Assembly: GCF_001747405.1 (NCBI RefSeq) | Contig: NZ_CP017305.1 | Span: 1,816,001-1,880,000, forward strand | From: Chlorobaculum limnaeum | GTDB lineage: Bacteria > Bacteroidota > Chlorobiia > Chlorobiales > Chlorobiaceae | Length of the DNA: 64,000 nucleotides | Direction of reading: 5' to 3' | Part shown: piece after piece, positions 1 through 64,000 of the stretch | Position numbering within the stretch: position 1 is the stretch's first letter | Layout: each line of letters opens with the position of its first letter | Position numbers and translations under genes: made by a program | The notes under the pieces: generated by a model | What the model was told of the DNA's origin: nothing | The model's input: only the letters and a program-made list of their open reading frames with translations | Database searches by the model: none

Positions 1-136
1 AATCGATGCCTTTCAGGTCGGCAGCGCTGAAATCGGCGTGGCTGAGGTCGGGCCGAATTTCGGGCTGGGCTTGCCGCCAGTGGTTCCAGCTTCCGACTCC
101 GGCCCTGAGCCTGTCGAGATGTTTTTTGTCAGCCAT
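1..136 (-). CDS. Pentapeptide-repeat protein, N-terminal part only
   Basis: Only the first 45 codons lie in the window; the rest runs off the left edge. The start is the ATG at 136, 15 bp after the stop of the upstream minus-strand gene, so the two are probably co-transcribed. The peptide has a Trp-Asn-x-Trp-Arg segment, then PDLSHADFSAADLKG. The A(D/N)Lxx periodicity of that stretch is typical of the first coil of a pentapeptide-repeat right-handed beta-helix. The WNxWR lead-in is common in short bacterial pentapeptide proteins of unknown role. Function cannot be said from this fragment. Confidence 0.72.
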   Translation of the reverse strand, partial: MADKKHLDRLRAGVGSWNHWRQAQPEIRPDLSHADFSAADLKGID

Positions 137-151
137 GCGGAATCCGTGCGT

Positions 152-895
152 TCACTGCATGACGACAGCCTTCTCGCCCGCCGTCTTCTGCGTTCTTTCG
201 AGCCAGGCGAGAATGGCGTTGAAGAGCGAGGCGCTGCGAATTACCTGGGTGTAGCTCTCATCGACGGTCATGTCGCGATTTTCCTTCCGGATCTTCAGGC
301 CGAGCTTGCGGGCCGATTCGGCGACGACGGCGATCTCGCGCGCAAGGTCGGCTTCGCTGTTGATAACCGGAGGCCGCATCATGCGCTGGATATAGCCGAT
401 GTTGTTGCGCACGCTGAACTCGATGATGCCGTCATTGATGCTGTGACGCTGCTTGTTGAAGTCGTCGTAGGGGGTGTTGTGCAGCGGCATCGAGAGGTCG
501 CCGCAGTAGTGGGCGCAGTAGACCAGCGGATAGTTCGCGTATTTGCCGCTCTTCTTCATCGTCTGGTAATCCCTGACCGCGCCGATGATCGCACCGTAAA
601 GATGCCCTTCGTCGTCGTTGGTCTGGTTGTAGCGCCCGACCTGCGCCATGACCATCTCCGGCGTGACCGGTTTGTTGGCGTTGTTGTTGTAGTAGTGATT
701 CGGGCTTTCGACCGGGCCGAACATCTCTTTCGACTTGGCCACGTCGGGCGCAGCGGAGCTGTACCAGAGTTCGAACCCGGCGGCTTCGGCAACGGAGAGA
801 TGGGTTTTGTCGTGCCAGGCGTTGGCATCGGGCTGGAACGGCTGCGTGCAGAACAGCGCCGTCACTGCGGCGATTCTAATGGGCAGCAAGCGCAT
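152..895 (-). CDS. Secreted zinc-dependent phospholipase C / S1-P1 nuclease-like protein
   Basis: About 247 residues. The ATG at 895 is preferred over an in-frame upstream start because a GGAGAA ribosome site lies about 9 bases before it and a signal peptide follows immediately. The signal peptide ends Ala-Asn-Ala (24-26), so cleavage would expose Trp27 as the new N terminus. In bacterial phospholipase C and S1/P1 nuclease the N-terminal Trp is itself a zinc ligand. His28/His32, His67, His98, Asp109 and the block HYCGDLSMPLH (His129, Asp133, His139) match the family's trinuclear zinc site, including its HxxxDxxxxxH core. Expected to be exported and to hydrolyse phosphodiesters; phospholipid versus nucleic acid cannot be settled. 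It lies between nadA and the pentapeptide gene. Confidence 0.7.
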   Translation of the reverse strand: MRLLPIRIAAVTALFCTQPFQPDANAWHDKTHLSVAEAAGFELWYSSAAPDVAKSKEMFGPVESPNHYYNNNANKPVTPEMVMAQVGRYNQTNDDEGHLYGAIIGAVRDYQTMKKSGKYANYPLVYCAHYCGDLSMPLHNTPYDDFNKQRHSINDGIIEFSVRNNIGYIQRMMRPPVINSEADLAREIAVVAESARKLGLKIRKENRDMTVDESYTQVIRSASLFNAILAWLERTQKTAGEKAVVMQ

Positions 896-1054
896 GATGA
901 TTTTCTCCGGAAAGGGGTTGGCAAGCGAAACTTCTCTTATGCAAACAAGATACGCAGAAACGGAGAAGAGCGGCAACAGAGGAAGAGCGGACGGGCGGAG
1001 ATTTTGCCGGACTGCAACCCACGTTGGACGGAGCGGCAGCCCGGCGGCGGCAGG

Positions 1055-2023
1055 TCAGGCGGACATTTCGAGCATTCTCTTGATCGACTTCAGCGCCCCT
1101 TCGCGGAGCTGCTCATCGACGGTAATCTCCGGCGAGCGGTTCACCATGCAGAGGTAGAGCTTGTCGAGCGTGTTCTGCTTCATCTGCTTGCAGACACTGC
1201 GCGGGTTGGCAGGGTCTTTCGGTGCGGGAATGAAGGTTTTGCCGGGCGAGCGCTTCTCCATTTCGTAGAGAATACCCGGCTCGGTCGCCACGATGAAGCT
1301 CTGCGAAGAGCTGCTGGCGGTGTAGTTGAGCAGGGCCGAGGTCGAGCCGACGAACGAGGCGTGACGCAGCACCTCCTGGCGGCACTCGGGATGGGCGATC
1401 AGCTCCGCGCCGGGGTGCATCGCCTTGGCCTGGATCATGTAGACTTCGGAGTAAGCCTCATGCACGTAGCAGAAACCCTGCCAGAGCAGCATGTCGCGCC
1501 CCGTCTGCTTCATCACCCACGCGCCGAGGTTGCGGTCGGGGCCAAAGATGATCTGCTGCTCCGGCAGAATCTGCCGCACGATATGCACGGCGTTGGACGA
1601 GGTGCAGATGATGTCCGACAGCTTCTTGATTGCCGCCGTCGAGTTGACGTAGGTGATGGCGATGGCGTCGGGATGCGCCTCGCGGAAGGCGCGAAACTCA
1701 TCCTCTGGGCAGCTGTCAGCCAGCGGGCAGCCCGCGCCCGGATCGGGCATGAGCACCATCTTGCCGGGATTGAGAATCTTGGCGGTCTCGGCCATGAAGT
1801 AGACCCCGGCAAAGACAATCACGTCAGCCGAGGTCTTTTCCGCCGCACGCGCGAGCGCGAGGCTGTCGCCCACGATGTCTGCCGCCTGCTGGATTTCCGG
1901 CAGGGTGTAGTAGTGGGCAAGGACGATGGCGTTCATCTCCTTTTTGAGCGCCTCGACTCTACGAAGCAGCTCTTCGGTCGAAAGGGCCGCCGCCTCTTTC
2001 TGCATATCGGTTGCTGTGGTCAT
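1055..2023 (-). CDS. nadA: Quinolinate synthase A
   Basis: 322 residues, full length. NadA condenses iminoaspartate (made by NadB) with dihydroxyacetone phosphate to quinolinate, the committed step of de novo NAD synthesis, in the cytoplasm. It needs an oxygen-sensitive [4Fe-4S] cluster held by three cysteines. Candidates at the expected spacing are Cys99 (in PGAGCPLADSC), Cys185 (QGFCYVHEAY) and Cys278 (SVCKQM). Triplicated-fold landmarks such as AHYYTLPEIQ, MPDPGAGC and TYVNSTAA are intact. nadB (10680-12275) and nadE (12402-13235) lie within 11 kb but in other units. A hairpin with a T run separates nadA from the GroES-like gene upstream. Confidence 0.96.
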   Translation of the reverse strand: MTTATDMQKEAAALSTEELLRRVEALKKEMNAIVLAHYYTLPEIQQAADIVGDSLALARAAEKTSADVIVFAGVYFMAETAKILNPGKMVLMPDPGAGCPLADSCPEDEFRAFREAHPDAIAITYVNSTAAIKKLSDIICTSSNAVHIVRQILPEQQIIFGPDRNLGAWVMKQTGRDMLLWQGFCYVHEAYSEVYMIQAKAMHPGAELIAHPECRQEVLRHASFVGSTSALLNYTASSSSQSFIVATEPGILYEMEKRSPGKTFIPAPKDPANPRSVCKQMKQNTLDKLYLCMVNRSPEITVDEQLREGALKSIKRMLEMSA

Positions 2024-2046
2024 GTCGGATAGATCGGAAAAAATGA

Positions 2047-2077
2047 ATAAAAAAACTCCTCGACGGTCGAAGAGGAG
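2047..2077 (-). terminator. Rho-independent terminator of the GroES-like gene
   Basis: On the minus strand CTCCTC pairs with GAGGAG (2056-2077) around a short loop and is followed by seven T residues. It lies between the stop of the GroES-like gene (2126) and the nadA start (2023). It should end transcription of the former, or act as an attenuating stop before nadA, whose start is only about 24 bases away. Confidence 0.7.
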
Positions 2078-2125
2078 CGTGAGCCAGACTGAAGGGCGGA
2101 TGAGAATCCACCCCTCTCTGGCGAT

Positions 2126-2521
2126 TCAACCCAGATAGTCTTCCAGGTCGTCGTTCTCCCTGATCAACAGGAGAATGGCCGAATTCGGCACGATCAGGTA
2201 GCGCTCATCCTCGTACTCGATCTCGTAAGCGCTGTTCTGCACGAAGATGGCCAGATCGCCGGTTTTGGCCTGGAGCGGAATGTACTGCGGACTTTCGGCC
2301 CGTTCTTTCCACGGCTCATCGGTATCGGAGGGCGGCCCGACCGGATAGCCCGGCCCGGTCTTGAGGACATAGCCGCTCTGGATCTTGGCCTTCTCCTGAA
2401 TGCCCGGCGGGAGGTAGATGCCGGATTTGGTCGTCTCGTCGAGGGATTTCGGTTTGATCAGCACCCGGTCTCCGACCACGATGAATTTATCCGTGACGTT
2501 TCTGCGTTTGTCAAATAACAT
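2126..2521 (-). CDS. GroES-family (Cpn10-like) paralogue
   Basis: 131 residues from the ATG at 2521; an in-frame TTG at 2533 would add four. The N-terminal part (GDRVLIKPKSLDETTKSGIYLPPG) is a clear Cpn10 beta-barrel start with the mobile-loop position. The middle carries a longer, Pro/Glu-rich stretch (GYPVGPPSDTDEPW, then ESPQYIPLQ) that ordinary GroES lacks. The end (YEDERYLIVPNSAILLLI) matches the GroES C terminus before an acidic tail. True groES, 95 residues, is at 62298. This is probably a lineage-specific GroES-like protein; whether it caps GroEL is unknown. Confidence 0.8.
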   Translation of the reverse strand: MLFDKRRNVTDKFIVVGDRVLIKPKSLDETTKSGIYLPPGIQEKAKIQSGYVLKTGPGYPVGPPSDTDEPWKERAESPQYIPLQAKTGDLAIFVQNSAYEIEYEDERYLIVPNSAILLLIRENDDLEDYLG

Positions 2522-2898
2522 GCGCTGTTGCAATATCTTGGCGTGAATTTCCGTATGCCGGGAAGCCGGATCGGGTCAAACGATCATCGCCGCCGGGTTT
2601 CGCTCGCTTTTCCGCAACCGGCGGTCGTGAAGCTCAAAATCGTCATTTCAGCCCAAAAAGCAAAAAAACGGTTTTCCCTCCGCCGGGTTCGCAACAGCGG
2701 ATCGCCGGAAAAATTCATCGAAGAAAAGCGGGCATATCTGTTATATTTTCGATTCGTATCCTGTATTTTCCAGCCAATGCTCCGGATCGAGACTATACCA
2801 AACAAGATCGCCCTGGCACACTCCCCTGTACCGGTTTACCGCCGGACAAGCAGGCGGCGAGGGCTACGCTCAATGTGTTAACAAGGAAGACAACGGAC
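2522..2898. other. Divergent intergenic region
   Basis: About 375 bases between the minus-strand GroES-like gene and plus-strand mreC. It must hold two divergent promoters. The central part (2640-2760) is A/T-richer than its surroundings. No coding frame with convincing protein character and no RNA gene was seen. Confidence 0.5.
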
Positions 2899-3756
2899 GT
2901 GTCGAGCTTTTTCCGTTTTATCGCCAAGCATACCGCATATCTCTACTTTCTGCTGTATTGCAGTATTTCCATCATGTTCATGCAGCTTCAGCGCAAGGAA
3001 ACGCTCGATGCTATCCGCGAGCGTGGCCTGAGCATCAATGCTGCCATTTCCAGAGAGTTCACCGGCGCTACCGCCATTTTCACGCTGGAGCGCGACAACC
3101 AGCAGCTCTTCCTGCAAAACGCGCGACTGTTCGCCCAGCTCCTTCGCCAGCAGGCGGCGCTTCGTGATGCAAGCGAACTGAACGCCATTCAGGCGAATGC
3201 GCCGCAGTGGACGAGCAGTTATAAAGTCGCTCGCGTGGTTGACCGGAGATTCAGCGCTACCGACAACATGCTCATCATCGACGCGGGTTCGCGCCAGGGT
3301 ATTGCAAGGGATATGGCCGTGCTGACGCCCGACGGACTGGTTGGGCGGGTGATCGACGTGTCGCCGAACTATGCGAAGGTTCTGCCGGTGATCAACCAGA
3401 ACTTCATGGTCAGCGTGGTTTCCGACAGCACCCTCACCAGCGGCCTGCTCGCCTGGCGAAACGGCAACGAACGTCTGGCAAGAATGGAACACGTGCCCGT
3501 CAGCAGCAGGCTCCTGAAAGGTGAACGGCTGACGACCTCCGGTTACAGCACCTTCGCCACCCGTGGCATTCCGGTGGGCCAGGTCATTCGCATATCGAAA
3601 GGCAAGCTCTTTTACAACATCGATGTACGGCTGTCGGTCGATTTTTCCTCTTTGTCCTGGGTACTCGTGTCAACGGCAAAGCCGTCGATGGAAAAAATCG
3701 AGCTGATGGAGTCACCAGACGTTCCGGAAAAAGGAGAGTCAACGGAACACCGATGA
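2899..3756 (+). CDS. mreC: Rod shape-determining protein MreC
   Basis: 285 residues from the GTG at 2899, which has an AAGGAAG ribosome site about 9 bases upstream. An in-frame GTG at 2875 would add eight residues but lacks such a site. One N-terminal membrane segment (FIAKHTAYLYFLLYCSIS) is followed by a periplasmic coiled coil (LERDNQQLFLQNARL) and the two MreC beta barrels (GSRQGIARDMAVLTPDGLVG, then GLLAWRN). MreC organises the elongasome with MreD and PBP2. The following mreD and mrdA genes support this; mreB is not adjacent here. Confidence 0.93.
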   Translation: MSSFFRFIAKHTAYLYFLLYCSISIMFMQLQRKETLDAIRERGLSINAAISREFTGATAIFTLERDNQQLFLQNARLFAQLLRQQAALRDASELNAIQANAPQWTSSYKVARVVDRRFSATDNMLIIDAGSRQGIARDMAVLTPDGLVGRVIDVSPNYAKVLPVINQNFMVSVVSDSTLTSGLLAWRNGNERLARMEHVPVSSRLLKGERLTTSGYSTFATRGIPVGQVIRISKGKLFYNIDVRLSVDFSSLSWVLVSTAKPSMEKIELMESPDVPEKGESTEHR

Positions 3757-3796
3757 CTCGGCAATCACAGGCAACAAACAGACAATCAGCCCTGAC

Positions 3797-4285
3797 TTGA
3801 AAAAATATTTTCTCTATATAGCTATGGTGGTCGTCCTGGCTTTCGTGCAGCGCTTCCTCGTTTCGAAGCTGCTCATCCTGCACACTGCTCCCGACATCAT
3901 GGCCATCTTCATCGCCTTCATCTCCGTGACGGTAGGCCAGAGAACCGGCACCAACTACGGCTTCGGAGCCGGACTTATCACCGGAATCCTTTCGGGCAAC
4001 CTCGGCTTGTCAGCTCTTGTCGGCACCGTGCAGGGATTCGCGTCGGGATTCTTCCACGTGCCCGAAGAGAGCCACGCGACCTCGGTCAAGAAAAAGCGTA
4101 ATTTCTATGCCGCCTCGGTGACCGCGCTCATCGCCGGATACCTGTTGCAGTCGATTTTTTCCGATCCGCTCGCCCTTCCCCTCTATGTCAGAATCCCGGA
4201 GGCAGTCATCATTGGCACCCTCGTGAGCATGGTGCTGGCCGTGCTCGTCTATCACTTCGTCCTGAAAAAAATGCTGAAGGATTGA
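3797..4285 (+). CDS. mreD: Rod shape-determining membrane protein MreD
   Basis: 162 residues with about five hydrophobic segments, matching the usual MreD size and topology; position between mreC and mrdA fixes the assignment. The start is uncertain. The longest frame opens with TTG at 3797, and the first in-frame ATG is 3824, inside the first membrane helix; neither has a good ribosome site. An ATG overlaps the mreC stop (3753) in another frame and gives a 15-codon peptide ending at 3800, right at the TTG. This could be a coupling leader, or mark a small indel in the mreD 5' end. Confidence 0.82.
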   Translation: MKKYFLYIAMVVVLAFVQRFLVSKLLILHTAPDIMAIFIAFISVTVGQRTGTNYGFGAGLITGILSGNLGLSALVGTVQGFASGFFHVPEESHATSVKKKRNFYAASVTALIAGYLLQSIFSDPLALPLYVRIPEAVIIGTLVSMVLAVLVYHFVLKKMLKD

Positions 4286-4288
4286 GCC

Positions 4289-6199
4289 ATGGATGATTTT
4301 CAGCGCGGAATCAAGCTGACCATATTCCTCATCGCCGCCGTTTTCCTCTTTTTTACCGGTCGTCTCTTCTGGCTTCAGATTGTCGATCATGACTCCATCG
4401 GGTCGAGATCGGGGAGCATTCGCAGAATCTGGGAGCAAGCGCCGAGAGGCCATTTTATCGACAGGAATGGCGTGACCGTTCTCGAAAACCGGGCACTCTA
4501 CACCCTCAAGATCATCCCCTCCGAACTGCGAGAGTCAAGCGTCCCCTACCTGGCTTACCTGCTCGAAATTCCGGTCGAGGAGCTGAAAGCGAAAATCGCC
4601 GAGGCTAAAGAGTACAGTCCGTTTGCCGTTTCGACCGTTTACCGCGATCTGAACGAGTTCGTCGTGGCCCGCATCAGCGAGAACCTCTGGCGCTTGCCCG
4701 GCGTAATCATCGAAATCGAGGACAAGCGAAAATACAGCGACCTGTTTCGCGGAACCCACCTCTTCGGCTATCTGCGCAACGTGAACAAGGCGCAGCTCGA
4801 CACGCTGGCCGAAAAGGGCTACACGCCGGATGACAAGATCGGTTTCACCGGCCTCGAACGCTTTTACGAAGAGGTGCTGCGGGGTGACAAGGGCGCGCGT
4901 TACGAACTGGTCAATCCGCTCGGAATGCTGGTCGGAAAGTACAACGAGGGCAAGAGCGACGTACCGTCGATAAAGGGCAACGACCTCTACCTCACCGTTG
5001 ACGCGGAGCTTCAGCAGCTCGCCGAAAATCTGCTCCGGGCGACGGGCAAATCAGGCGCGGTGGTGGCCATCGACCCCTCGGACGGCGGCATACTGGCGCT
5101 GTGCAGCGAGCCCGATTTCGATCTCGACATCCTCAACGGCAAGACCCGCAAAAAGGAGTGGGCCGAAATCGCCCTTTCGCCGCAGAAGCCGCTCTTCAAC
5201 CGCGCCGTCCAGGCCGCCTACCCGCCCGGCTCCACCTACAAGATGGTGCTCGCGATTGCCGGACTCGAAGAGGGCATCATCAAACCCGAAGACACCATTC
5301 TCTGCACCGGAGGCTGGACTTACGGAGGGCGCACCTTCCACTGCCACGGCGGCCACGCTCACGGAACCGTCAATCTCAAGAAAGCGATCATCGAGTCGTG
5401 CAACATCTACTTCTACCAGCTCATGCTCAAGGTCGGCCTCCAGAAGTGGAACGAATACGGCAAGATGTTCGGATTCGGTCAGCGCGAGGGGATCGACCTG
5501 CCCGGCGAGCGGCGCGGTCTGTTGCCTGATGCGGCTTACTACGACCGCCGGTACGGAAAGAACCGGTGGACGAAAGGCTATCTGGTGAGCCTCTCCATCG
5601 GCCAGGGCGAACTTGGCGCGACGCCCCTGCAACTGGCCAACTACACGGCGACGCTGGCCAACAACGGCGTGTGGCATGAGCCACACCTGATCCGGGGATA
5701 CCGCGACACGCGCACCGGCATCTATGTGCCGATGCAGCACGAATCGCGCACCTTGCCGGTTTCGAAACAGACCTTCGACATCATCAAGGAGGGAATGCAG
5801 GGCGTGGTGATGCAGGGCACCGGCACTATGGCGCAGGTGCCGGGGGTGACGGTGGCGGGCAAAACCGGCACATCGCAGAACCCGCACGGCAAGGATCACG
5901 CCTGGTTCATCTGCTTCGCGCCGGTCGAGAACCCGAAGATCGCCATCGCGGTGCTGGTGGAGAACGCCGGTTTCGGCGGCAGCATCTCCGCCCCGATCGC
6001 GCGGGAAATGATCAACTACTACATCAACGAGAAGAACAAGCCAAAAACCGAAGCGTCAGCAATCAAGGCCGTCGCCAAGGTCAAAGCGATCAACGATTCA
6101 CTGAATACGAAACCTCCCGCCGCAGAAAACTCCGCTGCGGGAGCGGTAACCGATTCGACCAGCACCGCGCCACCAGCCGCGGAGGAGAGCACCGACTGA
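4289..6199 (+). CDS. mrdA: Penicillin-binding protein 2, elongation-specific transpeptidase
   Basis: 636 residues. A short cytoplasmic start and one membrane anchor (FLIAAVFLFFTGRLFWLQI) precede the PBP dimerisation domain and the transpeptidase domain. The catalytic triad motifs are complete: SxxK at Ser315 (PPGSTYKM), SxN at 370-372 (SCN) and KTG at 525-527 (KTGTSQ). It cross-links lateral-wall peptidoglycan as part of the MreCD elongasome. The gene starts 3 bp after mreD and its stop overlaps the next start by one base. A low-complexity Ala/Ser/Thr/Pro tail of about 50 residues follows the domain. rodA, often next, is absent here. Confidence 0.95.
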   Translation: MDDFQRGIKLTIFLIAAVFLFFTGRLFWLQIVDHDSIGSRSGSIRRIWEQAPRGHFIDRNGVTVLENRALYTLKIIPSELRESSVPYLAYLLEIPVEELKAKIAEAKEYSPFAVSTVYRDLNEFVVARISENLWRLPGVIIEIEDKRKYSDLFRGTHLFGYLRNVNKAQLDTLAEKGYTPDDKIGFTGLERFYEEVLRGDKGARYELVNPLGMLVGKYNEGKSDVPSIKGNDLYLTVDAELQQLAENLLRATGKSGAVVAIDPSDGGILALCSEPDFDLDILNGKTRKKEWAEIALSPQKPLFNRAVQAAYPPGSTYKMVLAIAGLEEGIIKPEDTILCTGGWTYGGRTFHCHGGHAHGTVNLKKAIIESCNIYFYQLMLKVGLQKWNEYGKMFGFGQREGIDLPGERRGLLPDAAYYDRRYGKNRWTKGYLVSLSIGQGELGATPLQLANYTATLANNGVWHEPHLIRGYRDTRTGIYVPMQHESRTLPVSKQTFDIIKEGMQGVVMQGTGTMAQVPGVTVAGKTGTSQNPHGKDHAWFICFAPVENPKIAIAVLVENAGFGGSISAPIAREMINYYINEKNKPKTEASAIKAVAKVKAINDSLNTKPPAAENSAAGAVTDSTSTAPPAAEESTD

Positions 6200-7677
6200 T
6201 GAACTTCAAAAGCGAACCGGCGGCCATCGCGGGGTTCCTCGAAGATACGAGCAACCTGAAAAACGGCTGGACGCCCGGCGTCTTCTTCCCCGAAACGCCG
6301 GAGGAGATCGCATCGCTGTTGCGTGACGCGGCGGCGGAGGGGCGGCGCTACACCATCGCGGGCAACGGCACCGGCACCACGGGGGCGCGGATTCCCTTCG
6401 GCGACCACGTCATTTCGATGCAGAAGCTCGACCGCATCGGCGAGGTCGAGGTGGCGGGCGACGGTCGGGCGATGCTGCGCGTGCAGGGCGGAGCGCTGTT
6501 GCAGGATGTTCAGGCGAAAGCCGCGGCGGCTGGCTGGTTCTACCCGCCCGATCCGACCGAAAAAACCTGCTTTATCGGTAGCACCATCTCGAACAACTCC
6601 AGCGGCTCGCGCTCGCTCAGGTACGGCCCGACGCGCAACCACGTGCAGGCGCTGACAATCGCGCTGCCGCAGGGCGATTTGCTTGAGATCGAGCGCGGCC
6701 AGCACTTCGCGGACGCGGATGGGCGATTCAGACTCGACCTGCCGATTGCCGGTCACGTAACGTTCCGGCGACCGGACTACGCGATACCGGCCACCTCGAA
6801 GCACAACGCGGGCTACTGGTCAAAGCCGGGCATGGACTTGCTCGACCTCTTCATCGGCTCGGAGGGCACGCTCGGCGTCATCGTCGAAGCCACGCTCGTG
6901 CTGCGCCCTGCGCCAGAGCGGGTGATCGCCTGCCTCGCCTGGTTCGGGAGCGAGGAGGAGCTGCTCGATTTTGTCCGGCAGGCCCGAGCCGGAAATGGCG
7001 GCGTGAGTCCGCGAGCGCTCGAACTCTTCGACCGGCGGGCGCTGGAGTTTCTCCGGCAGCGCTACAGCGAAATACCGGCGGAGACGGCTGGCGCGATCTA
7101 CTTCGAGGAGGAGAGCACCGCCGACGCCGAGGACGCTTGCCTCGAAGCGTGGCTCGGGCTGATGGAGCGATACGGCTCGCCGGTCGAGAAGAGCTGGGCG
7201 GCGCTCGACAGCGAGGGATTGCAAAGGCTTCGCGACTTCCGGCATCAACTGCCGGTGCTGGTCAACGAGTGGCTCAGCCGCCAGTCGGAGAGCAAGGTGA
7301 GCACCGACATGGCACTGCCCGACGAGCGCTTCGCCGAGCTGTTCCGCCTCTACCGCGACGCCTGCGACCGAGAAGGATTCACCTACATCATCTTCGGCCA
7401 CATCGGCAATGCGCACCTGCACCTGAACATTTTGCCGCGCAACCGCAAGGAGTTCGAGCGTGCCAAAAAGCTCTACCGCCAGCTCGTCGCCAAAGTGCTT
7501 GCGATGGGTGGAACCCTCTCGGCGGAACACGGCATCGGCAAGCTCAAGAGCGAATATCTGGTGCAGATGTACAGCAAGGATGGAATCATGGAAATGGTGC
7601 GCGTAAAAAAAGCGCTCGACCCTTATCTTGTGCTCAACATCGGGAATGTGATTCCGGTAGAGTATTATCAGGAGTAG
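6199..7677 (+). CDS. FAD-linked oxidase (GlcD / D-lactate dehydrogenase type)
   Basis: 492 residues. The PCMH-type FAD-binding domain occupies roughly residues 45-225 (GNGTGTTGARIPFG, IGSTISNNSSGSRSLRYGPT, GSEGTLGVI). The C-terminal FAD-oxidase domain follows (FGHIGNAHLHLNILPRN; GGTLSAEHGIGKLK). Such enzymes oxidise 2-hydroxy acids such as D-lactate or glycolate, passing electrons to quinone or a partner protein. No iron-sulfur partner gene is adjacent, so the acceptor is unknown. The ATG shares one base with the mrdA stop (TGATG), implying translational coupling although the functions are unrelated. Confidence 0.88.
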   Translation: MNFKSEPAAIAGFLEDTSNLKNGWTPGVFFPETPEEIASLLRDAAAEGRRYTIAGNGTGTTGARIPFGDHVISMQKLDRIGEVEVAGDGRAMLRVQGGALLQDVQAKAAAAGWFYPPDPTEKTCFIGSTISNNSSGSRSLRYGPTRNHVQALTIALPQGDLLEIERGQHFADADGRFRLDLPIAGHVTFRRPDYAIPATSKHNAGYWSKPGMDLLDLFIGSEGTLGVIVEATLVLRPAPERVIACLAWFGSEEELLDFVRQARAGNGGVSPRALELFDRRALEFLRQRYSEIPAETAGAIYFEEESTADAEDACLEAWLGLMERYGSPVEKSWAALDSEGLQRLRDFRHQLPVLVNEWLSRQSESKVSTDMALPDERFAELFRLYRDACDREGFTYIIFGHIGNAHLHLNILPRNRKEFERAKKLYRQLVAKVLAMGGTLSAEHGIGKLKSEYLVQMYSKDGIMEMVRVKKALDPYLVLNIGNVIPVEYYQE

Positions 7678-7692
7678 GCACTCAAACTCTTG

Positions 7693-7808
7693 AACATTTG
7701 CCCCGGACTTTAGTCCGGGGATTATGGATAAAGCAAAATTAATAAGGGCTTTAGCCCAATCTCTTGATTTTGGCAATAGTTGTAATCGGTTGTTGCCGGA
7801 GTAATAAC
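7693..7808. repeat. REP-like palindromic repeat, copy 1
   Basis: About 115 bases. It holds a 20-base hairpin at 7701-7720 (CCCCGGACT/AGTCCGGGG arms), a second short palindrome (GGGCTTTAGCCC, 7746-7757), and an end TTGCCGGAGTAATAAC. A second copy in the same orientation lies at 8511-8625, so the pair flanks smpB. Confidence 0.8.
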
Positions 7809-7830
7809 AAGAGATGTAAGAGACACGTCA

Positions 7831-7897
7831 CCCCGGTCTGAAGACCGGGGCAATGATAAATGCAAGAGTATTGAGTGTCCGAAGGGTTAAAACCCTT
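7831..7897. repeat. Two further short palindromes of the same style
   Basis: CCCCGGTCTGAAGACCGGGG (7831-7850) is a self-complementary relative of the 7701-7720 hairpin. GAAGGGTTAAAACCCTTC (about 7881-7898) is another perfect short palindrome. Both sit in the non-coding gap before smpB and look like units of one dispersed repeat family. Confidence 0.7.
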
Positions 7898-8009
7898 CTG
7901 AATGTAAACGTGGCTTCTGTGCACCAGCCGCCGCTTCCGACACAACCGAGGATCATGATAACCGTTTTTGAGACGCCATTAGTGAACACGAAACCCGAGA
8001 GATAATCAG

Positions 8010-8486
8010 TTGGCAAAAAAGCAACAAGGCAAACCGGAGTACGTCACGGCGATCAGCAATCGCAAGGCGCGGTTCGAGTTCGAGATTTTCGACACCTTCG
8101 AGGCGGGCATCGAATTGCTCGGCAGCGAGGTGAAGTCCGTGCGCCTCGGCAAGGCGAGCCTCAGCGAGAGCTACGCCATGATCCACCACGGCCAGGTGTG
8201 GCTCGAAAACATGCAGATCACCCCCTACGAGCACAACACGCTCGACGAACTCGAACCCAAGCGCTCGCGCCGCCTGCTCCTGCACAAGGCGGAGATCATG
8301 CGCCTGCAATCGAAGATCAGCGAGAAGGGGCTGACCCTCATTCCGCTCAAGGCATACTTCAACAAGCGCGGCGTGCTGAAAATCGAACTCGGCCTCGCCC
8401 GTGGCAAAAAGCTCTACGACAAGCGCGAGACCATCAAGAATCGTGACGCCGAACGGCAGTTGCAGCAGCTCAAAAAACAGTATTAA
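8010..8486 (+). CDS. smpB: SsrA (tmRNA)-binding protein SmpB
   Basis: 158 residues, normal length. SmpB binds tmRNA and loads it on stalled ribosomes for trans-translation. Visible family blocks are [39 protein letters not shown], the ring of basic residues [13 protein letters not shown], and the Lys/Arg-rich flexible tail ([19 protein letters not shown]). The start is a TTG at 8010 with only a weak GAGAG upstream; no ATG fits the conserved N terminus. The ssrA gene is not in the window. Repeat copies lie on both sides. Confidence 0.96.
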
Positions 8487-8510
8487 TTAACCTGACCATT
8501 ATCAGTATCA

Positions 8511-8625
8511 ACAATTGCCCCGGACTTCAGTCCGGGGAATACAGATACAGCACAATAAACAGGGGCTTTAGCCCAATCTCTTACAACGGCGGCGATTGCG
8601 ATTGTCAGTTGCCGGAGTATTAACC
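8511..8625. repeat. REP-like palindromic repeat, copy 2
   Basis: Same element as 7693-7808 in the same orientation: hairpin at 8518-8537, GGGGCTTTAGCCC at 8562-8574, and a matching end TTGCCGGAGTATTAAC. It ends about 20 bases before the tyrS start, so any tyrS promoter or ribosome site lies in or beside the repeat. Confidence 0.8.
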
Positions 8626-8645
8626 AGACGACATTTCCATTTGCC

Positions 8646-9866
8646 ATGCACTTTCCACCCGTCAAGGAACAGCTCGATATTATCGTCAACAACACCGTCG
8701 AGGTCATCAGCACCGACGAGCTTGAAAAGAAGCTCACCAAATCCCTCAAGACCGGCACGCCGCTGAAGATCAAGCTCGGCGCGGATCCGTCGCGCCCCGA
8801 CCTGCATCTCGGCCACTCGGTGGTGCTCCGAAAGTTGCGCGAATTCCAGGACTTGGGCCACGAGGCAATTCTCATCATCGGCGACTTCACGGCCATGATC
8901 GGCGATCCGTCGGGCAAGAGCAAGACCCGCCCGCAGCTCACCGCCGGGGAAGCGAGGGAGAACGGCAAAAGCTACTTCGAGCAGGCCTCGAAAATCCTCG
9001 ATCCCGAAAAGACCACCATCTGCTACAACGCCGACTGGCTGGGCCAGATGCAGTTTGCCGACGTGATCCGGCTCGCCAGCCACTACACGGTGGCGCGGAT
9101 GCTGGAGCGCGACGATTTCGAGAAGCGCTACCGCTCGCAGACGCCGATCTCGATCCACGAGTTCCTCTACCCGCTCGCCCAGGGGATGGACTCCGTGCAC
9201 CTGAAAAACGACGTGGAGCTTGGCGGCACCGACCAGAAGTTCAACCTCCTCGTGGGGCGCGACCTCCAGCGCGAGTACGGCATCGAGCCGCAGGTCTGCA
9301 TCACCATGCCGCTGCTCGTGGGCACCGACGGCGTCGAAAAGATGTCCAAGTCGCTCGGCAACGCCATCTGCTTCAACGACACGCCGGAGGATATGTACGG
9401 CCGCACGCTTTCGATTCCCGACACGCTGATCGAAACGTACTGGAACCTGCTCGTGCCGCACCACAGCGGCAACGGCGCGCCCATCGCCGAACGGATCGCC
9501 GCCAATCCTCGCGAGACCAAGCGCGAACTCGCCCGCGAGGTGGTCGCGCAGTACTACTCGGCGGACGATGCCTCGAAAGCGCAGGAGCACTTCGACCGGG
9601 TAATCGTCAACAAACAGGCTCCGGACGATCTCGTGACCGTCGAGTTCGAGGAGGCTTCGATGCCAGTCGTCGAGCTGCTCATGGCGCTCAAGGCGTTCCC
9701 GTCGAAGAACGAGGCGCGGCGCATGATCCAGCAGGGCGCGGTGCAGGCGGGCGAGGAGAAAATCGCCGACATCAACGCCGTGATCGAGTTCGCTGAAACG
9801 CCGGTCATCATCCGCGCGGGCAAGCGTAAATTTTTTAAGGTGGCGAGCGCAAAAAAATCGTTTTGA
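8646..9866 (+). CDS. tyrS: Tyrosyl-tRNA synthetase
   Basis: 406 residues. Class I aminoacyl-tRNA synthetase that charges tRNA-Tyr. The HIGH motif appears as HLGH ([12 protein letters not shown], near residue 55), the KMSKS loop as [10 protein letters not shown] (near 232), and the tyrosine-binding region as [18 protein letters not shown]-terminal S4-like RNA-binding domain begins near residue 340 ([16 protein letters not shown]). This is the TyrZ-like bacterial branch with HLGH. It is followed closely by pdaD. Confidence 0.96.
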
Positions 9867-9936
9867 TTGCGTTCCGTTTTTCCTATAATTGCACAAACTG
9901 ACGACTATTTTTCAACCTCTATCCGGAGAAACCACC

Positions 9937-10482
9937 TTGTCATTCGTCCCGACAAAAGTATTTTTCACCAAGGGTGTCGGAAGGCACAAAGAGTACCTCT
10001 CCTCGTTCGAGCTCGCCCTGCGTGACGCCAAGATCGAAAAGTGCAACCTGGTGACGGTTTCCAGTATCTTTCCTCCAAAATGCGAGCGTATCAGCGTCGA
10101 AGAGGGGCTGAAGCACCTTTCACCGGGACAGATCACCTTCGCGGTCATGGCGCGTAACTCAACCAACGAAAACAACCGCCTCATCACCGCCTCGGTCGGC
10201 GTGGCGCTTCCGGCGGACGACAGCCAGTACGGCTACCTCTCCGAGCACCACCCCTACGGCGAAACCGCCGAGCAGTCGGGCGAGTACGCCGAGGATCTGG
10301 CCGCCACGATGCTGGCGACCACGCTCGGCATCGAGTTCGACCCCAACAAGGACTGGGACGAGCGCGAGGGCATCTACAAGATGAGCGGCAAAATCGTCAA
10401 CTCCTTCAACATCACCGAGTCCGCCGAGGGCGAAACCGGCCTCTGGACGACCGTGATCTCCTGCGCGGTGCTGCTGCCGTAA
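9937..10482 (+). CDS. pdaD: Pyruvoyl-dependent arginine decarboxylase
   Basis: 181 residues from the TTG at 9937, chosen because GGAGAA lies seven bases upstream and the conserved domain ([20 protein letters not shown]) starts there. A longer frame from 9889 has no such site. The enzyme decarboxylates arginine to agmatine for polyamine synthesis. It is made as a proenzyme that self-cleaves at a Ser-Ser bond to form the pyruvoyl group; here this is Ser42-Ser43 ([11 protein letters not shown]). Family blocks [18 protein letters not shown] and [15 protein letters not shown] are intact. No other polyamine gene is next to it. Confidence 0.94.
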
Positions 10483-10511
10483 CGGAACCATCGCTCATAT
10501 TTTTTGACCAG

Positions 10512-10548
10512 ACCGGGAATCGTCGCGCGACAGATTCCCGGTTTGCGT
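10512..10548 (+). terminator. Terminator after pdaD
   Basis: A 10-bp perfect stem (ACCGGGAATC at 10512-10521 with GATTCCCGGT at 10533-10542) and an 11-base loop, followed by TT and a T-rich tail. It sits 30 bases after the pdaD stop. Confidence 0.75.
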
Positions 10549-10679
10549 TTGGTGACGGGGTACAAATCCCTGAAGTTGAGTTCGAAGTGACTATATTGCC
10601 GATTGTTGCCTTCATGCCTGCGGTTACGTCACGAAGGCATAAAGCGACAGGGGAATCGTCAAATACGCCATACACAGAC

Positions 10680-12275
10680 ATGACACAGGAAGTGAAAACC
10701 GATGTGCTGGTTATCGGCAGCGGTATTGGTGGGCTTTATTTCGCCATCAACATGGCCGACCACGCCACAGTCACGATCATCACCAAAAAAGAGAGTTCCA
10801 CCTCCAATACCAACTGGGCGCAGGGTGGCATCGCCGCGACCATCGCGGGTGACGACAGCGCGGAGCTGCACATCGCCGACACGCTCGACGCGGGCGCGGG
10901 CCTCTGCGACGAAGCGATGGTAAGCATCCTGGTACATGAAGGACCGGCGCACATCCGGCGACTCATCGAACTTGGCGTGGAGTTCACGACCAACCCCGAT
11001 CACACGCTCGATCTCGGCAAGGAGGGCGGCCACTCGCGCAACCGCATCGTGCACGCCAGGGATCTGACGGGCCGCGAGGTGGAGACGGCGCTGCTCGCTC
11101 GCGTCAACGCGCATCCCAACATCACGCTGCTGGAGCACCACTACGCGCTCGAACTGATCACCGAGCACCACCTCGGCATCAAGACCAACGACATCACCTG
11201 CTACGGCGCCTACGTGCTCGACACGCTCAACCACAAGCCGAAGAAGATTCTCTCGAAGGTGACGATGGTGGCCTCGGGCGGGCTGGGCCACGTCTATCTG
11301 CATACGACGAATCCGGATATCGCCACGGGCGACGGCATCGCGATGGCCTATCGCGCCGGAGCGGAGATCGCCAACATGGAGTTTATCCAGTTCCACCCGA
11401 CCTCGCTCTTCCACCCGAAAGCCAAGTCATTCCTGATCTCCGAGGCGGTACGCGGATTCGGCGGCATTTTGCGCAACAAGGAGGGCGAAGCGTTCATGCA
11501 CCGCTACGACCGGCGCGAGAACCTCGCCCCGCGCGACATCGTGGCGCGAGCGATCGACTCGGAAATGAAGAAGAGCGGCGACGAATGCGTCTTTCTCGAC
11601 GTGACGCACCTCGACGCGGAACGGGTGAAGGAGCACTTCCCGCACATTCACGAGACCTGCCTCGGTTTCGGCATCGACATGACAAAGGAGATGATTCCAG
11701 TGGTTCCGGCGGCACACTACTCATGCGGCGGCATCAGAACGGACAGCCGGGGACGCAGCACCATCAGCCGTCTCTACGCCTGCGGCGAGACGAGCTGCAC
11801 CGGCGTACACGGCGCAAACCGACTGGCGAGCAACTCCCTGCTCGAAGCGCTGGTCTTCGCCTGGCGCTCCAGCGAGGATATTCGGGCGGAGCTGAATTCG
11901 ATCCATTTCGAGCACGAATTCCCCGACTGGGACGACTCCGGCACAACCAGCCCGGAAGAGTGGATTCTGGTGGCGCACAACAAAAAAGAGACGCAGGTGA
12001 TCATGAACGACTACGTCGGCATCGTCCGCAGCGACCTGCGCCTCGACCGCGCACGCCGCCGCATCGACTTCCTCAAGGAGGAGACCGAGGCCTACTACAA
12101 AAAAACGAGGATCACCCCTCAGATCATCGAACTGCGCAACATCATCAAGGTAGCAAGCCTCGTCATCCAGAGCGCCATCAAACGCCGGGAATCCCGCGGC
12201 CTGCACTACACGACGGATTTTCCGGACAAGGATGACAAGCACTACCTGAAAGACACCGTGCTGCGGTCGTTTTAG
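10680..12275 (+). CDS. nadB: L-aspartate oxidase
   Basis: 531 residues from the ATG at 10680 ([20 protein letters not shown]), where the conserved dinucleotide-binding fold begins; an upstream in-frame GTG at 10587 adds 31 residues with no family character. NadB oxidises L-aspartate to iminoaspartate, the substrate of NadA (1055-2023). Visible are the FAD GxGxxG loop, [11 protein letters not shown], the flavin/substrate segments [18 protein letters not shown] and QFHPTSLF, and [16 protein letters not shown], plus the helical C terminus. No strong ribosome site precedes the start. Confidence 0.95.
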
Positions 12276-12281
12276 CAGAAG

Positions 12282-12373
12282 TGGGACAGGGGGAACTCAT
12301 GGGACTCGTGGGACAGGATCAAAATTCCTGAGCTCTTATTCTCCCATCAGTCTCAATCGTCCCACCTGTCCCA
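12282..12373. repeat. Imperfect inverted repeat between nadB and nadE
   Basis: TGGGACAGGGGGA (from 12282) is the inverted complement of TCGTCCCACCTGTCCCA (12357-12373) with few mismatches. TGGGACTCGTGGGACAGG (from about 12299) repeats the motif directly between them. The two flanking genes converge, so it could end both transcripts or be a small dispersed repeat. Confidence 0.55.
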
Positions 12374-12401
12374 ATAGCCCCAAGCTGATACTCTCCCAAC
12401 C

Positions 12402-13235
12402 CTACCTCACCTCCTGCCAGTCGCGGGCGTAGCGGAAATCGATCCCGGGCGTACGGCTGGAGAGTTTGGCGATGACGGGCATCATGCGTTTGTACTGGTT
12501 GCGCACCACCATGCTGCGCACCCGCTGGTAGAAGGCGGGGTCGATCCCTTCGGCGAGAATGGCGTCGCGATCCATGCGCTCTTCGAGCATCATGTAGAGC
12601 AGCCGGTCAACCGCGTCGTAGCTGAAGCCGAGGTCGGCTTCGTCGCTCTGCCCCTCCCAGAGGTCGGCGGATGGCGGCTTGTCGATGAGCGGCGCGGGAA
12701 TACCGAGGTGCCGCGCCAGCCCGAAAAGCTGCGTCTTGTAGAGGTCGCCGATGGGGTTGACCGCCGAGGCCATGTCGCCGAACATCGTGCCGTAGCCAAG
12801 CATCAGCTCGGTCTTGTTGCTCGTGCCGAGCACCAGGCAGCCGTCCCGCGCCGAGACGTCGTAGAGGCAGAGCATCCGCGACCGCGCCATCACGTTGCCC
12901 CGTCGCAGGCGGCTGGCGTCGGGACGCGTCGCGAAAAAGGCGTCCACCACCTCCGAAACCGGCGTGACCTCGGCGCGGATGCCGAGCCGCTCCACCATGA
13001 GCTGCGCATGATCGATGCTCTCCTGGCTGCTCGTTTTGTAAGGCATCAGGAGCGCGAGAACATTCTGTGCGCCGAGCGCCCGGACGGCGAGCTCGCACAC
13101 CACCGCAGAATCGATGCCGCCCGAAAGGCCAAGCACCACCGATCCGAAGCCGAACTTCCTGATCTCGTTGCGGATGAATGGAATCAGAATGGCTTCGACC
13201 AGGCTGTAGTCGAGATGGAGGTTTTGCGGTTGCAT
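12402..13235 (-). CDS. nadE: NH3-dependent NAD+ synthetase
   Basis: 277 residues. Adenylates deamido-NAD and amidates it, the last step of NAD synthesis. The N-type ATP pyrophosphatase P-loop is SGGIDS at 38-43. Further landmarks are [22 protein letters not shown]-like ([12 protein letters not shown]), [14 protein letters not shown] and [18 protein letters not shown]. There is no glutaminase domain, so ammonia is the expected nitrogen donor. It is last of a three-gene minus-strand run, 10 bp after the Yip1-like gene. Confidence 0.96.
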
Positions 13236-13245
13236 GGATTGAAAA

Positions 13246-13797
13246 TCAGAAAGAGGTGAAAAAACGGATAAGCCCGCTCTGGAGCAGGAACGAGATCATC
13301 GCCGCCGTGGCGATCAGAAGAGCCGATTTTCCGGCGAAGGCTTCGATCTCAGGTATCTCGCTTGCAAGCATGGTCTGCATGCCAATGCGAGCGATGAAGA
13401 GCGCGTGGACAAGCGCCGCCGCCATAACGAGCCAGCGCCACGCTCCGGCGAAGCCGAACGGCTCGGCGAGCCACGTCGGCGTGAGCGAAAAGCAGAGCAC
13501 CGTCATGATATCTTGCCGGATCGTCCCGGATCGCCCGGAACCGGCAAGCGAAACCAGCGCACCGGAGAGCAGCCAGAGCACGGCGACATCGACCGTGAAG
13601 CCGATGACCGCCAGCAGCATGGCCATGCGTGGCACGGCGACGAACGGAAGCTTGACGAACTGCGCGAGCGCGATGACCGGCGCGGCGTACTCCTTCATCG
13701 CGTTCACCTCCCGCAAGAGCCCGCGGGCATCGCGCCAGAAAGCGTCCGGGCGGAACAGCACGGATATCAACGCCGCCAAGAGCCATTTCACGCCCAT
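13246..13797 (-). CDS. Yip1-like integral membrane protein
   Basis: 183 residues from the ATG at 13797, which has a GGGAGAG ribosome site; a longer frame to 13959 runs back into the upstream gene and is not used. Four to five hydrophobic segments are visible ([63 protein letters not shown]). The layout and the FxPDAFW start resemble bacterial Yip1-domain proteins, whose role is unknown. It sits 13 bp after the EnvC-like gene and 10 bp before nadE. Confidence 0.7.
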
Positions 13798-13810
13798 GAT
13801 TCTCTCCCAG

Positions 13811-15259
13811 TTACCTGAGCCATCTTTGAGGATTCTGCTTGACCTTGCCTTTCCACACCTCGAAATGCACCGTCGAGCCGCCTTCGGGCATCGCCGCCGA
13901 AGAGCCGAGCAACTGGCGCGATCGGATAATTTCGCCCTTGGCCACCGAAACACGGCCAAGATTGGCGTACACCGTAAGATACGATTTCGGATGACGCACG
14001 ATCACCACGTTGCCGAAGGTCGGAAGAAAGGCCACCTGCACCACCTTGCCACCGGAGACCGACTTGACCTGCGTTCCTACAGGCACTGAAATATCGATGC
14101 CGTTGCTGACGGTTACGATGTTCAGCTCCCGGTCGAGCGAAGAGCCGAACTTGCGCACGACCACGCCATTGTTGACCGGCCACGGCAGCGATCCGCCCTT
14201 GTCGAAATCGACCGACACCCGGTCGATCTCCGACTCGGTCTGATCGATAACCACCGGCTTCTCCTCCGGCGGAGTTTCGCGTGTTGCGGGAACCTGGCGG
14301 GATGGTTTCTTCGGCGCCTCTCCAGAACGAGCCGTGGGCGGCTTTTCGCTTTCAGCCTGCTTTTTCAGCCGCTCGCTTTCGGCAGCCATCCGGCGGCGTT
14401 CTGCCGCAAGACGCTGTCGCCGCAGCGCTTCCTGCCTTGCGCGCTCCTGCTCCTTGCGGATCAGCTCTTGCTGCGCCATGATCAGCGACTCGATTTTCGC
14501 CTGCATCGCCCGCTGCTTTCTGCGCACCTCGGTGATGCGAGCAGCGTAGTTTTTTTTGTCTTTCTGAATTACGGTGAGCACCTGCTCTTTCTCCTTCTTT
14601 TTGGAGGAGTAGCTCTGCAACTCTTTTTGCTGGCTCTTCATGGCCAGCTCCTTCTCCCGGTAGGTCTTCTGAAGCTGCGCCCGGCTGCTCTCGAGCTGCT
14701 GCGCGCTCGACTGCAAGTCGTTCACCTTCGACCTGACAGATCCAGACAGAAATCCCATATATCTGGCCCTCACGATCGCGCCGTTGACCGAGCTCGAAGA
14801 GAGCATCAGCTCGGCATCGCGGTCTCCGCCTCGCTTGTAGGCCGCGATGACCACCTGCCGGAAGTCGGTCGAAACATGGCGGTAGGTCTCGCGGTTCTCC
14901 TGAAGCTGGCCCTGAAGCTGGTCGATCTCCCCGTCCAGATGATTCAGGAGCGACTGGTTTTCCGTGATGAGGCGCTCATGAACTTTGATCTGATTCCGAA
15001 TATTGTTCAGGTCGGCAATCGAGCGTCGCTCGTTCTTTTTGGTGCTGCTGAGCTTCGACTGGTACTCGGAGAGCTGCTTCTTCAACTCTTTCAGCGTGCT
15101 CTCGACCTTGCTGCGCTCGCGGGTGATGCGGCTCATCTCCCGGCTGTCCGCGCGGACAGCGGCGGGCGCAAGGCTCATCGTGACGGCAAGGAGAAGGCAG
15201 GTGCAGACAATCTTTATAATGGAGACCGATTTGGATCGGCTGCCGGAAAACATTCGCAT
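13811..15259 (-). CDS. EnvC-like murein hydrolase activator (coiled coil plus degenerate LytM/M23)
   Basis: About 482 residues. The signal peptide (SIIKIVCTCLLLAVTMSLAPAAVRA) favours the ATG at 15259 over the GTG at 15283. A long coiled coil follows to about residue 325 (SRITRERSKVESTLKELKKQ and onward), then a Pro-rich linker and a C-terminal M23 domain (last 95 residues). The peptidase site is degenerate: the metal-binding HxxxD is NGIDI and the HxH motif is VHF. That is the pattern of EnvC/NlpD proteins, which activate cell-wall amidases rather than cut peptidoglycan. Expected in the periplasm at division sites. Confidence 0.88.
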   Translation of the reverse strand: MRMFSGSRSKSVSIIKIVCTCLLLAVTMSLAPAAVRADSREMSRITRERSKVESTLKELKKQLSEYQSKLSSTKKNERRSIADLNNIRNQIKVHERLITENQSLLNHLDGEIDQLQGQLQENRETYRHVSTDFRQVVIAAYKRGGDRDAELMLSSSSVNGAIVRARYMGFLSGSVRSKVNDLQSSAQQLESSRAQLQKTYREKELAMKSQQKELQSYSSKKKEKEQVLTVIQKDKKNYAARITEVRRKQRAMQAKIESLIMAQQELIRKEQERARQEALRRQRLAAERRRMAAESERLKKQAESEKPPTARSGEAPKKPSRQVPATRETPPEEKPVVIDQTESEIDRVSVDFDKGGSLPWPVNNGVVVRKFGSSLDRELNIVTVSNGIDISVPVGTQVKSVSGGKVVQVAFLPTFGNVVIVRHPKSYLTVYANLGRVSVAKGEIIRSRQLLGSSAAMPEGGSTVHFEVWKGKVKQNPQRWLR

Positions 15260-15419
15260 GGTATCGGATCGTTTGGCGCTCACAGTTGCAATCGAGTGGC
15301 CTGCGCGATGGCCGGGCAGGCTTGCAGGATCAGATAAAAAGTGGCTTTAAAATAAAATTTGTTTTTCTGAGCCTGAAATAATTAAATAAGCCTTTTTGCA
15401 TGTAACCACTACATAATAC

Positions 15420-16688
15420 ATGGACAAGCTTGTCATTCGGGGCGGAAAAAAGATTTGCGGCTCCATCGCCGCTTCAGGATCGAAAAATTCCGCGCTTCCG
15501 GTCATCGCGGCCACCCTGCTCACCCCTGATGGCGCTTTCGCGATCGATCGCATCCCGGATCTCAAGGATGTCCGCACCTTCATCCAGTTGCTCGAGTATC
15601 TCGGCGCGGAGACTTCGTTCGAGAACAATCTGCTGACGGTCTCGACCGGCCACCTCAAGAGTATCGAAGCTCCGTACGAGCTGGTCAAGAAAATGCGCGC
15701 CTCGATCTACGTGCTCGGCCCGCTGCTCGCCCGCTTCGGCCACACCCGCGTATCGCTGCCCGGCGGATGCGCCTTCGGTCCACGCCCGGTCGATCTGCAC
15801 ATCATGGTGATGGAGAAGCTCGGCGCGACCGTCACCATCGAGAAAGGGTTTATCGACGCCAAGGTCAACGGCAGGCTGCGCGGCGCGCGCATCGACTTCC
15901 CGATCTCATCGGTCGGCGCGACCGGCAACGCCCTGATGGCCGCCGTCACCGCCGAAGGGACGACCATTCTCGACAACGCCGCGCTCGAACCGGAGATCGA
16001 GTGCCTCTGCAACTTCCTCGTGAAGATGGGAGCGCAAATCGACGGCATCGGCACCACGACGCTCACCATCGACGGCGTCGATCAGCTCAGGGCAGTCGGC
16101 TTCGAGAACATCTTCGACCGCATCGAAGCGGGCACGCTGCTCAGCGCAGCCGCGATCACCGGAGGCAGCGTCACCGTCACCGGCGTGGTGCCGGAGCAGC
16201 TCGACTCGGTGCTTGACGCCTTCCGCCAGTCCGGCTGCACGGTCACGACGACCGCCGACACCGTGACGCTCTCCGCGCCGGAAAAGCTGATGCCAGTTGA
16301 CATTACCGCGCGGCCCTACCCCGAGTTTCCGACCGACATGCAGGCGCAGTGGATGGCGCTCATGACGCAGGCCCAGGGCGACAGCACCATCATCGACCGC
16401 ATCTACCACGAGCGCTTCAACCACATCCCGGAGCTGAACCGCCTCGGGGCGCATATCGAAATCCGGGACAACTGGGCGCTGGTGCACGGCCCGCAGGAGC
16501 TGACCGGTACGAAAGTGATGTCCACCGACCTCCGCGCTTCGGCCTGCCTAGTGCTTGCCGGGCTGGTCGCAAAGGAGACCACCGAAGTGCTGCGCGTCTA
16601 TCATCTCGACCGCGGCTACGAGGCCATCGAGAAGAAGCTGACGGCGCTCGGAGCCGACATCGAGCGGGCGAAATACCAGGAATTCTGA
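15420..16688 (+). CDS. murA: UDP-N-acetylglucosamine 1-carboxyvinyltransferase
   Basis: 422 residues. Transfers enolpyruvate from PEP to UDP-GlcNAc, the first committed step of peptidoglycan synthesis. The [14 protein letters not shown] block holds Lys22-Asn23, [15 protein letters not shown] follows, and the active-site loop [10 protein letters not shown] carries Cys117. That is the cysteine attacked by fosfomycin, so this is not a naturally resistant Asp form. The C-terminal half ends with [20 protein letters not shown]. It is transcribed away from the EnvC-like gene across a 160-bp divergent gap. Confidence 0.97.
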
Positions 16689-16722
16689 TCAGATATGAGT
16701 TTAAAAAAAAGTTAAATATCGT

Positions 16723-16750
16723 TTGCAATTTCAATCACATACCTTATATT
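16723..16750 (+). promoter_or_regulatory. Candidate sigma-70 promoter of the tRNA-Ile gene
   Basis: TTGCAA (16723-16728) and TATATT (16745-16750) are separated by 16 bases and lie 34 bases before the tRNA. The following TAGACCACTC resembles TTAAGCCACTC upstream of tRNA-Gln (near 22160), suggesting a shared start-site region. Confidence 0.5.
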
Positions 16751-16784
16751 AGACCACTCTGAAGAACGGTATGGCTTTTCGGAA

Positions 16785-16861
16785 GGGCCCTTAGCTCAGT
16801 TGGTCAGAGCAAGCGACTCATAATCGCTGGGTCGTAGGTTCAAGTCCTACAGGGCCCACCA
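16785..16861 (+). tRNA. tRNA-Ile (CAU anticodon, lysidine type)
   Basis: 77 nt with encoded CCA. Acceptor GGGCCCT pairs with AGGGCCC; D-arm GCTC/GAGC; anticodon stem AGCGA/TCGCT around CTCATAA, so the anticodon is CAU. Overall sequence closely follows bacterial tRNA-Ile2 rather than initiator or elongator Met. Its C34 would be converted to lysidine by TilS to read AUA. Confidence 0.88.
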
Positions 16862-16882
16862 GCTGAAACAGATTTTTTACAT

Positions 16883-16956
16883 GGCGTGTTCGTCTAGTGG
16901 CCCAGGACATCGCCCTCTCAAGGCGAAGATCACGGGTTCGAATCCCGTACACGCTA
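16883..16956 (+). tRNA. tRNA-Glu (CUC)
   Basis: 74 nt, no encoded CCA. Acceptor GGCGTGT pairs with ACACGCT (first pair G-U). Anticodon stem TCGCC/GGCGA encloses CTCTCAA, giving CUC. TTCGTCTAG and the T-arm ACGGG-TTCGAAT-CCCGT match tRNA-Glu. In green sulfur bacteria charged tRNA-Glu is also the entry point to tetrapyrroles by the C5 route (established for the group). Confidence 0.9.
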
Positions 16957-16959
16957 CAA

Positions 16960-16991
16960 GTATAAATCCCGTCTTGTGTCGGGATTTATAC
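16960..16991. other. Perfect hairpin between tRNA-Glu and tRNA-Arg
   Basis: GTATAAATCCCG (16960-16971) and CGGGATTTATAC (16980-16991) form a 12-bp perfect stem with an 8-base loop and no T run. It lies directly between two tRNAs, so it may be a transcript-processing hairpin rather than a terminator. Confidence 0.6.
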
Positions 16992-16996
16992 ACTAT

Positions 16997-17073
16997 GCAC
17001 CCGTAGCTCAACTGGATAGAGCATCTGACTACGGATCAGAAGGTTAGGAGTTCGAATCTCTTCGGGTGTACCA
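16997..17073 (+). tRNA. tRNA-Arg (ACG)
   Basis: 77 nt with encoded CCA. Acceptor GCACCCG pairs with CGGGTGT; anticodon stem TCTGA/TCAGA encloses CTACGGA, anticodon ACG. Position 34 would be deaminated to inosine to read CGU/CGC/CGA. Last of a three-tRNA cluster. Confidence 0.93.
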
Positions 17074-17084
17074 GAAAACAGAAC

Positions 17085-17117
17085 GACTTGCAGGTTCCGG
17101 CTTGCAGGTCTTTTTTG
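17085..17117 (+). terminator. Terminator of the tRNA cluster
   Basis: GACTTGCAGG pairs with CTTGCAGGTC (allowing G-U) over a six-base loop and is followed by six T residues, 12 bases after tRNA-Arg. Confidence 0.75.
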
Positions 17118-17333
17118 TTTTATGCCCCTCCCCCGATTCGGCTCTTGCCTCGATGACCGGGGACGCATCCGCTCTCCGGAAAACTTCTCATTCTCGGCGT
17201 CTCGCCATCCTCATCAGTCTCACATTCATAATTCTCTGAAAGTGTATTCTCCGTTCATCAACGCTGTTTGCTCCAAGGCAAAATCTTGCGTGGTTGTCCA
17301 TATCTTTCAAGGAATTGACTTCTCCATCGCACG

Positions 17334-18152
17334 ATGAACCAGAAACTGATGAACAACAACCCATCGAACACCCTGTTGAACATTGCCATAGAGGCTGCGC
17401 TTATGGCCGGACATGAGATTCTTGCTGTTTACGAATCCGGAGATTTCTCCGTCGAGGCGAAGGCGGATGGTTCGCCATTGACCCGAGCGGACAAACTGGC
17501 TCACGCCAAGATTGCCGCGAAACTTGAAAAAACCGGAGTACCCATCCTGAGCGAAGAGGGCCGAACGATTCCTTTTGCCGAACGCGCGGCATGGGGGCGC
17601 TTGTGGATTGTCGATCCGCTGGACGGCACAAAAGAGTTTATTTCATGCAATGGTGAATTTACCGTCAACATCGCGCTTGTCGAGAACGGAACTCCGGTTC
17701 TCGGCATCATCTACGTGCCGGATCTGCACGAGCTGTTTTACGGGGTTGTCGACCAGGGCGCGTTGAAGGTCGAGGGCGCGAATGGTTTCGATAACATCGG
17801 CGAGCTGCTGGCGACGGCCATCCTGCTGCCCCTTAAGCATGATGCTACGACGTACCGGGTGGCTGTCAGCCGTTCGCACATGAACGAACGGACGATAAGC
17901 TTCATCGATTCATTGCGCGAGGAGCATCCTGGTCTGGAGATCATGCAACTCGGCAGTTCGCTCAAATTCTGCATGGCAGCCTCCGGTGAAGCCGACATCT
18001 ACCCTCGCTTCGGCCCCACCATGGAATGGGACACCGCCGCAGGTCACGCGATTGCGCTGGCTGCCGGAAAACGCATGGAGAAAGCTGACGATGAAGGCGA
18101 GATCACCTACAATAAAGAGAACCTTTTAAATCCATATTTTATAGTGAGATAA
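17334..18152 (+). CDS. cysQ: 3'(2'),5'-bisphosphate nucleotidase CysQ
   Basis: 272 residues. Inositol-monophosphatase superfamily enzyme that removes the 3'-phosphate from PAP (and PAPS), recycling a by-product of sulfate or acyl-carrier metabolism. Metal-site motifs are Glu74/Glu75 (PILSEEG), WIVDPLDGTKEF (Asp94, Asp97, Gly98, Thr99) and EWDTAAGHAI near residue 225. Length and motif order match CysQ better than general inositol phosphatases. It stands alone with its own terminator. Confidence 0.92.
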   Translation: MNQKLMNNNPSNTLLNIAIEAALMAGHEILAVYESGDFSVEAKADGSPLTRADKLAHAKIAAKLEKTGVPILSEEGRTIPFAERAAWGRLWIVDPLDGTKEFISCNGEFTVNIALVENGTPVLGIIYVPDLHELFYGVVDQGALKVEGANGFDNIGELLATAILLPLKHDATTYRVAVSRSHMNERTISFIDSLREEHPGLEIMQLGSSLKFCMAASGEADIYPRFGPTMEWDTAAGHAIALAAGKRMEKADDEGEITYNKENLLNPYFIVR

Positions 18153-18193
18153 ACGAGTATGAACATTTGATGCTTCGCTGATGTTCGGGCGTC

Positions 18194-18228
18194 AAGACCT
18201 GCAAGATTTACCTCGCAGGTCTTTTTTT
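18194..18228 (+). terminator. Terminator after cysQ
   Basis: AAGACCTGC (18194-18202) pairs perfectly with GCAGGTCTT (18215-18223), followed by a run of seven T. Confidence 0.85.
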
Positions 18229-18611
18229 GTTTCAGGAAAAAATCCCTTGAAAAAGGATGTTAAGGCATACTCCAACAAGCTGATGAAACTGATCCTGAGC
18301 AAAGGCGTCAAATGCATCCGGCCAATAAAAATCCGATTCCCGCTTCTTCGCATTAATAACTCACAGCCGCCGCTCGACTTCGCTCAGCATGACCAGCCAG
18401 TAATTTCGCCCGCGCGATAACATACTCGAAAATCACAAAGAGCTGCGCCATCGCGAGCAGACAACCGCAACTCTATTTTTTAAAGCACGTTGGCTTGATG
18501 ACTTTGATATGTATAATCATGATGATTCAGTGTATATTAAAAAAATATTTTTATCCCTTGCCTGCTGTTTAGATGCACTATTTCTAATCCGGCAGTAAAC
18601 CCCTTTGCGCC
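18229..18611. other. Intergenic region before the hybrid kinase
   Basis: About 380 bases. The second half (18450-18560) is A/T-rich and probably holds the kinase promoter. A short open frame from 18181 starts inside the cysQ terminator and has no recognisable character. Confidence 0.45.
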
Positions 18612-21600
18612 ATGCTCCATCCAACAGATGAGCTGCTTCACAACCTTCCCGGCATGATTCCCGGCCCGGCGTTCACGCTCAGCCCGGACGGCTTCGTCAC
18701 CGGCTGTAACGTCAACGCCCTCGGCGCCGTGTTCGGCCTCGGCGACGGGAACCTGCCCGTGCTGAATCTCTTCGACTCCGCGCATCCCGACGATCGCGAA
18801 GCGTTGCGCTTCGCCATGGCGGCGGCGCTGCGGAGCGATTCGGAAGCATCGTGCGAAGCGAGAATTTTGCATTGTGACCGGAAGGAATATTTGTGGCATT
18901 CGATCACCGCCAGAAAGATCGCGACCAGCGGCGTACCACCGGTCATCGCCACATGCCGTGAAATCACCCGCTGCAAGCAGCTCGAAGAGTCGCTGCAAAT
19001 CAGCGAAACGAAGTTCCAGCGCCTGTTCGACGGCCATTCGACCGTGATGCTGGTCATCGATATGGAGTCGAAAATGATCATCGATGCCAACCGCGCCGCA
19101 GAGAGCTTTTATGGCTGGACGGTACAGGAGCTTCGCGAAATGCGGCTCGAACAACTCGCCGTGACCTCTCCCGATTTTCTGGCACGCGAGATCGACCTGA
19201 TCAGAACGCTCAAACAGAAAACTGTTTCGGCCCGCCATCGCAGAGCCGACGGCAGCATCCGCGACGTGGAAGCCTCGACCAGCCTCATCGAAATCCAGGG
19301 AAAGGAGGTGTTTTACTGCATCGTCAACGACGTTACCGAGCACGCGCAGCGGGAGAAAGAGTTGCGTTTCAGCAAGTCACAGCTCAACTTCGCGCTCGAA
19401 AAGAGCCATATCGGCTGGTGGAGCATGAACATAGAGGATGGCTCCACTTTTCGTACTCCCGAACATGCGCGGATATTCGGTTACGACTCGACAGACCAGG
19501 AGTGGAGCTTTCAGCAGTTTCTCGACCACGTCGTTCCCGAAGATCGCGACCGGATCAACACCCTGATTCAGCACTCGAAAACCAGCCATACCGGCCTCCA
19601 TTACGAATGCCGCATCCGCAGGAACGATGGCGAACAGCGCTGGATCATGGTGATCGGAGGATTTCAGCACGATGACCTTCACGGCAAACAGCTCCTGGCA
19701 GGCATCGTTATGGATGTTTCAGATCGCAAAACAGCGGAAATCGAACTCCGGGATGCCAAAACGAAGTTCGACCTGGCCTTGAAAGCTGCGCGAGCCGGCG
19801 TCTGGGAGATGAACATCGAAACCGGCAAGGCGGTCTGGTCGAACGAGATCGAGCGCCTGCTTGGCCTTGAACAGCAACAACAGGCGCCGTCGTTCGATCT
19901 CTGGATGAAAGCCATTCATCCGGATGACCGGCAAAAAGTGATCGATACCATCACGGAGACCACCAGAGAGGCGAAAGAATCAAGTATGGAGTTCCGGGTC
20001 ACCTGGCCCGATGATTCGATTCACTGGCTGATGTCACGCGGACAACCGGTGCACAACGATAACGGACAGTGGACCGGTTATATAGGCACGATCATCGATT
20101 CCACGGAGCGCCGGAAGCTGCTCGAATCGGTACGCCAGAGGGAAACGGAGTATCGTTCACTGTTCGAAAACATGCCGAATGGCTTTGCCTATTGCCAGGC
20201 GATCTACGATCGAAATGACAGAGTCGAAGATTTCGTATTCGTCGAGGTCAACCGAAAATTCGAGGAGTTGCTCTCGATGAAGGATATCATCGGTAAACGG
20301 GCGACGCAAATCATTCCTGAAATCAGGACGACCGACGAAGAACTGTTCCGAATCTCTGAACGCATCGTCAAGAGCGGTCAACCGGAATATTTCGATTATT
20401 TCCTGAACGCGCTTCAGGAGTGGTTCTCGTTTTCGGTTTACAGTCCGAAACAGGACTTTTTCATCGTGATCTTCGATATCATCACCCAGCGCAAGCAAAT
20501 CGAGCAGTCATTGCGGGAAAGCGAACACAAATACCGCACGATAACCGAACAGATCTCCGAAGTCGTCTTCGTCACCGACTTCACGGGCATCGTCCGCTAT
20601 ATTTCGCCATCCATACAAAAAACAGCAGGATACCGGCCTGAAGAGATTGTCGGTCATTCATTTTTCGACTTTCTCGCGCATGATGAGATCGAACGGGCGA
20701 AGCACAAGCTCGGCGAAGCGATTGCCAGGCACCTCGATTCCGAAGTGTTCGAGTTGAAATACAAAAAACGCGATGGCTCCGATCTTTATGGCGAAGTTGG
20801 CGTCAGATATTTTCTGGAAACCAACGGCAATGAATATTCGGGCATGATCGGCGTGATTCGCGATATAAGCCGAAGGAAAAAAGCCGAAGAGGAGAAAAAA
20901 ATTCTCGAACTCCAGCTTCAGAAAGCTGAACGTCTTGAAACGCTCGGAAGACTTGTTGGCGGTATCGCCCATGACTTCAACAATCTGCTTTCTCCTATTC
21001 TTGGTTATGCCGAACTCGGGATGCTCAATGCAGCTGAAGAGGGTTACGACCCCGAATATTACACCGCTATCGTGCAGGCTTCAGAACGCGCGAAACAACT
21101 GATCGCCCAGATTCTGACCTTCAGCAAAACCAATGACAGCAAGCCCGCACCTGTCAAGGTTCAATCGATCATCGAAGAGGTTGTCCAGCTCCTCTGTCCG
21201 TCGATTCCGCCAAACATCAGAATAGAGAAGAAGATCGACCAGGCGTGCCGCAACATTCTCATCGACCCGTCGAAGCTGCATCAGATGCTCGTCAATCTCT
21301 GCACGAACGCCTGGCAGGCGATCGACAAGAGCAATGGCATCATCACCATCGAGCTGCACGAGGTCACGCCCGGCAAGACGCTGCTGAACAGGCTGACGGG
21401 GCTGACGGCCCAGCCCTACGCGGAGCTGAGCATTTCCGACAACGGCACCGGCATGGACAAGGCGACGATAGAGCACATTTTCGAGCCGTTTTTCACGACC
21501 AAAGCCCCCGACAAAGGTTCCGGTCTCGGCCTGTCGGTCGTGCACGGCATCGTTACCGGTTACAAGGGGCAAATTCTGGTTGAAAGCGAGCCGGGAGAGT

Positions 21601-22055
21601 CAACGACTTTTCGCATCTTCCTGCCGGTCATCGAAGCGACGAGCGAGCAGAATTTTTCTCGCCCCATTCCCCAGCAGGGAAATGGAAGGATTCTTTTTGT
21701 CGATGATGAACAGGTCATCCTGAACATGGTCTCGAAAATGCTGACCAAACAGGGCTTCGAGGTGTGCGCCATAAAGAATCCGCGCGAAGCCATCGAGCTT
21801 TTCAGGCAGGAGCACGAGCGTTTCGACCTGCTCATCACCGACCTGACCATGCCCGAACTCAGCGGCCTCGAACTGTCAACCGAGCTGAAAAACCTCTGCC
21901 CCCTGCTTCCGATCATCATGATGACCGGCTTTGGGAAGGACATTGAAGACGAGCAAACTTTGAACAGGCACGGCATCTGCAAAATCCTGAAAAAGCCCGT
22001 CAGGCTTGCCGAGCTGGTTGCCGCGATCAACGAAGCCATCGCCGGAATCGGTTGA
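18612..22055 (+). CDS. Multi-PAS hybrid sensor histidine kinase / response regulator
   Basis: 1147 residues, no clear membrane segment, so probably cytoplasmic. About six PAS/PAC units fill the first 770 residues; repeated openings such as [40 protein letters not shown] and [14 protein letters not shown] mark five of them. Then come the dimerisation box [11 protein letters not shown] (phospho-acceptor His787), N box ([12 protein letters not shown]), G1 (SDNGTGMD) and G2 ([11 protein letters not shown]). A C-terminal receiver carries Asp1077 ([10 protein letters not shown]) and Lys in the KKPVR end. The HDFNN box places it in the same class as NtrB-like hybrid kinases. Signal and output partner are unknown; no partner regulator is adjacent. 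Confidence 0.93.
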
Positions 22056-22174
22056 TGCCGCCGTCCACGACAGGCGAACCGGTGCTGGCACAATGCAGGA
22101 CAGCGAGATTTTTTTACGAAAAGTTAAAAAAGATGCTGGTTTTCCAGATTTTTTGCTACATTAAGCCACTCTAT

Positions 22175-22247
22175 TGAGGAGTGGCCAAATTGGTAAGGCT
22201 CCTGACTCTGGATCAGGCAATTCCAGGTTCGAGTCCTGGCTCCTCAG
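22175..22247 (+). tRNA. tRNA-Gln (CUG)
   Basis: 73 nt, CCA not encoded. Acceptor TGAGGAG pairs with CTCCTCA; anticodon stem CCTGA/TCAGG encloses CTCTGGA, giving CUG. T-arm CCAGG-TTCGAGT-CCTGG. The U1-A72 start is typical of tRNA-Gln. It stands at the left border of an accessory stretch. Confidence 0.92.
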
Positions 22248-22254
22248 CAGCATA

Positions 22255-22290
22255 AAGCCTTGTAGCGGATAACGTTACAAGGCTTTTTTT
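22255..22290 (+). terminator. Terminator after tRNA-Gln
   Basis: AAGCCTTGTA pairs with TTACAAGGCTT (22275-22285) and is followed by seven T, eight bases after the tRNA. Confidence 0.85.
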
Positions 22291-22368
22291 GCGTTTTTTG
22301 CTGGCACAGTTATTCTTTGGTTATTGGTATAAAACTGACAATCGCCCAGAATTCACGAGCCATGCACG

Positions 22369-23322
22369 TCAAATGATCGGATCAATCATGACTGATCTTC
22401 GCCTGTAAGCAGCGAAACCAAGCAGTCCAATGCCAAGCATAACTGATGCGCCGGGTTCTGGAACCGGGGTGCCTCCCGTCAACTCCATCACTGTCACGCT
22501 CTTGAGCGCTAATCCTGAATAAGAAGTGCCCCATGTCATCGTATGAGGATCAGCATCCCAGGTGTCATGGAAGTATATAGTGTCGCCATCATAGCCATAT
22601 CCAAACATGGTGTGTCCTGTTACATGAAGCAGTACAACCCGGTTGTTATCGACTTCATTCTGAAAATCTGCAAGACTGAATCCGGCAGCCACATTATTGT
22701 CCGTAAGTTGATTATAAAGCGTGTTGACTCCATACCCGGCATAGGTGACATATTCGTAAATACCATACATACCGGACAAATCAGTATAACTTGCACCGTA
22801 AGAAGGATCAACGCCAAAGAACGGCATATAGCTATAATATAATCGCTCTCCATTACCATAATTATAGATCTTGGTGCTTCCATTATAATTACTTAAAGCG
22901 TCCTGACTTGTACCCATGAAATCGGCAAGGCTGTCAAAAATATGATATGGAGCGGAAAGGTCATCGCCAGATTTATTAGATCCATCTGATGGAGATTCTC
23001 CACCATAAAAATCAGTGATGTGACCTGGGCTGGCAATAATTTGATTAGCCAATGCGCCGCTATTGCCAAAAGTACTGAGTTCAGCGACTCCACCGGGAAC
23101 GAGGTTGTCATAACGAAGACCGTCATAGCCGTTAATATCGTAATACCCCATCATCATACCGGCAGAAGTTGGTGAACAACCGTACCACCAGTCATAAGCC
23201 GGGACATTTGAAAGAACGGCTCCATCAACACGACCGGCGATGGATGATGTGCTGGCAAATAATGCTACGGAGAGATAAACCCTTTGAGCAAAAGTAGCTG
23301 CTGAAAAATAACGGCTTCGCAT
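22369..23322 (-). CDS. PEP-CTERM-anchored papain-like (C39-type) secreted protein
   Basis: 317 residues. N-terminal signal peptide (VYLSVALFASTSSIAG). The C terminus has VPEPG, then a hydrophobic helix (ASVMLGIGLLGFAAY) and RRR: the three parts of a PEP-CTERM sorting signal read by exosortase. The central domain looks like a papain-fold peptidase of the C39_2 kind: Cys in WWYGCSPTSAGMMMGYYD, His in HVTGHTMFGYGYD, and HDTWD near the end as the third site. Expected to be exported and anchored outside; substrate unknown. Coding sequence is more A/T-rich than neighbours, and an insertion sequence follows 200 bp away, which suggests acquisition. No exosortase gene is in the window. Confidence 0.8.
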   Translation of the reverse strand: MRSRYFSAATFAQRVYLSVALFASTSSIAGRVDGAVLSNVPAYDWWYGCSPTSAGMMMGYYDINGYDGLRYDNLVPGGVAELSTFGNSGALANQIIASPGHITDFYGGESPSDGSNKSGDDLSAPYHIFDSLADFMGTSQDALSNYNGSTKIYNYGNGERLYYSYMPFFGVDPSYGASYTDLSGMYGIYEYVTYAGYGVNTLYNQLTDNNVAAGFSLADFQNEVDNNRVVLLHVTGHTMFGYGYDGDTIYFHDTWDADPHTMTWGTSYSGLALKSVTVMELTGGTPVPEPGASVMLGIGLLGFAAYRRRSVMIDPII

Positions 23323-23519
23323 AACGAATTCTTATTTATAGAAATTATCTATTTAACGCAATTACATTCGCAAAACATTACTTTAATAAAGTATAAATTA
23401 AACAATTATATCACTCTCAACAAAGAATATGCAAATTATTCCGGAAATGACAAATGAGTCATCTGAAAACACTTTGCCATAATTTAAGCTTCCAGAAAAC
23501 AATGTTTTTTAAAATTTAT

Positions 23520-24876
23520 GGCTCTTCGCAGAATTTAATGGTCTGGTAGTAAAAATGAGTGGCTTGGTGTAATTTATCCAAGAACGCCAAAACACTAACC
23601 CCAACGTATGCCGAGCCTCATTACCCATTACCAGCAGTTATTAGGATTACCAGAAACATGGAAGGTGTCGGATGTCCGGCTGTCGATGTCCGGCCCCCGG
23701 ATAGAAATCCATCTGGAGTATATCGGATCCAAAGTCGAATGCCCTGAATGCGGCAAGGCCGGACGAATTTATGACCTGGCGCCAGAACAACGGTGGCGGC
23801 ATCTGGATACCATGGAGTACGAGACGCATCTGATAGCCAGGGTGCCTCGGTGTGAGTGCAAAGAGCACAGGATCAAGACAATTAAAGTTCCGTGGGCAAC
23901 GCGCTATTCGCGCTACACCCTGAAGTTTGAAGCGCTTGCTGTCGAGTTGCTTCAGGAGTGTTCAAGCATTCAGTCGGCATCGAGGCTCTTGCGATTGAAC
24001 TGGCATGCAACCAACGAGATCATGAACCGTGCGGTTAAGCGAGGCCTGAGCCGCCGGAATAAGGAGGCGATTGCTCATCTTGGTCTTGATGAAAAGAGCT
24101 TCCGGGCAGGCCATCAGTATGTGACGATCCTGAACGACCTGAAAGGTGGCCGGGTACTTGAGGTGGTCCAGAGCCGAACGACCGATGGAGCAGAAGCGCT
24201 ACTCCTCAGCTTTGAAGCATCGCAACGCCAGGGTGTGAAATCGATCTCGATGGATATGTGGAAACCCTTCGCGATTGCTGCCAAAAAGCATCTGCCGCAG
24301 GCCGATATTGTGCATGACCGTTTCCATATCAGCAAATATCTGAACGAGGCGGTCGACACGGTTCGTCGCCAAGAGTCCCGTCAACTTCATCATGCAGGGG
24401 ACAGGACTCTGATTGGCTCGAAATTCACCTGGCTGCGCAATCCGGAGAACATGACGGAAAGCCAGCGGACAAGCTTTGATCAATTGATGGCCTGTGAGCT
24501 GAAAACCGGAAAAGCCTGGTCGATGAAAAACATGTTTCGGGAGTTCTGGCGGCTGGGTTGTCGAGAGAGTGCAAGCTTCTTTTTCGATTACTGGTCTGAA
24601 CGCGTTGACCAGTTAGCGTTGAAACCCATGATCAAGGTCAAAGAGCTGCTGAAGCGGCATCTCGACAACATCCTGAACTATTTCGAGCACGAAATGACCA
24701 ACGCAGTTTCCGAAGGTCTGAATAGCAAGATCCAGTTGTACAAAGCATCGGCCCGTGGGTTCCACAGCTTTCACAGCTACCGCATAAGGATTTTGTTTTA
24801 CTGTGGAAAGCTCAACATGGCTATTACCGGTTGAGTAATTGATGACGAGCGCTACCATTAAATCTTACGAAGAACC
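23520..24876. mobile_element. ISL3-family insertion sequence, both ends present
   Basis: About 1357 bp. The left end (23520-23542) and right end (24854-24876) form 23-bp terminal inverted repeats matching at 19 positions (GG.TCTTCG.A..ATTTAATGGT). One full transposase gene lies between. I see no clear 8-bp target duplication at the flanks (AAATTTAT left, AAAAACAA right), so the insertion may be old or one end imprecise. Confidence 0.85.
23608..24834 (+). CDS. ISL3-family transposase
   Basis: 408 residues, the usual size. An N-terminal zinc-finger-like region (CPEC at 45-48, then CEC at 82-84) and a helix-turn-helix precede the DDE catalytic domain. Candidate acidic residues are Asp161 (HLGLDEKSF), Asp216 (ISMDMWKPF) and Glu in AVSEGLNSKIQ. 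The C terminus RGFHSFHSYRIRILFYCGKL is characteristic of ISL3. The frame is intact, so the element may still be mobile. Confidence 0.94.
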   Translation: MPSLITHYQQLLGLPETWKVSDVRLSMSGPRIEIHLEYIGSKVECPECGKAGRIYDLAPEQRWRHLDTMEYETHLIARVPRCECKEHRIKTIKVPWATRYSRYTLKFEALAVELLQECSSIQSASRLLRLNWHATNEIMNRAVKRGLSRRNKEAIAHLGLDEKSFRAGHQYVTILNDLKGGRVLEVVQSRTTDGAEALLLSFEASQRQGVKSISMDMWKPFAIAAKKHLPQADIVHDRFHISKYLNEAVDTVRRQESRQLHHAGDRTLIGSKFTWLRNPENMTESQRTSFDQLMACELKTGKAWSMKNMFREFWRLGCRESASFFFDYWSERVDQLALKPMIKVKELLKRHLDNILNYFEHEMTNAVSEGLNSKIQLYKASARGFHSFHSYRIRILFYCGKLNMAITG

Positions 24877-25284
24877 AAAAACAAAGAGTTCTTGATTCTT
24901 CTCCCGACAAGTCTGGATCAGCATGACGTCCGGACAAGCTCATGGTCAAACCAGCGCCGACACCGTGAATGGCCGGATTGACAATCCTTGACGAAAGTCA
25001 TGGCAGACGGCGCTTGCGCTCGTTCACCGGCAGGCTGAAATCTGCATGGAAACGCTGTCTTGGCGAAAAATGAAGAGGCGCGTCACGGATATTACGTGAC
25101 AATTTCTGGCAGTTTGCCTGGACGAAAAGCCTCACGGATGGTTCGCCAGCCCGCGCATCGGGAAGTTTGCCGGACGGCGCAAAGTTTTCGTGCGGGGCGT
25201 TGCGTTGTTTTATTGACGGGATATGGCGTATGTTTCCGTGACAACAGATTCCGAACTACTGAAAACTTAACTCTACGCAGCACC
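24877..25284. other. Intergenic region right of the ISL3 element
   Basis: About 400 bases. An open frame extends through part of it in phase with the next gene (from 25060) but shows no protein-like conservation signal. Nothing else recognisable. Confidence 0.4.
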
Positions 25285-25671
25285 ATGAAAAGCTTTGCAG
25301 CGGCCATTCGCAACGGGGAGACGGGGTTCGCCGTCCATAATTCCGTGTTTCTTCCATTTCACTGCGAAATAATCAGTATCTGGATCGGCAAGGAGATGTC
25401 GCTGCTCTCGGTGCCGGATGAGATCACCGATCTTCTCGATGGCGAAGTGATCGGTATCAGGGAGGGGGAGTCCTACACCAACCTCGTGTTCAGGAAATGG
25501 GGCGACCTTTCGAGGGAGCTGGGCAATCACAAAGGGCATATCATTCTGCAGGCGGTTGAAAAAGGGGATGACCTGTTCAAAAGAGAAAATCGCCATTACA
25601 TCAGGATGGGCTTTCACGACCATGACAAGGAGCTTTCGTTCGAGATCGTCAACGATCCGTTCGAGTTGTAG
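25285..25671 (+). CDS. Hypothetical protein
   Basis: 128 residues from the ATG at 25285; the frame is open back to 25060, and another candidate ATG is 25396 directly after GGCAAGGAG. I do not recognise the family. The part from 25396 looks like a compact soluble domain (SVPDEITDLLDGEVIGIREG, KGHIILQAVEKGDDLFKR) ending in NDPFEL. The upstream residues are less convincing. It precedes the DUF389 gene by about 90 bp on the same strand. Confidence 0.5.
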   Translation: MKSFAAAIRNGETGFAVHNSVFLPFHCEIISIWIGKEMSLLSVPDEITDLLDGEVIGIREGESYTNLVFRKWGDLSRELGNHKGHIILQAVEKGDDLFKRENRHYIRMGFHDHDKELSFEIVNDPFEL

Positions 25672-25764
25672 GCGGGTTCGCGGAAGCGTTCAGGCGCTTC
25701 CGGGCGTTTGCTTCTGTTCCGGGATGTCATTCAGGCCCGGCTTTGATCAACTATCCGGTCTGTC

Positions 25765-27105
25765 ATGCTCAAATCTTTGCTGCGTATTTTCAGCCTGCGC
25801 CAGGACGCGGAGGCATTCGATGCCGTCCACAACGCCGTCGAGGCGGACATCGTGTTTCGCGGCGCGCGCATCTGGGTGCTGATTTCAGCCATCATCCTCG
25901 CCTCGGTCGGCCTGAACATGAACTCCACGGCGGTCATCATCGGCGCGATGCTGATTTCGCCCCTCATGGGGCCGATCAACGGCATGGGCTACAGCCTGGC
26001 CACCTACGATTTTCCGCTGCTCCGGCGATCGTTCAAGAACTTCTCGTTCGCGGTGGCGTCGAGCCTGGTCGCCTCGACCCTCTATTTCGCCATCACGCCG
26101 CTTTCCAGCGCCCACTCCGAGTTACTGGCGCGCACGAGCCCAACGATCTACGACGTGCTGATCGCGCTTTTCGGTGGTCTGGCGGGTTCGATTTCGCTCA
26201 CAACGAAGCTCAAGGGCAACGTGGTGCCGGGCGTGGCCATCGCCACGGCGCTCATGCCGCCGCTCTGTACGGCGGGCTACGGCGTGGCGACCGGTCAGTT
26301 CAGCTTCTTTTTCGGAGCGCTCTACCTGTTCACGATCAACAGCGTTTTTATCGCTCTGGCCAACGCTGGCTTCGCGCGGGTGATGCGCATTCCGCTGCGT
26401 ACGACGCTCGATGAGGAGAAGCGTGCCCGCATCAATCACATGATCACGGCGGTGATTCTCGTCACGCTGATTCCGAGCGTCTATTTTGGCTACGTGCTTG
26501 TCAGGAAAGAGCGTTTTATCGACACGGCCACGCGCTTTGCACGCACCGTGAGTCTTTTCAAAGGTGATTTTCTGCTTCGATACGAGATCGATGGCGACGC
26601 TCGCGCGATTACGCTGGTCTATGGCGGCCATCCGCTGACCGGCGATGACAAGGCGGAGCTGAACCGGCGGGCCGAGGCGTTCGGGCTTGAAAACGCGACG
26701 CTTAAGTTCCAGCAGGGGCTGGTGATCACCAACGGCGAGGAGTATCTCGACAAACTGAACCAGATGGCGGAGACGGATCGCCAGAAGCTCGAAATCGCCC
26801 GGCTCAACGCTGCGTTGCAAGCGAACATTCGCCAGCAGGACAGCCTGCGACAGGTCAGTTATACCGGCCTGAAGCTGCTCAGAGAGCTCAAGCCGCTTTT
26901 CCCGCATATCACGAGCTGCCTCTACGCCGAACCCTGGCTCTTTTCGGACAGCACGGGAGCCAAGCCCCGGCAAAGGAGCTACGTGCTTCTCTCGGCGTTA
27001 AAACCCGTCAACCGGGCTGACCGCGCGAAAGTGGAGCGCTGGCTCAAAGCGAGGTTGCAGAACGACAGCCTCCGCGTGGTGTTTGAGGGGAACGGGGAGC
27101 AGTGA
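25765..27105 (+). CDS. DUF389 family integral membrane protein
   Basis: 446 residues. Six or more hydrophobic segments lie in the first 245 residues, with the DUF389 signature: WVLISAIILASVGLNMNSTA, then VIIGAMLISPLMGPINGMGY and KGNVVPGVAIATALMPPLCT. A soluble C-terminal region of about 200 residues includes a coiled-coil-like stretch (EIARLNAALQANIRQQDSLR). Function of DUF389 is not established; it is widespread in bacteria. The adjacent upstream gene on the same strand is of unknown function. Confidence 0.88.
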   Translation: MLKSLLRIFSLRQDAEAFDAVHNAVEADIVFRGARIWVLISAIILASVGLNMNSTAVIIGAMLISPLMGPINGMGYSLATYDFPLLRRSFKNFSFAVASSLVASTLYFAITPLSSAHSELLARTSPTIYDVLIALFGGLAGSISLTTKLKGNVVPGVAIATALMPPLCTAGYGVATGQFSFFFGALYLFTINSVFIALANAGFARVMRIPLRTTLDEEKRARINHMITAVILVTLIPSVYFGYVLVRKERFIDTATRFARTVSLFKGDFLLRYEIDGDARAITLVYGGHPLTGDDKAELNRRAEAFGLENATLKFQQGLVITNGEEYLDKLNQMAETDRQKLEIARLNAALQANIRQQDSLRQVSYTGLKLLRELKPLFPHITSCLYAEPWLFSDSTGAKPRQRSYVLLSALKPVNRADRAKVERWLKARLQNDSLRVVFEGNGEQ

Positions 27106-27193
27106 TGATTTTTTTACCGACCAGTTGAGTTTTTGGTCGTCTTTGAAGAATTAGCAAAACACGCTTTCCGTTTTTCTGTCTTCTTGCGAAATG

Positions 27194-27246
27194 CAACAGT
27201 CTAATTGACTGCCTTAGTGTAGGTGAGGAAGTCAATTAGACTGTTG
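27194..27246. repeat. 17-bp perfect inverted repeat with 19-base spacer
   Basis: Arms 27194-27210 (CAACAGTCTAATTGACT) and 27230-27246 are exact reverse complements. They lie between the converging DUF389 and DUF2290 genes. There is no T run on either side, so an ordinary intrinsic terminator is not certain; it may be a bidirectional stop or a mobile-element relic. Confidence 0.85.
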
Positions 27247-27280
27247 TATGTTAAGTCTGGGTGAACATCGGAATTCAATT

Positions 27281-27949
27281 TTACCGAGTCGCTAAAACGA
27301 CGTGTGGAATCTTTTGCTCGTTGGGGCTGATAGTTTGAGCAAATCGAAATTTTGGCGCAGGGATGTCGTCAGAAAATTTACGAAATACTGTGTTATAGAA
27401 ATTGCGAAGTATGAAACCACCAAAGGCAAGAGGGCTAACAGGAGAACATACAGGAATCCTACAATTTTTGTATTGACCAAGTGTCAAATGAGAATATGGA
27501 TGATCCACATCAACGTAGCGTGCCTCGTCAGCATTGAAATCAAAGCGTATTGGAAAGGGGACGATATTTCGTTCAACAATATCCGCATAAATGTCGTCTG
27601 AAAGGTAAATCTCTGGCTCGTTCTGAAATTGCTCTAAATCAGGCGATGGAAAATAGCCGAGATTATGTTCAACCAATTTTCCCGCCTCAAATCGATATCG
27701 AAGACAAACCAAAGCACCATCGAGAAGCTTCATATTGAAGCAATTCGCATCAGATAGCGTACTGTAAATATCTCGATACGAGACATTCCTTAATGCAACT
27801 GTGAGCGCACCTGCGTTCTTAACAGTGATCTCGAAATTGGATTTTGGATCGCCATGAGTTGAGGGGAAGTTCTGCTCGTTTGATAGACTCAGGCCAACTA
27901 AGTTGGCGGTAAGTGCCTCGATCTCAGAAAGTGTGTCAGTTGCTCTCAT
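27281..27949 (-). CDS. DUF2290 protein, partner of the helicase (anti-phage candidate)
   Basis: 222 residues. The block DHPYSHLTLGQYKNCRIPV, followed by SPLAFGGFILRNFYNT, is the hallmark of DUF2290. An N-terminal part with RYRFEAGKLVEHNLGYFPSP precedes it. It begins 10 bp after the helicase stop, so the two form one operon. DUF2290 next to an SF1 helicase is the composition of the Helicase-DUF2290 anti-phage system described from phage and satellite hotspots (family knowledge). Biochemical role of DUF2290 is not known to me. Codon use is A/T-richer than the core genes, supporting transfer. Confidence 0.85.
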   Translation of the reverse strand: MRATDTLSEIEALTANLVGLSLSNEQNFPSTHGDPKSNFEITVKNAGALTVALRNVSYRDIYSTLSDANCFNMKLLDGALVCLRYRFEAGKLVEHNLGYFPSPDLEQFQNEPEIYLSDDIYADIVERNIVPFPIRFDFNADEARYVDVDHPYSHLTLGQYKNCRIPVCSPVSPLAFGGFILRNFYNTVFRKFSDDIPAPKFRFAQTISPNEQKIPHVVLATR

Positions 27950-27959
27950 GGGATTGGTC

Positions 27960-30098
27960 TCACTTTCTTATGCTGTTCAAGAAATTCTGTAGTTTCTTGA
28001 CGGTATCTTCCGGGTAATCCTCAATAAACGTTTCCCCCGATTCAAGGGACTCAAGCAAGTCCTGCAATGTATGTTGTTTCTGATCAAGTCGCTCTTTTTC
28101 AGTTCTTGACATGTCCCGATTGACGATAGTCATTTTTTGACGTTGACCCTCGGTCGGATAATCAAATGAGAGCTTAAAACCCGAAGCTTTAACACTTTCA
28201 AATTCTTCTTTTAATGCCACCATATTAGGACCAACTCCTAATACGCGGACCCAAGCTTTACTACGGGTGATCGCGGTGAAAAGGCGATTGCGAACACGGG
28301 CAAGATCACGTGGCAGAATAGCTGAAAAACAGTCTTGCGCATTAATGATGTAAACCATTCCAGCTTCATTACCCTTAGCCCGAAAAATACCAGTGAATGT
28401 TACAGTCCCTGGTTCTGAAAAGATGTCTGCCGAGTTTGTCACACCAGCAAGATTGGAGTTGACCCCTTTCTGCAAGAGCGCTCGTCGCGCAGAGCCAACA
28501 GCCTCCTTGGTCGTTAATGGATTTGGATTAATGACGATAATGTCATCCGGTAGTAACTCATCCTTGGTAAGGTTCTCAAGGACACACTCAACTAACCGGT
28601 CAATTTGAGCCTCATTTGAGTCAAAAACCTCGAAAGAAATCAGATCATCAATTGAGGAATGCTTTTCTAAAAAATCAGGGCTAGATTCCGAAGTTCTCTC
28701 AAGAGTAACCCTCTTCCCATCAACAAGTTCCCCTTTTGTTACTGAGTAGCCCACATCAAGCCAGAGATGACTGTTTTCGAAAATCTGAACTAATCCTTTT
28801 TGGCGATAGATTCCAAAGCCCAATGCATGCGCCGTTGTCAACACCGGGCGAGAGTTGCGATAACAAGTATCAAGAACAATGTCCTGTTTCGGTTTGCCTG
28901 GCTCTTTTGGATACAGAATCACACGGGGTGTTCCATCAGATTTTTTACCAAAGATATCCTCCATTGGAGGGAGTGAACGCATACCGAGATTCTGGAGCTC
29001 GTCATATGCGTAAACAAGGCGTTTTGGTTCTTTTAAAAGTTCATAACAAAGCAGCAAAAAGTTAGGAGCGAAATCTTGGGCTTCATCGACGAAAATCGCA
29101 TCATACTTTGGGATAAATTGCTTAGCACTCTCCAGAGCAATGTCGCATGCGTCTTCAAACTCCTTATTTCTAGAGAACTTCGCAAGGGCACTCCGATAGT
29201 CGAAATACTCGACACCATGGTCTCTGCAGAACTCGAAATAAATTCCTGCCCTTTCTTGTCCGCCTGGTGCTCCCCAAGCATTTAGAATTCTAACCTTATC
29301 CCAATCAGGTTCAGCATTAGCCTGTTCCAGTACAAATGTTGTGATCAGTGTCTCAAACTGTTTTTTGAGAGAACGTGTATGAAAAGTGACCGCAATGTCC
29401 CAATCAGGGTGCCTGGCGTGCAAATAGGCGACTTTCAGTGCTAAAACGATTGTTTTTCCAGAGCCAGCCAGCCCTCGAATCCGTTGAACGCCCTCGAATG
29501 TTTCAACAACCGCAGCACTTTGCTGCATATCAAGGTTTGCAATTGAGTCTTCGAGTGCTTTGATTTTAGTTCCTTTGGAATTGGGATCTTTGATGTCACG
29601 TCTGCGACGACCACGGCGAAGGGTTGAAATGGCCTGAATAACCGCAACCAGCCGAACAAAAATGTCGTCATCTTGGTCATCCAAGGTATTGATTGTAGCA
29701 ATCAGATTATGTGTGTTGCAAAGAGGATAGTCTTCAGTTGAGTAGGACTCAAGATTTGCCACAGCTGGCGCAAATGTCACAGTGTGGATATTGACTCTGA
29801 GTTTTCGTTTCCGAATAAGTGTTTGGTGCTGAAGGAGTTTTGCCTGCATTTTATTGAATGCCTCGTCCTGCCCATTTGCATATTCACCAATTTCTCTACC
29901 TTCAATCAGGTTGAACAAGATTAACCCTTTCTGTGGCGATACCAAGAGGGCGTCAATTGGAAATGATCCATCGGGTGTTCCTATGATCGGATATCCGATG
30001 TATAGCGTCCCTTCAAGTTCATGCTCAGAAGAGATTGTTAGTGCCAACTGCTTGCTGGATACAGGTTTTACGGTGCTACCCCAAACGGTATTGATCAT
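27960..30098 (-). CDS. SF1 DNA/RNA helicase of a Helicase-DUF2290 defence locus
   Basis: 712 residues; ATG at 30098 with AGGAT seven bases upstream. The N-terminal 100 residues (GTPDGSFPIDALLVSPQKG, LFNLIEG) recall a NERD nuclease fold, but the usual catalytic E-x-K is not evident. The helicase core has Walker A GLAGSGKT (209-216), Walker B IFVDEAQDF (335-343), motif IV-like DTCYRNSRP (410-418) and motif VI RNRLFTAITRSK (603-614), the UvrD/Rep-like set with a QxxR-type arginine finger. The last 60 residues are charged and coiled. First gene of a two-gene operon with DUF2290; together they most likely form an anti-phage system. Confidence 0.86.
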   Translation of the reverse strand: MINTVWGSTVKPVSSKQLALTISSEHELEGTLYIGYPIIGTPDGSFPIDALLVSPQKGLILFNLIEGREIGEYANGQDEAFNKMQAKLLQHQTLIRKRKLRVNIHTVTFAPAVANLESYSTEDYPLCNTHNLIATINTLDDQDDDIFVRLVAVIQAISTLRRGRRRRDIKDPNSKGTKIKALEDSIANLDMQQSAAVVETFEGVQRIRGLAGSGKTIVLALKVAYLHARHPDWDIAVTFHTRSLKKQFETLITTFVLEQANAEPDWDKVRILNAWGAPGGQERAGIYFEFCRDHGVEYFDYRSALAKFSRNKEFEDACDIALESAKQFIPKYDAIFVDEAQDFAPNFLLLCYELLKEPKRLVYAYDELQNLGMRSLPPMEDIFGKKSDGTPRVILYPKEPGKPKQDIVLDTCYRNSRPVLTTAHALGFGIYRQKGLVQIFENSHLWLDVGYSVTKGELVDGKRVTLERTSESSPDFLEKHSSIDDLISFEVFDSNEAQIDRLVECVLENLTKDELLPDDIIVINPNPLTTKEAVGSARRALLQKGVNSNLAGVTNSADIFSEPGTVTFTGIFRAKGNEAGMVYIINAQDCFSAILPRDLARVRNRLFTAITRSKAWVRVLGVGPNMVALKEEFESVKASGFKLSFDYPTEGQRQKMTIVNRDMSRTEKERLDQKQHTLQDLLESLESGETFIEDYPEDTVKKLQNFLNSIRK

Positions 30099-30431
30099 AA
30101 TTATATCCTGTTGCTGATAACTGTTTCAATCGGTCACATCAAAATCGAAAGACGCTACGTTTTTTTTTGCGTTTCAGTTTTGACCGCTTTAATGCGAGCT
30201 TACGATCATGAACTTTGACGTGGTTTATCCTTTTTTTATGCTCGATCTAATGAGGTTTTGGTTCATGTAACTCTCTCAGATTGCTTTGGCTCTTTGCTCG
30301 TGCCACTATTGACTATGCAAATGTAAGTATACGCATATGTTTTTCAGCATTCCTGCGTACAAAAATATGCGAAGACGGAAATTGGCTGGCTTAACGGGAC
30401 GCCTTTGAAAAGCCGCCCCGCTTTGCCTGAC
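30099..30431. other. Intergenic region, helicase promoter and torD terminator
   Basis: About 330 bases, A/T-rich on the helicase side (30100-30360). Near 30395-30420 an imperfect hairpin with CGGG/CCCG ends sits just after the torD-like stop and could end the psr operon transcript. No reading frame stands out. Confidence 0.5.
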
Positions 30432-30998
30432 TCAGGGCTTGGGGCGCAGTGGCGTGAGGGTATTTTCCATCACCTCCCCCAGCAGCCGGTACGCATCCAG
30501 CGTCGCCCCGGCTTGCAGGTCAGCGGTGAATTGTGGCGTCCAGCGGCTCATGTGCTGTTGCGTGAAGCGTTCCGAGGCTTTGCGGGCGTCTGCGCTCACA
30601 GCGTTGTCGAGCGACTCGGCGGAGGCGAGGAAGGCGAGGAATTCGAGTTCGGTGGCGAGGTGGTCGATGAGGCCCGGCTCGACCGACATCTCCCATTCGG
30701 CGTAGGCGGCCTGCACTGCGACGGTGGACTCTCCATGCATCCGTTTTTCGAGGTAGACCGACTCGTAGGGCGGGCAAACGGTGCGCGGGTAGCCGTTGAG
30801 GAAGAGGCGCGTGTATTCGGCTTGCAACGTCTCGGCATCCTCCCGCTCGAAGGCGGCGACGAGGGCGAGCAGTTCGTCGCGATTTGCCTCGATCTTTTCG
30901 AGCGCCTCGCGCAGGGCGGGGATGAACGCTTCGTTCGGGTAGGCGAGGCAGCGGCTGAGGAATTTGTAGCGGAGCGCTTTCTGGAGTGGCGTGGTCAT
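30432..30998 (-). CDS. TorD/DmsD-family molybdoenzyme chaperone
   Basis: 188 residues. Family features: all-helical composition, the block EYTRLFLNGYPRTVCPPYESVYLEK (here split by positions 60-84) in which the YxRLF and PPYESVY elements bind the substrate's signal peptide, and DHLATELEFLAFL in the second half. TorD-type proteins hold the twin-arginine signal of a molybdopterin enzyme until cofactor is inserted. It closes the psr-like operon, 78 bp after psrC, matching the Tat-signal-bearing PsrA. Confidence 0.9.
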   Translation of the reverse strand: MTTPLQKALRYKFLSRCLAYPNEAFIPALREALEKIEANRDELLALVAAFEREDAETLQAEYTRLFLNGYPRTVCPPYESVYLEKRMHGESTVAVQAAYAEWEMSVEPGLIDHLATELEFLAFLASAESLDNAVSADARKASERFTQQHMSRWTPQFTADLQAGATLDAYRLLGEVMENTLTPLRPKP

Positions 30999-31075
30999 GA
31001 TTGGTCAAACGATGGACGCCCGGTTCTCCGTCAGTTGTCGGAACGCCGGGCGTCGAAATTGAAGGATCGGGCGGT

Positions 31076-31996
31076 TTACCAGGGGTACTGGAACATGCCC
31101 GCCTTGAGCACGTAGATACGCAAGAGGTAACCGCCGACGAGCACGAGGGCGCTGGCCAGGAGGATCGGCATTGTGGACTTTTTTCCCTCCGAATGGCCGC
31201 TGAAGAAGATGCCCCAGGTTTCGATGGCGAGCGGCACGAGCAGACCGGCGACGAAGAAGCCCACGATGAAGACCGGGCTGTGGAACAGGAACTCCGCCGA
31301 GGCGCGCGCGCCGGTGGGCAGGAACATCGCGAAGTTGAAGTAGGCGCCGAGGATGATCAGCTCGGTGACAATCAGGATGGCGTCGAGCTGTTCGAGCTTG
31401 GCGGAGATGGCATGCGCCCCCGGATTGCTTGACAGCATCGAGAGCAGCAGCAGAAACGCTGCGCCTGTCGAGAATCCCGAGATCACGAAGAGCAGCGGCA
31501 ATGCGGGCGTGTTCCAGAAGTTGATCGCCGGAGCCGCCGAAATCAACAGGCCCGTGTAGATCGCCACGAGGAATCCTGCTGCCGAGCCGCCGAGGGCGAC
31601 CAGCTTGTTGAAGCGTTCGAGCAGGCCGAGGATCGGCTGCGGGATTTTCTGAATGATCGGCTGAAGCATCGGCCACTCTTCGAGCAGCGGAATCACGTAG
31701 GCGATGGCTGCGATGAAGTAGAAGTTGATGAAGACGACGCCCCAGAATATCCACGAGCGCGGATTGGTCAGGGCGTAGATCGCTTTCAGCGGCTGGAGCA
31801 TGTCGGCGAGCAGGAACACAGTGCCGATGACCAGAAACGCTATCGACGACATGACGGCGATGGAAAGCATTTTGCGGTCGCACCCTTCGAAGAGGTGCAG
31901 CACTGCGCTGATGGCGAAGGTAGCGCCGCCCAGACCGCCCAGAAACAGGTAGGTTGCGATCTGCCAGTGCCATACTTCCTGATGTACAAAGGTCAT
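31076..31996 (-). CDS. psrC: Polysulfide-reductase-like membrane subunit (NrfD/PsrC family)
   Basis: 306 residues with eight or more membrane helices (YLFLGGLGGATFAISAVLHL is the first). NrfD/PsrC subunits bind quinone and pass electrons between the membrane pool and the iron-sulfur subunit. The N terminus VHQEVWHWQIATYLFLGG is typical. The start lies 15 bp after psrB. Symbol given by analogy: the complex could use polysulfide, thiosulfate or tetrathionate, in either direction. Confidence 0.88.
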   Translation of the reverse strand: MTFVHQEVWHWQIATYLFLGGLGGATFAISAVLHLFEGCDRKMLSIAVMSSIAFLVIGTVFLLADMLQPLKAIYALTNPRSWIFWGVVFINFYFIAAIAYVIPLLEEWPMLQPIIQKIPQPILGLLERFNKLVALGGSAAGFLVAIYTGLLISAAPAINFWNTPALPLLFVISGFSTGAAFLLLLSMLSSNPGAHAISAKLEQLDAILIVTELIILGAYFNFAMFLPTGARASAEFLFHSPVFIVGFFVAGLLVPLAIETWGIFFSGHSEGKKSTMPILLASALVLVGGYLLRIYVLKAGMFQYPW

Positions 31997-32011
31997 AATG
32001 AGTGCCCTCCT

Positions 32012-32611
32012 TTATGATGGGATGTAGAATACTTTCGGAGCGGTGCCGAGGCCCTGGTTCAGCGCCTGCGCCTTGCCGCTCGCGGCGAGCTTGTGCACCT
32101 CGCTCTTGCGGTCGTCGAGGTCGCCGAAGATGCGCGTGTGGGTCGGGCAGGTGGCGACGCAGGCCGGTTCGAGCTTTTCGGCCAGGCGCTGCACGCAGAA
32201 GGTGCACTTGTCCATGTGCGGCACTTCGTGCGTGACCAGCTTGCCGTACAGCTCGCGCTCTTTTTCGACATCTTCGTGCTCGTAGGCGTAGCGTGCGTCA
32301 TAAGGGCAGGCGATGCAGCAGGCGTAGCAGCCGATGCAGCGGTCGTTGTTGACCAGCACGATGCCGTCCTTGTTCATGCTCGTCGCGCCGGTCGGGCAGG
32401 CCGAGAGGCACGGGGTGTTTTCACAGTGCATGCAGAGGCGCGGAAGCTGCACCCGGCGAACATCGGGGAAGGTTCCTGTCTCCTTGTCCTCAACATGCGT
32501 CCGGAACTTCTCGCTCCAGAAGGGGGTCTGGTTTTCGGTCGAACACGCCGCCATGCAGGCCTGACAGCCGACGCAGGTACGCATATCCATTACCATTCCA
32601 TAACGGGCCAT
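32012..32611 (-). CDS. psrB: 4Fe-4S ferredoxin subunit (PsrB type)
   Basis: 199 residues carrying four [4Fe-4S] cysteine groups: CVGCQACMAAC near the N terminus, CMHCENTPCLSACP, CIGCYACCIACP and the later CTFC...CVATCP. This is the standard electron-transfer subunit of CISM-type molybdoenzymes, linking the catalytic subunit to the membrane quinone subunit. It lies 18 bp after psrA and 15 bp before psrC. No signal peptide, as expected if it is carried across with PsrA. Confidence 0.93.
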   Translation of the reverse strand: MARYGMVMDMRTCVGCQACMAACSTENQTPFWSEKFRTHVEDKETGTFPDVRRVQLPRLCMHCENTPCLSACPTGATSMNKDGIVLVNNDRCIGCYACCIACPYDARYAYEHEDVEKERELYGKLVTHEVPHMDKCTFCVQRLAEKLEPACVATCPTHTRIFGDLDDRKSEVHKLAASGKAQALNQGLGTAPKVFYIPS

Positions 32612-32629
32612 AGATAGTTACTCCTCCAG

Positions 32630-35419
32630 TTAACTGTTTACAGGCTTGACGCTTACGGTGAACTCCTGCGACATGAACGAGGCCGCTATCGGCTCGATGC
32701 TGTAGGGCATCAGCTCGTTCAGGGCCGTGCCCTTGCCTCCGGCGACGCTGAGCTTCTTGTTCTTGCTGCCGTAGGCCGAGGGCAGGAATACCGTGTCTTG
32801 CCGGATCATTTCGGTGGTGAAGAGCGTCGCTTTCACCTTCGGGCCGTAGCGGAGGTTGGTGACTTCGACCTCCTGGCCGTTCGAGAGGCCGAGCCTCTTC
32901 GCCTTCGTGGCGTTCATCCACAGCCCCATGAACTGCCCCTTTTTCGGCTCCGTGACCGCGGCGAGCAGCGCGTTGTTGCTGTTGGTCGAGGCGTGCGACA
33001 CCACCGGCACCTTGCCGTAGGTGAAGTAGAACTCGTTCGCGCCGAGCGTATTTTTGTCGCCCTGGTCGGTGACCATGCGCGGCACGTAGCCGAGCACCGG
33101 GTTGAAGAGCGGCTGCGCTCCGGCTTTCGCGGTGAACGATTCGAGAATCGGGCTGAACAGCTCCAGCCTTCCTGACATGGTCGGCACGGGGAGCTTGCGC
33201 GGCAGGTTCATCTCCTCGACCACCTCACGGGCATCCTTGAGCATCAGGAGACCTTTGTCCCTGATGACCGCTTCGACCTCCGCCGCGCTCATCTCTTTGC
33301 CTGTCATGGTGCCGGCGAACTTGCCCATCGCCACATAGGCGGTTTTGAGGAACGCCTCGTTCAACGGCTTTTTCGCCCGCTGCGCGGCGGCAACTTCACT
33401 CCGCAGAAGCTGCGCATCGAGGCCCGCGTACTCGGCGATGCCGTTGAGGTACGGTTCGAGCTTGCCCATGCGGCGCGTGATTTCGCAAAGGATGTCGGTG
33501 GTGTCGCGGGTGTCGTAGAGCGGCTCGATAGCCCGCAGGCGCGTCGTGTAGCCGATGCCCGTTTCGGGGCCGAGCGGGTAGAGCAGCGGCTCGTTGCGTT
33601 CGAGATAGGTGTGGTTCGGCAGAATCACGTCGGCATAGAGCGTCGAGTCGGAGGGCAGCACGTCGATGGCCACGACGAGGTCGAGGTTCGGGCTGGAAAG
33701 CATCTCCTCCCACCGTTTGGCCGGGAAGTAGTGGCGAATCGGGTTGGCGGCGTTCAGGATGAGCGCTTTCATCCGGTACGGTTCGCCGTTGAAGGTCAGC
33801 TCGCCCCTGACCGCTTCGTAGAGGCCGGTGTCGGCCATCGCGGGCAGGAAAGCCGAGGGCTTGCCCGCCTTCTGCTGCTCCATCGCCCAGGCGAACGAAA
33901 AGCCGGGCTTGCCGTGCTCCCACGCCGCCGGATTGGCGAAGATGTCGAGCAGGCCGTGGGCGAAGCCCATGCCGGGGCGCTCCACCGGAGGGCCGTGCTG
34001 TTCGCCGCCCTGCTGCATGTTGTGCCACGCCTTTTCGGAGCGGTGGTGGTACTCGCCGTTCATCAGCCAGCCGCCCGGCTTGTCGATGCCGCCGACGAGC
34101 GTCTGGATGATCGCCTGCAAGCGGCGCTGGCCGATGAGGTGGTGGTAACGCGCCCCCATCCAGCCCGGATCGACCAGCGCGGGCCGCGCCTGGCCGAACT
34201 CGATCGCGATGCGCCGGATCGTCTCGGCGGGCACGTCGGTGATCGCCGCCGCCCATTCGGGGGTGAAGGGTTCGGACTCTTCGATGAAGAGGTCGAACAC
34301 GGTCGTCACCTTGCGGCCATTCCACGTCAGCCCGGCAGGCGCGTTGAGCGCGGGCTGGATGCGTCCGCCGCCCGCTGCTCGCTCGTTGGTGTTGATGTAG
34401 GCCGGAACCGCGCGGACGCCGCCGCTGATGGCGTCGTACACATAATATTTCGACGGCTTGCCATCCTTGCCCGCGTCGGCGGCCAGGTGCACCGAACCGT
34501 TCTCGTCCTTGAAGGCGAGGAATGGCGCGTTGGTGTGCTTCGAGACGAAATCCGCATCGTAAAGCTTTTCGCGGAGCAGCGTGTGCAGCATCGCGAGGAA
34601 GAAGGCGTGATCGGTGCCCGGCTTGACCGGAATCCACTCGTCCGCCTTGGAGGCGAGTTCGCCCATGCGCGGATCGAGGCAGACCACCTTCGCGCCGTTC
34701 TTCTTCGCCTGTCCGAAGCGCACGGCGCGGGCGGTCGAAATCGCGGCAACAGAGGCGTTGTTCAGGCTGAAGAGGATGTAGCGGGCGTTCTCGAAGTCGG
34801 CCAGAATCTCGTCGTGCACGTTGAAGTTGCCGGTCACCAGGTCGGTGCCGAGGTGTCCCGCCGTGACGCAGTGCTGGAGCGGCGAGGCGACGATGTTGGG
34901 AATCTGCATGGTCTGGCAGAAGGGGAGGCTGAAGTGCATGTACGACACGCACGCCGTCCAGCCGCCGATGAGGCTCACCTCCCACGGGTTGACTTTCTGG
35001 AGGCGGCTCACGATGTAGCTGTACGCCTCGTCCCAGGTGGCTGCGCGGAAGTTCCACTCGCCGCGCCTGCTGCCTGCCACGCGGATCAGCGGTTGCTTGA
35101 GGCGGTCGGGATCGTAGGTCTGGCGGAGTCCGGCCTGGCCACGCGCGCAGATGCGGCCACGGTTCAGCGGGCTTTCGGGATTGCCGTCGATCTTGACGAT
35201 CCGGCGCACGCCCTCGCTCTCCTTTGTCTGCACCTTGATGTCGCAGAACGAAGAGCAGAAGTTGCAGATGCTCGGCACCCAGGTGGTCGCGCCGCTCGTT
35301 GCCGCGCCATCCGTGGCGGACGACGTGGCAAGGCCCCAGATCGGACGAAGCAGGGACATGCCGCCAAGTACGCCCGCCGCCGCGAGAAACTGACGGCGTG
35401 AAATGATTTTTTTATGCAT
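32630..35419 (-). CDS. psrA: Molybdopterin oxidoreductase, polysulfide/thiosulfate-reductase type
   Basis: 929 residues; ATG at 35419 with GAAGGGAAG upstream. A twin-arginine signal (SRRQFLAAAGVLGG) directs export. Cys52, Cys55, Cys59 and Cys91 (CNFCSSFC, ICARGQ) hold the [4Fe-4S] cluster. The likely molybdenum ligand is Cys184 in SPLQHCVTAGH, the Cys type of the PsrA/PhsA/nitrate (Nap) side rather than Ser or SeCys. Further blocks (YADVILPNHTYLERNE, TDQGDKNTLGANEF) agree. With PsrBC it should couple periplasmic sulfur-compound chemistry to the quinone pool; green sulfur bacteria are known to carry several such complexes. Substrate and direction are inferred, not shown. Confidence 0.9.
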   Translation of the reverse strand: MHKKIISRRQFLAAAGVLGGMSLLRPIWGLATSSATDGAATSGATTWVPSICNFCSSFCDIKVQTKESEGVRRIVKIDGNPESPLNRGRICARGQAGLRQTYDPDRLKQPLIRVAGSRRGEWNFRAATWDEAYSYIVSRLQKVNPWEVSLIGGWTACVSYMHFSLPFCQTMQIPNIVASPLQHCVTAGHLGTDLVTGNFNVHDEILADFENARYILFSLNNASVAAISTARAVRFGQAKKNGAKVVCLDPRMGELASKADEWIPVKPGTDHAFFLAMLHTLLREKLYDADFVSKHTNAPFLAFKDENGSVHLAADAGKDGKPSKYYVYDAISGGVRAVPAYINTNERAAGGGRIQPALNAPAGLTWNGRKVTTVFDLFIEESEPFTPEWAAAITDVPAETIRRIAIEFGQARPALVDPGWMGARYHHLIGQRRLQAIIQTLVGGIDKPGGWLMNGEYHHRSEKAWHNMQQGGEQHGPPVERPGMGFAHGLLDIFANPAAWEHGKPGFSFAWAMEQQKAGKPSAFLPAMADTGLYEAVRGELTFNGEPYRMKALILNAANPIRHYFPAKRWEEMLSSPNLDLVVAIDVLPSDSTLYADVILPNHTYLERNEPLLYPLGPETGIGYTTRLRAIEPLYDTRDTTDILCEITRRMGKLEPYLNGIAEYAGLDAQLLRSEVAAAQRAKKPLNEAFLKTAYVAMGKFAGTMTGKEMSAAEVEAVIRDKGLLMLKDAREVVEEMNLPRKLPVPTMSGRLELFSPILESFTAKAGAQPLFNPVLGYVPRMVTDQGDKNTLGANEFYFTYGKVPVVSHASTNSNNALLAAVTEPKKGQFMGLWMNATKAKRLGLSNGQEVEVTNLRYGPKVKATLFTTEMIRQDTVFLPSAYGSKNKKLSVAGGKGTALNELMPYSIEPIAASFMSQEFTVSVKPVNS

Positions 35420-36357
35420 AAATCTTCCCTTCAGACAGGTGGTTAATGCCGTAATTCCCTCACGGGAAACAAATGATAGCTGGATAAGGGATGTATATCC
35501 GCCGCATATACTTCAATGGCAGATGAGCCATCAATATAGCGTGACATGGAAAAGGTTGCAAAACTTATTTTTCCGTAACTGCTTTGATAACAATTGTTTA
35601 TTGTGCTGCCCGGACTAATCTGGCGCAGATCGTGCGGTGACTTTTCAATCAACAATCGTTATCGCTTCGGCGGCAAAACCGTTATAATCGTTATGTTAAA
35701 ATTTATATAGCGACAAACGGTATTTCTATAAATGAAAACAGCATAAACGAGGCGATGATCGTGTGCTTATCGTGACCTCGAGGCGGTGTTTTCACTGTCG
35801 AAATGGTTGGACGGTGCACGTGAAAACAGAAAAAGCTGCCCGAAACAGACGGTAAGGATGAGGTGAATGGCGTGAGTGAATTTTACTTCGTTTGCGGTGT
35901 ATTTGTTTCGTTTGCAGGATATGATGACGCAGTACTTCACGATTCCCATTTCGGGAATGCCGGTGCGCATGACGGTCGCGGAAGAGCCGTTTGCGGCAGG
36001 CTGTTCAAGCTGGTGAACCGTTCCTCCGATGTTTTTGTTGTGGCAAAGCCTGACGGGGACAAGCGGCCCAACGCAAACCGACTATCGTCGATAGAGAGCG
36101 GATCGCCCGCGCAGATAATAAATGTATCGGAAAACGCTGCCGATTTATTAAATTCTAAGCCTGTTTTTCAATCCCGTTCCTGCCGGGCCAGGCAATAGGC
36201 CGAGAGTGCCGGGCGACTACGCCGGGCAATATTCGTAACTTGCATTCATGTCAGCAGTACAGGAGCGATTGCGTTTCGCGTTCTGGATTGTGACGAGCAG
36301 GCGAGTTATACCCATGACATCGTGAATATATTTGTACCAACTTTCAATTGTAATTGA
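35420..36357. other. Long non-coding gap upstream of psrA and rnr
   Basis: About 940 bases between divergent psrA and rnr. A 10-bp palindrome AACAATTGTT (35589-35598) lies 170 bases before psrA, followed by A/T-rich repeats of CGTTAT (35655-35695), possible regulator sites. CTATCGTCGATAG (about 36080) is a small palindrome. Open frames here (for example 35863-36198) show no conserved character and are not called. The size of the gap may mean a decayed gene. Confidence 0.45.
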
Positions 36358-38736
36358 GTGGCAAGACAACACAAGACTTCCAAAACACGTTCCCCGAAAA
36401 AAAGGAAAAACAGACCGGCAAGACCTGACGGCACGGAAAAGGTGCGGGCGAACGATCATATCCTTATCAACGAATTCCTCTTCAGGCGTGGCGAAACTTC
36501 GCTCGGCGCCGAGATCATTTCATTTCTGACCGACCACGAAGGCGAGCGTTTCCGCTCGGTGGAGCTGGCCCGCAAGATGGGCTACGGCGAGTCCCGGCAG
36601 CTTCCCGGATTCTGGTACGTGCTGCACAAGTTGCAGGAGGATGGCGTCATCGACAAGGACAGTGACCGCTGCTACGGCTGGGCGGGCTTCGAGGCCGACA
36701 CCTACGAGGAGCACCTCATCGAGGGGCCTCACTTCCCGCAGCCCGGCAAGGAGCGCTACAAGGTCGATCAAACCTATTCCGGCAAGCTGACGACCCATCC
36801 GAACGGCTACGGCTTCGTGGATGTCGAGGGCTTCGACGACGATATTTTCATTGGCGCCGAGATGCTTGGCGAGGCGCTGCACCTCGACGAGGTCGAGGTA
36901 CTGGTCACGAAAGTGCCTGAAACCTACGTGTCGCGCCAATCGCCGCACCAGCGTTGCGAAGGGCTTGTCGTCAACGTGGTCAGCCGCAAGCTCACGACTA
37001 TAGTCGGCACGCTCCACCGCGAGAACCGGCGATTCCTGCTCAAGCCAGATCAGCGCAAGATTCTGCCCGAAATCCACATTCCGCTCAGGGCCTCCAAAAA
37101 GGCGAAAGCTGGCGACAAGGTGCTCGTCGGCGATCTCGAATTCCTCAAAACGGGCGGGATTCAGGCCAAGGTGATCGAGATTCTCGGCGCGGCGGGCGAG
37201 TCGCAGGTGGAGGTGAGCGCCATCGCGCGCGGCCTCGGCATCGACGAGACCTTCGACACCGAGTTGCTGAACTTCGCTGAAAACATCCGCGAAGAGATTA
37301 CCGACGCCGATCTCGAAGATCGCCTCGACATTCGCGACAAGGTGGTGTTCACCATCGATCCGGTCGATGCGAAGGATTTCGACGACGCGCTCTCCATCGA
37401 AAAACTTTCGAAAGGCAACTACCGCGTGGGCGTGCACATCGCCGACGTATCGCACTACGTGCCGGAGGGTTCGGCGCTCGACAAGGAGGCGCACAAACGC
37501 GCCACCTCGGTGTACCTCGTTGACCGCGTGATTCCGATGCTGCCGTCGCGTCTCTCCGAAAAGGTGTGCAGCCTCAATCCCGGCGTGGATCGCATGGCCT
37601 TCTCGGTCTTCTTCAACATCACCGAGAGCGGCGAGGTCAAGAAGTACGAGTTCCACAAAACGGTCATACACTCCAAGCGTCGCTTCACTTACGAGGATGT
37701 GCAGCAGATTCTCGACGCGGGCAAGGGCGATTACCTCGAAGAGCTGCAAGTGCTCGAAAGCCTCAGCAAGACCCTTCGCGTCCAGCGCATGGAGTCGGGC
37801 GGCCTTGACTTCGAAACCGAGGAGGTGCGCTTCAGGCTCGGGAGCAAGGGCGAGCCGATCGAGGTGATCAAGAAGGAGCGGCTCGACAGCCATCGCCTGA
37901 TCGAGGAGTTCATGCTGCTGGCCAACCGCACGGTGGCCGCGTACCTGACGGCAAAGTTTGCGCTGAACGAAAAGATGCCTCATCCGGTGATCTACCGCGT
38001 TCACGGAGCGCCGCAGATGGAGCGGGTCACGGTGCTGGCCAACTTCGTGCGCAAGATCGGCTTCGAGCTCAAGCTCGACCGCAAGGGCAAGGAGAGTGCC
38101 ACGGTGTCGTCCAAATCGCTGCGCGAGCTGCTCCAGAAGGTGCATGGCACGAATGTGGAGTTTCTCGTCAACGAGCTGGTGCTGCGCTCCATGTCGAAGG
38201 CGGTCTACTCGCCGAGTAACGACGGCCACTTCGGCCTCGGTTTCGAACACTACACGCACTTCACCTCGCCCATCCGCCGCTATCCCGACCTTATCGTGCA
38301 TCGCCTGCTCTTCGAGTACGAGGGTGCGAGGAAGAAGCGCAAGAAGATTTCGCCTGAGCGGATTTCTGCGATAACCGGAATGCTCGGTTCGGTCTGCCAG
38401 ATTTCCAACGAGCGCGAGAAGATCGCCACCGAAGCGGAGCGCGAGTCGATCAAGCTCAAGCAGGTGGAGTACATGTCGGCCCATCTCGGCAACACCTACG
38501 CAGGCGTCATCACCGGCGCGACCGAGTACGGCATCTACGTCCGGATGGTCGATTTCGCCATCGAGGGCCTGGTGCACATGCGCAACCTCAAGGACGACTA
38601 CTACGAATACGACGAGTCAACCTACTCGCTCGTCGGCAAACGCAAAAAACGCAAACTGCAAATCGGCCAGCGCCTGAAAGTAAAGGTGCACGAAGTAGAT
38701 ATGACCAGAAGAACCATCGACCTCACGCTGGAGTGA
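36358..38736 (+). CDS. rnr: Ribonuclease R
   Basis: 792 residues from a GTG at 36358. A basic N-terminal tail and winged-helix ([20 protein letters not shown]) precede cold-shock-like domains ([20 protein letters not shown]), the RNB catalytic domain and a C-terminal S1 domain ([16 protein letters not shown]). Catalytic aspartates lie in [13 protein letters not shown] near residue 335. RNase R is a processive 3'-5' exoribonuclease that degrades structured RNA and works with tmRNA-SmpB (smpB is at 8010). A terminator follows. Confidence 0.94.
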
Positions 38737-38770
38737 GGCTGGATCGGATTATTGATTGGAATTGATGCGA

Positions 38771-38795
38771 AAGCCGGGCGATGAGTCCGGCTTTC
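38771..38795 (+). terminator. Terminator after rnr
   Basis: AAAGCCGG (38771-38778) pairs with CCGGCTTT (38788-38795) around a nine-base loop, 35 bases after the stop. The T run is short. Confidence 0.65.
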
Positions 38796-38843
38796 TGCGT
38801 TATAGAGGGTGGGCGGGGGCGAAAAAACAAGCTGAAGCGTTAC

Positions 38844-39515
38844 TCAAGCTCCTTTTTGGGCAGTTGGATCCCAAACGTCAATTTGGTATCCTCTTGACTT
38901 CAAACGTGTAGTTGCGATCTTATATTTTCTAGCAAAATAGAGGCTAGTTATGTTGTTGCCTGCAATACGATCATACTCCTCACAGTGCTCTCTAAGTCGC
39001 TTGATATATGCCGCAACTATCCCAAATGTCTCAAAACTCAATATTTTTTTCGGGTAATCACCAGGCATCAAATTTAAACTGTTCGCACCATTCTTAATGT
39101 CATGCACTGATGGAATGACTTCTTTCCACTCAAGCATCGTCGGACTAAAAAGAGCATCTGCCCCAAGGCGTTGAACTGAATTTGTTTTGGTGATGATATT
39201 TACAGTGATTTGAGAAAGAGTTGATTCGATATCTGACTCTATATGCTCAATGAAGCGGAGCAAGTCGATTTTATGCCCTTGCGCGGTTATCCTCTCGATT
39301 TCACTTCGATGTTCTTTATCCCTTTGAACCAAGGCAATTAATGCTGCAAGTACAGTCAGTGGCGTAACAACACCACCTATATAAGTGCCAAATGATGCGA
39401 GGCGTTGATGCCCTTCTATATTCCCAGGCAAAATGCCATAGACATAGAAAACTGCTATCAAAAAGGCAACAATAATTAAGAACACAACGATAATTTTTGT
39501 CACTGGACTTTTCAC
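38844..39515 (-). CDS. Putative phage abortive-infection membrane protein (putAbiC-like)
   Basis: 223 residues from the GTG at 39515, which has AGGAGG four bases upstream; an ATG at 39539 lacks a site. Two N-terminal membrane helices (KIIVVFLIIVAFLIAVFYVY; ASFGTYIGGVVTPLTVLAAL) are followed by a short helix (IALVQRDKEHRSEIERI) and a soluble C-terminal domain. The FGTYIGGVxxPLxxxxAxIAL arrangement resembles the PutAbiC family of putative phage abortive-infection proteins. Identification is by pattern only. A/T-rich coding sequence differs from rnr. Downstream of an orphan antitoxin gene on the same strand. Confidence 0.55.
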   Translation of the reverse strand: MKSPVTKIIVVFLIIVAFLIAVFYVYGILPGNIEGHQRLASFGTYIGGVVTPLTVLAALIALVQRDKEHRSEIERITAQGHKIDLLRFIEHIESDIESTLSQITVNIITKTNSVQRLGADALFSPTMLEWKEVIPSVHDIKNGANSLNLMPGDYPKKILSFETFGIVAAYIKRLREHCEEYDRIAGNNITSLYFARKYKIATTRLKSRGYQIDVWDPTAQKGA

Positions 39516-39573
39516 AATGCCTCCTGATTTGCCCAACATTGATTGGATAGTATCAGCATAAGACGCAGGGGGT

Positions 39574-39828
39574 TTATTTCTTTTTTATGGAGAAAAGAAA
39601 AGATCGTGTTTCAAAATTTTTCCACATCTTCGCAAAGACTTTATCACCAGGAATTGCCCCTACCTGACCAGAGCGCAGTTCTGCAAGACGACGTTGAGCT
39701 TCTGTGGCCCACTTTTTATCTATTTCCGATTCCGGCTGGTTCAGGCTGCGGAGCAGCGAATCCACTACGAATGCGCGTTTTTCAACCGGCAGCGACACCG
39801 CTTCATCAATAAGTTGCTTTGTAGTCAT
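39574..39828 (-). CDS. Addiction-module antitoxin-like protein (TIGR02574/PF09720 type)
   Basis: 84 residues. EAVSLPVEKRAFVVDSLLRSL, with Trp in IDKKWATEAQRRLAELRSG, is the pattern of the putative addiction-module component family that usually precedes a RelE/ParE toxin. Here no toxin frame follows; the next gene, 58 bp on, is the Abi-like membrane protein. The last residues (ETRSFLFSIKKK) are unlike the usual VxxRLR end, so the C terminus may be altered. Either an orphan antitoxin or a partner of the membrane protein. Confidence 0.7.
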   Translation of the reverse strand: MTTKQLIDEAVSLPVEKRAFVVDSLLRSLNQPESEIDKKWATEAQRRLAELRSGQVGAIPGDKVFAKMWKNFETRSFLFSIKKK

Positions 39829-40014
39829 TAGCTCACCTTAACCGCTGATTTGATTGCCTGTTCGCACGTACTCATTGGTAAAAATACAGCACAATATCCA
39901 ATTCTGCCAGTGGCATTTCGCTAATACTCGATAACCTGGTAGTCTTTTTGATTGTACCTGCCCAGTATTTATTGATTTCACCAAGCCACTACTACTCTCG
40001 AATAACAAGAATTC
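39829..40014. other. Intergenic, possible toxin remnant
   Basis: About 190 A/T-rich bases. On the minus strand the short stretch ATGCCACTGGCAGAATTGGA opens a 14-residue peptide (MPLAELDIVLYFYQ) reminiscent of a ParE/RelE start before a stop. Too short to call. Confidence 0.3.
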
Positions 40015-40117
40015 GTCATCGCGAGTCCCGACTTGTCGGGGCGTGGCGATCCATCTTCACGGCTTTCGCAGATTCTGCATGGATTGCCACGTCGCTCCGC
40101 TCCTCGCAATGACGGAA
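40015..40117. repeat. MITE-like palindromic repeat, copy 1
   Basis: 103 bases from GTCATCGCGAGTCCCGAC to CTCCTCGCAATGACGGAA. The two ends are imperfect inverted complements (GTCATCGCGAG/CTCGCAATGAC), and CGTGGCGATCCAT inside mirrors ATGGATTGCCACG. Repeated 26 bases later in the same orientation. Known style of dispersed non-coding repeat; its translation is often misannotated as protein. Confidence 0.88.
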
Positions 40118-40142
40118 TTCAATCACCGACTCCCTCTTCCAC

Positions 40143-40245
40143 GTCATCGCGAGTCCCGACTTGTCGGGGCGTGGCGATCCATCTTCACGGGCTTCGCAGA
40201 TGCTGCATGGATTGCCGCGTCGTTCCGCTCCTCGCAATGACGGAA
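40143..40245. repeat. MITE-like palindromic repeat, copy 2
   Basis: Near-identical to 40015-40117, direct tandem. Differences are a handful of single bases (for example CGGGCTTCGCAGATGC versus CGGCTTTCGCAGATTC). Its right edge abuts the original 3' end of the broken GIY-YIG gene. Confidence 0.88.
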
Positions 40246-40556
40246 TCATAATGAATCAATATTGTCATACAAATCTGACCATGACGGGTTCATGGTTTGA
40301 ATCAAATCTATTTCTTTTGGCGTGATCCGGACTTGAGCTGCTTTTCCCGATTGATTGCACTTTTCATCGTCTCATGTAGTTCATACCATACCAATCGATG
40401 TGTCTGATATTTTCTGGAAAATCCTTCAGCCAGATCATTCTTGTGTTGCCATATGCGTTTATGAAGGTCGCTTGTTACACCAACGTAAAGCGTTCCATTT
40501 GGTTTGTTGGCAAGAATATAGGTGCATGGCTGCTTTATCTGTATTTGTCTGTTCAT
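40246..40556 (-). pseudogene. GIY-YIG endonuclease-like protein with C-terminal frameshift
   Basis: The frame from 40556 gives 82 residues with a clear UPF0213-type GIY-YIG domain: CTYILANKPNGTLYVGVTSD, HKRIWQHKN, LVWYEL, INREKQLK. It stops at 40308 after SRQKK. One base added in the AAAA run at 40315-40318 restores a frame that continues EIDLIQTMNPSWSDLYDN to a stop at 40246, the normal family ending (about 103 residues). So either a recent one-base deletion or a sequence error. Single-domain GIY-YIG proteins of this type are small, poorly understood nucleases. Confidence 0.8.
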
Positions 40557-40615
40557 GAATTGCCTTGTAAAAAATTTGTCGCAAGTAAAGAGTGGATGGG
40601 CTTTTCTCGCAATCT

Positions 40616-40662
40616 GTCATCGCGAATTTCGATAGGTTGAAACGTGGCGACCCATTCCCATT
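40616..40662. repeat. Diverged half-copy of the MITE-like repeat
   Basis: GTCATCGCGAATTTC and CGTGGCGACCCATT recall the left half of the 40015 and 40143 repeats, with substitutions. Only part of the unit is recognisable. Confidence 0.5.
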
Positions 40663-40679
40663 GAGGCGTTATTCAACGC

Positions 40680-41362
<683 letters not shown>

Positions 41363-41663
41363 GTAATCCCCTCCGCCGTACAATTTTTTATTTCGATATT
41401 TTCATACAACATAAAAAATTGATTGAAAAATTTCCATTTGTGTGATAACGGAGTTTCGATTTTCGCCCTCATAGACGCATTCGCTTCAATCCAAAGCGGT
41501 CGGGCATTAGACGGCCTGATTGCAGATTTGCGATATGGAGCTGGTTTGTGACCGATATTCTGATTTTTGCGACGTATCGTTTACAGCGAACAGCAAATGC
41601 TGGTGAGAATATCCGCTCCTGCCAGTCATCTTGCGGACGGTCTGGCAGGGCCAGAGGCGTTAT
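41363..41663. other. Intergenic region after the photolyase gene
   Basis: About 300 bases, A/T-rich near 41380-41450, where the promoter of the membrane-protein gene should be. No further feature seen. Confidence 0.4.
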
Positions 41664-43046
41664 TCAGAACAGCATCGGCGCGGCCTCGCCCGTGACTGAG
41701 GCGATGTAGCGGGGCACATCGAATTTTCGTTTGCAGCCGCTGGCATTCATGTATCTGATCTTTCCGTAGACCGGACGCTCGCTCCAGGGACGGTCGTGCA
41801 GACCGCCAATCGACCAGGCAACGCCGGCGTAGCCGTTCGGGTCGCGTCCGTCGAGTGCGTAACGGTCGTTGAGCATGATGGCGATGTCGAACGCAGCCGC
41901 CGGGCTTGCGCTCCATTCGAGAATCTTTTTTGCCCAATACATCCGCATATAGCCGTGCATCACGCCCGTTTCTACAAGCGACAACTGGGCGGCATTCCAG
42001 AGGGGATCGTGGGTTTTTGCCTGTTCGAACTCCTCCGGAGTATAGAGATATTCGCGCTGATCACTTGCGTGCTCCATCAGGGTCGCTTTGGCCCACTCCG
42101 GGAGCGTGTCGAATACGTCATACTTCTCGTTGTAGAAGCAGTAGTTTTCCGCAAGTTCGCGCCGGATGAACAGCTCTTCGATGAAAGCATCACGGTTTTC
42201 CTGAGACGCCATGCTTCGCAATGCCTGAAAAGCAGCATGCTGGGCGCTGATCTGGCCGAAATGCAGGTACGGCGACAGCCCCGATACCGCCTCCGCGTTC
42301 GGATCGTTACGCTTGTCGGCATAGCGGTCAAGCACCCTGTCGATGAATCTGTGCAAACGCTTCTCCGCCGCAGCTTCTCCCGGAACGAGGTGCGTTACAG
42401 GCTTCAGTGACCGGTCAACATCGAGTTTTTCAAGCAAGCCGTCCCAGTTGATCGGCGGGTTCAGCAAACTGTCTGGCTGGCAGAGGGCCACAGGTTGAGG
42501 AAAGGGGGTGAGAAACGATTTGCGCAGAGCACCAAGTCTCGGCCTGATCGTCCGCGCGGCGTACTCCTGTTTTGGGGAGGCGAGCCAGCAGGGGACTATA
42601 TTGCGGGCATCGACCTCGTAGAATGCGCATGAAATCGCGGCGGCGGCATTCTGTTTCCAGTGCCGCACGAGAGAAAGCGGAGAAAAGTCGCTGATCACGG
42701 CTCCCGCCCGCCTGTTCTCTGCAAAAGCGGGCAGGGTTTCTGCCGGATTGCCGAAAATCACGGTCATCGGAATTCCCGCGTTTCGCAGCGAAGCTTCAAC
42801 CTCGGCAAGTCCTTTGAACATAAAGTCGTAATGCCGCAATGGCGCGCCAAGAAACGATGGCGCGAGCGTGAAGACCACTTCGAGCGGCTGTTGCAGTTGC
42901 CGGGATTTTTGACAGGCGAAGAGCAACGCCCAGTTGTTCTGGTAACGCTGGTCTCTGGACATCCAGTATATGACAGGGCCTCTCTGATCCTGTCTCAAGT
43001 TGAGCCGGCGCGCCCGGCGCTGGTCGATTTCGTGGCAGTTGTTCAT
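41664..43046 (-). CDS. phr: Class II CPD deoxyribodipyrimidine photolyase
   Basis: 460 residues. Uses blue light and FADH- to split cyclobutane pyrimidine dimers. Class II hallmarks: YWMSRDQRYQNNWAL near the N terminus, GLSPYLHFGQIS, MRMYWAKKILEW, and the C-terminal run LNDRYALDGRDPNGYAGVAW, WSIGGLHDRPW, ERPVYGKIRYMN and GCKRKFDV. It follows the glutamine amidotransferase gene by 15 bp on the same strand. Reasonable for a phototroph exposed to light. Confidence 0.95.
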   Translation of the reverse strand: MNNCHEIDQRRARRLNLRQDQRGPVIYWMSRDQRYQNNWALLFACQKSRQLQQPLEVVFTLAPSFLGAPLRHYDFMFKGLAEVEASLRNAGIPMTVIFGNPAETLPAFAENRRAGAVISDFSPLSLVRHWKQNAAAAISCAFYEVDARNIVPCWLASPKQEYAARTIRPRLGALRKSFLTPFPQPVALCQPDSLLNPPINWDGLLEKLDVDRSLKPVTHLVPGEAAAEKRLHRFIDRVLDRYADKRNDPNAEAVSGLSPYLHFGQISAQHAAFQALRSMASQENRDAFIEELFIRRELAENYCFYNEKYDVFDTLPEWAKATLMEHASDQREYLYTPEEFEQAKTHDPLWNAAQLSLVETGVMHGYMRMYWAKKILEWSASPAAAFDIAIMLNDRYALDGRDPNGYAGVAWSIGGLHDRPWSERPVYGKIRYMNASGCKRKFDVPRYIASVTGEAAPMLF

Positions 43047-43061
43047 AGCTTATGGATACGC

Positions 43062-43781
43062 TTATTCTTTTAACAGCCCGGCTATTTCAAGGAAATTGAG
43101 CAGAATCGCCCGCCCGGTTTCAGCGTACTCCATGCTGATGGCGTTGAACTCCGCGAGGAGTTCATTTTTGTTCATCGTCTTCAGGTCGTCATCGATGCCG
43201 ATCCAGCTCTCGAACATCGCCGGAGTCATTTCGAAATGGCATTGCAGCCCCCAGGCATTGCCGCCGACCCGCACGATCTGGTTTTCGCATCCCCGGCCCA
43301 TTGCCAGCACGATCATGCTTTCGAGCGGCGCGATGGTTTCTCCATGCAACTGAAACACCCTGAGTCGTTCCGGCATGTTCCGGAAAAGCGCATCCTGTTT
43401 GCCTGCTTCGGTCAGCTCGACCATGAACGGCTCTCCGTCAGGCTCACGGAACCCGATCTCTTTCCGATGGCACCTGAGCACTTCGCCGCCCGCCGCCTTG
43501 ACGAGAAGTTGCAAACCGAGGCAGATGCCGAGATACGGCACTCCGGCATTGAGCGCCGCGCGGATCGCCTGCAGCTCACCGGTGATCTGTGCGCTCTCGT
43601 CGTTGGCGCTTTGCGGGCCGCCCAGCACCACCATGCCCGCACAGGCTGATGGATCGGGGAGCGACTCGCCCTTTGAAAGATCGTATCGCTCGAAAGCGAT
43701 TTCATGTTCGTTCAGCAGCTCTTCAAGGATTCCAGGCCCCTCATGGCTGATGTTCTGGACGATAAGTAATGTGCTCGTCAT
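43062..43781 (-). CDS. Class I glutamine amidotransferase (GMP synthase-like)
   Basis: 239 residues. The catalytic triad is visible: Cys87 in YLGICLGLQLL, His182 and Glu184 in WGLQCHFEMTP; the oxyanion segment is VLGGPQSAND. Stand-alone GATase1 proteins of this type resemble the glutaminase half of GMP synthase but have no synthetase partner, and their substrates are mostly unknown. Co-transcribed with the photolyase. Confidence 0.88.
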   Translation of the reverse strand: MTSTLLIVQNISHEGPGILEELLNEHEIAFERYDLSKGESLPDPSACAGMVVLGGPQSANDESAQITGELQAIRAALNAGVPYLGICLGLQLLVKAAGGEVLRCHRKEIGFREPDGEPFMVELTEAGKQDALFRNMPERLRVFQLHGETIAPLESMIVLAMGRGCENQIVRVGGNAWGLQCHFEMTPAMFESWIGIDDDLKTMNKNELLAEFNAISMEYAETGRAILLNFLEIAGLLKE

Positions 43782-44177
43782 GAATACTGGTTTTTAACGA
43801 TTGAATCGATGGCGCATTCAGCAGAACCGGAAAAGTACCCATCACCGTTCAATCGTGGCCAGTATCTGTTTTATACACTACTTTATAAAACAGAGTTTTT
43901 TGTTAAAATAAAAATATTTTCGCGACTGGATTGACGACGCGCTTAAAGTATTTTGCCGAATACTGTTGCAGTTACTTATCGGTTGCGGTGCAAAGAGACG
44001 GGATGCGGTAATTCTGGAGCGAGGCTCAAGGTCGAATTGGCAGAGTGGTCTTCCGGGATTTACCCGAAAGCGGGCGCGGGCCGGGGGCGATCAGGGGGCG
44101 GCTGAGCCTGGATCGGGTGATTTGCCCGTCCGGAGCCACTCCTCGTCACCCGGCCTGCATTCCGGCGTGGAAACGCT
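43782..44177. other. Intergenic region
   Basis: About 400 bases: A/T-rich around 43870-43930 (amidotransferase promoter side), then G/C-rich. An open frame on the plus strand from 43966 has low-complexity Gly/Arg composition and overlaps the rhodanese gene; not called. Confidence 0.4.
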
Positions 44178-44552
44178 TCAGCCTTCCTTGCGGAACATCT
44201 TCATGATCGACGCCAGAGGATTCTGGGCAGGCTGCTTTTTCACCGGCAGTCCGGCATGTTCCCAGCCCATGATGCCATACTGAAGATTCATCACATTTTT
44301 ATAACCCTGGTTCAGGAGCATGGAGGCAGCCGAAGCGCTGCGGTGACCGCTTCTGCACGCCAGGATAACCTTCTTTTTTTCGGGAATGTCACGGAAGCTG
44401 CTGCTGAAGCGGCTCAAGGGCATCACCATCACGTCCGGCATATCGAATGACTTGCTTTCGACCTCCCGGTGCTCGCGTACATCCACAATCAGAGCGCCCT
44501 TTTTGGCCAGGGTATAAGCGTCGGCGGGGGAGATATTTTTGACTGCTGCCAT
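44178..44552 (-). CDS. Single-domain rhodanese-like protein
   Basis: 124 residues. Rhodanese fold with active-site loop ACRSGHRS (Cys66), DVREH at 24-28, and the C-terminal LQYGIMGWEHAGLPV. Probably a cytoplasmic sulfur carrier or thiosulfate:acceptor sulfurtransferase; several such proteins serve sulfur oxidation in green sulfur bacteria. No neighbour fixes its partner. Confidence 0.9.
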   Translation of the reverse strand: MAAVKNISPADAYTLAKKGALIVDVREHREVESKSFDMPDVMVMPLSRFSSSFRDIPEKKKVILACRSGHRSASAASMLLNQGYKNVMNLQYGIMGWEHAGLPVKKQPAQNPLASIMKMFRKEG

Positions 44553-44662
44553 AATACAGATGAATGGAATCTTTCGTTGGTAAGAGTAAAGTCGGATAAT
44601 CTAATATACCTATACCGGGTACGGGTATAAGGTAAGCTATTCCTGCGTAAAGCGCAAGAAAC

Positions 44663-44690
44663 AAAAAAACCCTCGCGGTCAGCGAGGGTT
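44663..44690 (-). terminator. Terminator of tRNA-Ser
   Basis: On the minus strand AACCCTCGC pairs with GCGAGGGTT (arms 44682-44690 and 44668-44676), followed by a T run (44663-44667). It starts ten bases beyond the tRNA end. Confidence 0.85.
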
Positions 44691-44699
44691 CTTTGTTCA

Positions 44700-44787
<88 letters not shown>

Positions 44788-44963
44788 GTGTATTATTCAA
44801 TCGGGGAGTGTGAATATAAGGGATCGACCCGGTTTTGGCAAACATAATTTGGGGGAGGATGCTTGCCGGTCAATGCCGATAGAATTAGCGTGGTGAGTTC
44901 GTAAATTATCGATGCTCTCCTCAAGTCAACGCTCGATGTTCATTCCAGAAAAAGAATCACGCT

Positions 44964-45293
44964 ATGACGCTTACTCCTTGTAAAACTAACACCTACCACG
45001 TCTTTCTCGCTTCGCCGGGCGATGTTTCGGCGGAGCGGCAGGCCGTGCGCCGGTTTTTCGACGACTACAATCGCCACTCGGCGCATATCTGGAACGCCCG
45101 GTTTGAGGTGATCGACTGGGAGAACTACTCGACCATCGGCGTGGGTCGGCCTCAAGAGCTGATTACGAAGCAGACGCTGGCGCGGTTTCGCGAATCGCTG
45201 GCGCTCGTGATCGGCATCATGGCGCAGCGCTTCGGCTCGCCGACCGGCACGGCGGAGTCGGGCACGGAGAAGGAGTTCGAGTGGGCTGAGCGA
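44964..45293 (+). pseudogene. Truncated DUF4062 (TIR-like) protein
   Basis: About 110 residues before the frame runs into a tRNA terminator. YHVFLASPGDVSAERQAVRR is the opening of DUF4062 domains, the TIR-related N-terminal module of large STAND or repeat proteins; RFRESLALVIGIMAQRFGSP and GTEKEFEWA continue it. The expected remaining domains are absent; from about 45294 the frame reads through the antisense of a tRNA-Gly to 45446. The loss coincides with the edge of a duplicated tRNA-Gly unit. Function lost or reduced to a stub. Confidence 0.75.
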
Positions 45294-45315
45294 CCGTCCC
45301 CAATCGTCATAAACC

Positions 45316-45345
45316 AAAAAAGCCTCCGAATCTGGAGGCTTTTTT
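45316..45345 (-). terminator. Terminator of tRNA-Gly copy 1
   Basis: AAAAAAGCCTCC pairs with GGAGGCTTTTTT around GAATCT; symmetric, so it can stop transcription from either side, including any transcript of the truncated DUF4062 gene. Confidence 0.88.
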
Positions 45346-45351
45346 ATCGTC

Positions 45352-45426
<75 letters not shown>

Positions 45427-45657
45427 ATCTGGTCAAGTGGGCTTAGTATAGGGAAAAATCCTTTTTCGTGCAACAGGTTGGTGAATTTTTTATGATCGTC
45501 CGTGGGCTGTCGCAGAACGCATTCGCCAAAGATAAGCCGGGTCTGCATTTGACGGTCATTCTTTGCCCGACTTCGTCTGACTCAGAATGACAGATGGCAG
45601 AAGCAGAGAATCACAAAAGAAGATGACGAGCAGGCGCTCGGTGCTCCCGGGGAAACC

Positions 45658-45686
45658 AAAAAAGCCTCCGAATCCGGAGGCTTTTT
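45658..45686 (-). terminator. Terminator of tRNA-Gly copy 2
   Basis: Same stem as at 45316 (AAAAAAGCCTCC/GGAGGCTTTTT) with loop GAATCC. Confidence 0.88.
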
Positions 45687-45687
45687 A

Positions 45688-45763
<76 letters not shown>

Positions 45764-45878
45764 GTCTGGTTAAGTGGGCTTAGTATAGGGAAAAAGAGGT
45801 TTTCATGCAAGAGGAGATAGAATTTTTTTTCGCCGTGCGTGACAGTGGACGATGTGGAAGGCTGGGGCAACAAGACCT

Positions 45879-45963
45879 GTAGGGGCAATCCTCGCGGTTG
45901 CTCGTTGTTAGGCGGCCACAAGGGTTGCCCGGCAACTGGGCAGCCGCGAGGGCTGCCCCTACA
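45879..45963. repeat. Inverted-repeat element (TGTAGGGGCA type)
   Basis: 24-base arms 45879-45902 and 45940-45963 are inverted complements at 21 of 24 positions, with ends TGTAGGGGCA and TGCCCCTACA. The inner part again has GGTTGCCCGGCAACTGGGC. Looks like a small non-autonomous dispersed repeat between tRNA-Gly and trpB. Confidence 0.8.
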
Positions 45964-45977
45964 ATTCACTTTTGCCA

Positions 45978-46001
45978 GGTATTCCGATAAATCGGGATAC
46001 C
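45978..46001 (-). terminator. Hairpin after trpB
   Basis: GGTATTCCGATAAATCGGGATACC forms a stem with two imperfect pairs, 14 bases beyond the trpB stop. No T run, so termination efficiency is uncertain. Confidence 0.5.
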
Positions 46002-46015
46002 TCCTCAATGCATTG

Positions 46016-47218
46016 TTACAGCTTCAGCTCTTCCATGATCGTGCCCATGTCCTTGTCGCCTCGGCCTGAGAGGTTGACCACGATGATCGACTCTTTCGGC
46101 ATTTCGGAGGCTCGCTTCATCGCATAATGCACGGCGTGGGCCGATTCGAGGGCGCAGATGATTCCCTCGGTCTTGGCGAGAGCGTCGAGCGCCGCGAGCG
46201 CCTCCGAGTCCGTCGTCGAGGTGTAGCTGACCAGCCCGAGCTTCTGCAAATAGCAGTGCTCCGGGCCGACGCCGGGGTAGTCGAGGCCCGCTGAAATCGA
46301 GTGCGCCTCCTGCACCTGGCCGTGCTCGTCCTGCAAGAGCTTCATCATCGAACCGTGCAGCACGCCAATCGAGCCCTTGGAGAGCGAGGCCGCGTGCTTG
46401 CCTTCGAGTCCCTCTCCGGCGGCTTCCACGCCGATCAGCTCGACCTCTTTGGCGTCCGGCAAAAACTCGTAGAACATGCCGATTGCGTTGCTGCCACCGC
46501 CGACGCAGGCCACGACCACATCCGGCAGTCGCCCTGCCTGTTCGACCACCTGCTGGCGGGTTTCGCGCCCGATGACCGACTGAAAGTCGCGCACCATCAT
46601 CGGGTACGGGTGCATTCCGATGACCGAACCGACGATGTAGAAGGTATCTTCGGGATTGTTCATCCAGTCGCGGATTGCTTCGCTGGTGGCGTCCTTGAGC
46701 GTTCTGCTGCCCGCCGTGACCGGGCGCACCTCCGTGCCGAGCAGCTTCATGCGCGCGACGTTGGGTGCCTGGCGGCGGATGTCCTCCTCGCCCATGTAGA
46801 CGATGCAGTCGAGACCGAAAAGCGCGCAGACGGTGGCTGTCGCAACGCCGTGTTGGCCAGCGCCGGTTTCGGCGATGATGCGGCGCTTGCCCATCCGCCT
46901 GGCGAGCAGCACCTGGCCGAGGGCGTTGTTGATCTTGTGCGCGCCGGTATGGCAGAGGTCTTCGCGCTTGAGCCAGATTGCAGCCCCGCCCTGTTTTTCG
47001 CTCAGCCGCGCCGCGTGGTAAAGCGGCGTCGGGCGGCCAACGTAGTGGCGGAGCAGATTGTCGAATGTCTGGCGGAATTCCGGATCTTCCTTCGCCTTGA
47101 GGTACTCCTCTTCGAGATCGGCGGCGTTTTTGACCAGGGTTTCGGGAATGAATTTGCCTCCGAAGGTGCCGAAGTGGCCGAATTCGTCGGGTGCGGAGTA
47201 GGTAACCTTCTGCGTCAT
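46016..47218 (-). CDS. trpB: Tryptophan synthase beta chain
   Basis: 400 residues from the ATG at 47218. Joins indole to serine with PLP. The Schiff-base Lys is Lys95 in [14 protein letters not shown]; the phosphate-binding loop is [23 protein letters not shown] and [10 protein letters not shown] are intact. Four residues further upstream (MQRF) are in frame but the family starts here. trpA is not adjacent on either side, so the trp genes are dispersed. Confidence 0.97.
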
Positions 47219-47526
47219 AAAGCGTTGCAAAGAGTTTTGGAGAGCGCCATTGTCCGCTTTCGAGCCGACAACCAGCGACCTCCTGTAGCTGTTGTGAATC
47301 GTTTGCCTGTTGCTGGTTGCGGTGTGCCAGCAGCCGGTGCAGGGAATTTGTCACAAAATATAGAAACCTTTCAGTCAATTATCCAGTTTCCGTGGCCATT
47401 CTGTTCTTGCTTCAGCAGCATGAGTTGTTCCGCCAGCTATCGATATAAGGAGAAAGGTTTCATATATTCATGTTTCGTTCTGGTTGAACAATTTTTCAGC
47501 GCCCGGAAACCCAGCATGATCTGCCC
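47219..47526. other. Divergent intergenic region trpB-lptD
   Basis: About 300 bases with the two promoters. An A/T-rich stretch near 47355-47395 and 47440-47490 is the likely promoter area. No tryptophan leader peptide or RNA switch was recognised. Confidence 0.4.
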
Positions 47527-50295
47527 GTGAAACTCACCAAGTCAATCAAACTCCTCTCTCTTTTGCTCCTCGTTCAGTCTTTGGAGGGCATAGCGCCATT
47601 GCGGGCGGGCGAAAGTGCGTCGAAACCGCAGAAAGAAAACGAGGCCACGACGCCCGACAGCCTGGCGCGGAAGCGCGACGATCTTGACTCTACCGTCGTC
47701 TATACGGCGCGGGATTCGCTGATCTACAACGTCAGCAAGCGCACCGCCGATCTTTTCGGCAAGGCGAAAGTCAACTACAAGGACAGCCGGATCGAAGGGC
47801 CGAGAATCACGGTCGAACAGGAAACCTCCACGGCGAATGCCAAAGCGTCGCGCGATTCGCTTGGCCGAGCCGCCGAACTTCCCGTTTACACGGACAATGC
47901 CGGGTCGTTCACCGCCGAAACGATGGCGTACAACTACAAGACAAGGATCGGCACGGCGTCGGATATTTCGTCGAAGGACGAACTGGGCATCTATTCGGGC
48001 AGGGATGTCAAGCGCATGCCCTCCGGTGAGCTCTATATCGAGGATGGCGTCTATACCACCTGTGATCTCGAAGAGCCGCACTACTGGTTTGAAGGTGAGC
48101 ACATGCGCATCATTCCGGACGACCGCCTGATTTCCCGTCCGTTCATCATGTACATTCATCCGGAGATATTCAACAAGCGCCTTCCTGTGCTGCCGGTCAT
48201 GTACTTGCCCTTCATGTCGGTGCCGATCTCCAACAAGCGGGCGTCGGGCTTTCTGTTTCCGAGGCTCGGCAGTGGCGGCGACATGGGCACCTACCTGTCG
48301 AATCTCGGCTATTTCTGGGCAATCAACGACTATGCCGATCTCCGGGTTGAAGGCGATCTTTCGTTCAACGGAAGCTGGCGGCTTGCCCAGCGGTTTCGGT
48401 ATCAAAACGGCGATCTTTACAGCGGCTCGATCACGGGGGAGTATGAAAAAATCATGCTGAACGATTCGGATGACCCCGATCACAGGCGTTATATCAACCG
48501 CGATTTAAGAATCGTTCACCATCAGCAGTTCGATCCTACCGCCAGGCTCGATGTTAATCTTCAGTATCTCGGTGGCGATCGCTATTACGACAACACCTCG
48601 ATCGATCTCGAAACGCTCGTTGCCGAGCAGGCAACCTCGTACGCTTCGTTTTCAAAATCGTGGGATGAGAACAACCGGGTGCTGATCGCCGGCTACCAGA
48701 AGGTGGACGATCTCTCGACCGACGAACTGACGCAAAAAGTTACGGCATCGCTCTACCAGAACCGCATCTATCCCTTCCGGCCAAGGCTCTCTTCATCGTC
48801 ATCGGAGTCATCTGGTTGGAGTTCGCGTCTGTTTGTACAGCCGACCCTGTCGGGCAGCGCTCTTTTCAACGAGGCCTGGGGGATCAAAACCGATTTCTAC
48901 GCGGGCAACGCCGGGCTGGAGCTGGGTTATCGGCACGATTTTTCTCCCGGATACCGTGCGTTGTTCACGCAGGGCATCAACGTGCAGGCGCTTGGCAAAA
49001 CGGCAAGCGAGCAGGATGATCTGAACGCCACCAGCATTCAGCTTCCTTTCAAAATCCAGAGTACGTTGTTCAAATACCTGCATCTGACTCCGGCGGTGAC
49101 ATTCACCCAGTACCGGGTCAACAGTACGGTCAGCAAGAGTTACGACAGCGTTGCCGACGAGGAGTTGACGACCACCATCGCCGATCCTGCCAGCTACGCC
49201 ACGACGGTCTTTTCGCTTGATGCCCAGACGCGCCTCTACGGCGTGATGAATACCGGTTTTCTCGACAAGCTCACCGGGCTGACCGCTATCCGCCACACCT
49301 TCATTCCGACCGTCTCCTTTATCTACAATCCCGATTACAGGGGAAGCGGTTACGATATTTACGACTCTTATTACGACCCGGTGGCGCTGACAAAGGTGCG
49401 GTACAACCGGTTCGGGGAGTCGCTCTACGCTGACGTGCCCGAAGAGCGCACCTTTGTCGGCCTCAGCCTCCAGAACCTTTTCCACGGCAAGTTCAGGAGC
49501 GGCGAGGCGTCGAGCGAGAGTGGCGACGGGCAGGGCGCTGGCTACGAAACGGCGCAACTGCTTTCGCTGACGGCGTCGTCCGGCTACAATTTCGCCGCCG
49601 ACGAGATGCCCATCGCGCCGCTGGTGCTGACGGCGTCGAGCAACGCCTTCGCTCCCTCGCTGATGTTCAGCGCAGGAGCGACCTATGACTTCTATACTTA
49701 CGATCCGGCGACCGGCGATGAAGACAATGGCTACAGGATCGACAAGCTTGCCATGGACGATGGCAAGGGATTGCTCCGTTTCGTCAACGGCTTCCTCAAC
49801 ATGAGCGTGAGCACGAGCGGCCACCTCCGCTCGCCGTTCGCCTCCGCCGATGAAAACGGCAGTACTGCGTCGCTGGTCAAAAACCGGTCGTTGCCGGTCG
49901 AGCAGGCGCTCTACAAAGAGCGGTTCCACAGCGATGAACTGACCAATTTCAGCGCATCGCTACCCTGGTCGCTGCGCATGTCGCTCTACCTGATCAGCGA
50001 CAAGAGCGATCCGCTCGATCCCTACTCCGCCACGCTGTTGAACTCGGCCGGGCGGCTCGCGCTTTCGCGGAACTGGCAGGTTGGCTTCAGCACCAGCTAT
50101 GATTTCAGGAACAACGAGTTCGTCTATCCCGCGCTCATGGTCTACAGGGATTTGCACGATTTCCAGTTCAGCGCGCAGTGGGTGCCAACGGGAGAGCACA
50201 AGGGCTATCTGTTCCAGATTGCCATGAAACCGTTTCACCTCAAGCAGCTCAAGCTGAAGGCGGGAAGCGGAAATATCGTCGCGCCTCTGGAGTAG
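47527..50295 (+). CDS. lptD: LPS-assembly protein LptD-like outer-membrane protein
   Basis: 922 residues; GTG start at 47527 and signal peptide (KLLSLLLLVQSLEGIAPLRA). An OstA/LptA-like beta-jellyroll follows (LIYNVSKRTADLFGKAKVNY, LYIEDGVYTTCDLEEPHYWF), then the LptD barrel with conserved VLPVMYLPFMSVPISNKRAS-type lead and many alternating-hydrophobic strands. LptD inserts lipopolysaccharide in the outer leaflet. It lacks the paired cysteines of E. coli LptD in the visible sequence except one (TCDLEE). Stands alone; its stop is 30 bp from the converging hydrolase gene. Confidence 0.85.
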   Translation: MKLTKSIKLLSLLLLVQSLEGIAPLRAGESASKPQKENEATTPDSLARKRDDLDSTVVYTARDSLIYNVSKRTADLFGKAKVNYKDSRIEGPRITVEQETSTANAKASRDSLGRAAELPVYTDNAGSFTAETMAYNYKTRIGTASDISSKDELGIYSGRDVKRMPSGELYIEDGVYTTCDLEEPHYWFEGEHMRIIPDDRLISRPFIMYIHPEIFNKRLPVLPVMYLPFMSVPISNKRASGFLFPRLGSGGDMGTYLSNLGYFWAINDYADLRVEGDLSFNGSWRLAQRFRYQNGDLYSGSITGEYEKIMLNDSDDPDHRRYINRDLRIVHHQQFDPTARLDVNLQYLGGDRYYDNTSIDLETLVAEQATSYASFSKSWDENNRVLIAGYQKVDDLSTDELTQKVTASLYQNRIYPFRPRLSSSSSESSGWSSRLFVQPTLSGSALFNEAWGIKTDFYAGNAGLELGYRHDFSPGYRALFTQGINVQALGKTASEQDDLNATSIQLPFKIQSTLFKYLHLTPAVTFTQYRVNSTVSKSYDSVADEELTTTIADPASYATTVFSLDAQTRLYGVMNTGFLDKLTGLTAIRHTFIPTVSFIYNPDYRGSGYDIYDSYYDPVALTKVRYNRFGESLYADVPEERTFVGLSLQNLFHGKFRSGEASSESGDGQGAGYETAQLLSLTASSGYNFAADEMPIAPLVLTASSNAFAPSLMFSAGATYDFYTYDPATGDEDNGYRIDKLAMDDGKGLLRFVNGFLNMSVSTSGHLRSPFASADENGSTASLVKNRSLPVEQALYKERFHSDELTNFSASLPWSLRMSLYLISDKSDPLDPYSATLLNSAGRLALSRNWQVGFSTSYDFRNNEFVYPALMVYRDLHDFQFSAQWVPTGEHKGYLFQIAMKPFHLKQLKLKAGSGNIVAPLE

Positions 50296-50324
50296 AGGGC
50301 GTCATCCGGCATGGCGCTCCGTCG

Positions 50325-51194
50325 TCAGTCGAGTTTTGCGAGAAGCTGCGCGAGCCGTGCGTTGAACGACTCGTGGGCGTCGTGATGGATGCAGTGCCCC
50401 GCTTTGGGAATGATGTACGCGCCCGCCTGCGGGAGCAGCTCCTGAAACTCCGGAATGATCTTGTGCGGCGGCAGGGCGGTATCTTCCGCGCCCCACAGCA
50501 GCCAGGCGTCGCCCTTGTAGTTGCAGGGCTTGATGCCGTCGAGCAGGAAATCGTGCGGCCGTTTCGATGGCGAAAGGTACGAGAACATCGCCCCGCGATC
50601 CTGCAACGGTCGTGAAAACAGGTTGATCAGGTTGAGATCGACCTTTTTCTGGTTGTAGTAGGTGGGGGTGAGGCTCTGGCTGACGCCGACGGGATTGGCG
50701 AAGGCTGCGAAGAGCATTTCGCCGATGAGCGGCGAGCCGACCAGGCCGAAGAAGATTTTGGCCACGCCGTCCATGCTGTCGCCGTAAAGGCCGGAGGGGT
50801 TGGCCAGAACGAGTGCGCGGACGCTTTCCGGATTGTGATGCGCGTAGATGATGCTGCTGGCCGCGCCCATCGAGTGACCCACCAGAATAATCTTGTCGAG
50901 CTTTTTCAGATGCATGAACGCCTTGATCTGCGCCGCGAAGAGCGCCAGGCTGTAGCGCACGTTGGGCTTGCCGGACTGGCCGAAGCCGATCAGGTCCATG
51001 GCGTAGACGCGGCGCCGGTCGTCGAAGGAGGGGATGTTGTCGCTCCAGTGCTCGATCATGCCGCCGTAGCCGTGGACGAAGAGCAGTGGCGTATCCTGCG
51101 ACTCAGCCGGGCCGTATTCGCGGTAGCGTATTTTCGCTTCGATCTCTTCGGAGAGTTGCCAGATGAACCAGCGGTCTTGCGATGGTGTTTTCAT
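50325..51194 (-). CDS. Alpha/beta hydrolase
   Basis: 289 residues from the ATG at 51194; the frame is open to a TTG at 51221. Catalytic Ser108 in the nucleophile elbow VGHSMGA, the HGYGG oxyanion loop at 41-45, Asp in [11 protein letters not shown] and His in [13 protein letters not shown] complete the triad. Resembles esterases and epoxide-hydrolase-like enzymes; substrate unknown. It is divergent from the Rrf2 regulator across about 150 bp and may be its target. Confidence 0.85.
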
Positions 51195-51345
51195 GCGTCG
51201 GTTCGGAACTGTGCCGGTCAAAGGCGATTGATTGATGCAATGCTGATAAAATATAATCCGAACTCCGAAAGAATAAAGGTCGATCGGGAATTTCCTGAAA
51301 CAGGTGCAGGTTTATCCTGTTTTGCCATTCTTTCTCTTTTCGCTT

Positions 51346-51756
51346 ATGCTGCAAGTTTCCAGAAAATTCGAGTACGGCCTGCACGCCGTCACCTATCTCG
51401 CAATGAAAGGCCCGGAGCGGGTCGTGACGGTCAAGGAGCTGGCTGTCGAGATCGGCTTCTCCCAGGTTTTTCTCGCCAAGGCGATGCAGAGCCTGAACAA
51501 GGCGGGCATCACCCGCTCGGTGCAGGGGGTCAAGGGGGGCTACACGCTCGCCAAAGCGCCGGACGAGATTACCGTGGGCGACATCGGCGTGGCCATCGAG
51601 GGCGAGCCGCACCTGATGCGCTGCTCCGGCGATGATTGCCAGTGCGAGATCGAATCGAACTGCTCGCACAAGGGCTACATGTTCAGCCTACAGAAACGGA
51701 TCCATGACCTTCTGGCCGAAACCACCGTGACCATGCTCATCAACAAATACCGGTGA
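51346..51756 (+). CDS. Rrf2-family transcriptional regulator with Cys cluster
   Basis: 136 residues from the ATG at 51346 (LQVSRKFEYGLHAVTYLA). Winged-helix with the Rrf2 recognition region (IGFSQVFLAKAMQSLNKAGI) and wing (VKGGYTLAK). Cys93, Cys98, Cys100 and Cys106 lie in a C-x4-C-x-C-x5-C cluster, the place where IscR/NsrR bind an iron-sulfur cluster, so it may sense redox state, NO or Fe-S supply. No isc or suf gene is adjacent. It faces the alpha/beta hydrolase gene and precedes uvrA. Confidence 0.88.
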   Translation: MLQVSRKFEYGLHAVTYLAMKGPERVVTVKELAVEIGFSQVFLAKAMQSLNKAGITRSVQGVKGGYTLAKAPDEITVGDIGVAIEGEPHLMRCSGDDCQCEIESNCSHKGYMFSLQKRIHDLLAETTVTMLINKYR

Positions 51757-51915
51757 CCTTTCCTGATAGCGCAATTTTTCGACTTCCTGTTCCGCCGAAC
51801 CGGGATTGTTTCGTTTATTACATGACGGTCGCGCGAAGTAGCGGTGAGTTCGCCAATTTTCCTCCGTGCGCCTGAAGTCCGGTTATCCGTTTATCGCCTG
51901 TTATCGTCGCATTGT

Positions 51916-54792
51916 ATGTCATCCATTCAGAACCTTCGCCCTGACTCTCCGGAAACGAACGCTCTCCCCGCTCCGGATAACGGAAACGATTCCCGCCTGC
52001 CCGACATCGTGCTCGGTGGCGTTTCGACGCACAACCTCAAACATGTCACCGTCCGCATTCCGCGCAACCGCTTCGTCGTCCTGACCGGCCTGAGCGGCTC
52101 CGGCAAGTCGAGCCTCGCCTTCGACACGCTCTACGCCGAGGGACACCGCCGCTACGTCGAGTCGCTCTCCGCCTATGTGCGGCAGTTCCTCGAACGGATG
52201 CCCAAGCCGGAGATCGAGACGGTCGAGGGAATCGCCCCCGCCATCGCCATCGAGCAGAAGGCCTTGCCCAAAAATCCTCGCTCGACGGTCGGCACGGTGT
52301 CGGAGATTTACGACTACCTGCGCTTGCTCTACGCCCGCATCGGCAAGATCTATTCGCGCGACACCGGCGAGCTGGTGCTCAAGCACACGCCGGAGGATGT
52401 GAGCTTGCAGGCGCGATTCTTCGACGATGGCACTCGCTTTTACGTCGGCTTTCCATTTCCGAGCCATCACGATTCTGCCCATCACGACCGCACGGTGGCC
52501 GACGAGCTGAAGAATCTGCTCAAGAAAGGCTTTTTTCGTCTGCTGAAGGGTGAAACCGTCATCGATATTTCCGGCGAGAAGGAGCGGGCCGCGGTGGAGG
52601 CGATGAAGCGCGACGAGCTGCCGGAGCTGCTGGTGCTGGTTGACCGGTTCGTCGCCAAAAAGGACGAGAAGATCTACAGTCGCGTCGCGCAGGCCGCCGA
52701 GAGTTGCTTCTCGGAGTCGGGGGGCAACGCCATCATCCGCTTGGCGGGCGGCAAGGAGTTCCGCTTCAGCGACCGGCTGGAGCTGAACGGCGTGGTCTAT
52801 CAGGAGCCGTCGCCGCAGCTCTTCGCCTTCAACTCGCCCATCGGGGCTTGCACCGCCTGCCAAGGCTTCGGGCGCATCGCGGGCATCGACGAGGATGCGG
52901 TCGTGCCCGACAAGTCGCTCTCGCTGAAAGAGGGAGCCATCACCTGCTGGAACTCCGAGAAGTATTCGTGGTACCGCCAGCAGTTACTCAGGATCGCGCC
53001 CGATGTGGGCATTCCTGTCGATGTGCCCTACGAGAAGCTTGACCGCGTGCACCGCGAAATGCTCTGGAAGGGGATTCCCGAGCGGAGCTTCAAGGGGTTG
53101 TGGCCCTTTTTCGAGGAGATCGAGAAGGATGCGGGCTACAAGGTGCACTATCGCGTTTTCCTGAGCCGCTACCGGGGTTACGCCACCTGCCCGGAGTGCG
53201 AGGGGGCGCGGCTCAATCCCGACGCCTTGCAGGTGCGGGTCTCCGGCAAAAATATCGGCGAGGTGACGCGCATGACCATCGCCGACGCGCAGACCTTTTT
53301 CGCCGGACTCGAAATTTCGCCCTTCGACCGCTCGGTCGCCGACTCGGTGCTGCGGGAGATCAACAAGCGCGTCGGCTACCTGATGGATGTCGGCCTCGAC
53401 TACCTCACGCTCGACCGGCTGACCCACACCCTCTCTGGCGGCGAGTTCCAGCGCATCAACCTTTCGACCTCGATCGGCTCGCCCCTGGTTGGTGCGATTT
53501 ACATTCTTGACGAGCCGAGTATCGGCCTTCACCAGAGCGATTCGGCGCGCCTCGTGGCGCTGCTCAAGCGCTTGCGCGACCTCGGCAACACGGTGGTGGT
53601 GGTCGAGCACGACCGCGAAATCATCGAGGCCGCCGACGAGGTGATCGACCTCGGCCCGCGTGCCGGGCGCTTGGGCGGCGAGGTGGTCTTCCACGGCCCG
53701 CCCTCGGCGATGGCCGGAGCGGAGGGTTCGCTGACCGCCGACTACCTCAGTGGCCGCCGCCACATCGCCGTGCCGCAAGAGCGGCGCAAGCCGGACTTTT
53801 CGCGCTGCATCGAGATCACCGGCGCGATGCAGAACAACCTGCGCAACATCGACGTCAGGTTCCCGCTCGGCGTCATGACCTGCATCACCGGCGTGAGCGG
53901 CTCGGGCAAATCGACGCTCGTCAACGACATTCTCAAGCTCGGCATCATCCGCTCGAAGGAGGGGTCGCGGGAGAAGGTCGGCACGCACCGCGCCATTTCG
54001 GGCGTCGAGCTGATCGAGAAGGTCGAGCATGTCGATCAGTCGCCCATCGGCAAGTCGAGCCGCAGCAATCCGGCGACTTATCTCAAGATTTTCGACGACA
54101 TCCGCCAGCTCTTCGCAGCAACCCGCGAGAGCCGGTCGCGCGGCTGGAAGCCCGGCTACTTCTCGTTCAACATTCCTGGCGGGCGCTGTGAAACCTGCGC
54201 AGGCGAAGGCACGGTGAAGATCGAGATGCAGTTCCTCGCCGACATCGAGGCGGTCTGCGAGGAGTGCGGCGGCAAGCGCTACAAGCCCTCGACGCTCGAC
54301 GTGCACTACAACGGCCTTTCCATCGCCGAGGTGCTCGACTTGACTGTCGCCGAAGCGGTCGAGTTCTTCGGGCCGGAAAAAGCGATCCAGAAAAAGCTTC
54401 AGGTGTTGCAGGATGTCGGTCTCGAATATATCCGGCTCGGCCAGTCATCGAGCACGCTCTCCGGCGGCGAGGCGCAGCGGCTCAAGCTTGCGCACTTCAT
54501 CTCGCGCTCGGATGTGAGCAACACGCTTTTCATCTTCGACGAGCCGACCACCGGTCTGCACTTCGACGACATCGCCAAGCTGTTGCGCTGCTTCGAGGAG
54601 CTCCTGGCGCGCGGCAACACGCTGGTCATCATCGAGCACAACCCCGACATCATCAAGCAGGCCGACTGGATCATCGACCTCGGCCCCGGCGCCGGCGTCC
54701 GCGGCGGAGAAGTGGTGGCGGTAGGCACTCCTGAAGAGATCGCAGCCTGCGAAGCCTCGCTCACGGGCAGGCATTTGCGGGGGTATTTGTAA
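51916..54792 (+). CDS. uvrA: Excinuclease ABC subunit A
   Basis: 958 residues from the ATG at 51916; a longer GTG-initiated frame from 51844 adds residues with no family character. UvrA scans DNA for damage and loads UvrB. Two ABC ATPase halves: Walker A LTGLSGSGKSS and TGVSGSGKST, signatures LSGGEFQRINL and LSGGEAQRLKL, Walker B YILDEPSIGLH and FIFDEPTTGLH. The second zinc finger is complete (CETC...CEEC). The first retains only one pair (GACTACQGFG) with NGVVYQEPSPQ where the other pair normally is, a form found in the Bacteroidetes/Chlorobi lineage. Confidence 0.95.
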   Translation: MSSIQNLRPDSPETNALPAPDNGNDSRLPDIVLGGVSTHNLKHVTVRIPRNRFVVLTGLSGSGKSSLAFDTLYAEGHRRYVESLSAYVRQFLERMPKPEIETVEGIAPAIAIEQKALPKNPRSTVGTVSEIYDYLRLLYARIGKIYSRDTGELVLKHTPEDVSLQARFFDDGTRFYVGFPFPSHHDSAHHDRTVADELKNLLKKGFFRLLKGETVIDISGEKERAAVEAMKRDELPELLVLVDRFVAKKDEKIYSRVAQAAESCFSESGGNAIIRLAGGKEFRFSDRLELNGVVYQEPSPQLFAFNSPIGACTACQGFGRIAGIDEDAVVPDKSLSLKEGAITCWNSEKYSWYRQQLLRIAPDVGIPVDVPYEKLDRVHREMLWKGIPERSFKGLWPFFEEIEKDAGYKVHYRVFLSRYRGYATCPECEGARLNPDALQVRVSGKNIGEVTRMTIADAQTFFAGLEISPFDRSVADSVLREINKRVGYLMDVGLDYLTLDRLTHTLSGGEFQRINLSTSIGSPLVGAIYILDEPSIGLHQSDSARLVALLKRLRDLGNTVVVVEHDREIIEAADEVIDLGPRAGRLGGEVVFHGPPSAMAGAEGSLTADYLSGRRHIAVPQERRKPDFSRCIEITGAMQNNLRNIDVRFPLGVMTCITGVSGSGKSTLVNDILKLGIIRSKEGSREKVGTHRAISGVELIEKVEHVDQSPIGKSSRSNPATYLKIFDDIRQLFAATRESRSRGWKPGYFSFNIPGGRCETCAGEGTVKIEMQFLADIEAVCEECGGKRYKPSTLDVHYNGLSIAEVLDLTVAEAVEFFGPEKAIQKKLQVLQDVGLEYIRLGQSSSTLSGGEAQRLKLAHFISRSDVSNTLFIFDEPTTGLHFDDIAKLLRCFEELLARGNTLVIIEHNPDIIKQADWIIDLGPGAGVRGGEVVAVGTPEEIAACEASLTGRHLRGYL

Positions 54793-54814
54793 CGGTTCGA
54801 ACAGCTCAATGGTA

Positions 54815-54861
54815 ATAGGTCTTATAAGTCGTATAGGTCATATAGAACTTATACGACCTAT
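54815..54861. terminator. Likely bidirectional terminator between uvrA and the NRPS
   Basis: Arms ATAGGTCTTATAAGT (54815-54829) and ACTTATACGACCTAT (54847-54861) pair at 14 of 15 positions. It sits between two converging genes and contains further copies of TATAGGTC. A/T-rich but no clean T run. Confidence 0.65.
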
Positions 54862-54893
54862 AATGCTGAACCTGCGAAGAAAGAAAAACTCTC

Positions 54894-57524
54894 TCAACTA
54901 CCTCGATCCCTCATCTTCTCCAACCCACCGCTATTCGCTTCGTACACCATCTTTCTGGCGCGTAACGCCGAGCCTGGACGGAGAAACGCTTTCTCTCCTG
55001 TATCGACAAACCCCTTCGATTCGTACAGCCCGATTGCGGCCGTCTGGATTTCGGAGACCTGGAGTTCCATTTTCCGTGAGCCTCGCGAAACGGCCCATTC
55101 GATGATGGTATCGAGAAGGCGTGACGCCGCTCCTTTTCCCCTGGACTCGCTCTCGACCCACATCCAGCGGAGTTCGGACAGCTCTGGTTCATTCGCGTTG
55201 ATTCTCGCGGCGGTAAAGCCGATGCATCGCTGGTCGAGAAATGCCAGAAACATCGCCTCGTCTGGTGAATCGACGATGAAATCGAGTAACTGTTCCCAAT
55301 AGCTCAGCGGTTCGTTCTGAACCTGGTCGAGCGTGGCGACAAAAGCGTCGGGGGACTCTCTGATCGAACGCAAAGAAACAGTGCGCAACAGTTGGCTGTC
55401 CTTTTTTTCAGCCGCCCGGATGACGGTTCCGCGAGTCGCCCGTTCGGCAATGGGCGGAACCGTTTTCAGGCTCTTTTCAATCGATTGCATCAGCTTCATG
55501 GCCAACGTTCCGACATGTGGATCGGCAAGCATTCCGAAATGATCGCCCGGACAATCAATGACCTCGACACCGCCGGAGGCAATCGCGCCCCATCCGAACT
55601 GAGGATCGAGGGAAAAACCGTCGCTACCCAGCCGTTCCCGGCTTTTGAACAGCACGACCTTTTCGTCGCAAGGTTGCGGCTGATAGTGAGTCAAGGCATC
55701 ATCGTTCTGATTGTTTGCGGTAAATTCCTTCAGAAACACTGGCAAGCGCCTGAAACCATACCGGCGGGTGTACACGCGCAGAAGCATCCGGGAGTACCAC
55801 TGGTTGCCTTTTTCGATAATGCCAAGCCACTGGTATCGCAATATTTCGGCTGCCTTGCCGATCAGATAGGAGACTCCCTCGCTTCTGAATTTTTCACGAT
55901 GCCGGCGCATCTTCTTTGCTCCCGACACCACGGGAAAGGCTTCGGGCAGATTGGTGTCGAAGAGCGCAATCAGACGGACATCGTCTCCGGCGCGTCGAAA
56001 CTCTCTGGCCATTTCAAAAGCGACGATGCCTCCGAAAGAGATGCCCGCCAGCAGATAAGGCCCGCGCGGCTGAATCCTTCTGATCTCCCGGACATAAAGC
56101 TTCGCTACCTCTTCTGCCCTGAAACCATCGGCGGGATACTCTTCGAGCAGGTGAATCGAAAGTCCATAAACCGGCAGTTCAGGGTGGAGGCGTCTGACCA
56201 AAGGTCGGCAGAACTTCAATCCTGTGCCGAGTATATGAATGAAGAACAAGGGCGGATACGATGCTCCGGAATCGACGGAGTGGATGCAAACCGTGGGCGA
56301 TGATTCGGGCACCCACTCCTCGTCGGCGATCCTCCGGGCAAGTTTTTCGATTGTCAGGCTCTGAAAAAGCCCGGACAGGGTGACTTTTTTGTTGACCTTT
56401 TTCTGAATTTGCGAGCACAATCTCACTGCCAGAAGAGAGTGGCCGCCAAGCTCGAAAAAGTCATCCGTGATGCCTATCGGATGGGTGCCGAGAACCTCTT
56501 CCCATATCTCGACAAGGGCGCTTTCGAGTTCGTTTCCCGGAGGGGTGCAGGGTTTCGTTCTTTCGATAACGGCGCTGGAGTCGGGCAAGGGGAGCGAGCT
56601 TCGGTCGATCTTGCCATTGGGCAGCAGCGGGATCTTTTGGATCGGAATGAAGTGAGACGGCACCATGTACTCAGGCATCTTTTGCGCCAGGTACGCCCTC
56701 AGCGCGTCGGCGGAGAGACTTTTGTTCTCCGAGACGAAGTAGGCCGCCAGCGAGCTTTTTGCCTGATCGTTTTTCAGTTCGATGACCGCGGATTGTTTGA
56801 TCAGCTCGTGCTGGTCGAGTATTGATTCGATCTCGCCAGGCTCGATCCTGAATCCCCGGATTTTCACCTGGTTGTCGCGCCTGCCGAGAAACTGGAGATT
56901 GCCGTCGGAGAGGCTGCGGACGATGTCTCCCGTCCGGTAGAGCCGGTGTTCCGCCGGATGTTCGTGGAAAAGGTCGTCGATAAAGCGCTCGGCGGTCAAC
57001 TCCGGCAGGTTGAGATACCCTTTCGCGACGCCTGCGCCGCCGATCAGCAGTTCGCCGGGCATGCCGAACGGAACGCGGCGCAACTGCTCGTCCACGACGT
57101 AGAGCCGCGTATTGGCGACAGGTTTTCCGATGGGAAGTCCGCGGTTCGTATCATAGGCGCAGGTAATTTCTTCCGGGTCGCCATACGTCGATACGACCGT
57201 GCATTCGGTAGGCCCGTAGGTGTTGACAAGCCTGACCCTGCCGCCGCAACCCTGTTGCCATTTGCGGAAGTCCGTTGCCGATGCCTGTTCTCCGCCGATG
57301 ATGACCGTTCGGAGAGACGCCGGTATCCTCGCGGCGTTTACCGAAACGCCATGCACCAGCTCTTTCCAGAAGGCTGTCGGAAGATCGATGACGGAGATGT
57401 CATGGCTTTCGATGAATGCCAGAAAATCGGGTACCGAAATTGCCGGATCGAATGTCCTGATGACCAGCGTCGCTCCGGCGGCAAGGGTCATGAATATCTC
57501 CTCGACCGATCCGTCAAAGCTCAC
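54894..57524 (-). CDS. NRPS, downstream part: A(C-terminal)-T-TE-GNAT
   Basis: 876 residues from a GTG at 57524. It opens in the middle of an adenylation domain (SFDGSVEEIFMTLAAGATL), so it is the continuation of the gene upstream, separated by a one-base shift. Order: rest of A2 to about residue 320 (NTYGPTECTVVSTYG; KIRGFRIEPGEIE), carrier domain about 335-410 (FFELGGHSLLA), thioesterase about 425-690 (Ser in LLAGISFGGIVAF) and a GNAT acetyltransferase from about 715 to the end (ELSELRWMWVESESRGKGAA). Specificity positions read D-G-E-D-I-G-T-V-V, an acidic pocket that suggests lysine, ornithine or a similar cationic amino acid. The GNAT fused after the TE is unusual. Confidence 0.88.
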   Translation of the reverse strand: MSFDGSVEEIFMTLAAGATLVIRTFDPAISVPDFLAFIESHDISVIDLPTAFWKELVHGVSVNAARIPASLRTVIIGGEQASATDFRKWQQGCGGRVRLVNTYGPTECTVVSTYGDPEEITCAYDTNRGLPIGKPVANTRLYVVDEQLRRVPFGMPGELLIGGAGVAKGYLNLPELTAERFIDDLFHEHPAEHRLYRTGDIVRSLSDGNLQFLGRRDNQVKIRGFRIEPGEIESILDQHELIKQSAVIELKNDQAKSSLAAYFVSENKSLSADALRAYLAQKMPEYMVPSHFIPIQKIPLLPNGKIDRSSLPLPDSSAVIERTKPCTPPGNELESALVEIWEEVLGTHPIGITDDFFELGGHSLLAVRLCSQIQKKVNKKVTLSGLFQSLTIEKLARRIADEEWVPESSPTVCIHSVDSGASYPPLFFIHILGTGLKFCRPLVRRLHPELPVYGLSIHLLEEYPADGFRAEEVAKLYVREIRRIQPRGPYLLAGISFGGIVAFEMAREFRRAGDDVRLIALFDTNLPEAFPVVSGAKKMRRHREKFRSEGVSYLIGKAAEILRYQWLGIIEKGNQWYSRMLLRVYTRRYGFRRLPVFLKEFTANNQNDDALTHYQPQPCDEKVVLFKSRERLGSDGFSLDPQFGWGAIASGGVEVIDCPGDHFGMLADPHVGTLAMKLMQSIEKSLKTVPPIAERATRGTVIRAAEKKDSQLLRTVSLRSIRESPDAFVATLDQVQNEPLSYWEQLLDFIVDSPDEAMFLAFLDQRCIGFTAARINANEPELSELRWMWVESESRGKGAASRLLDTIIEWAVSRGSRKMELQVSEIQTAAIGLYESKGFVDTGEKAFLRPGSALRARKMVYEANSGGLEKMRDRGS

Positions 57525-60500
57525 GGAAAAAAAACTGAAGCACCGTGTCGCTACCCGTAACTCCGTAGGCCTCCGCTGCCGAAACGGCCAGATTCACAAC
57601 TCCCCGGTGCTGAACCACGATGCCTTTCGGCGTTCCCGACGTGCCCGAGGTGTACATGATATAGGCGGTATCATCGGCTCCAACCAGTGAATCCGGATTG
57701 TCACGGGAGCTGGCTTGTTCGGCCGCATCGATCTGGTCGAGCAAGAGCAGATCGATGGAATGGTCGAATGCCAGCGCCTGCGCGGAGAGCGAATCGGTGA
57801 CCGCAAGCCGTATTCCGGAGTCGCGCGCCATATACTGAATGCGTTCTTCCGGGTAGTGACTGTCGAGAGGAACGTAGCAGCCTCCGGCTTTCAGAATGCC
57901 GAGCATTCCGACCACCATGCGGGCGTTTCGCTGAAGGCAGAGGCCAACGGGAACATTGGGGCCGACTCCGCGCTGCCGGAGCAGGCGAGCCAGATGGCTG
58001 GCCTCATCGTCGAGTTCCCGGAAGGTCAGCGAGTGCGCCTCACAGCAGACGGCGATACGATCTGGCGTTCGTGCGGCCTGACGCTCGACAAGATGGTGGC
58101 AGCAGGTGACTTCGAGCGGTTTTTCTTCTCCGGCATACCGCGATGTATCCGGCACCGAAGGCAGCGTCCAGCGCGAAACGGGAGTACCGGCATCCTGCAA
58201 GGCATGGCTCGCGATCCAGAGATAATCGTTCGCGATCCGCCCGATGGTATCGCCATGAAACAGATCGGTGTTGTACTCGATCCAGCATTCGATCGAGCCA
58301 TTTTTCAGCTCTGCATTCAGGAGCAGATCGATCTTGGCCGTTTCGTTGCCCACCTCTTCGTACGTGAACGAAAGATCGCCGGCACGAAAAACCGGCTCAG
58401 TGGGATTTTGCAGGATGAAAAGATTCTGAAAAACCGGATGATGCCCCCGTTCACGATGCTGTATGGCGTTTTCAACGACAATCTCGAACGGCGCGTCCTG
58501 ATGGTCGAATGCTTCGAGGGAGGCTTTTCTGACTTGCAGGAGCACGTCTGAAAAATGCGGATCGCCAGTGAAAGCGGTTCTGATCGCCAGACTGTTTGCC
58601 ATCAGACCCACGATAGCCGCGGTATCCGGATGGTTGCGGTTGGCGATGGTCGTTCCGGTGATGATATCGTTTCTGCCCGTGTATCGCCGGAGCAGAATCT
58701 GAAACGATGCCATGAGGTACATGAACAGCGTGCAACTGCTTTGCAGGCAGTAGTCGCTGATGGCGCTGGCGATGTCGGGCGGAATGGAAAAGGCTCTCCT
58801 TGCCCCGGAAAACGAGTGGGCCGACGGTTTTGAATAGTCGTACGGAATGTTCTGCACGAATGACGCTCCGTGTAACCGTTCAATCCAGTACTGCGTCTGC
58901 TGATGGAGCGCTACGCTGTTTAACCGGTCGTGCTGCCAGAGGGAAAAATCACCGTATGAGATTTTTTTGTCGGGCAGAACCGGAGTTTGTCCAGCGCAAA
59001 TGGCTTCATACGCGGCGGCGAACTCTCTGAAAAAAACAGAGGCTCCCCAACCATCGATGATCAGATGATGAAATGTCAGAAACAGTTGGAACTCATGCTT
59101 GTCCACAATGACCAGGTGCAGTTTCACCAGCGGCCCCGTCTCGAATCTGAACCGGCGCCGACCCTCTGCTTTCCGGATTTTTTCAAGTTCGGCGGCTCTG
59201 CTTTCCCGAGGGTAATCCGAAATATCCTGCACCGTCATATCGGGGGTCATAGTTGGCAGGACTCGCTGGACGAGCGTTTCGTCCTGAAGCTCGAAGACGG
59301 TTCGCAGAGCCTCGTGCCGATCGAAGAGAAACGCAAACGTCTTCCTGAGCTGCCCGGTTCGCAGCGGCCCCGAAAAGCGAACGATGACGGGAATGTTGAA
59401 CAGGGTTCCCTCCTCCTGATACTGCAAAAAGAGCCAGATGCCTTTTTGAATCACGGAGGCCGGAAACACTCTGCGATGCGGCTCTGATGGCGTGATGGCA
59501 TAAGTATCATCGACCAGTTTCTCCGTTCGGGTGATTTCACTGGCGAGTTGCCTTACTGTTGGATGTTCAAACACAAAGGCAAGCGGAATATCGACGCTCC
59601 AGCGATTTCGTATGAGCGCGCAGAGTCTGGTGGCCATGAGCGAATGACCGCCAAAAGCGAAGAAATTGTCATCGACGCCGGTTGCGCTTATGCCGAGAAT
59701 TTCCGAAAAAGCAGCGGCGAGTTCCACTTCCAGAAGGGTTTCGGGAGCGGAAAAGCCTGTCGATCCTTCTTGCAGATAATCCGCCCTTGCCGGAGGCGGC
59801 AACGCCTTTCTGTCCGTTTTGCCATTGGAAGTCATCGGGATTTTTGACAAGAACACAAACGCTCCCGGAATCATATAGGCCGGAAGCGAATTTTCTGCGA
59901 ACGCTCGAAGTTGCTGCGGGGTGACCTTGCCCGGGGGTTCGACGACGCAATAGGCTACAATTTTTTTCGAGCCAGGCTCATCTTCGCGTAGCATGACCAC
60001 GGCATCGCTGACCGCCTCATGACGTTTCAGGATAGCTTCGATTTCACCGGCCTCGACTCTGTAACCCATGTACTTGAACTGCGAATCTTTTCTGCCCGCG
60101 AATGCCAGCTCGCCGTCGGGAAGCAGCACGGCCAGATCGCCGGTGCGGTACATGCGACAGTCATTTTCCCTGAAGTCCGGATCGGGCACGAAAAGCTGTT
60201 CGTTGAGTTCCGGACGGTTCAGATAGCCTCGCGAAACGCCGATGCCGCCAATGTAGATCTCTCCCGGTTGTCCGCTGGCTGCCGGATTGCCGTTTTCATC
60301 GAGCAGCGCGATATGCATGTTCTGCACCGCCCTGCCTATGGGTACGGTTTCGTGGCCAGCCGTACCGGCATCGATGGTGTACAGCGTTGCGCAGATGGCG
60401 GTTTCGGTCGGGCCGTAACCATTGATGATGGTCAGTTCGGGAAGAGAGCGCTGCAATCGCAGCAACACTTTTGAAGGGATGGGTTCAACCCCCGTGAGCA

Positions 60501-61365
60501 GTCGTCGAATCCGGCTTTCGCCGGGATGACGCTCGACCCATGCGGCCAGTTCGGCTACCATCATGGGTGGAACGTAGGCGCTGGTAATCTGATTGGCATG
60601 GAGCCACTGCATGAACGCGGAGCTGTCTGCGCGAACAGGCTCCGGGACAATCAGGAGCGTTGCGCCTGCAAGCAGGGCGGAGAATATTTCGTAAACGGAG
60701 ACGTCAAAATTCGGGGTTGTCCACCAGCTGCACCGGTCTTTCGGCCCGAGAGTCCTGCGTTGCTGAATGTCGTCGAGCAGATTGACGACCCCCATGTGGT
60801 GACAGCAGACTCCCTTGGGCTTTCCTGTCGTGCCGGAGGTGTAGATGACGTACGCGGTTTGTCCGGAAGTGGTTGCCGCCTGACAAACCGGTTCTGCGGC
60901 AGACGATTCCGGCGCGACGTCGTCCATAAACAGCAATGACGACGAGGGGCGGAACGACAAGGCTTTCCTGAAGCGCTGCTCTGTCAGAATCAGCGGCAAC
61001 GAGGCATCGTCGATGATATATCCGAGCCGTTCGGCAGGATAGCCGGCGTCGAGCGGCACCCAGGCGCATCCGGCGTTCAGAATGCCGAGCATGCCGGAAA
61101 CGGCCTGGGACGAGCGGCCTGTGCATAACCCGATGAACGATCCGGGAGCTATTCCGTTCTGTACTACAGCTCTGGCAAGGCGATTGGCCGCTTCATTCAG
61201 TTCTCCATAGGTCAGCTTGCCGGAGTCGTCGATGACCGCCGGATTGTCTGGCAAGAGAGCCGCCTGTTTCCGGAACAACTCATGCAGGCACTGAAAAATG
61301 TCATAATAGCGAAGCGGCGTTTCCAGGCCATACCTGTTTTCAATGTCCGTTATTCTCTGTTTCAT
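57514..61365 (-). CDS. NRPS, upstream part: A-T-C-A(N-terminal)
   Basis: 1283 residues from the ATG at 61365 (a TTG at 61380 adds five). Order: A1 about 1-520 (TAYVIYTSGTTGKPKGVC, NGYGPTETAICATLY), carrier about 545-615 (FFAFGGHSLMATRL), condensation about 635-1055 (HHLIIDGWG), and the start of A2 (YIMYTSGTSGTPKGIV). The A1 pocket reads about D-V-Y-Y-L-G-G-I-C; no firm substrate. The frame ends inside A2 after LQFFFREL because of eight T in a row (57527-57534); with seven the frame joins the downstream gene as one protein of about 2156 residues. There is no starter condensation domain, so the first residue is loaded directly. Confidence 0.9.
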   Translation of the reverse strand: MKQRITDIENRYGLETPLRYYDIFQCLHELFRKQAALLPDNPAVIDDSGKLTYGELNEAANRLARAVVQNGIAPGSFIGLCTGRSSQAVSGMLGILNAGCAWVPLDAGYPAERLGYIIDDASLPLILTEQRFRKALSFRPSSSLLFMDDVAPESSAAEPVCQAATTSGQTAYVIYTSGTTGKPKGVCCHHMGVVNLLDDIQQRRTLGPKDRCSWWTTPNFDVSVYEIFSALLAGATLLIVPEPVRADSSAFMQWLHANQITSAYVPPMMVAELAAWVERHPGESRIRRLLTGVEPIPSKVLLRLQRSLPELTIINGYGPTETAICATLYTIDAGTAGHETVPIGRAVQNMHIALLDENGNPAASGQPGEIYIGGIGVSRGYLNRPELNEQLFVPDPDFRENDCRMYRTGDLAVLLPDGELAFAGRKDSQFKYMGYRVEAGEIEAILKRHEAVSDAVVMLREDEPGSKKIVAYCVVEPPGKVTPQQLRAFAENSLPAYMIPGAFVFLSKIPMTSNGKTDRKALPPPARADYLQEGSTGFSAPETLLEVELAAAFSEILGISATGVDDNFFAFGGHSLMATRLCALIRNRWSVDIPLAFVFEHPTVRQLASEITRTEKLVDDTYAITPSEPHRRVFPASVIQKGIWLFLQYQEEGTLFNIPVIVRFSGPLRTGQLRKTFAFLFDRHEALRTVFELQDETLVQRVLPTMTPDMTVQDISDYPRESRAAELEKIRKAEGRRRFRFETGPLVKLHLVIVDKHEFQLFLTFHHLIIDGWGASVFFREFAAAYEAICAGQTPVLPDKKISYGDFSLWQHDRLNSVALHQQTQYWIERLHGASFVQNIPYDYSKPSAHSFSGARRAFSIPPDIASAISDYCLQSSCTLFMYLMASFQILLRRYTGRNDIITGTTIANRNHPDTAAIVGLMANSLAIRTAFTGDPHFSDVLLQVRKASLEAFDHQDAPFEIVVENAIQHRERGHHPVFQNLFILQNPTEPVFRAGDLSFTYEEVGNETAKIDLLLNAELKNGSIECWIEYNTDLFHGDTIGRIANDYLWIASHALQDAGTPVSRWTLPSVPDTSRYAGEEKPLEVTCCHHLVERQAARTPDRIAVCCEAHSLTFRELDDEASHLARLLRQRGVGPNVPVGLCLQRNARMVVGMLGILKAGGCYVPLDSHYPEERIQYMARDSGIRLAVTDSLSAQALAFDHSIDLLLLDQIDAAEQASSRDNPDSLVGADDTAYIMYTSGTSGTPKGIVVQHRGVVNLAVSAAEAYGVTGSDTVLQFFFREL

Positions 61366-61793
61366 AGAACCCGGTATCAACGGTTAACCCGTTCCCCGAC
61401 AAATCTGTCAGCGGGCAACGCAGCGCGGTTACTGATGAAGTGCTTGCTGTGGCGGCAGGAATAATGGGCCGATTCAGGGTATCGATCAATTGATCGGAAG
61501 CATCAGGCGATTGCTTCGGGCCGTTTGTATCCTGTTTGCATTATTCTGCCATTTTTTTAGCACATATACGAAACCTAACATTTGATGATCAATTCTGAAA
61601 ATTAACAGCAGTTCTTTCGTTATCGGCAGCCGACGGAATGCGAGGCTTCCAGGTAAGCGCTCGCTGGCAGGCTTGCGGGGGTATGTGCAAGAAAAGAAAG
61701 GACTTTCAAGGACAGCAGGGAGATCAGGGACATATGTGACAAGGAAGCCGTTTTCAAACTGTTGACCTTGCAGTCCCTGTTCTTCCTTGCTTT
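61366..61793. other. Intergenic region upstream of the NRPS
   Basis: About 430 bases containing the NRPS promoter. A frame of 103 codons on the minus strand (61486-61797) lacks protein-like composition and overlaps the next gene; not called. No regulator gene or obvious operator. Confidence 0.4.
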
Positions 61794-62102
61794 TCACAGA
61801 TTCATCTTCAGCGGATCGTCTTCGAGTGCGCCGCCGTGGAGGCGGATGTGGGGGTAGTGTGATTCGGTGCGCTCAGTCCAGGCTTCTCCGCCTCGCTCGA
61901 CGGACGATTCGTTTTGTATCACTGACACCCGGTTCATGGCAAGCGCCACGACTTCGCGCAGAATTTCGTGGTTGACGCTGTCAGCTTCCGTAGCGATGCC
62001 GTCCCTGATTTTCGAGGCAAGGCTCTCCAGCTTTTCCAGCGTCACCTTGCCTATGGTGCCAAGTGCTTCGGGAGTTCTTTTGTTTCGATCATCCATGCTC
62101 AT
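61794..62102 (-). CDS. Small conserved-looking hypothetical protein
   Basis: 102 residues, predicted soluble and largely helical in the first half (TLEKLESLASKIRDGIATEA, HEILREVVALAMNRVSVIQN), with a polar C terminus (HYPHIRLHGGALEDDPLKM). Family not recognised. It is divergent from groESL with the CIRCE element between them, about 90 bases from its start. Confidence 0.6.
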   Translation of the reverse strand: MSMDDRNKRTPEALGTIGKVTLEKLESLASKIRDGIATEADSVNHEILREVVALAMNRVSVIQNESSVERGGEAWTERTESHYPHIRLHGGALEDDPLKMNL

Positions 62103-62191
62103 ATCGATGAATCTGGTTTCAGGCTGTGTGGTGTCTTACGATAAAAAAATATTTGCGGCCCGGAAATCTTTTTTTTATAATTATCCCCGTA

Positions 62192-62218
62192 TTAGCACTC
62201 TCCTCTGTTGAGTGCTAA
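62192..62218 (+). promoter_or_regulatory. CIRCE operator (HrcA-binding site)
   Basis: TTAGCACTC, nine bases, GAGTGCTAA: an exact match to the CIRCE inverted repeat, 80 bases before groES. HrcA represses groESL at this site; heat stress titrates GroEL and releases repression (established). hrcA itself is not in the window. Confidence 0.97.
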
Positions 62219-62297
62219 TAACGGCTGAACTCCGTGTTCAGGCAGTTTCTGACTACAAGAGACTATTCATTAACCAACCCAAACGAGAAAGAAGACA

Positions 62298-62585
62298 ATG
62301 AACTTGAAACCATTAGCTGATCGAGTTATTGTTAAGCCCGCGCCTGCCGAGGAGAAAACCAAGGGCGGCCTCTACATTCCCGATACCGGCAAGGAAAAGC
62401 CGCAGTATGGCGAAGTTGTCGCCGTTGGCGAAGGCAAGGTTGCCGACAACGGCCAGCTTGTCCAGATGCAGGTGAAAGCCGGTGACAAAGTGCTGTATGG
62501 CAAATACTCCGGTACCGAAGTTCATGTCGAGGGTGAGGACTACCTCATCATGCGTGAGTCCGACATCTTCGCGATTCTTGGCTGA
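62298..62585 (+). CDS. groES: Co-chaperonin GroES
   Basis: 95 residues, standard length. [19 protein letters not shown], the mobile loop [15 protein letters not shown], and [16 protein letters not shown] are intact. It caps GroEL. GAGAAAGAAG precedes the ATG. First gene of the CIRCE-controlled operon; a GroES-like paralogue is at 2126. Confidence 0.98.
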
Positions 62586-62634
62586 CCAATTCCAAAACAG
62601 TTTTTTTTAAATCCTTAAGGAGGAACGCTTTACA

Positions 62635-64000
<1,366 letters not shown>

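Follow-up and report, generated by a model that had tools for sequence, protein, structure and literature searches.

Within the 64,000-nucleotide stretch of the Chlorobaculum limnaeum chromosome analysed here (the window), two adjacent genes encode a superfamily 1 (SF1) helicase and a small protein of the DUF2290 family (Table 1). Both open reading frames are intact and co-directional, with the helicase first and the DUF2290 gene 10 bp downstream, and both coordinates and spacing agree with a preliminary description of this DNA. The helicase matches PDLC03002, the Helicase model of the Helicase-DUF2290 system in PADLOC, with 1069.7 bits (E value 0) over residues 1-708 of 712, and contains UvrD_C_2 and UvrD-helicase matches in Pfam. 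Its partner matches PDLC02999 over its full length with 314.7 bits and Pfam PF10053 with 169.6 bits, where the cut-off is 25. These matches are not due to chance. The preliminary description had named PADLOC and DUF2290 profiles as the means of checking its assignment to Helicase-DUF2290; the matches are strong, models for this exact system cover both proteins at full length, and the assignment stands. We put the probability that the pair is a Helicase-DUF2290 system, and accessory in status, at roughly 95%. The host genome carries one copy. Helicase-DUF2290 is already known as an anti-phage system, of which the pair is a well-supported new member, in a new host genus.

Table 1. Features of the Helicase-DUF2290 locus and its surroundings, in window coordinates
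Feature	Position	Strand	Basis
ISL3 transposase, in a low-GC stretch beside a PEP-CTERM protein gene	23608-24834		
Left border gene, DUF389 membrane protein	25765..27105	(+)	PF04087, 151 bits
Inverted repeat just downstream of the DUF2290 stop; 24-nt arms 92% complementary, 11-nt loop	27191..27249	(.)	
DUF2290 subunit, proposed effector, 222 aa	27281..27949	(-)	PF10053, PDLC02999, AF2
Most conserved DUF2290 part, aa 133-165, P-I-R-F-D-F ... H-P-x-S-H-x-T ... C-R-I; candidate active site	27455..27553	(-)	75 homologues and divergent set
Helicase subunit, SF1 (UvrD/Rep-like) with NERD-like N-terminal domain, 712 aa	27960..30098	(-)	PADLOC, Pfam, AF2
Helicase motif VI, RNRLFTAITRSK, aa 603-614	28257..28292	(-)	Sequence and 69-homologue alignment
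Helicase motif II, DEAQDF, aa 338-343	29070..29087	(-)	Sequence and 69-homologue alignment
Helicase Walker A, GLAGSGKT, aa 209-216	29451..29474	(-)	Sequence; almost invariant in 69 homologues
Putative NERD-like region, about aa 1-110; D49 kept, E-x-K replaced by N63-x-I65	29769..30098	(-)	hhalign and column counts
Right border gene, molybdoenzyme chaperone/delta subunit (Nitrate_red_del family) of a Psr/Phs-type operon	30432..30998	(-)	PF02613, 107 bits

Accessory status and chromosomal context

DUF2290 was present in three of 81 family genomes, within Chlorobaculum only, and the composition of the pair is not core-like, both of which accord with the accessory status proposed for it earlier. 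Conservation in every Chlorobiaceae genome with core-like composition, which the preliminary description had named as a ground for refutation, was therefore not observed. GC content is about 44% in the island and 54-65% in the DNA flanking it, so that the A/T-richness first remarked upon is confirmed, and GC at third codon positions is 0.38-0.41 in the pair compared to 0.80-0.84 in flanking genes. The locus loses its homology to relatives at 27087-27110 and regains it at 30175-30466, and the resulting 3-kb island contains the pair alone, the interval being without integrase or phage genes. No direct or inverted repeats link the two island edges, which leaves the island without identified att sites or a target-site duplication. 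An ISL3 element had been noted nearby, and its transposase does lie 2.4 kb from the pair, though the core-like DUF389 gene intervenes; because this conserved gene separates the two, the element was rejected as the vehicle or boundary of the island. The inverted repeat that follows the DUF2290 gene is AU-rich and without a T-run, folds as RNA at -31 kcal/mol (z -6.65), and is likely to be a transcript-end hairpin; it occurs at a single place in the genome and is not a repeated element. Elsewhere in the window, a second low-GC stretch (38844-41383, 42-47%) contains two small predicted membrane proteins of 231 and 182 aa, neither matching a Pfam family above cut-off, and could be another accessory insertion.

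Both proteins are 95% identical to their counterparts in C. thiosulfatiphilum, which occupy the same locus. Divergence at four-fold sites between the two species is 17-20% in the pair and 18-33% in flanking genes, values that would fit both shared descent and later exchange with C. thiosulfatiphilum and do not separate them. Another genome of the genus (G001) possesses a second pair, approximately 43% identical, at a different locus immediately following recB- and recD-like genes (L053 6157-9208), so the system has probably entered the genus on two or more occasions.

The genes bordering the island are convergent, such that insertions between the DUF389 and delta-subunit genes break nothing. 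These borders lie 1.9-9.5 kb apart on one contig in eight Chlorobaculum genomes, and the contents of the interval (27106-30431 in the host; L045-L051 in relatives) were assigned using PADLOC and Pfam. Helicase-DUF2290 occupies it in the host and in C. thiosulfatiphilum (G016). In G009 it contains SIR2, HerA and a DUF3800 protein; in G010, a YoeB-like toxin-antitoxin pair and a Lamassu-like LmuA-LmuC-LmuB (ABC-three-component) system; in G002, a GajA-GajB Gabija system with a histidine kinase and a multihaem cytochrome; and in G012, a 660-aa Schlafen-group-3 helicase matching the PADLOC candidate PDC-S41 with 947 bits (L051 2112-4094). Short open reading frames without assignment are found in G003, and cation-ATPase and PTS pieces in G017. 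Of the eight resolved Chlorobaculum genomes, six have a complete defence system in the interval, either known or candidate, and five different kinds are represented. The same borders were not found as neighbours in the more distant family genomes sampled. The interval is likely to represent a newly seen chromosomal defence hotspot in Chlorobaculum, with an enrichment that is descriptive and not statistical.

Conservation and spread of the gene pair

The helicase and DUF2290 genes are kept together as a unit. The helicase precedes DUF2290 on one strand, adjacent to it and with a gap of -53 to +77 bp, at 83 of the 84 loci having both genes (one genome being counted twice), and the helicase reading frame is interrupted at the exceptional locus. 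DUF2290 occurs without a recognised helicase reading frame at six loci, three near contig starts and the others being L108, L129 and L139. Distance matrices for the two proteins are correlated with r = 0.876, where the best of 1000 permutations reached 0.14.

In a tree built from both proteins joined together, the host pair stands beside that of C. thiosulfatiphilum, followed by a cyanobacterial metagenome-assembled genome (MAG). Phyla are mixed in many places across this tree, which fits horizontal spread, with the qualification that contig assignments in MAGs are uncertain. A search of phage records for DUF2290 returned no match, so that a phage origin of the pair is not supported, and matches to plasmids exist. 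On a plasmid of Thioflavicoccus mobilis (L064 2630-5483) the pair sits inside a BREX cluster, between genes for a DNA methyltransferase and a PglZ-domain protein.

Sequence and structure of the two proteins

All seven SF1 motifs (I, Ia and II-VI) are conserved in an alignment of 69 helicase homologues, including the three that the preliminary description had located in the protein, and by this measure none of the motor motifs has been lost from the helicase. Its AlphaFold (AF2) model (pLDDT 84.5) finds fold matches in the PDB with SLFN11, Dna2 and UvrD/PcrA. The N terminus is matched by NERD profiles weakly and not significantly, with hmmscan hits in two of 69 members and a best E value of 0.086; when profiles were compared with hhalign, residues 35-66 aligned in register, over 31 columns, with seven NERD domains of related genomes (E value 4.4e-4, probability 33%). 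D49 aligns with the catalytic aspartate of NERD and is invariant, and 68 of 69 members retain E66, Q77 and D78. The catalytic E-x-K of the D...E-x-K signature, which could not be seen when the sequence was initially described, is missing from the helicase and from the aligned columns of all 69 homologues: column 63 is D, N, H, S or C and never E, while column 65 is V, I, D or E and never K. The domain is unlikely to be a nuclease for this reason. It looks to be a catalytically degenerate NERD-like domain, a rearranged active site being less likely.

The AF2 model of the DUF2290 protein has a pLDDT of 87 and a pTM of 0.85, yet a fold search against the PDB and viral models produced no match at E<=0.001, and the DUF2290 profile gave one chance-level match to PDB sequences. 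Eleven residues are invariant in 75 homologues (Y58, D77, Y85, R135, D137, H150, H154, C163, R164, Y185 and E211), and H95 and H216 are conserved in more than 90% of them. D77, H95, R135, D137, H150, H154, R164 and H216 are all invariant among ten more divergent sequences as well, actinobacterial and BREX-linked plasmid members included. Within the most conserved part of the protein, R135/D137 and H154/T156 occupy alternating positions on predicted strands and could thus face one side. This pattern of conservation suggests an active site; DUF2290 may instead have a role in structure, nucleotide binding or regulation, given that the fold matches nothing known, which counts against DUF2290 being an effector.

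Mechanism and relationship to known systems

The function of the system has been approached in two relatives. One such pair of helicase and DUF2290 confers specific inhibition of T7, the sole phage reported, in E. coli (Rousset 2022, PMC9122126). In Pseudomonas aeruginosa PAO1, PA1372 (the helicase) and PA1371 have been assigned to Helicase-DUF2290 (PMC11637435). Loss of PA1372 abolishes the SOS response to plasmid pNUK73 and the fitness cost of carrying it, both of which depend on the plasmid Rep protein, and lowers expression of the plasmid rep gene; the helicase mutant has no phenotype without the plasmid, and helicase and kinase mutations are not general adaptations to other plasmids (PMC4410645). 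Inhibition of T7 and the PAO1 plasmid data together suggest that the helicase engages foreign replication. By analogy with these relatives the Chlorobaculum copy would have an anti-phage role, and the best explanation for the pair is a horizontally acquired anti-phage system that is also probably active against plasmids.

We propose that the helicase and DUF2290 work as a single unit. The ATP-driven helicase, helped by its degenerate NERD-like domain, would load onto abnormal DNA ends or replication intermediates derived from phage or plasmid, and its loading would activate or release DUF2290. As the effector, DUF2290 would carry out the catalysis, most likely as a metal-dependent nuclease or another type of hydrolase, and its activity would block replication of the invader or arrest the cell. 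We consider this proposal, with a helicase that senses abnormal replication intermediates and a catalytic partner acting as one unit, about as likely to be right as wrong. A more far-reaching reading is tentative and merits rather less than even odds: that DUF2290 is an enzyme of a fold absent from the PDB, with an Arg-Asp/His-rich active site, and is switched on as effector by a helicase that has encountered replication intermediates of a phage or plasmid. The link to Rep in PAO1 runs through raised rep expression, and the helicase and kinase mutations there are not general adaptations to other plasmids (PMC4410645), which is a poor straightforward fit with a nuclease that attacks plasmids.

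The same defence system might instead operate through the helicase itself, which would displace or unwind invading forks, with DUF2290 as a non-catalytic regulator, inhibitor or target-recognition subunit. The conserved helicase motifs, the sufficiency of helicase loss alone to end the plasmid conflict in PAO1 (PMC4410645) and the failure of the DUF2290 fold to match a nuclease all speak for such an arrangement; DUF2290 has more invariant charged and histidine residues than would be expected of a scaffold, and on balance we think it somewhat unlikely. Catalysis could otherwise reside in the NERD-like domain, as a nuclease whose active site has been rearranged around D49 and polar residue 63, E66 or D78. 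The PD-(D/E)xK fold tolerates migrated catalytic residues, which favours this idea, as do the invariance of D49, the near-complete retention of E66, Q77 and D78, and a residue 63 that is nearly always polar. Set against these, the canonical lysine position is without lysine in every member and E66 is lost in L062 and L064, the two most distant of the members compared over that region, making a NERD nuclease improbable.

It is very improbable that the pair has no defensive role in Chlorobaculum and either serves in housekeeping DNA repair or is an insertion undergoing decay. The plasmid-free PAO1 helicase mutant, being free of a phenotype (PMC4410645), would be consistent with this, but the reading frames are intact and 95% identical to those at the same locus in C. 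thiosulfatiphilum, the pair is rare and patchy, and the same interval in relatives holds other complete defence systems. The mechanism of Helicase-DUF2290 is narrowed to a protein whose NERD-like domain looks catalytically dead and a partner that carries enzyme-like conserved residues on a fold without solved relatives. The connection with the plasmid-cost literature of PAO1 supplies a ready assay for the system, and the likely hotspot can be mined for new systems in the green sulfur bacteria, a group with few mapped defence loci.

The Chlorobaculum pair resembles Rst_HelicaseDUF2290 (PMC9122126) in its full-length model matches, adjacent genes and position in a hotspot of variable defence systems, as in P4 satellites; unlike that phage satellite system, it lies in a likely chromosomal hotspot without an integrase or phage gene. 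PA1372-PA1371, likened to it by published assignment, is also a two-gene system in a low-GC island near a transposase and rare in its species, and it is the PAO1 pair that is known for making plasmid pNUK73 costly. Gabija (GajA-GajB) shares a UvrD-like SF1 helicase, and GajB profiles match weakly (29 bits), but here the partner is DUF2290, PADLOC matched no GajA/OLD-type nuclease beside the helicase, and a genuine Gabija sits in the hotspot of G002. A putative NERD-like N terminus joined to an SF1 core recalls NERD-UvrD helicases (PADLOC C3a187, 46.7 bits) and the STM2767 family (NCBIfam NF053713), although the 105 bits for the latter fall far under its 550-bit cut-off and the Chlorobaculum helicase is without the catalytic E-x-K. 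A hotspot described in Prosthecochloris (PMC10158934) likewise concerns green sulfur bacteria whose phage defence systems vary and replace one another between conserved genes, but it is a different locus in a different genus, between acetyltransferase and methyltransferase genes, and DUF2290 is not mentioned there. Hachiman (HamA-HamB, PMC12278908) also combines a helicase with a small partner of formerly unknown function, and offers a functional model in which the helicase acts as sensor and keeps a nuclease under control. In contrast to Hachiman, the Chlorobaculum helicase is a UvrD-like SF1 enzyme and DUF2290 has no nuclease match; neither protein matched the HamA or HamB models in PADLOC up to an E value of 1. 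If DUF2290 is indeed an enzyme of a fold absent from the PDB that its helicase switches on, Helicase-DUF2290 would be a mechanistic parallel to Hachiman made of unrelated parts.
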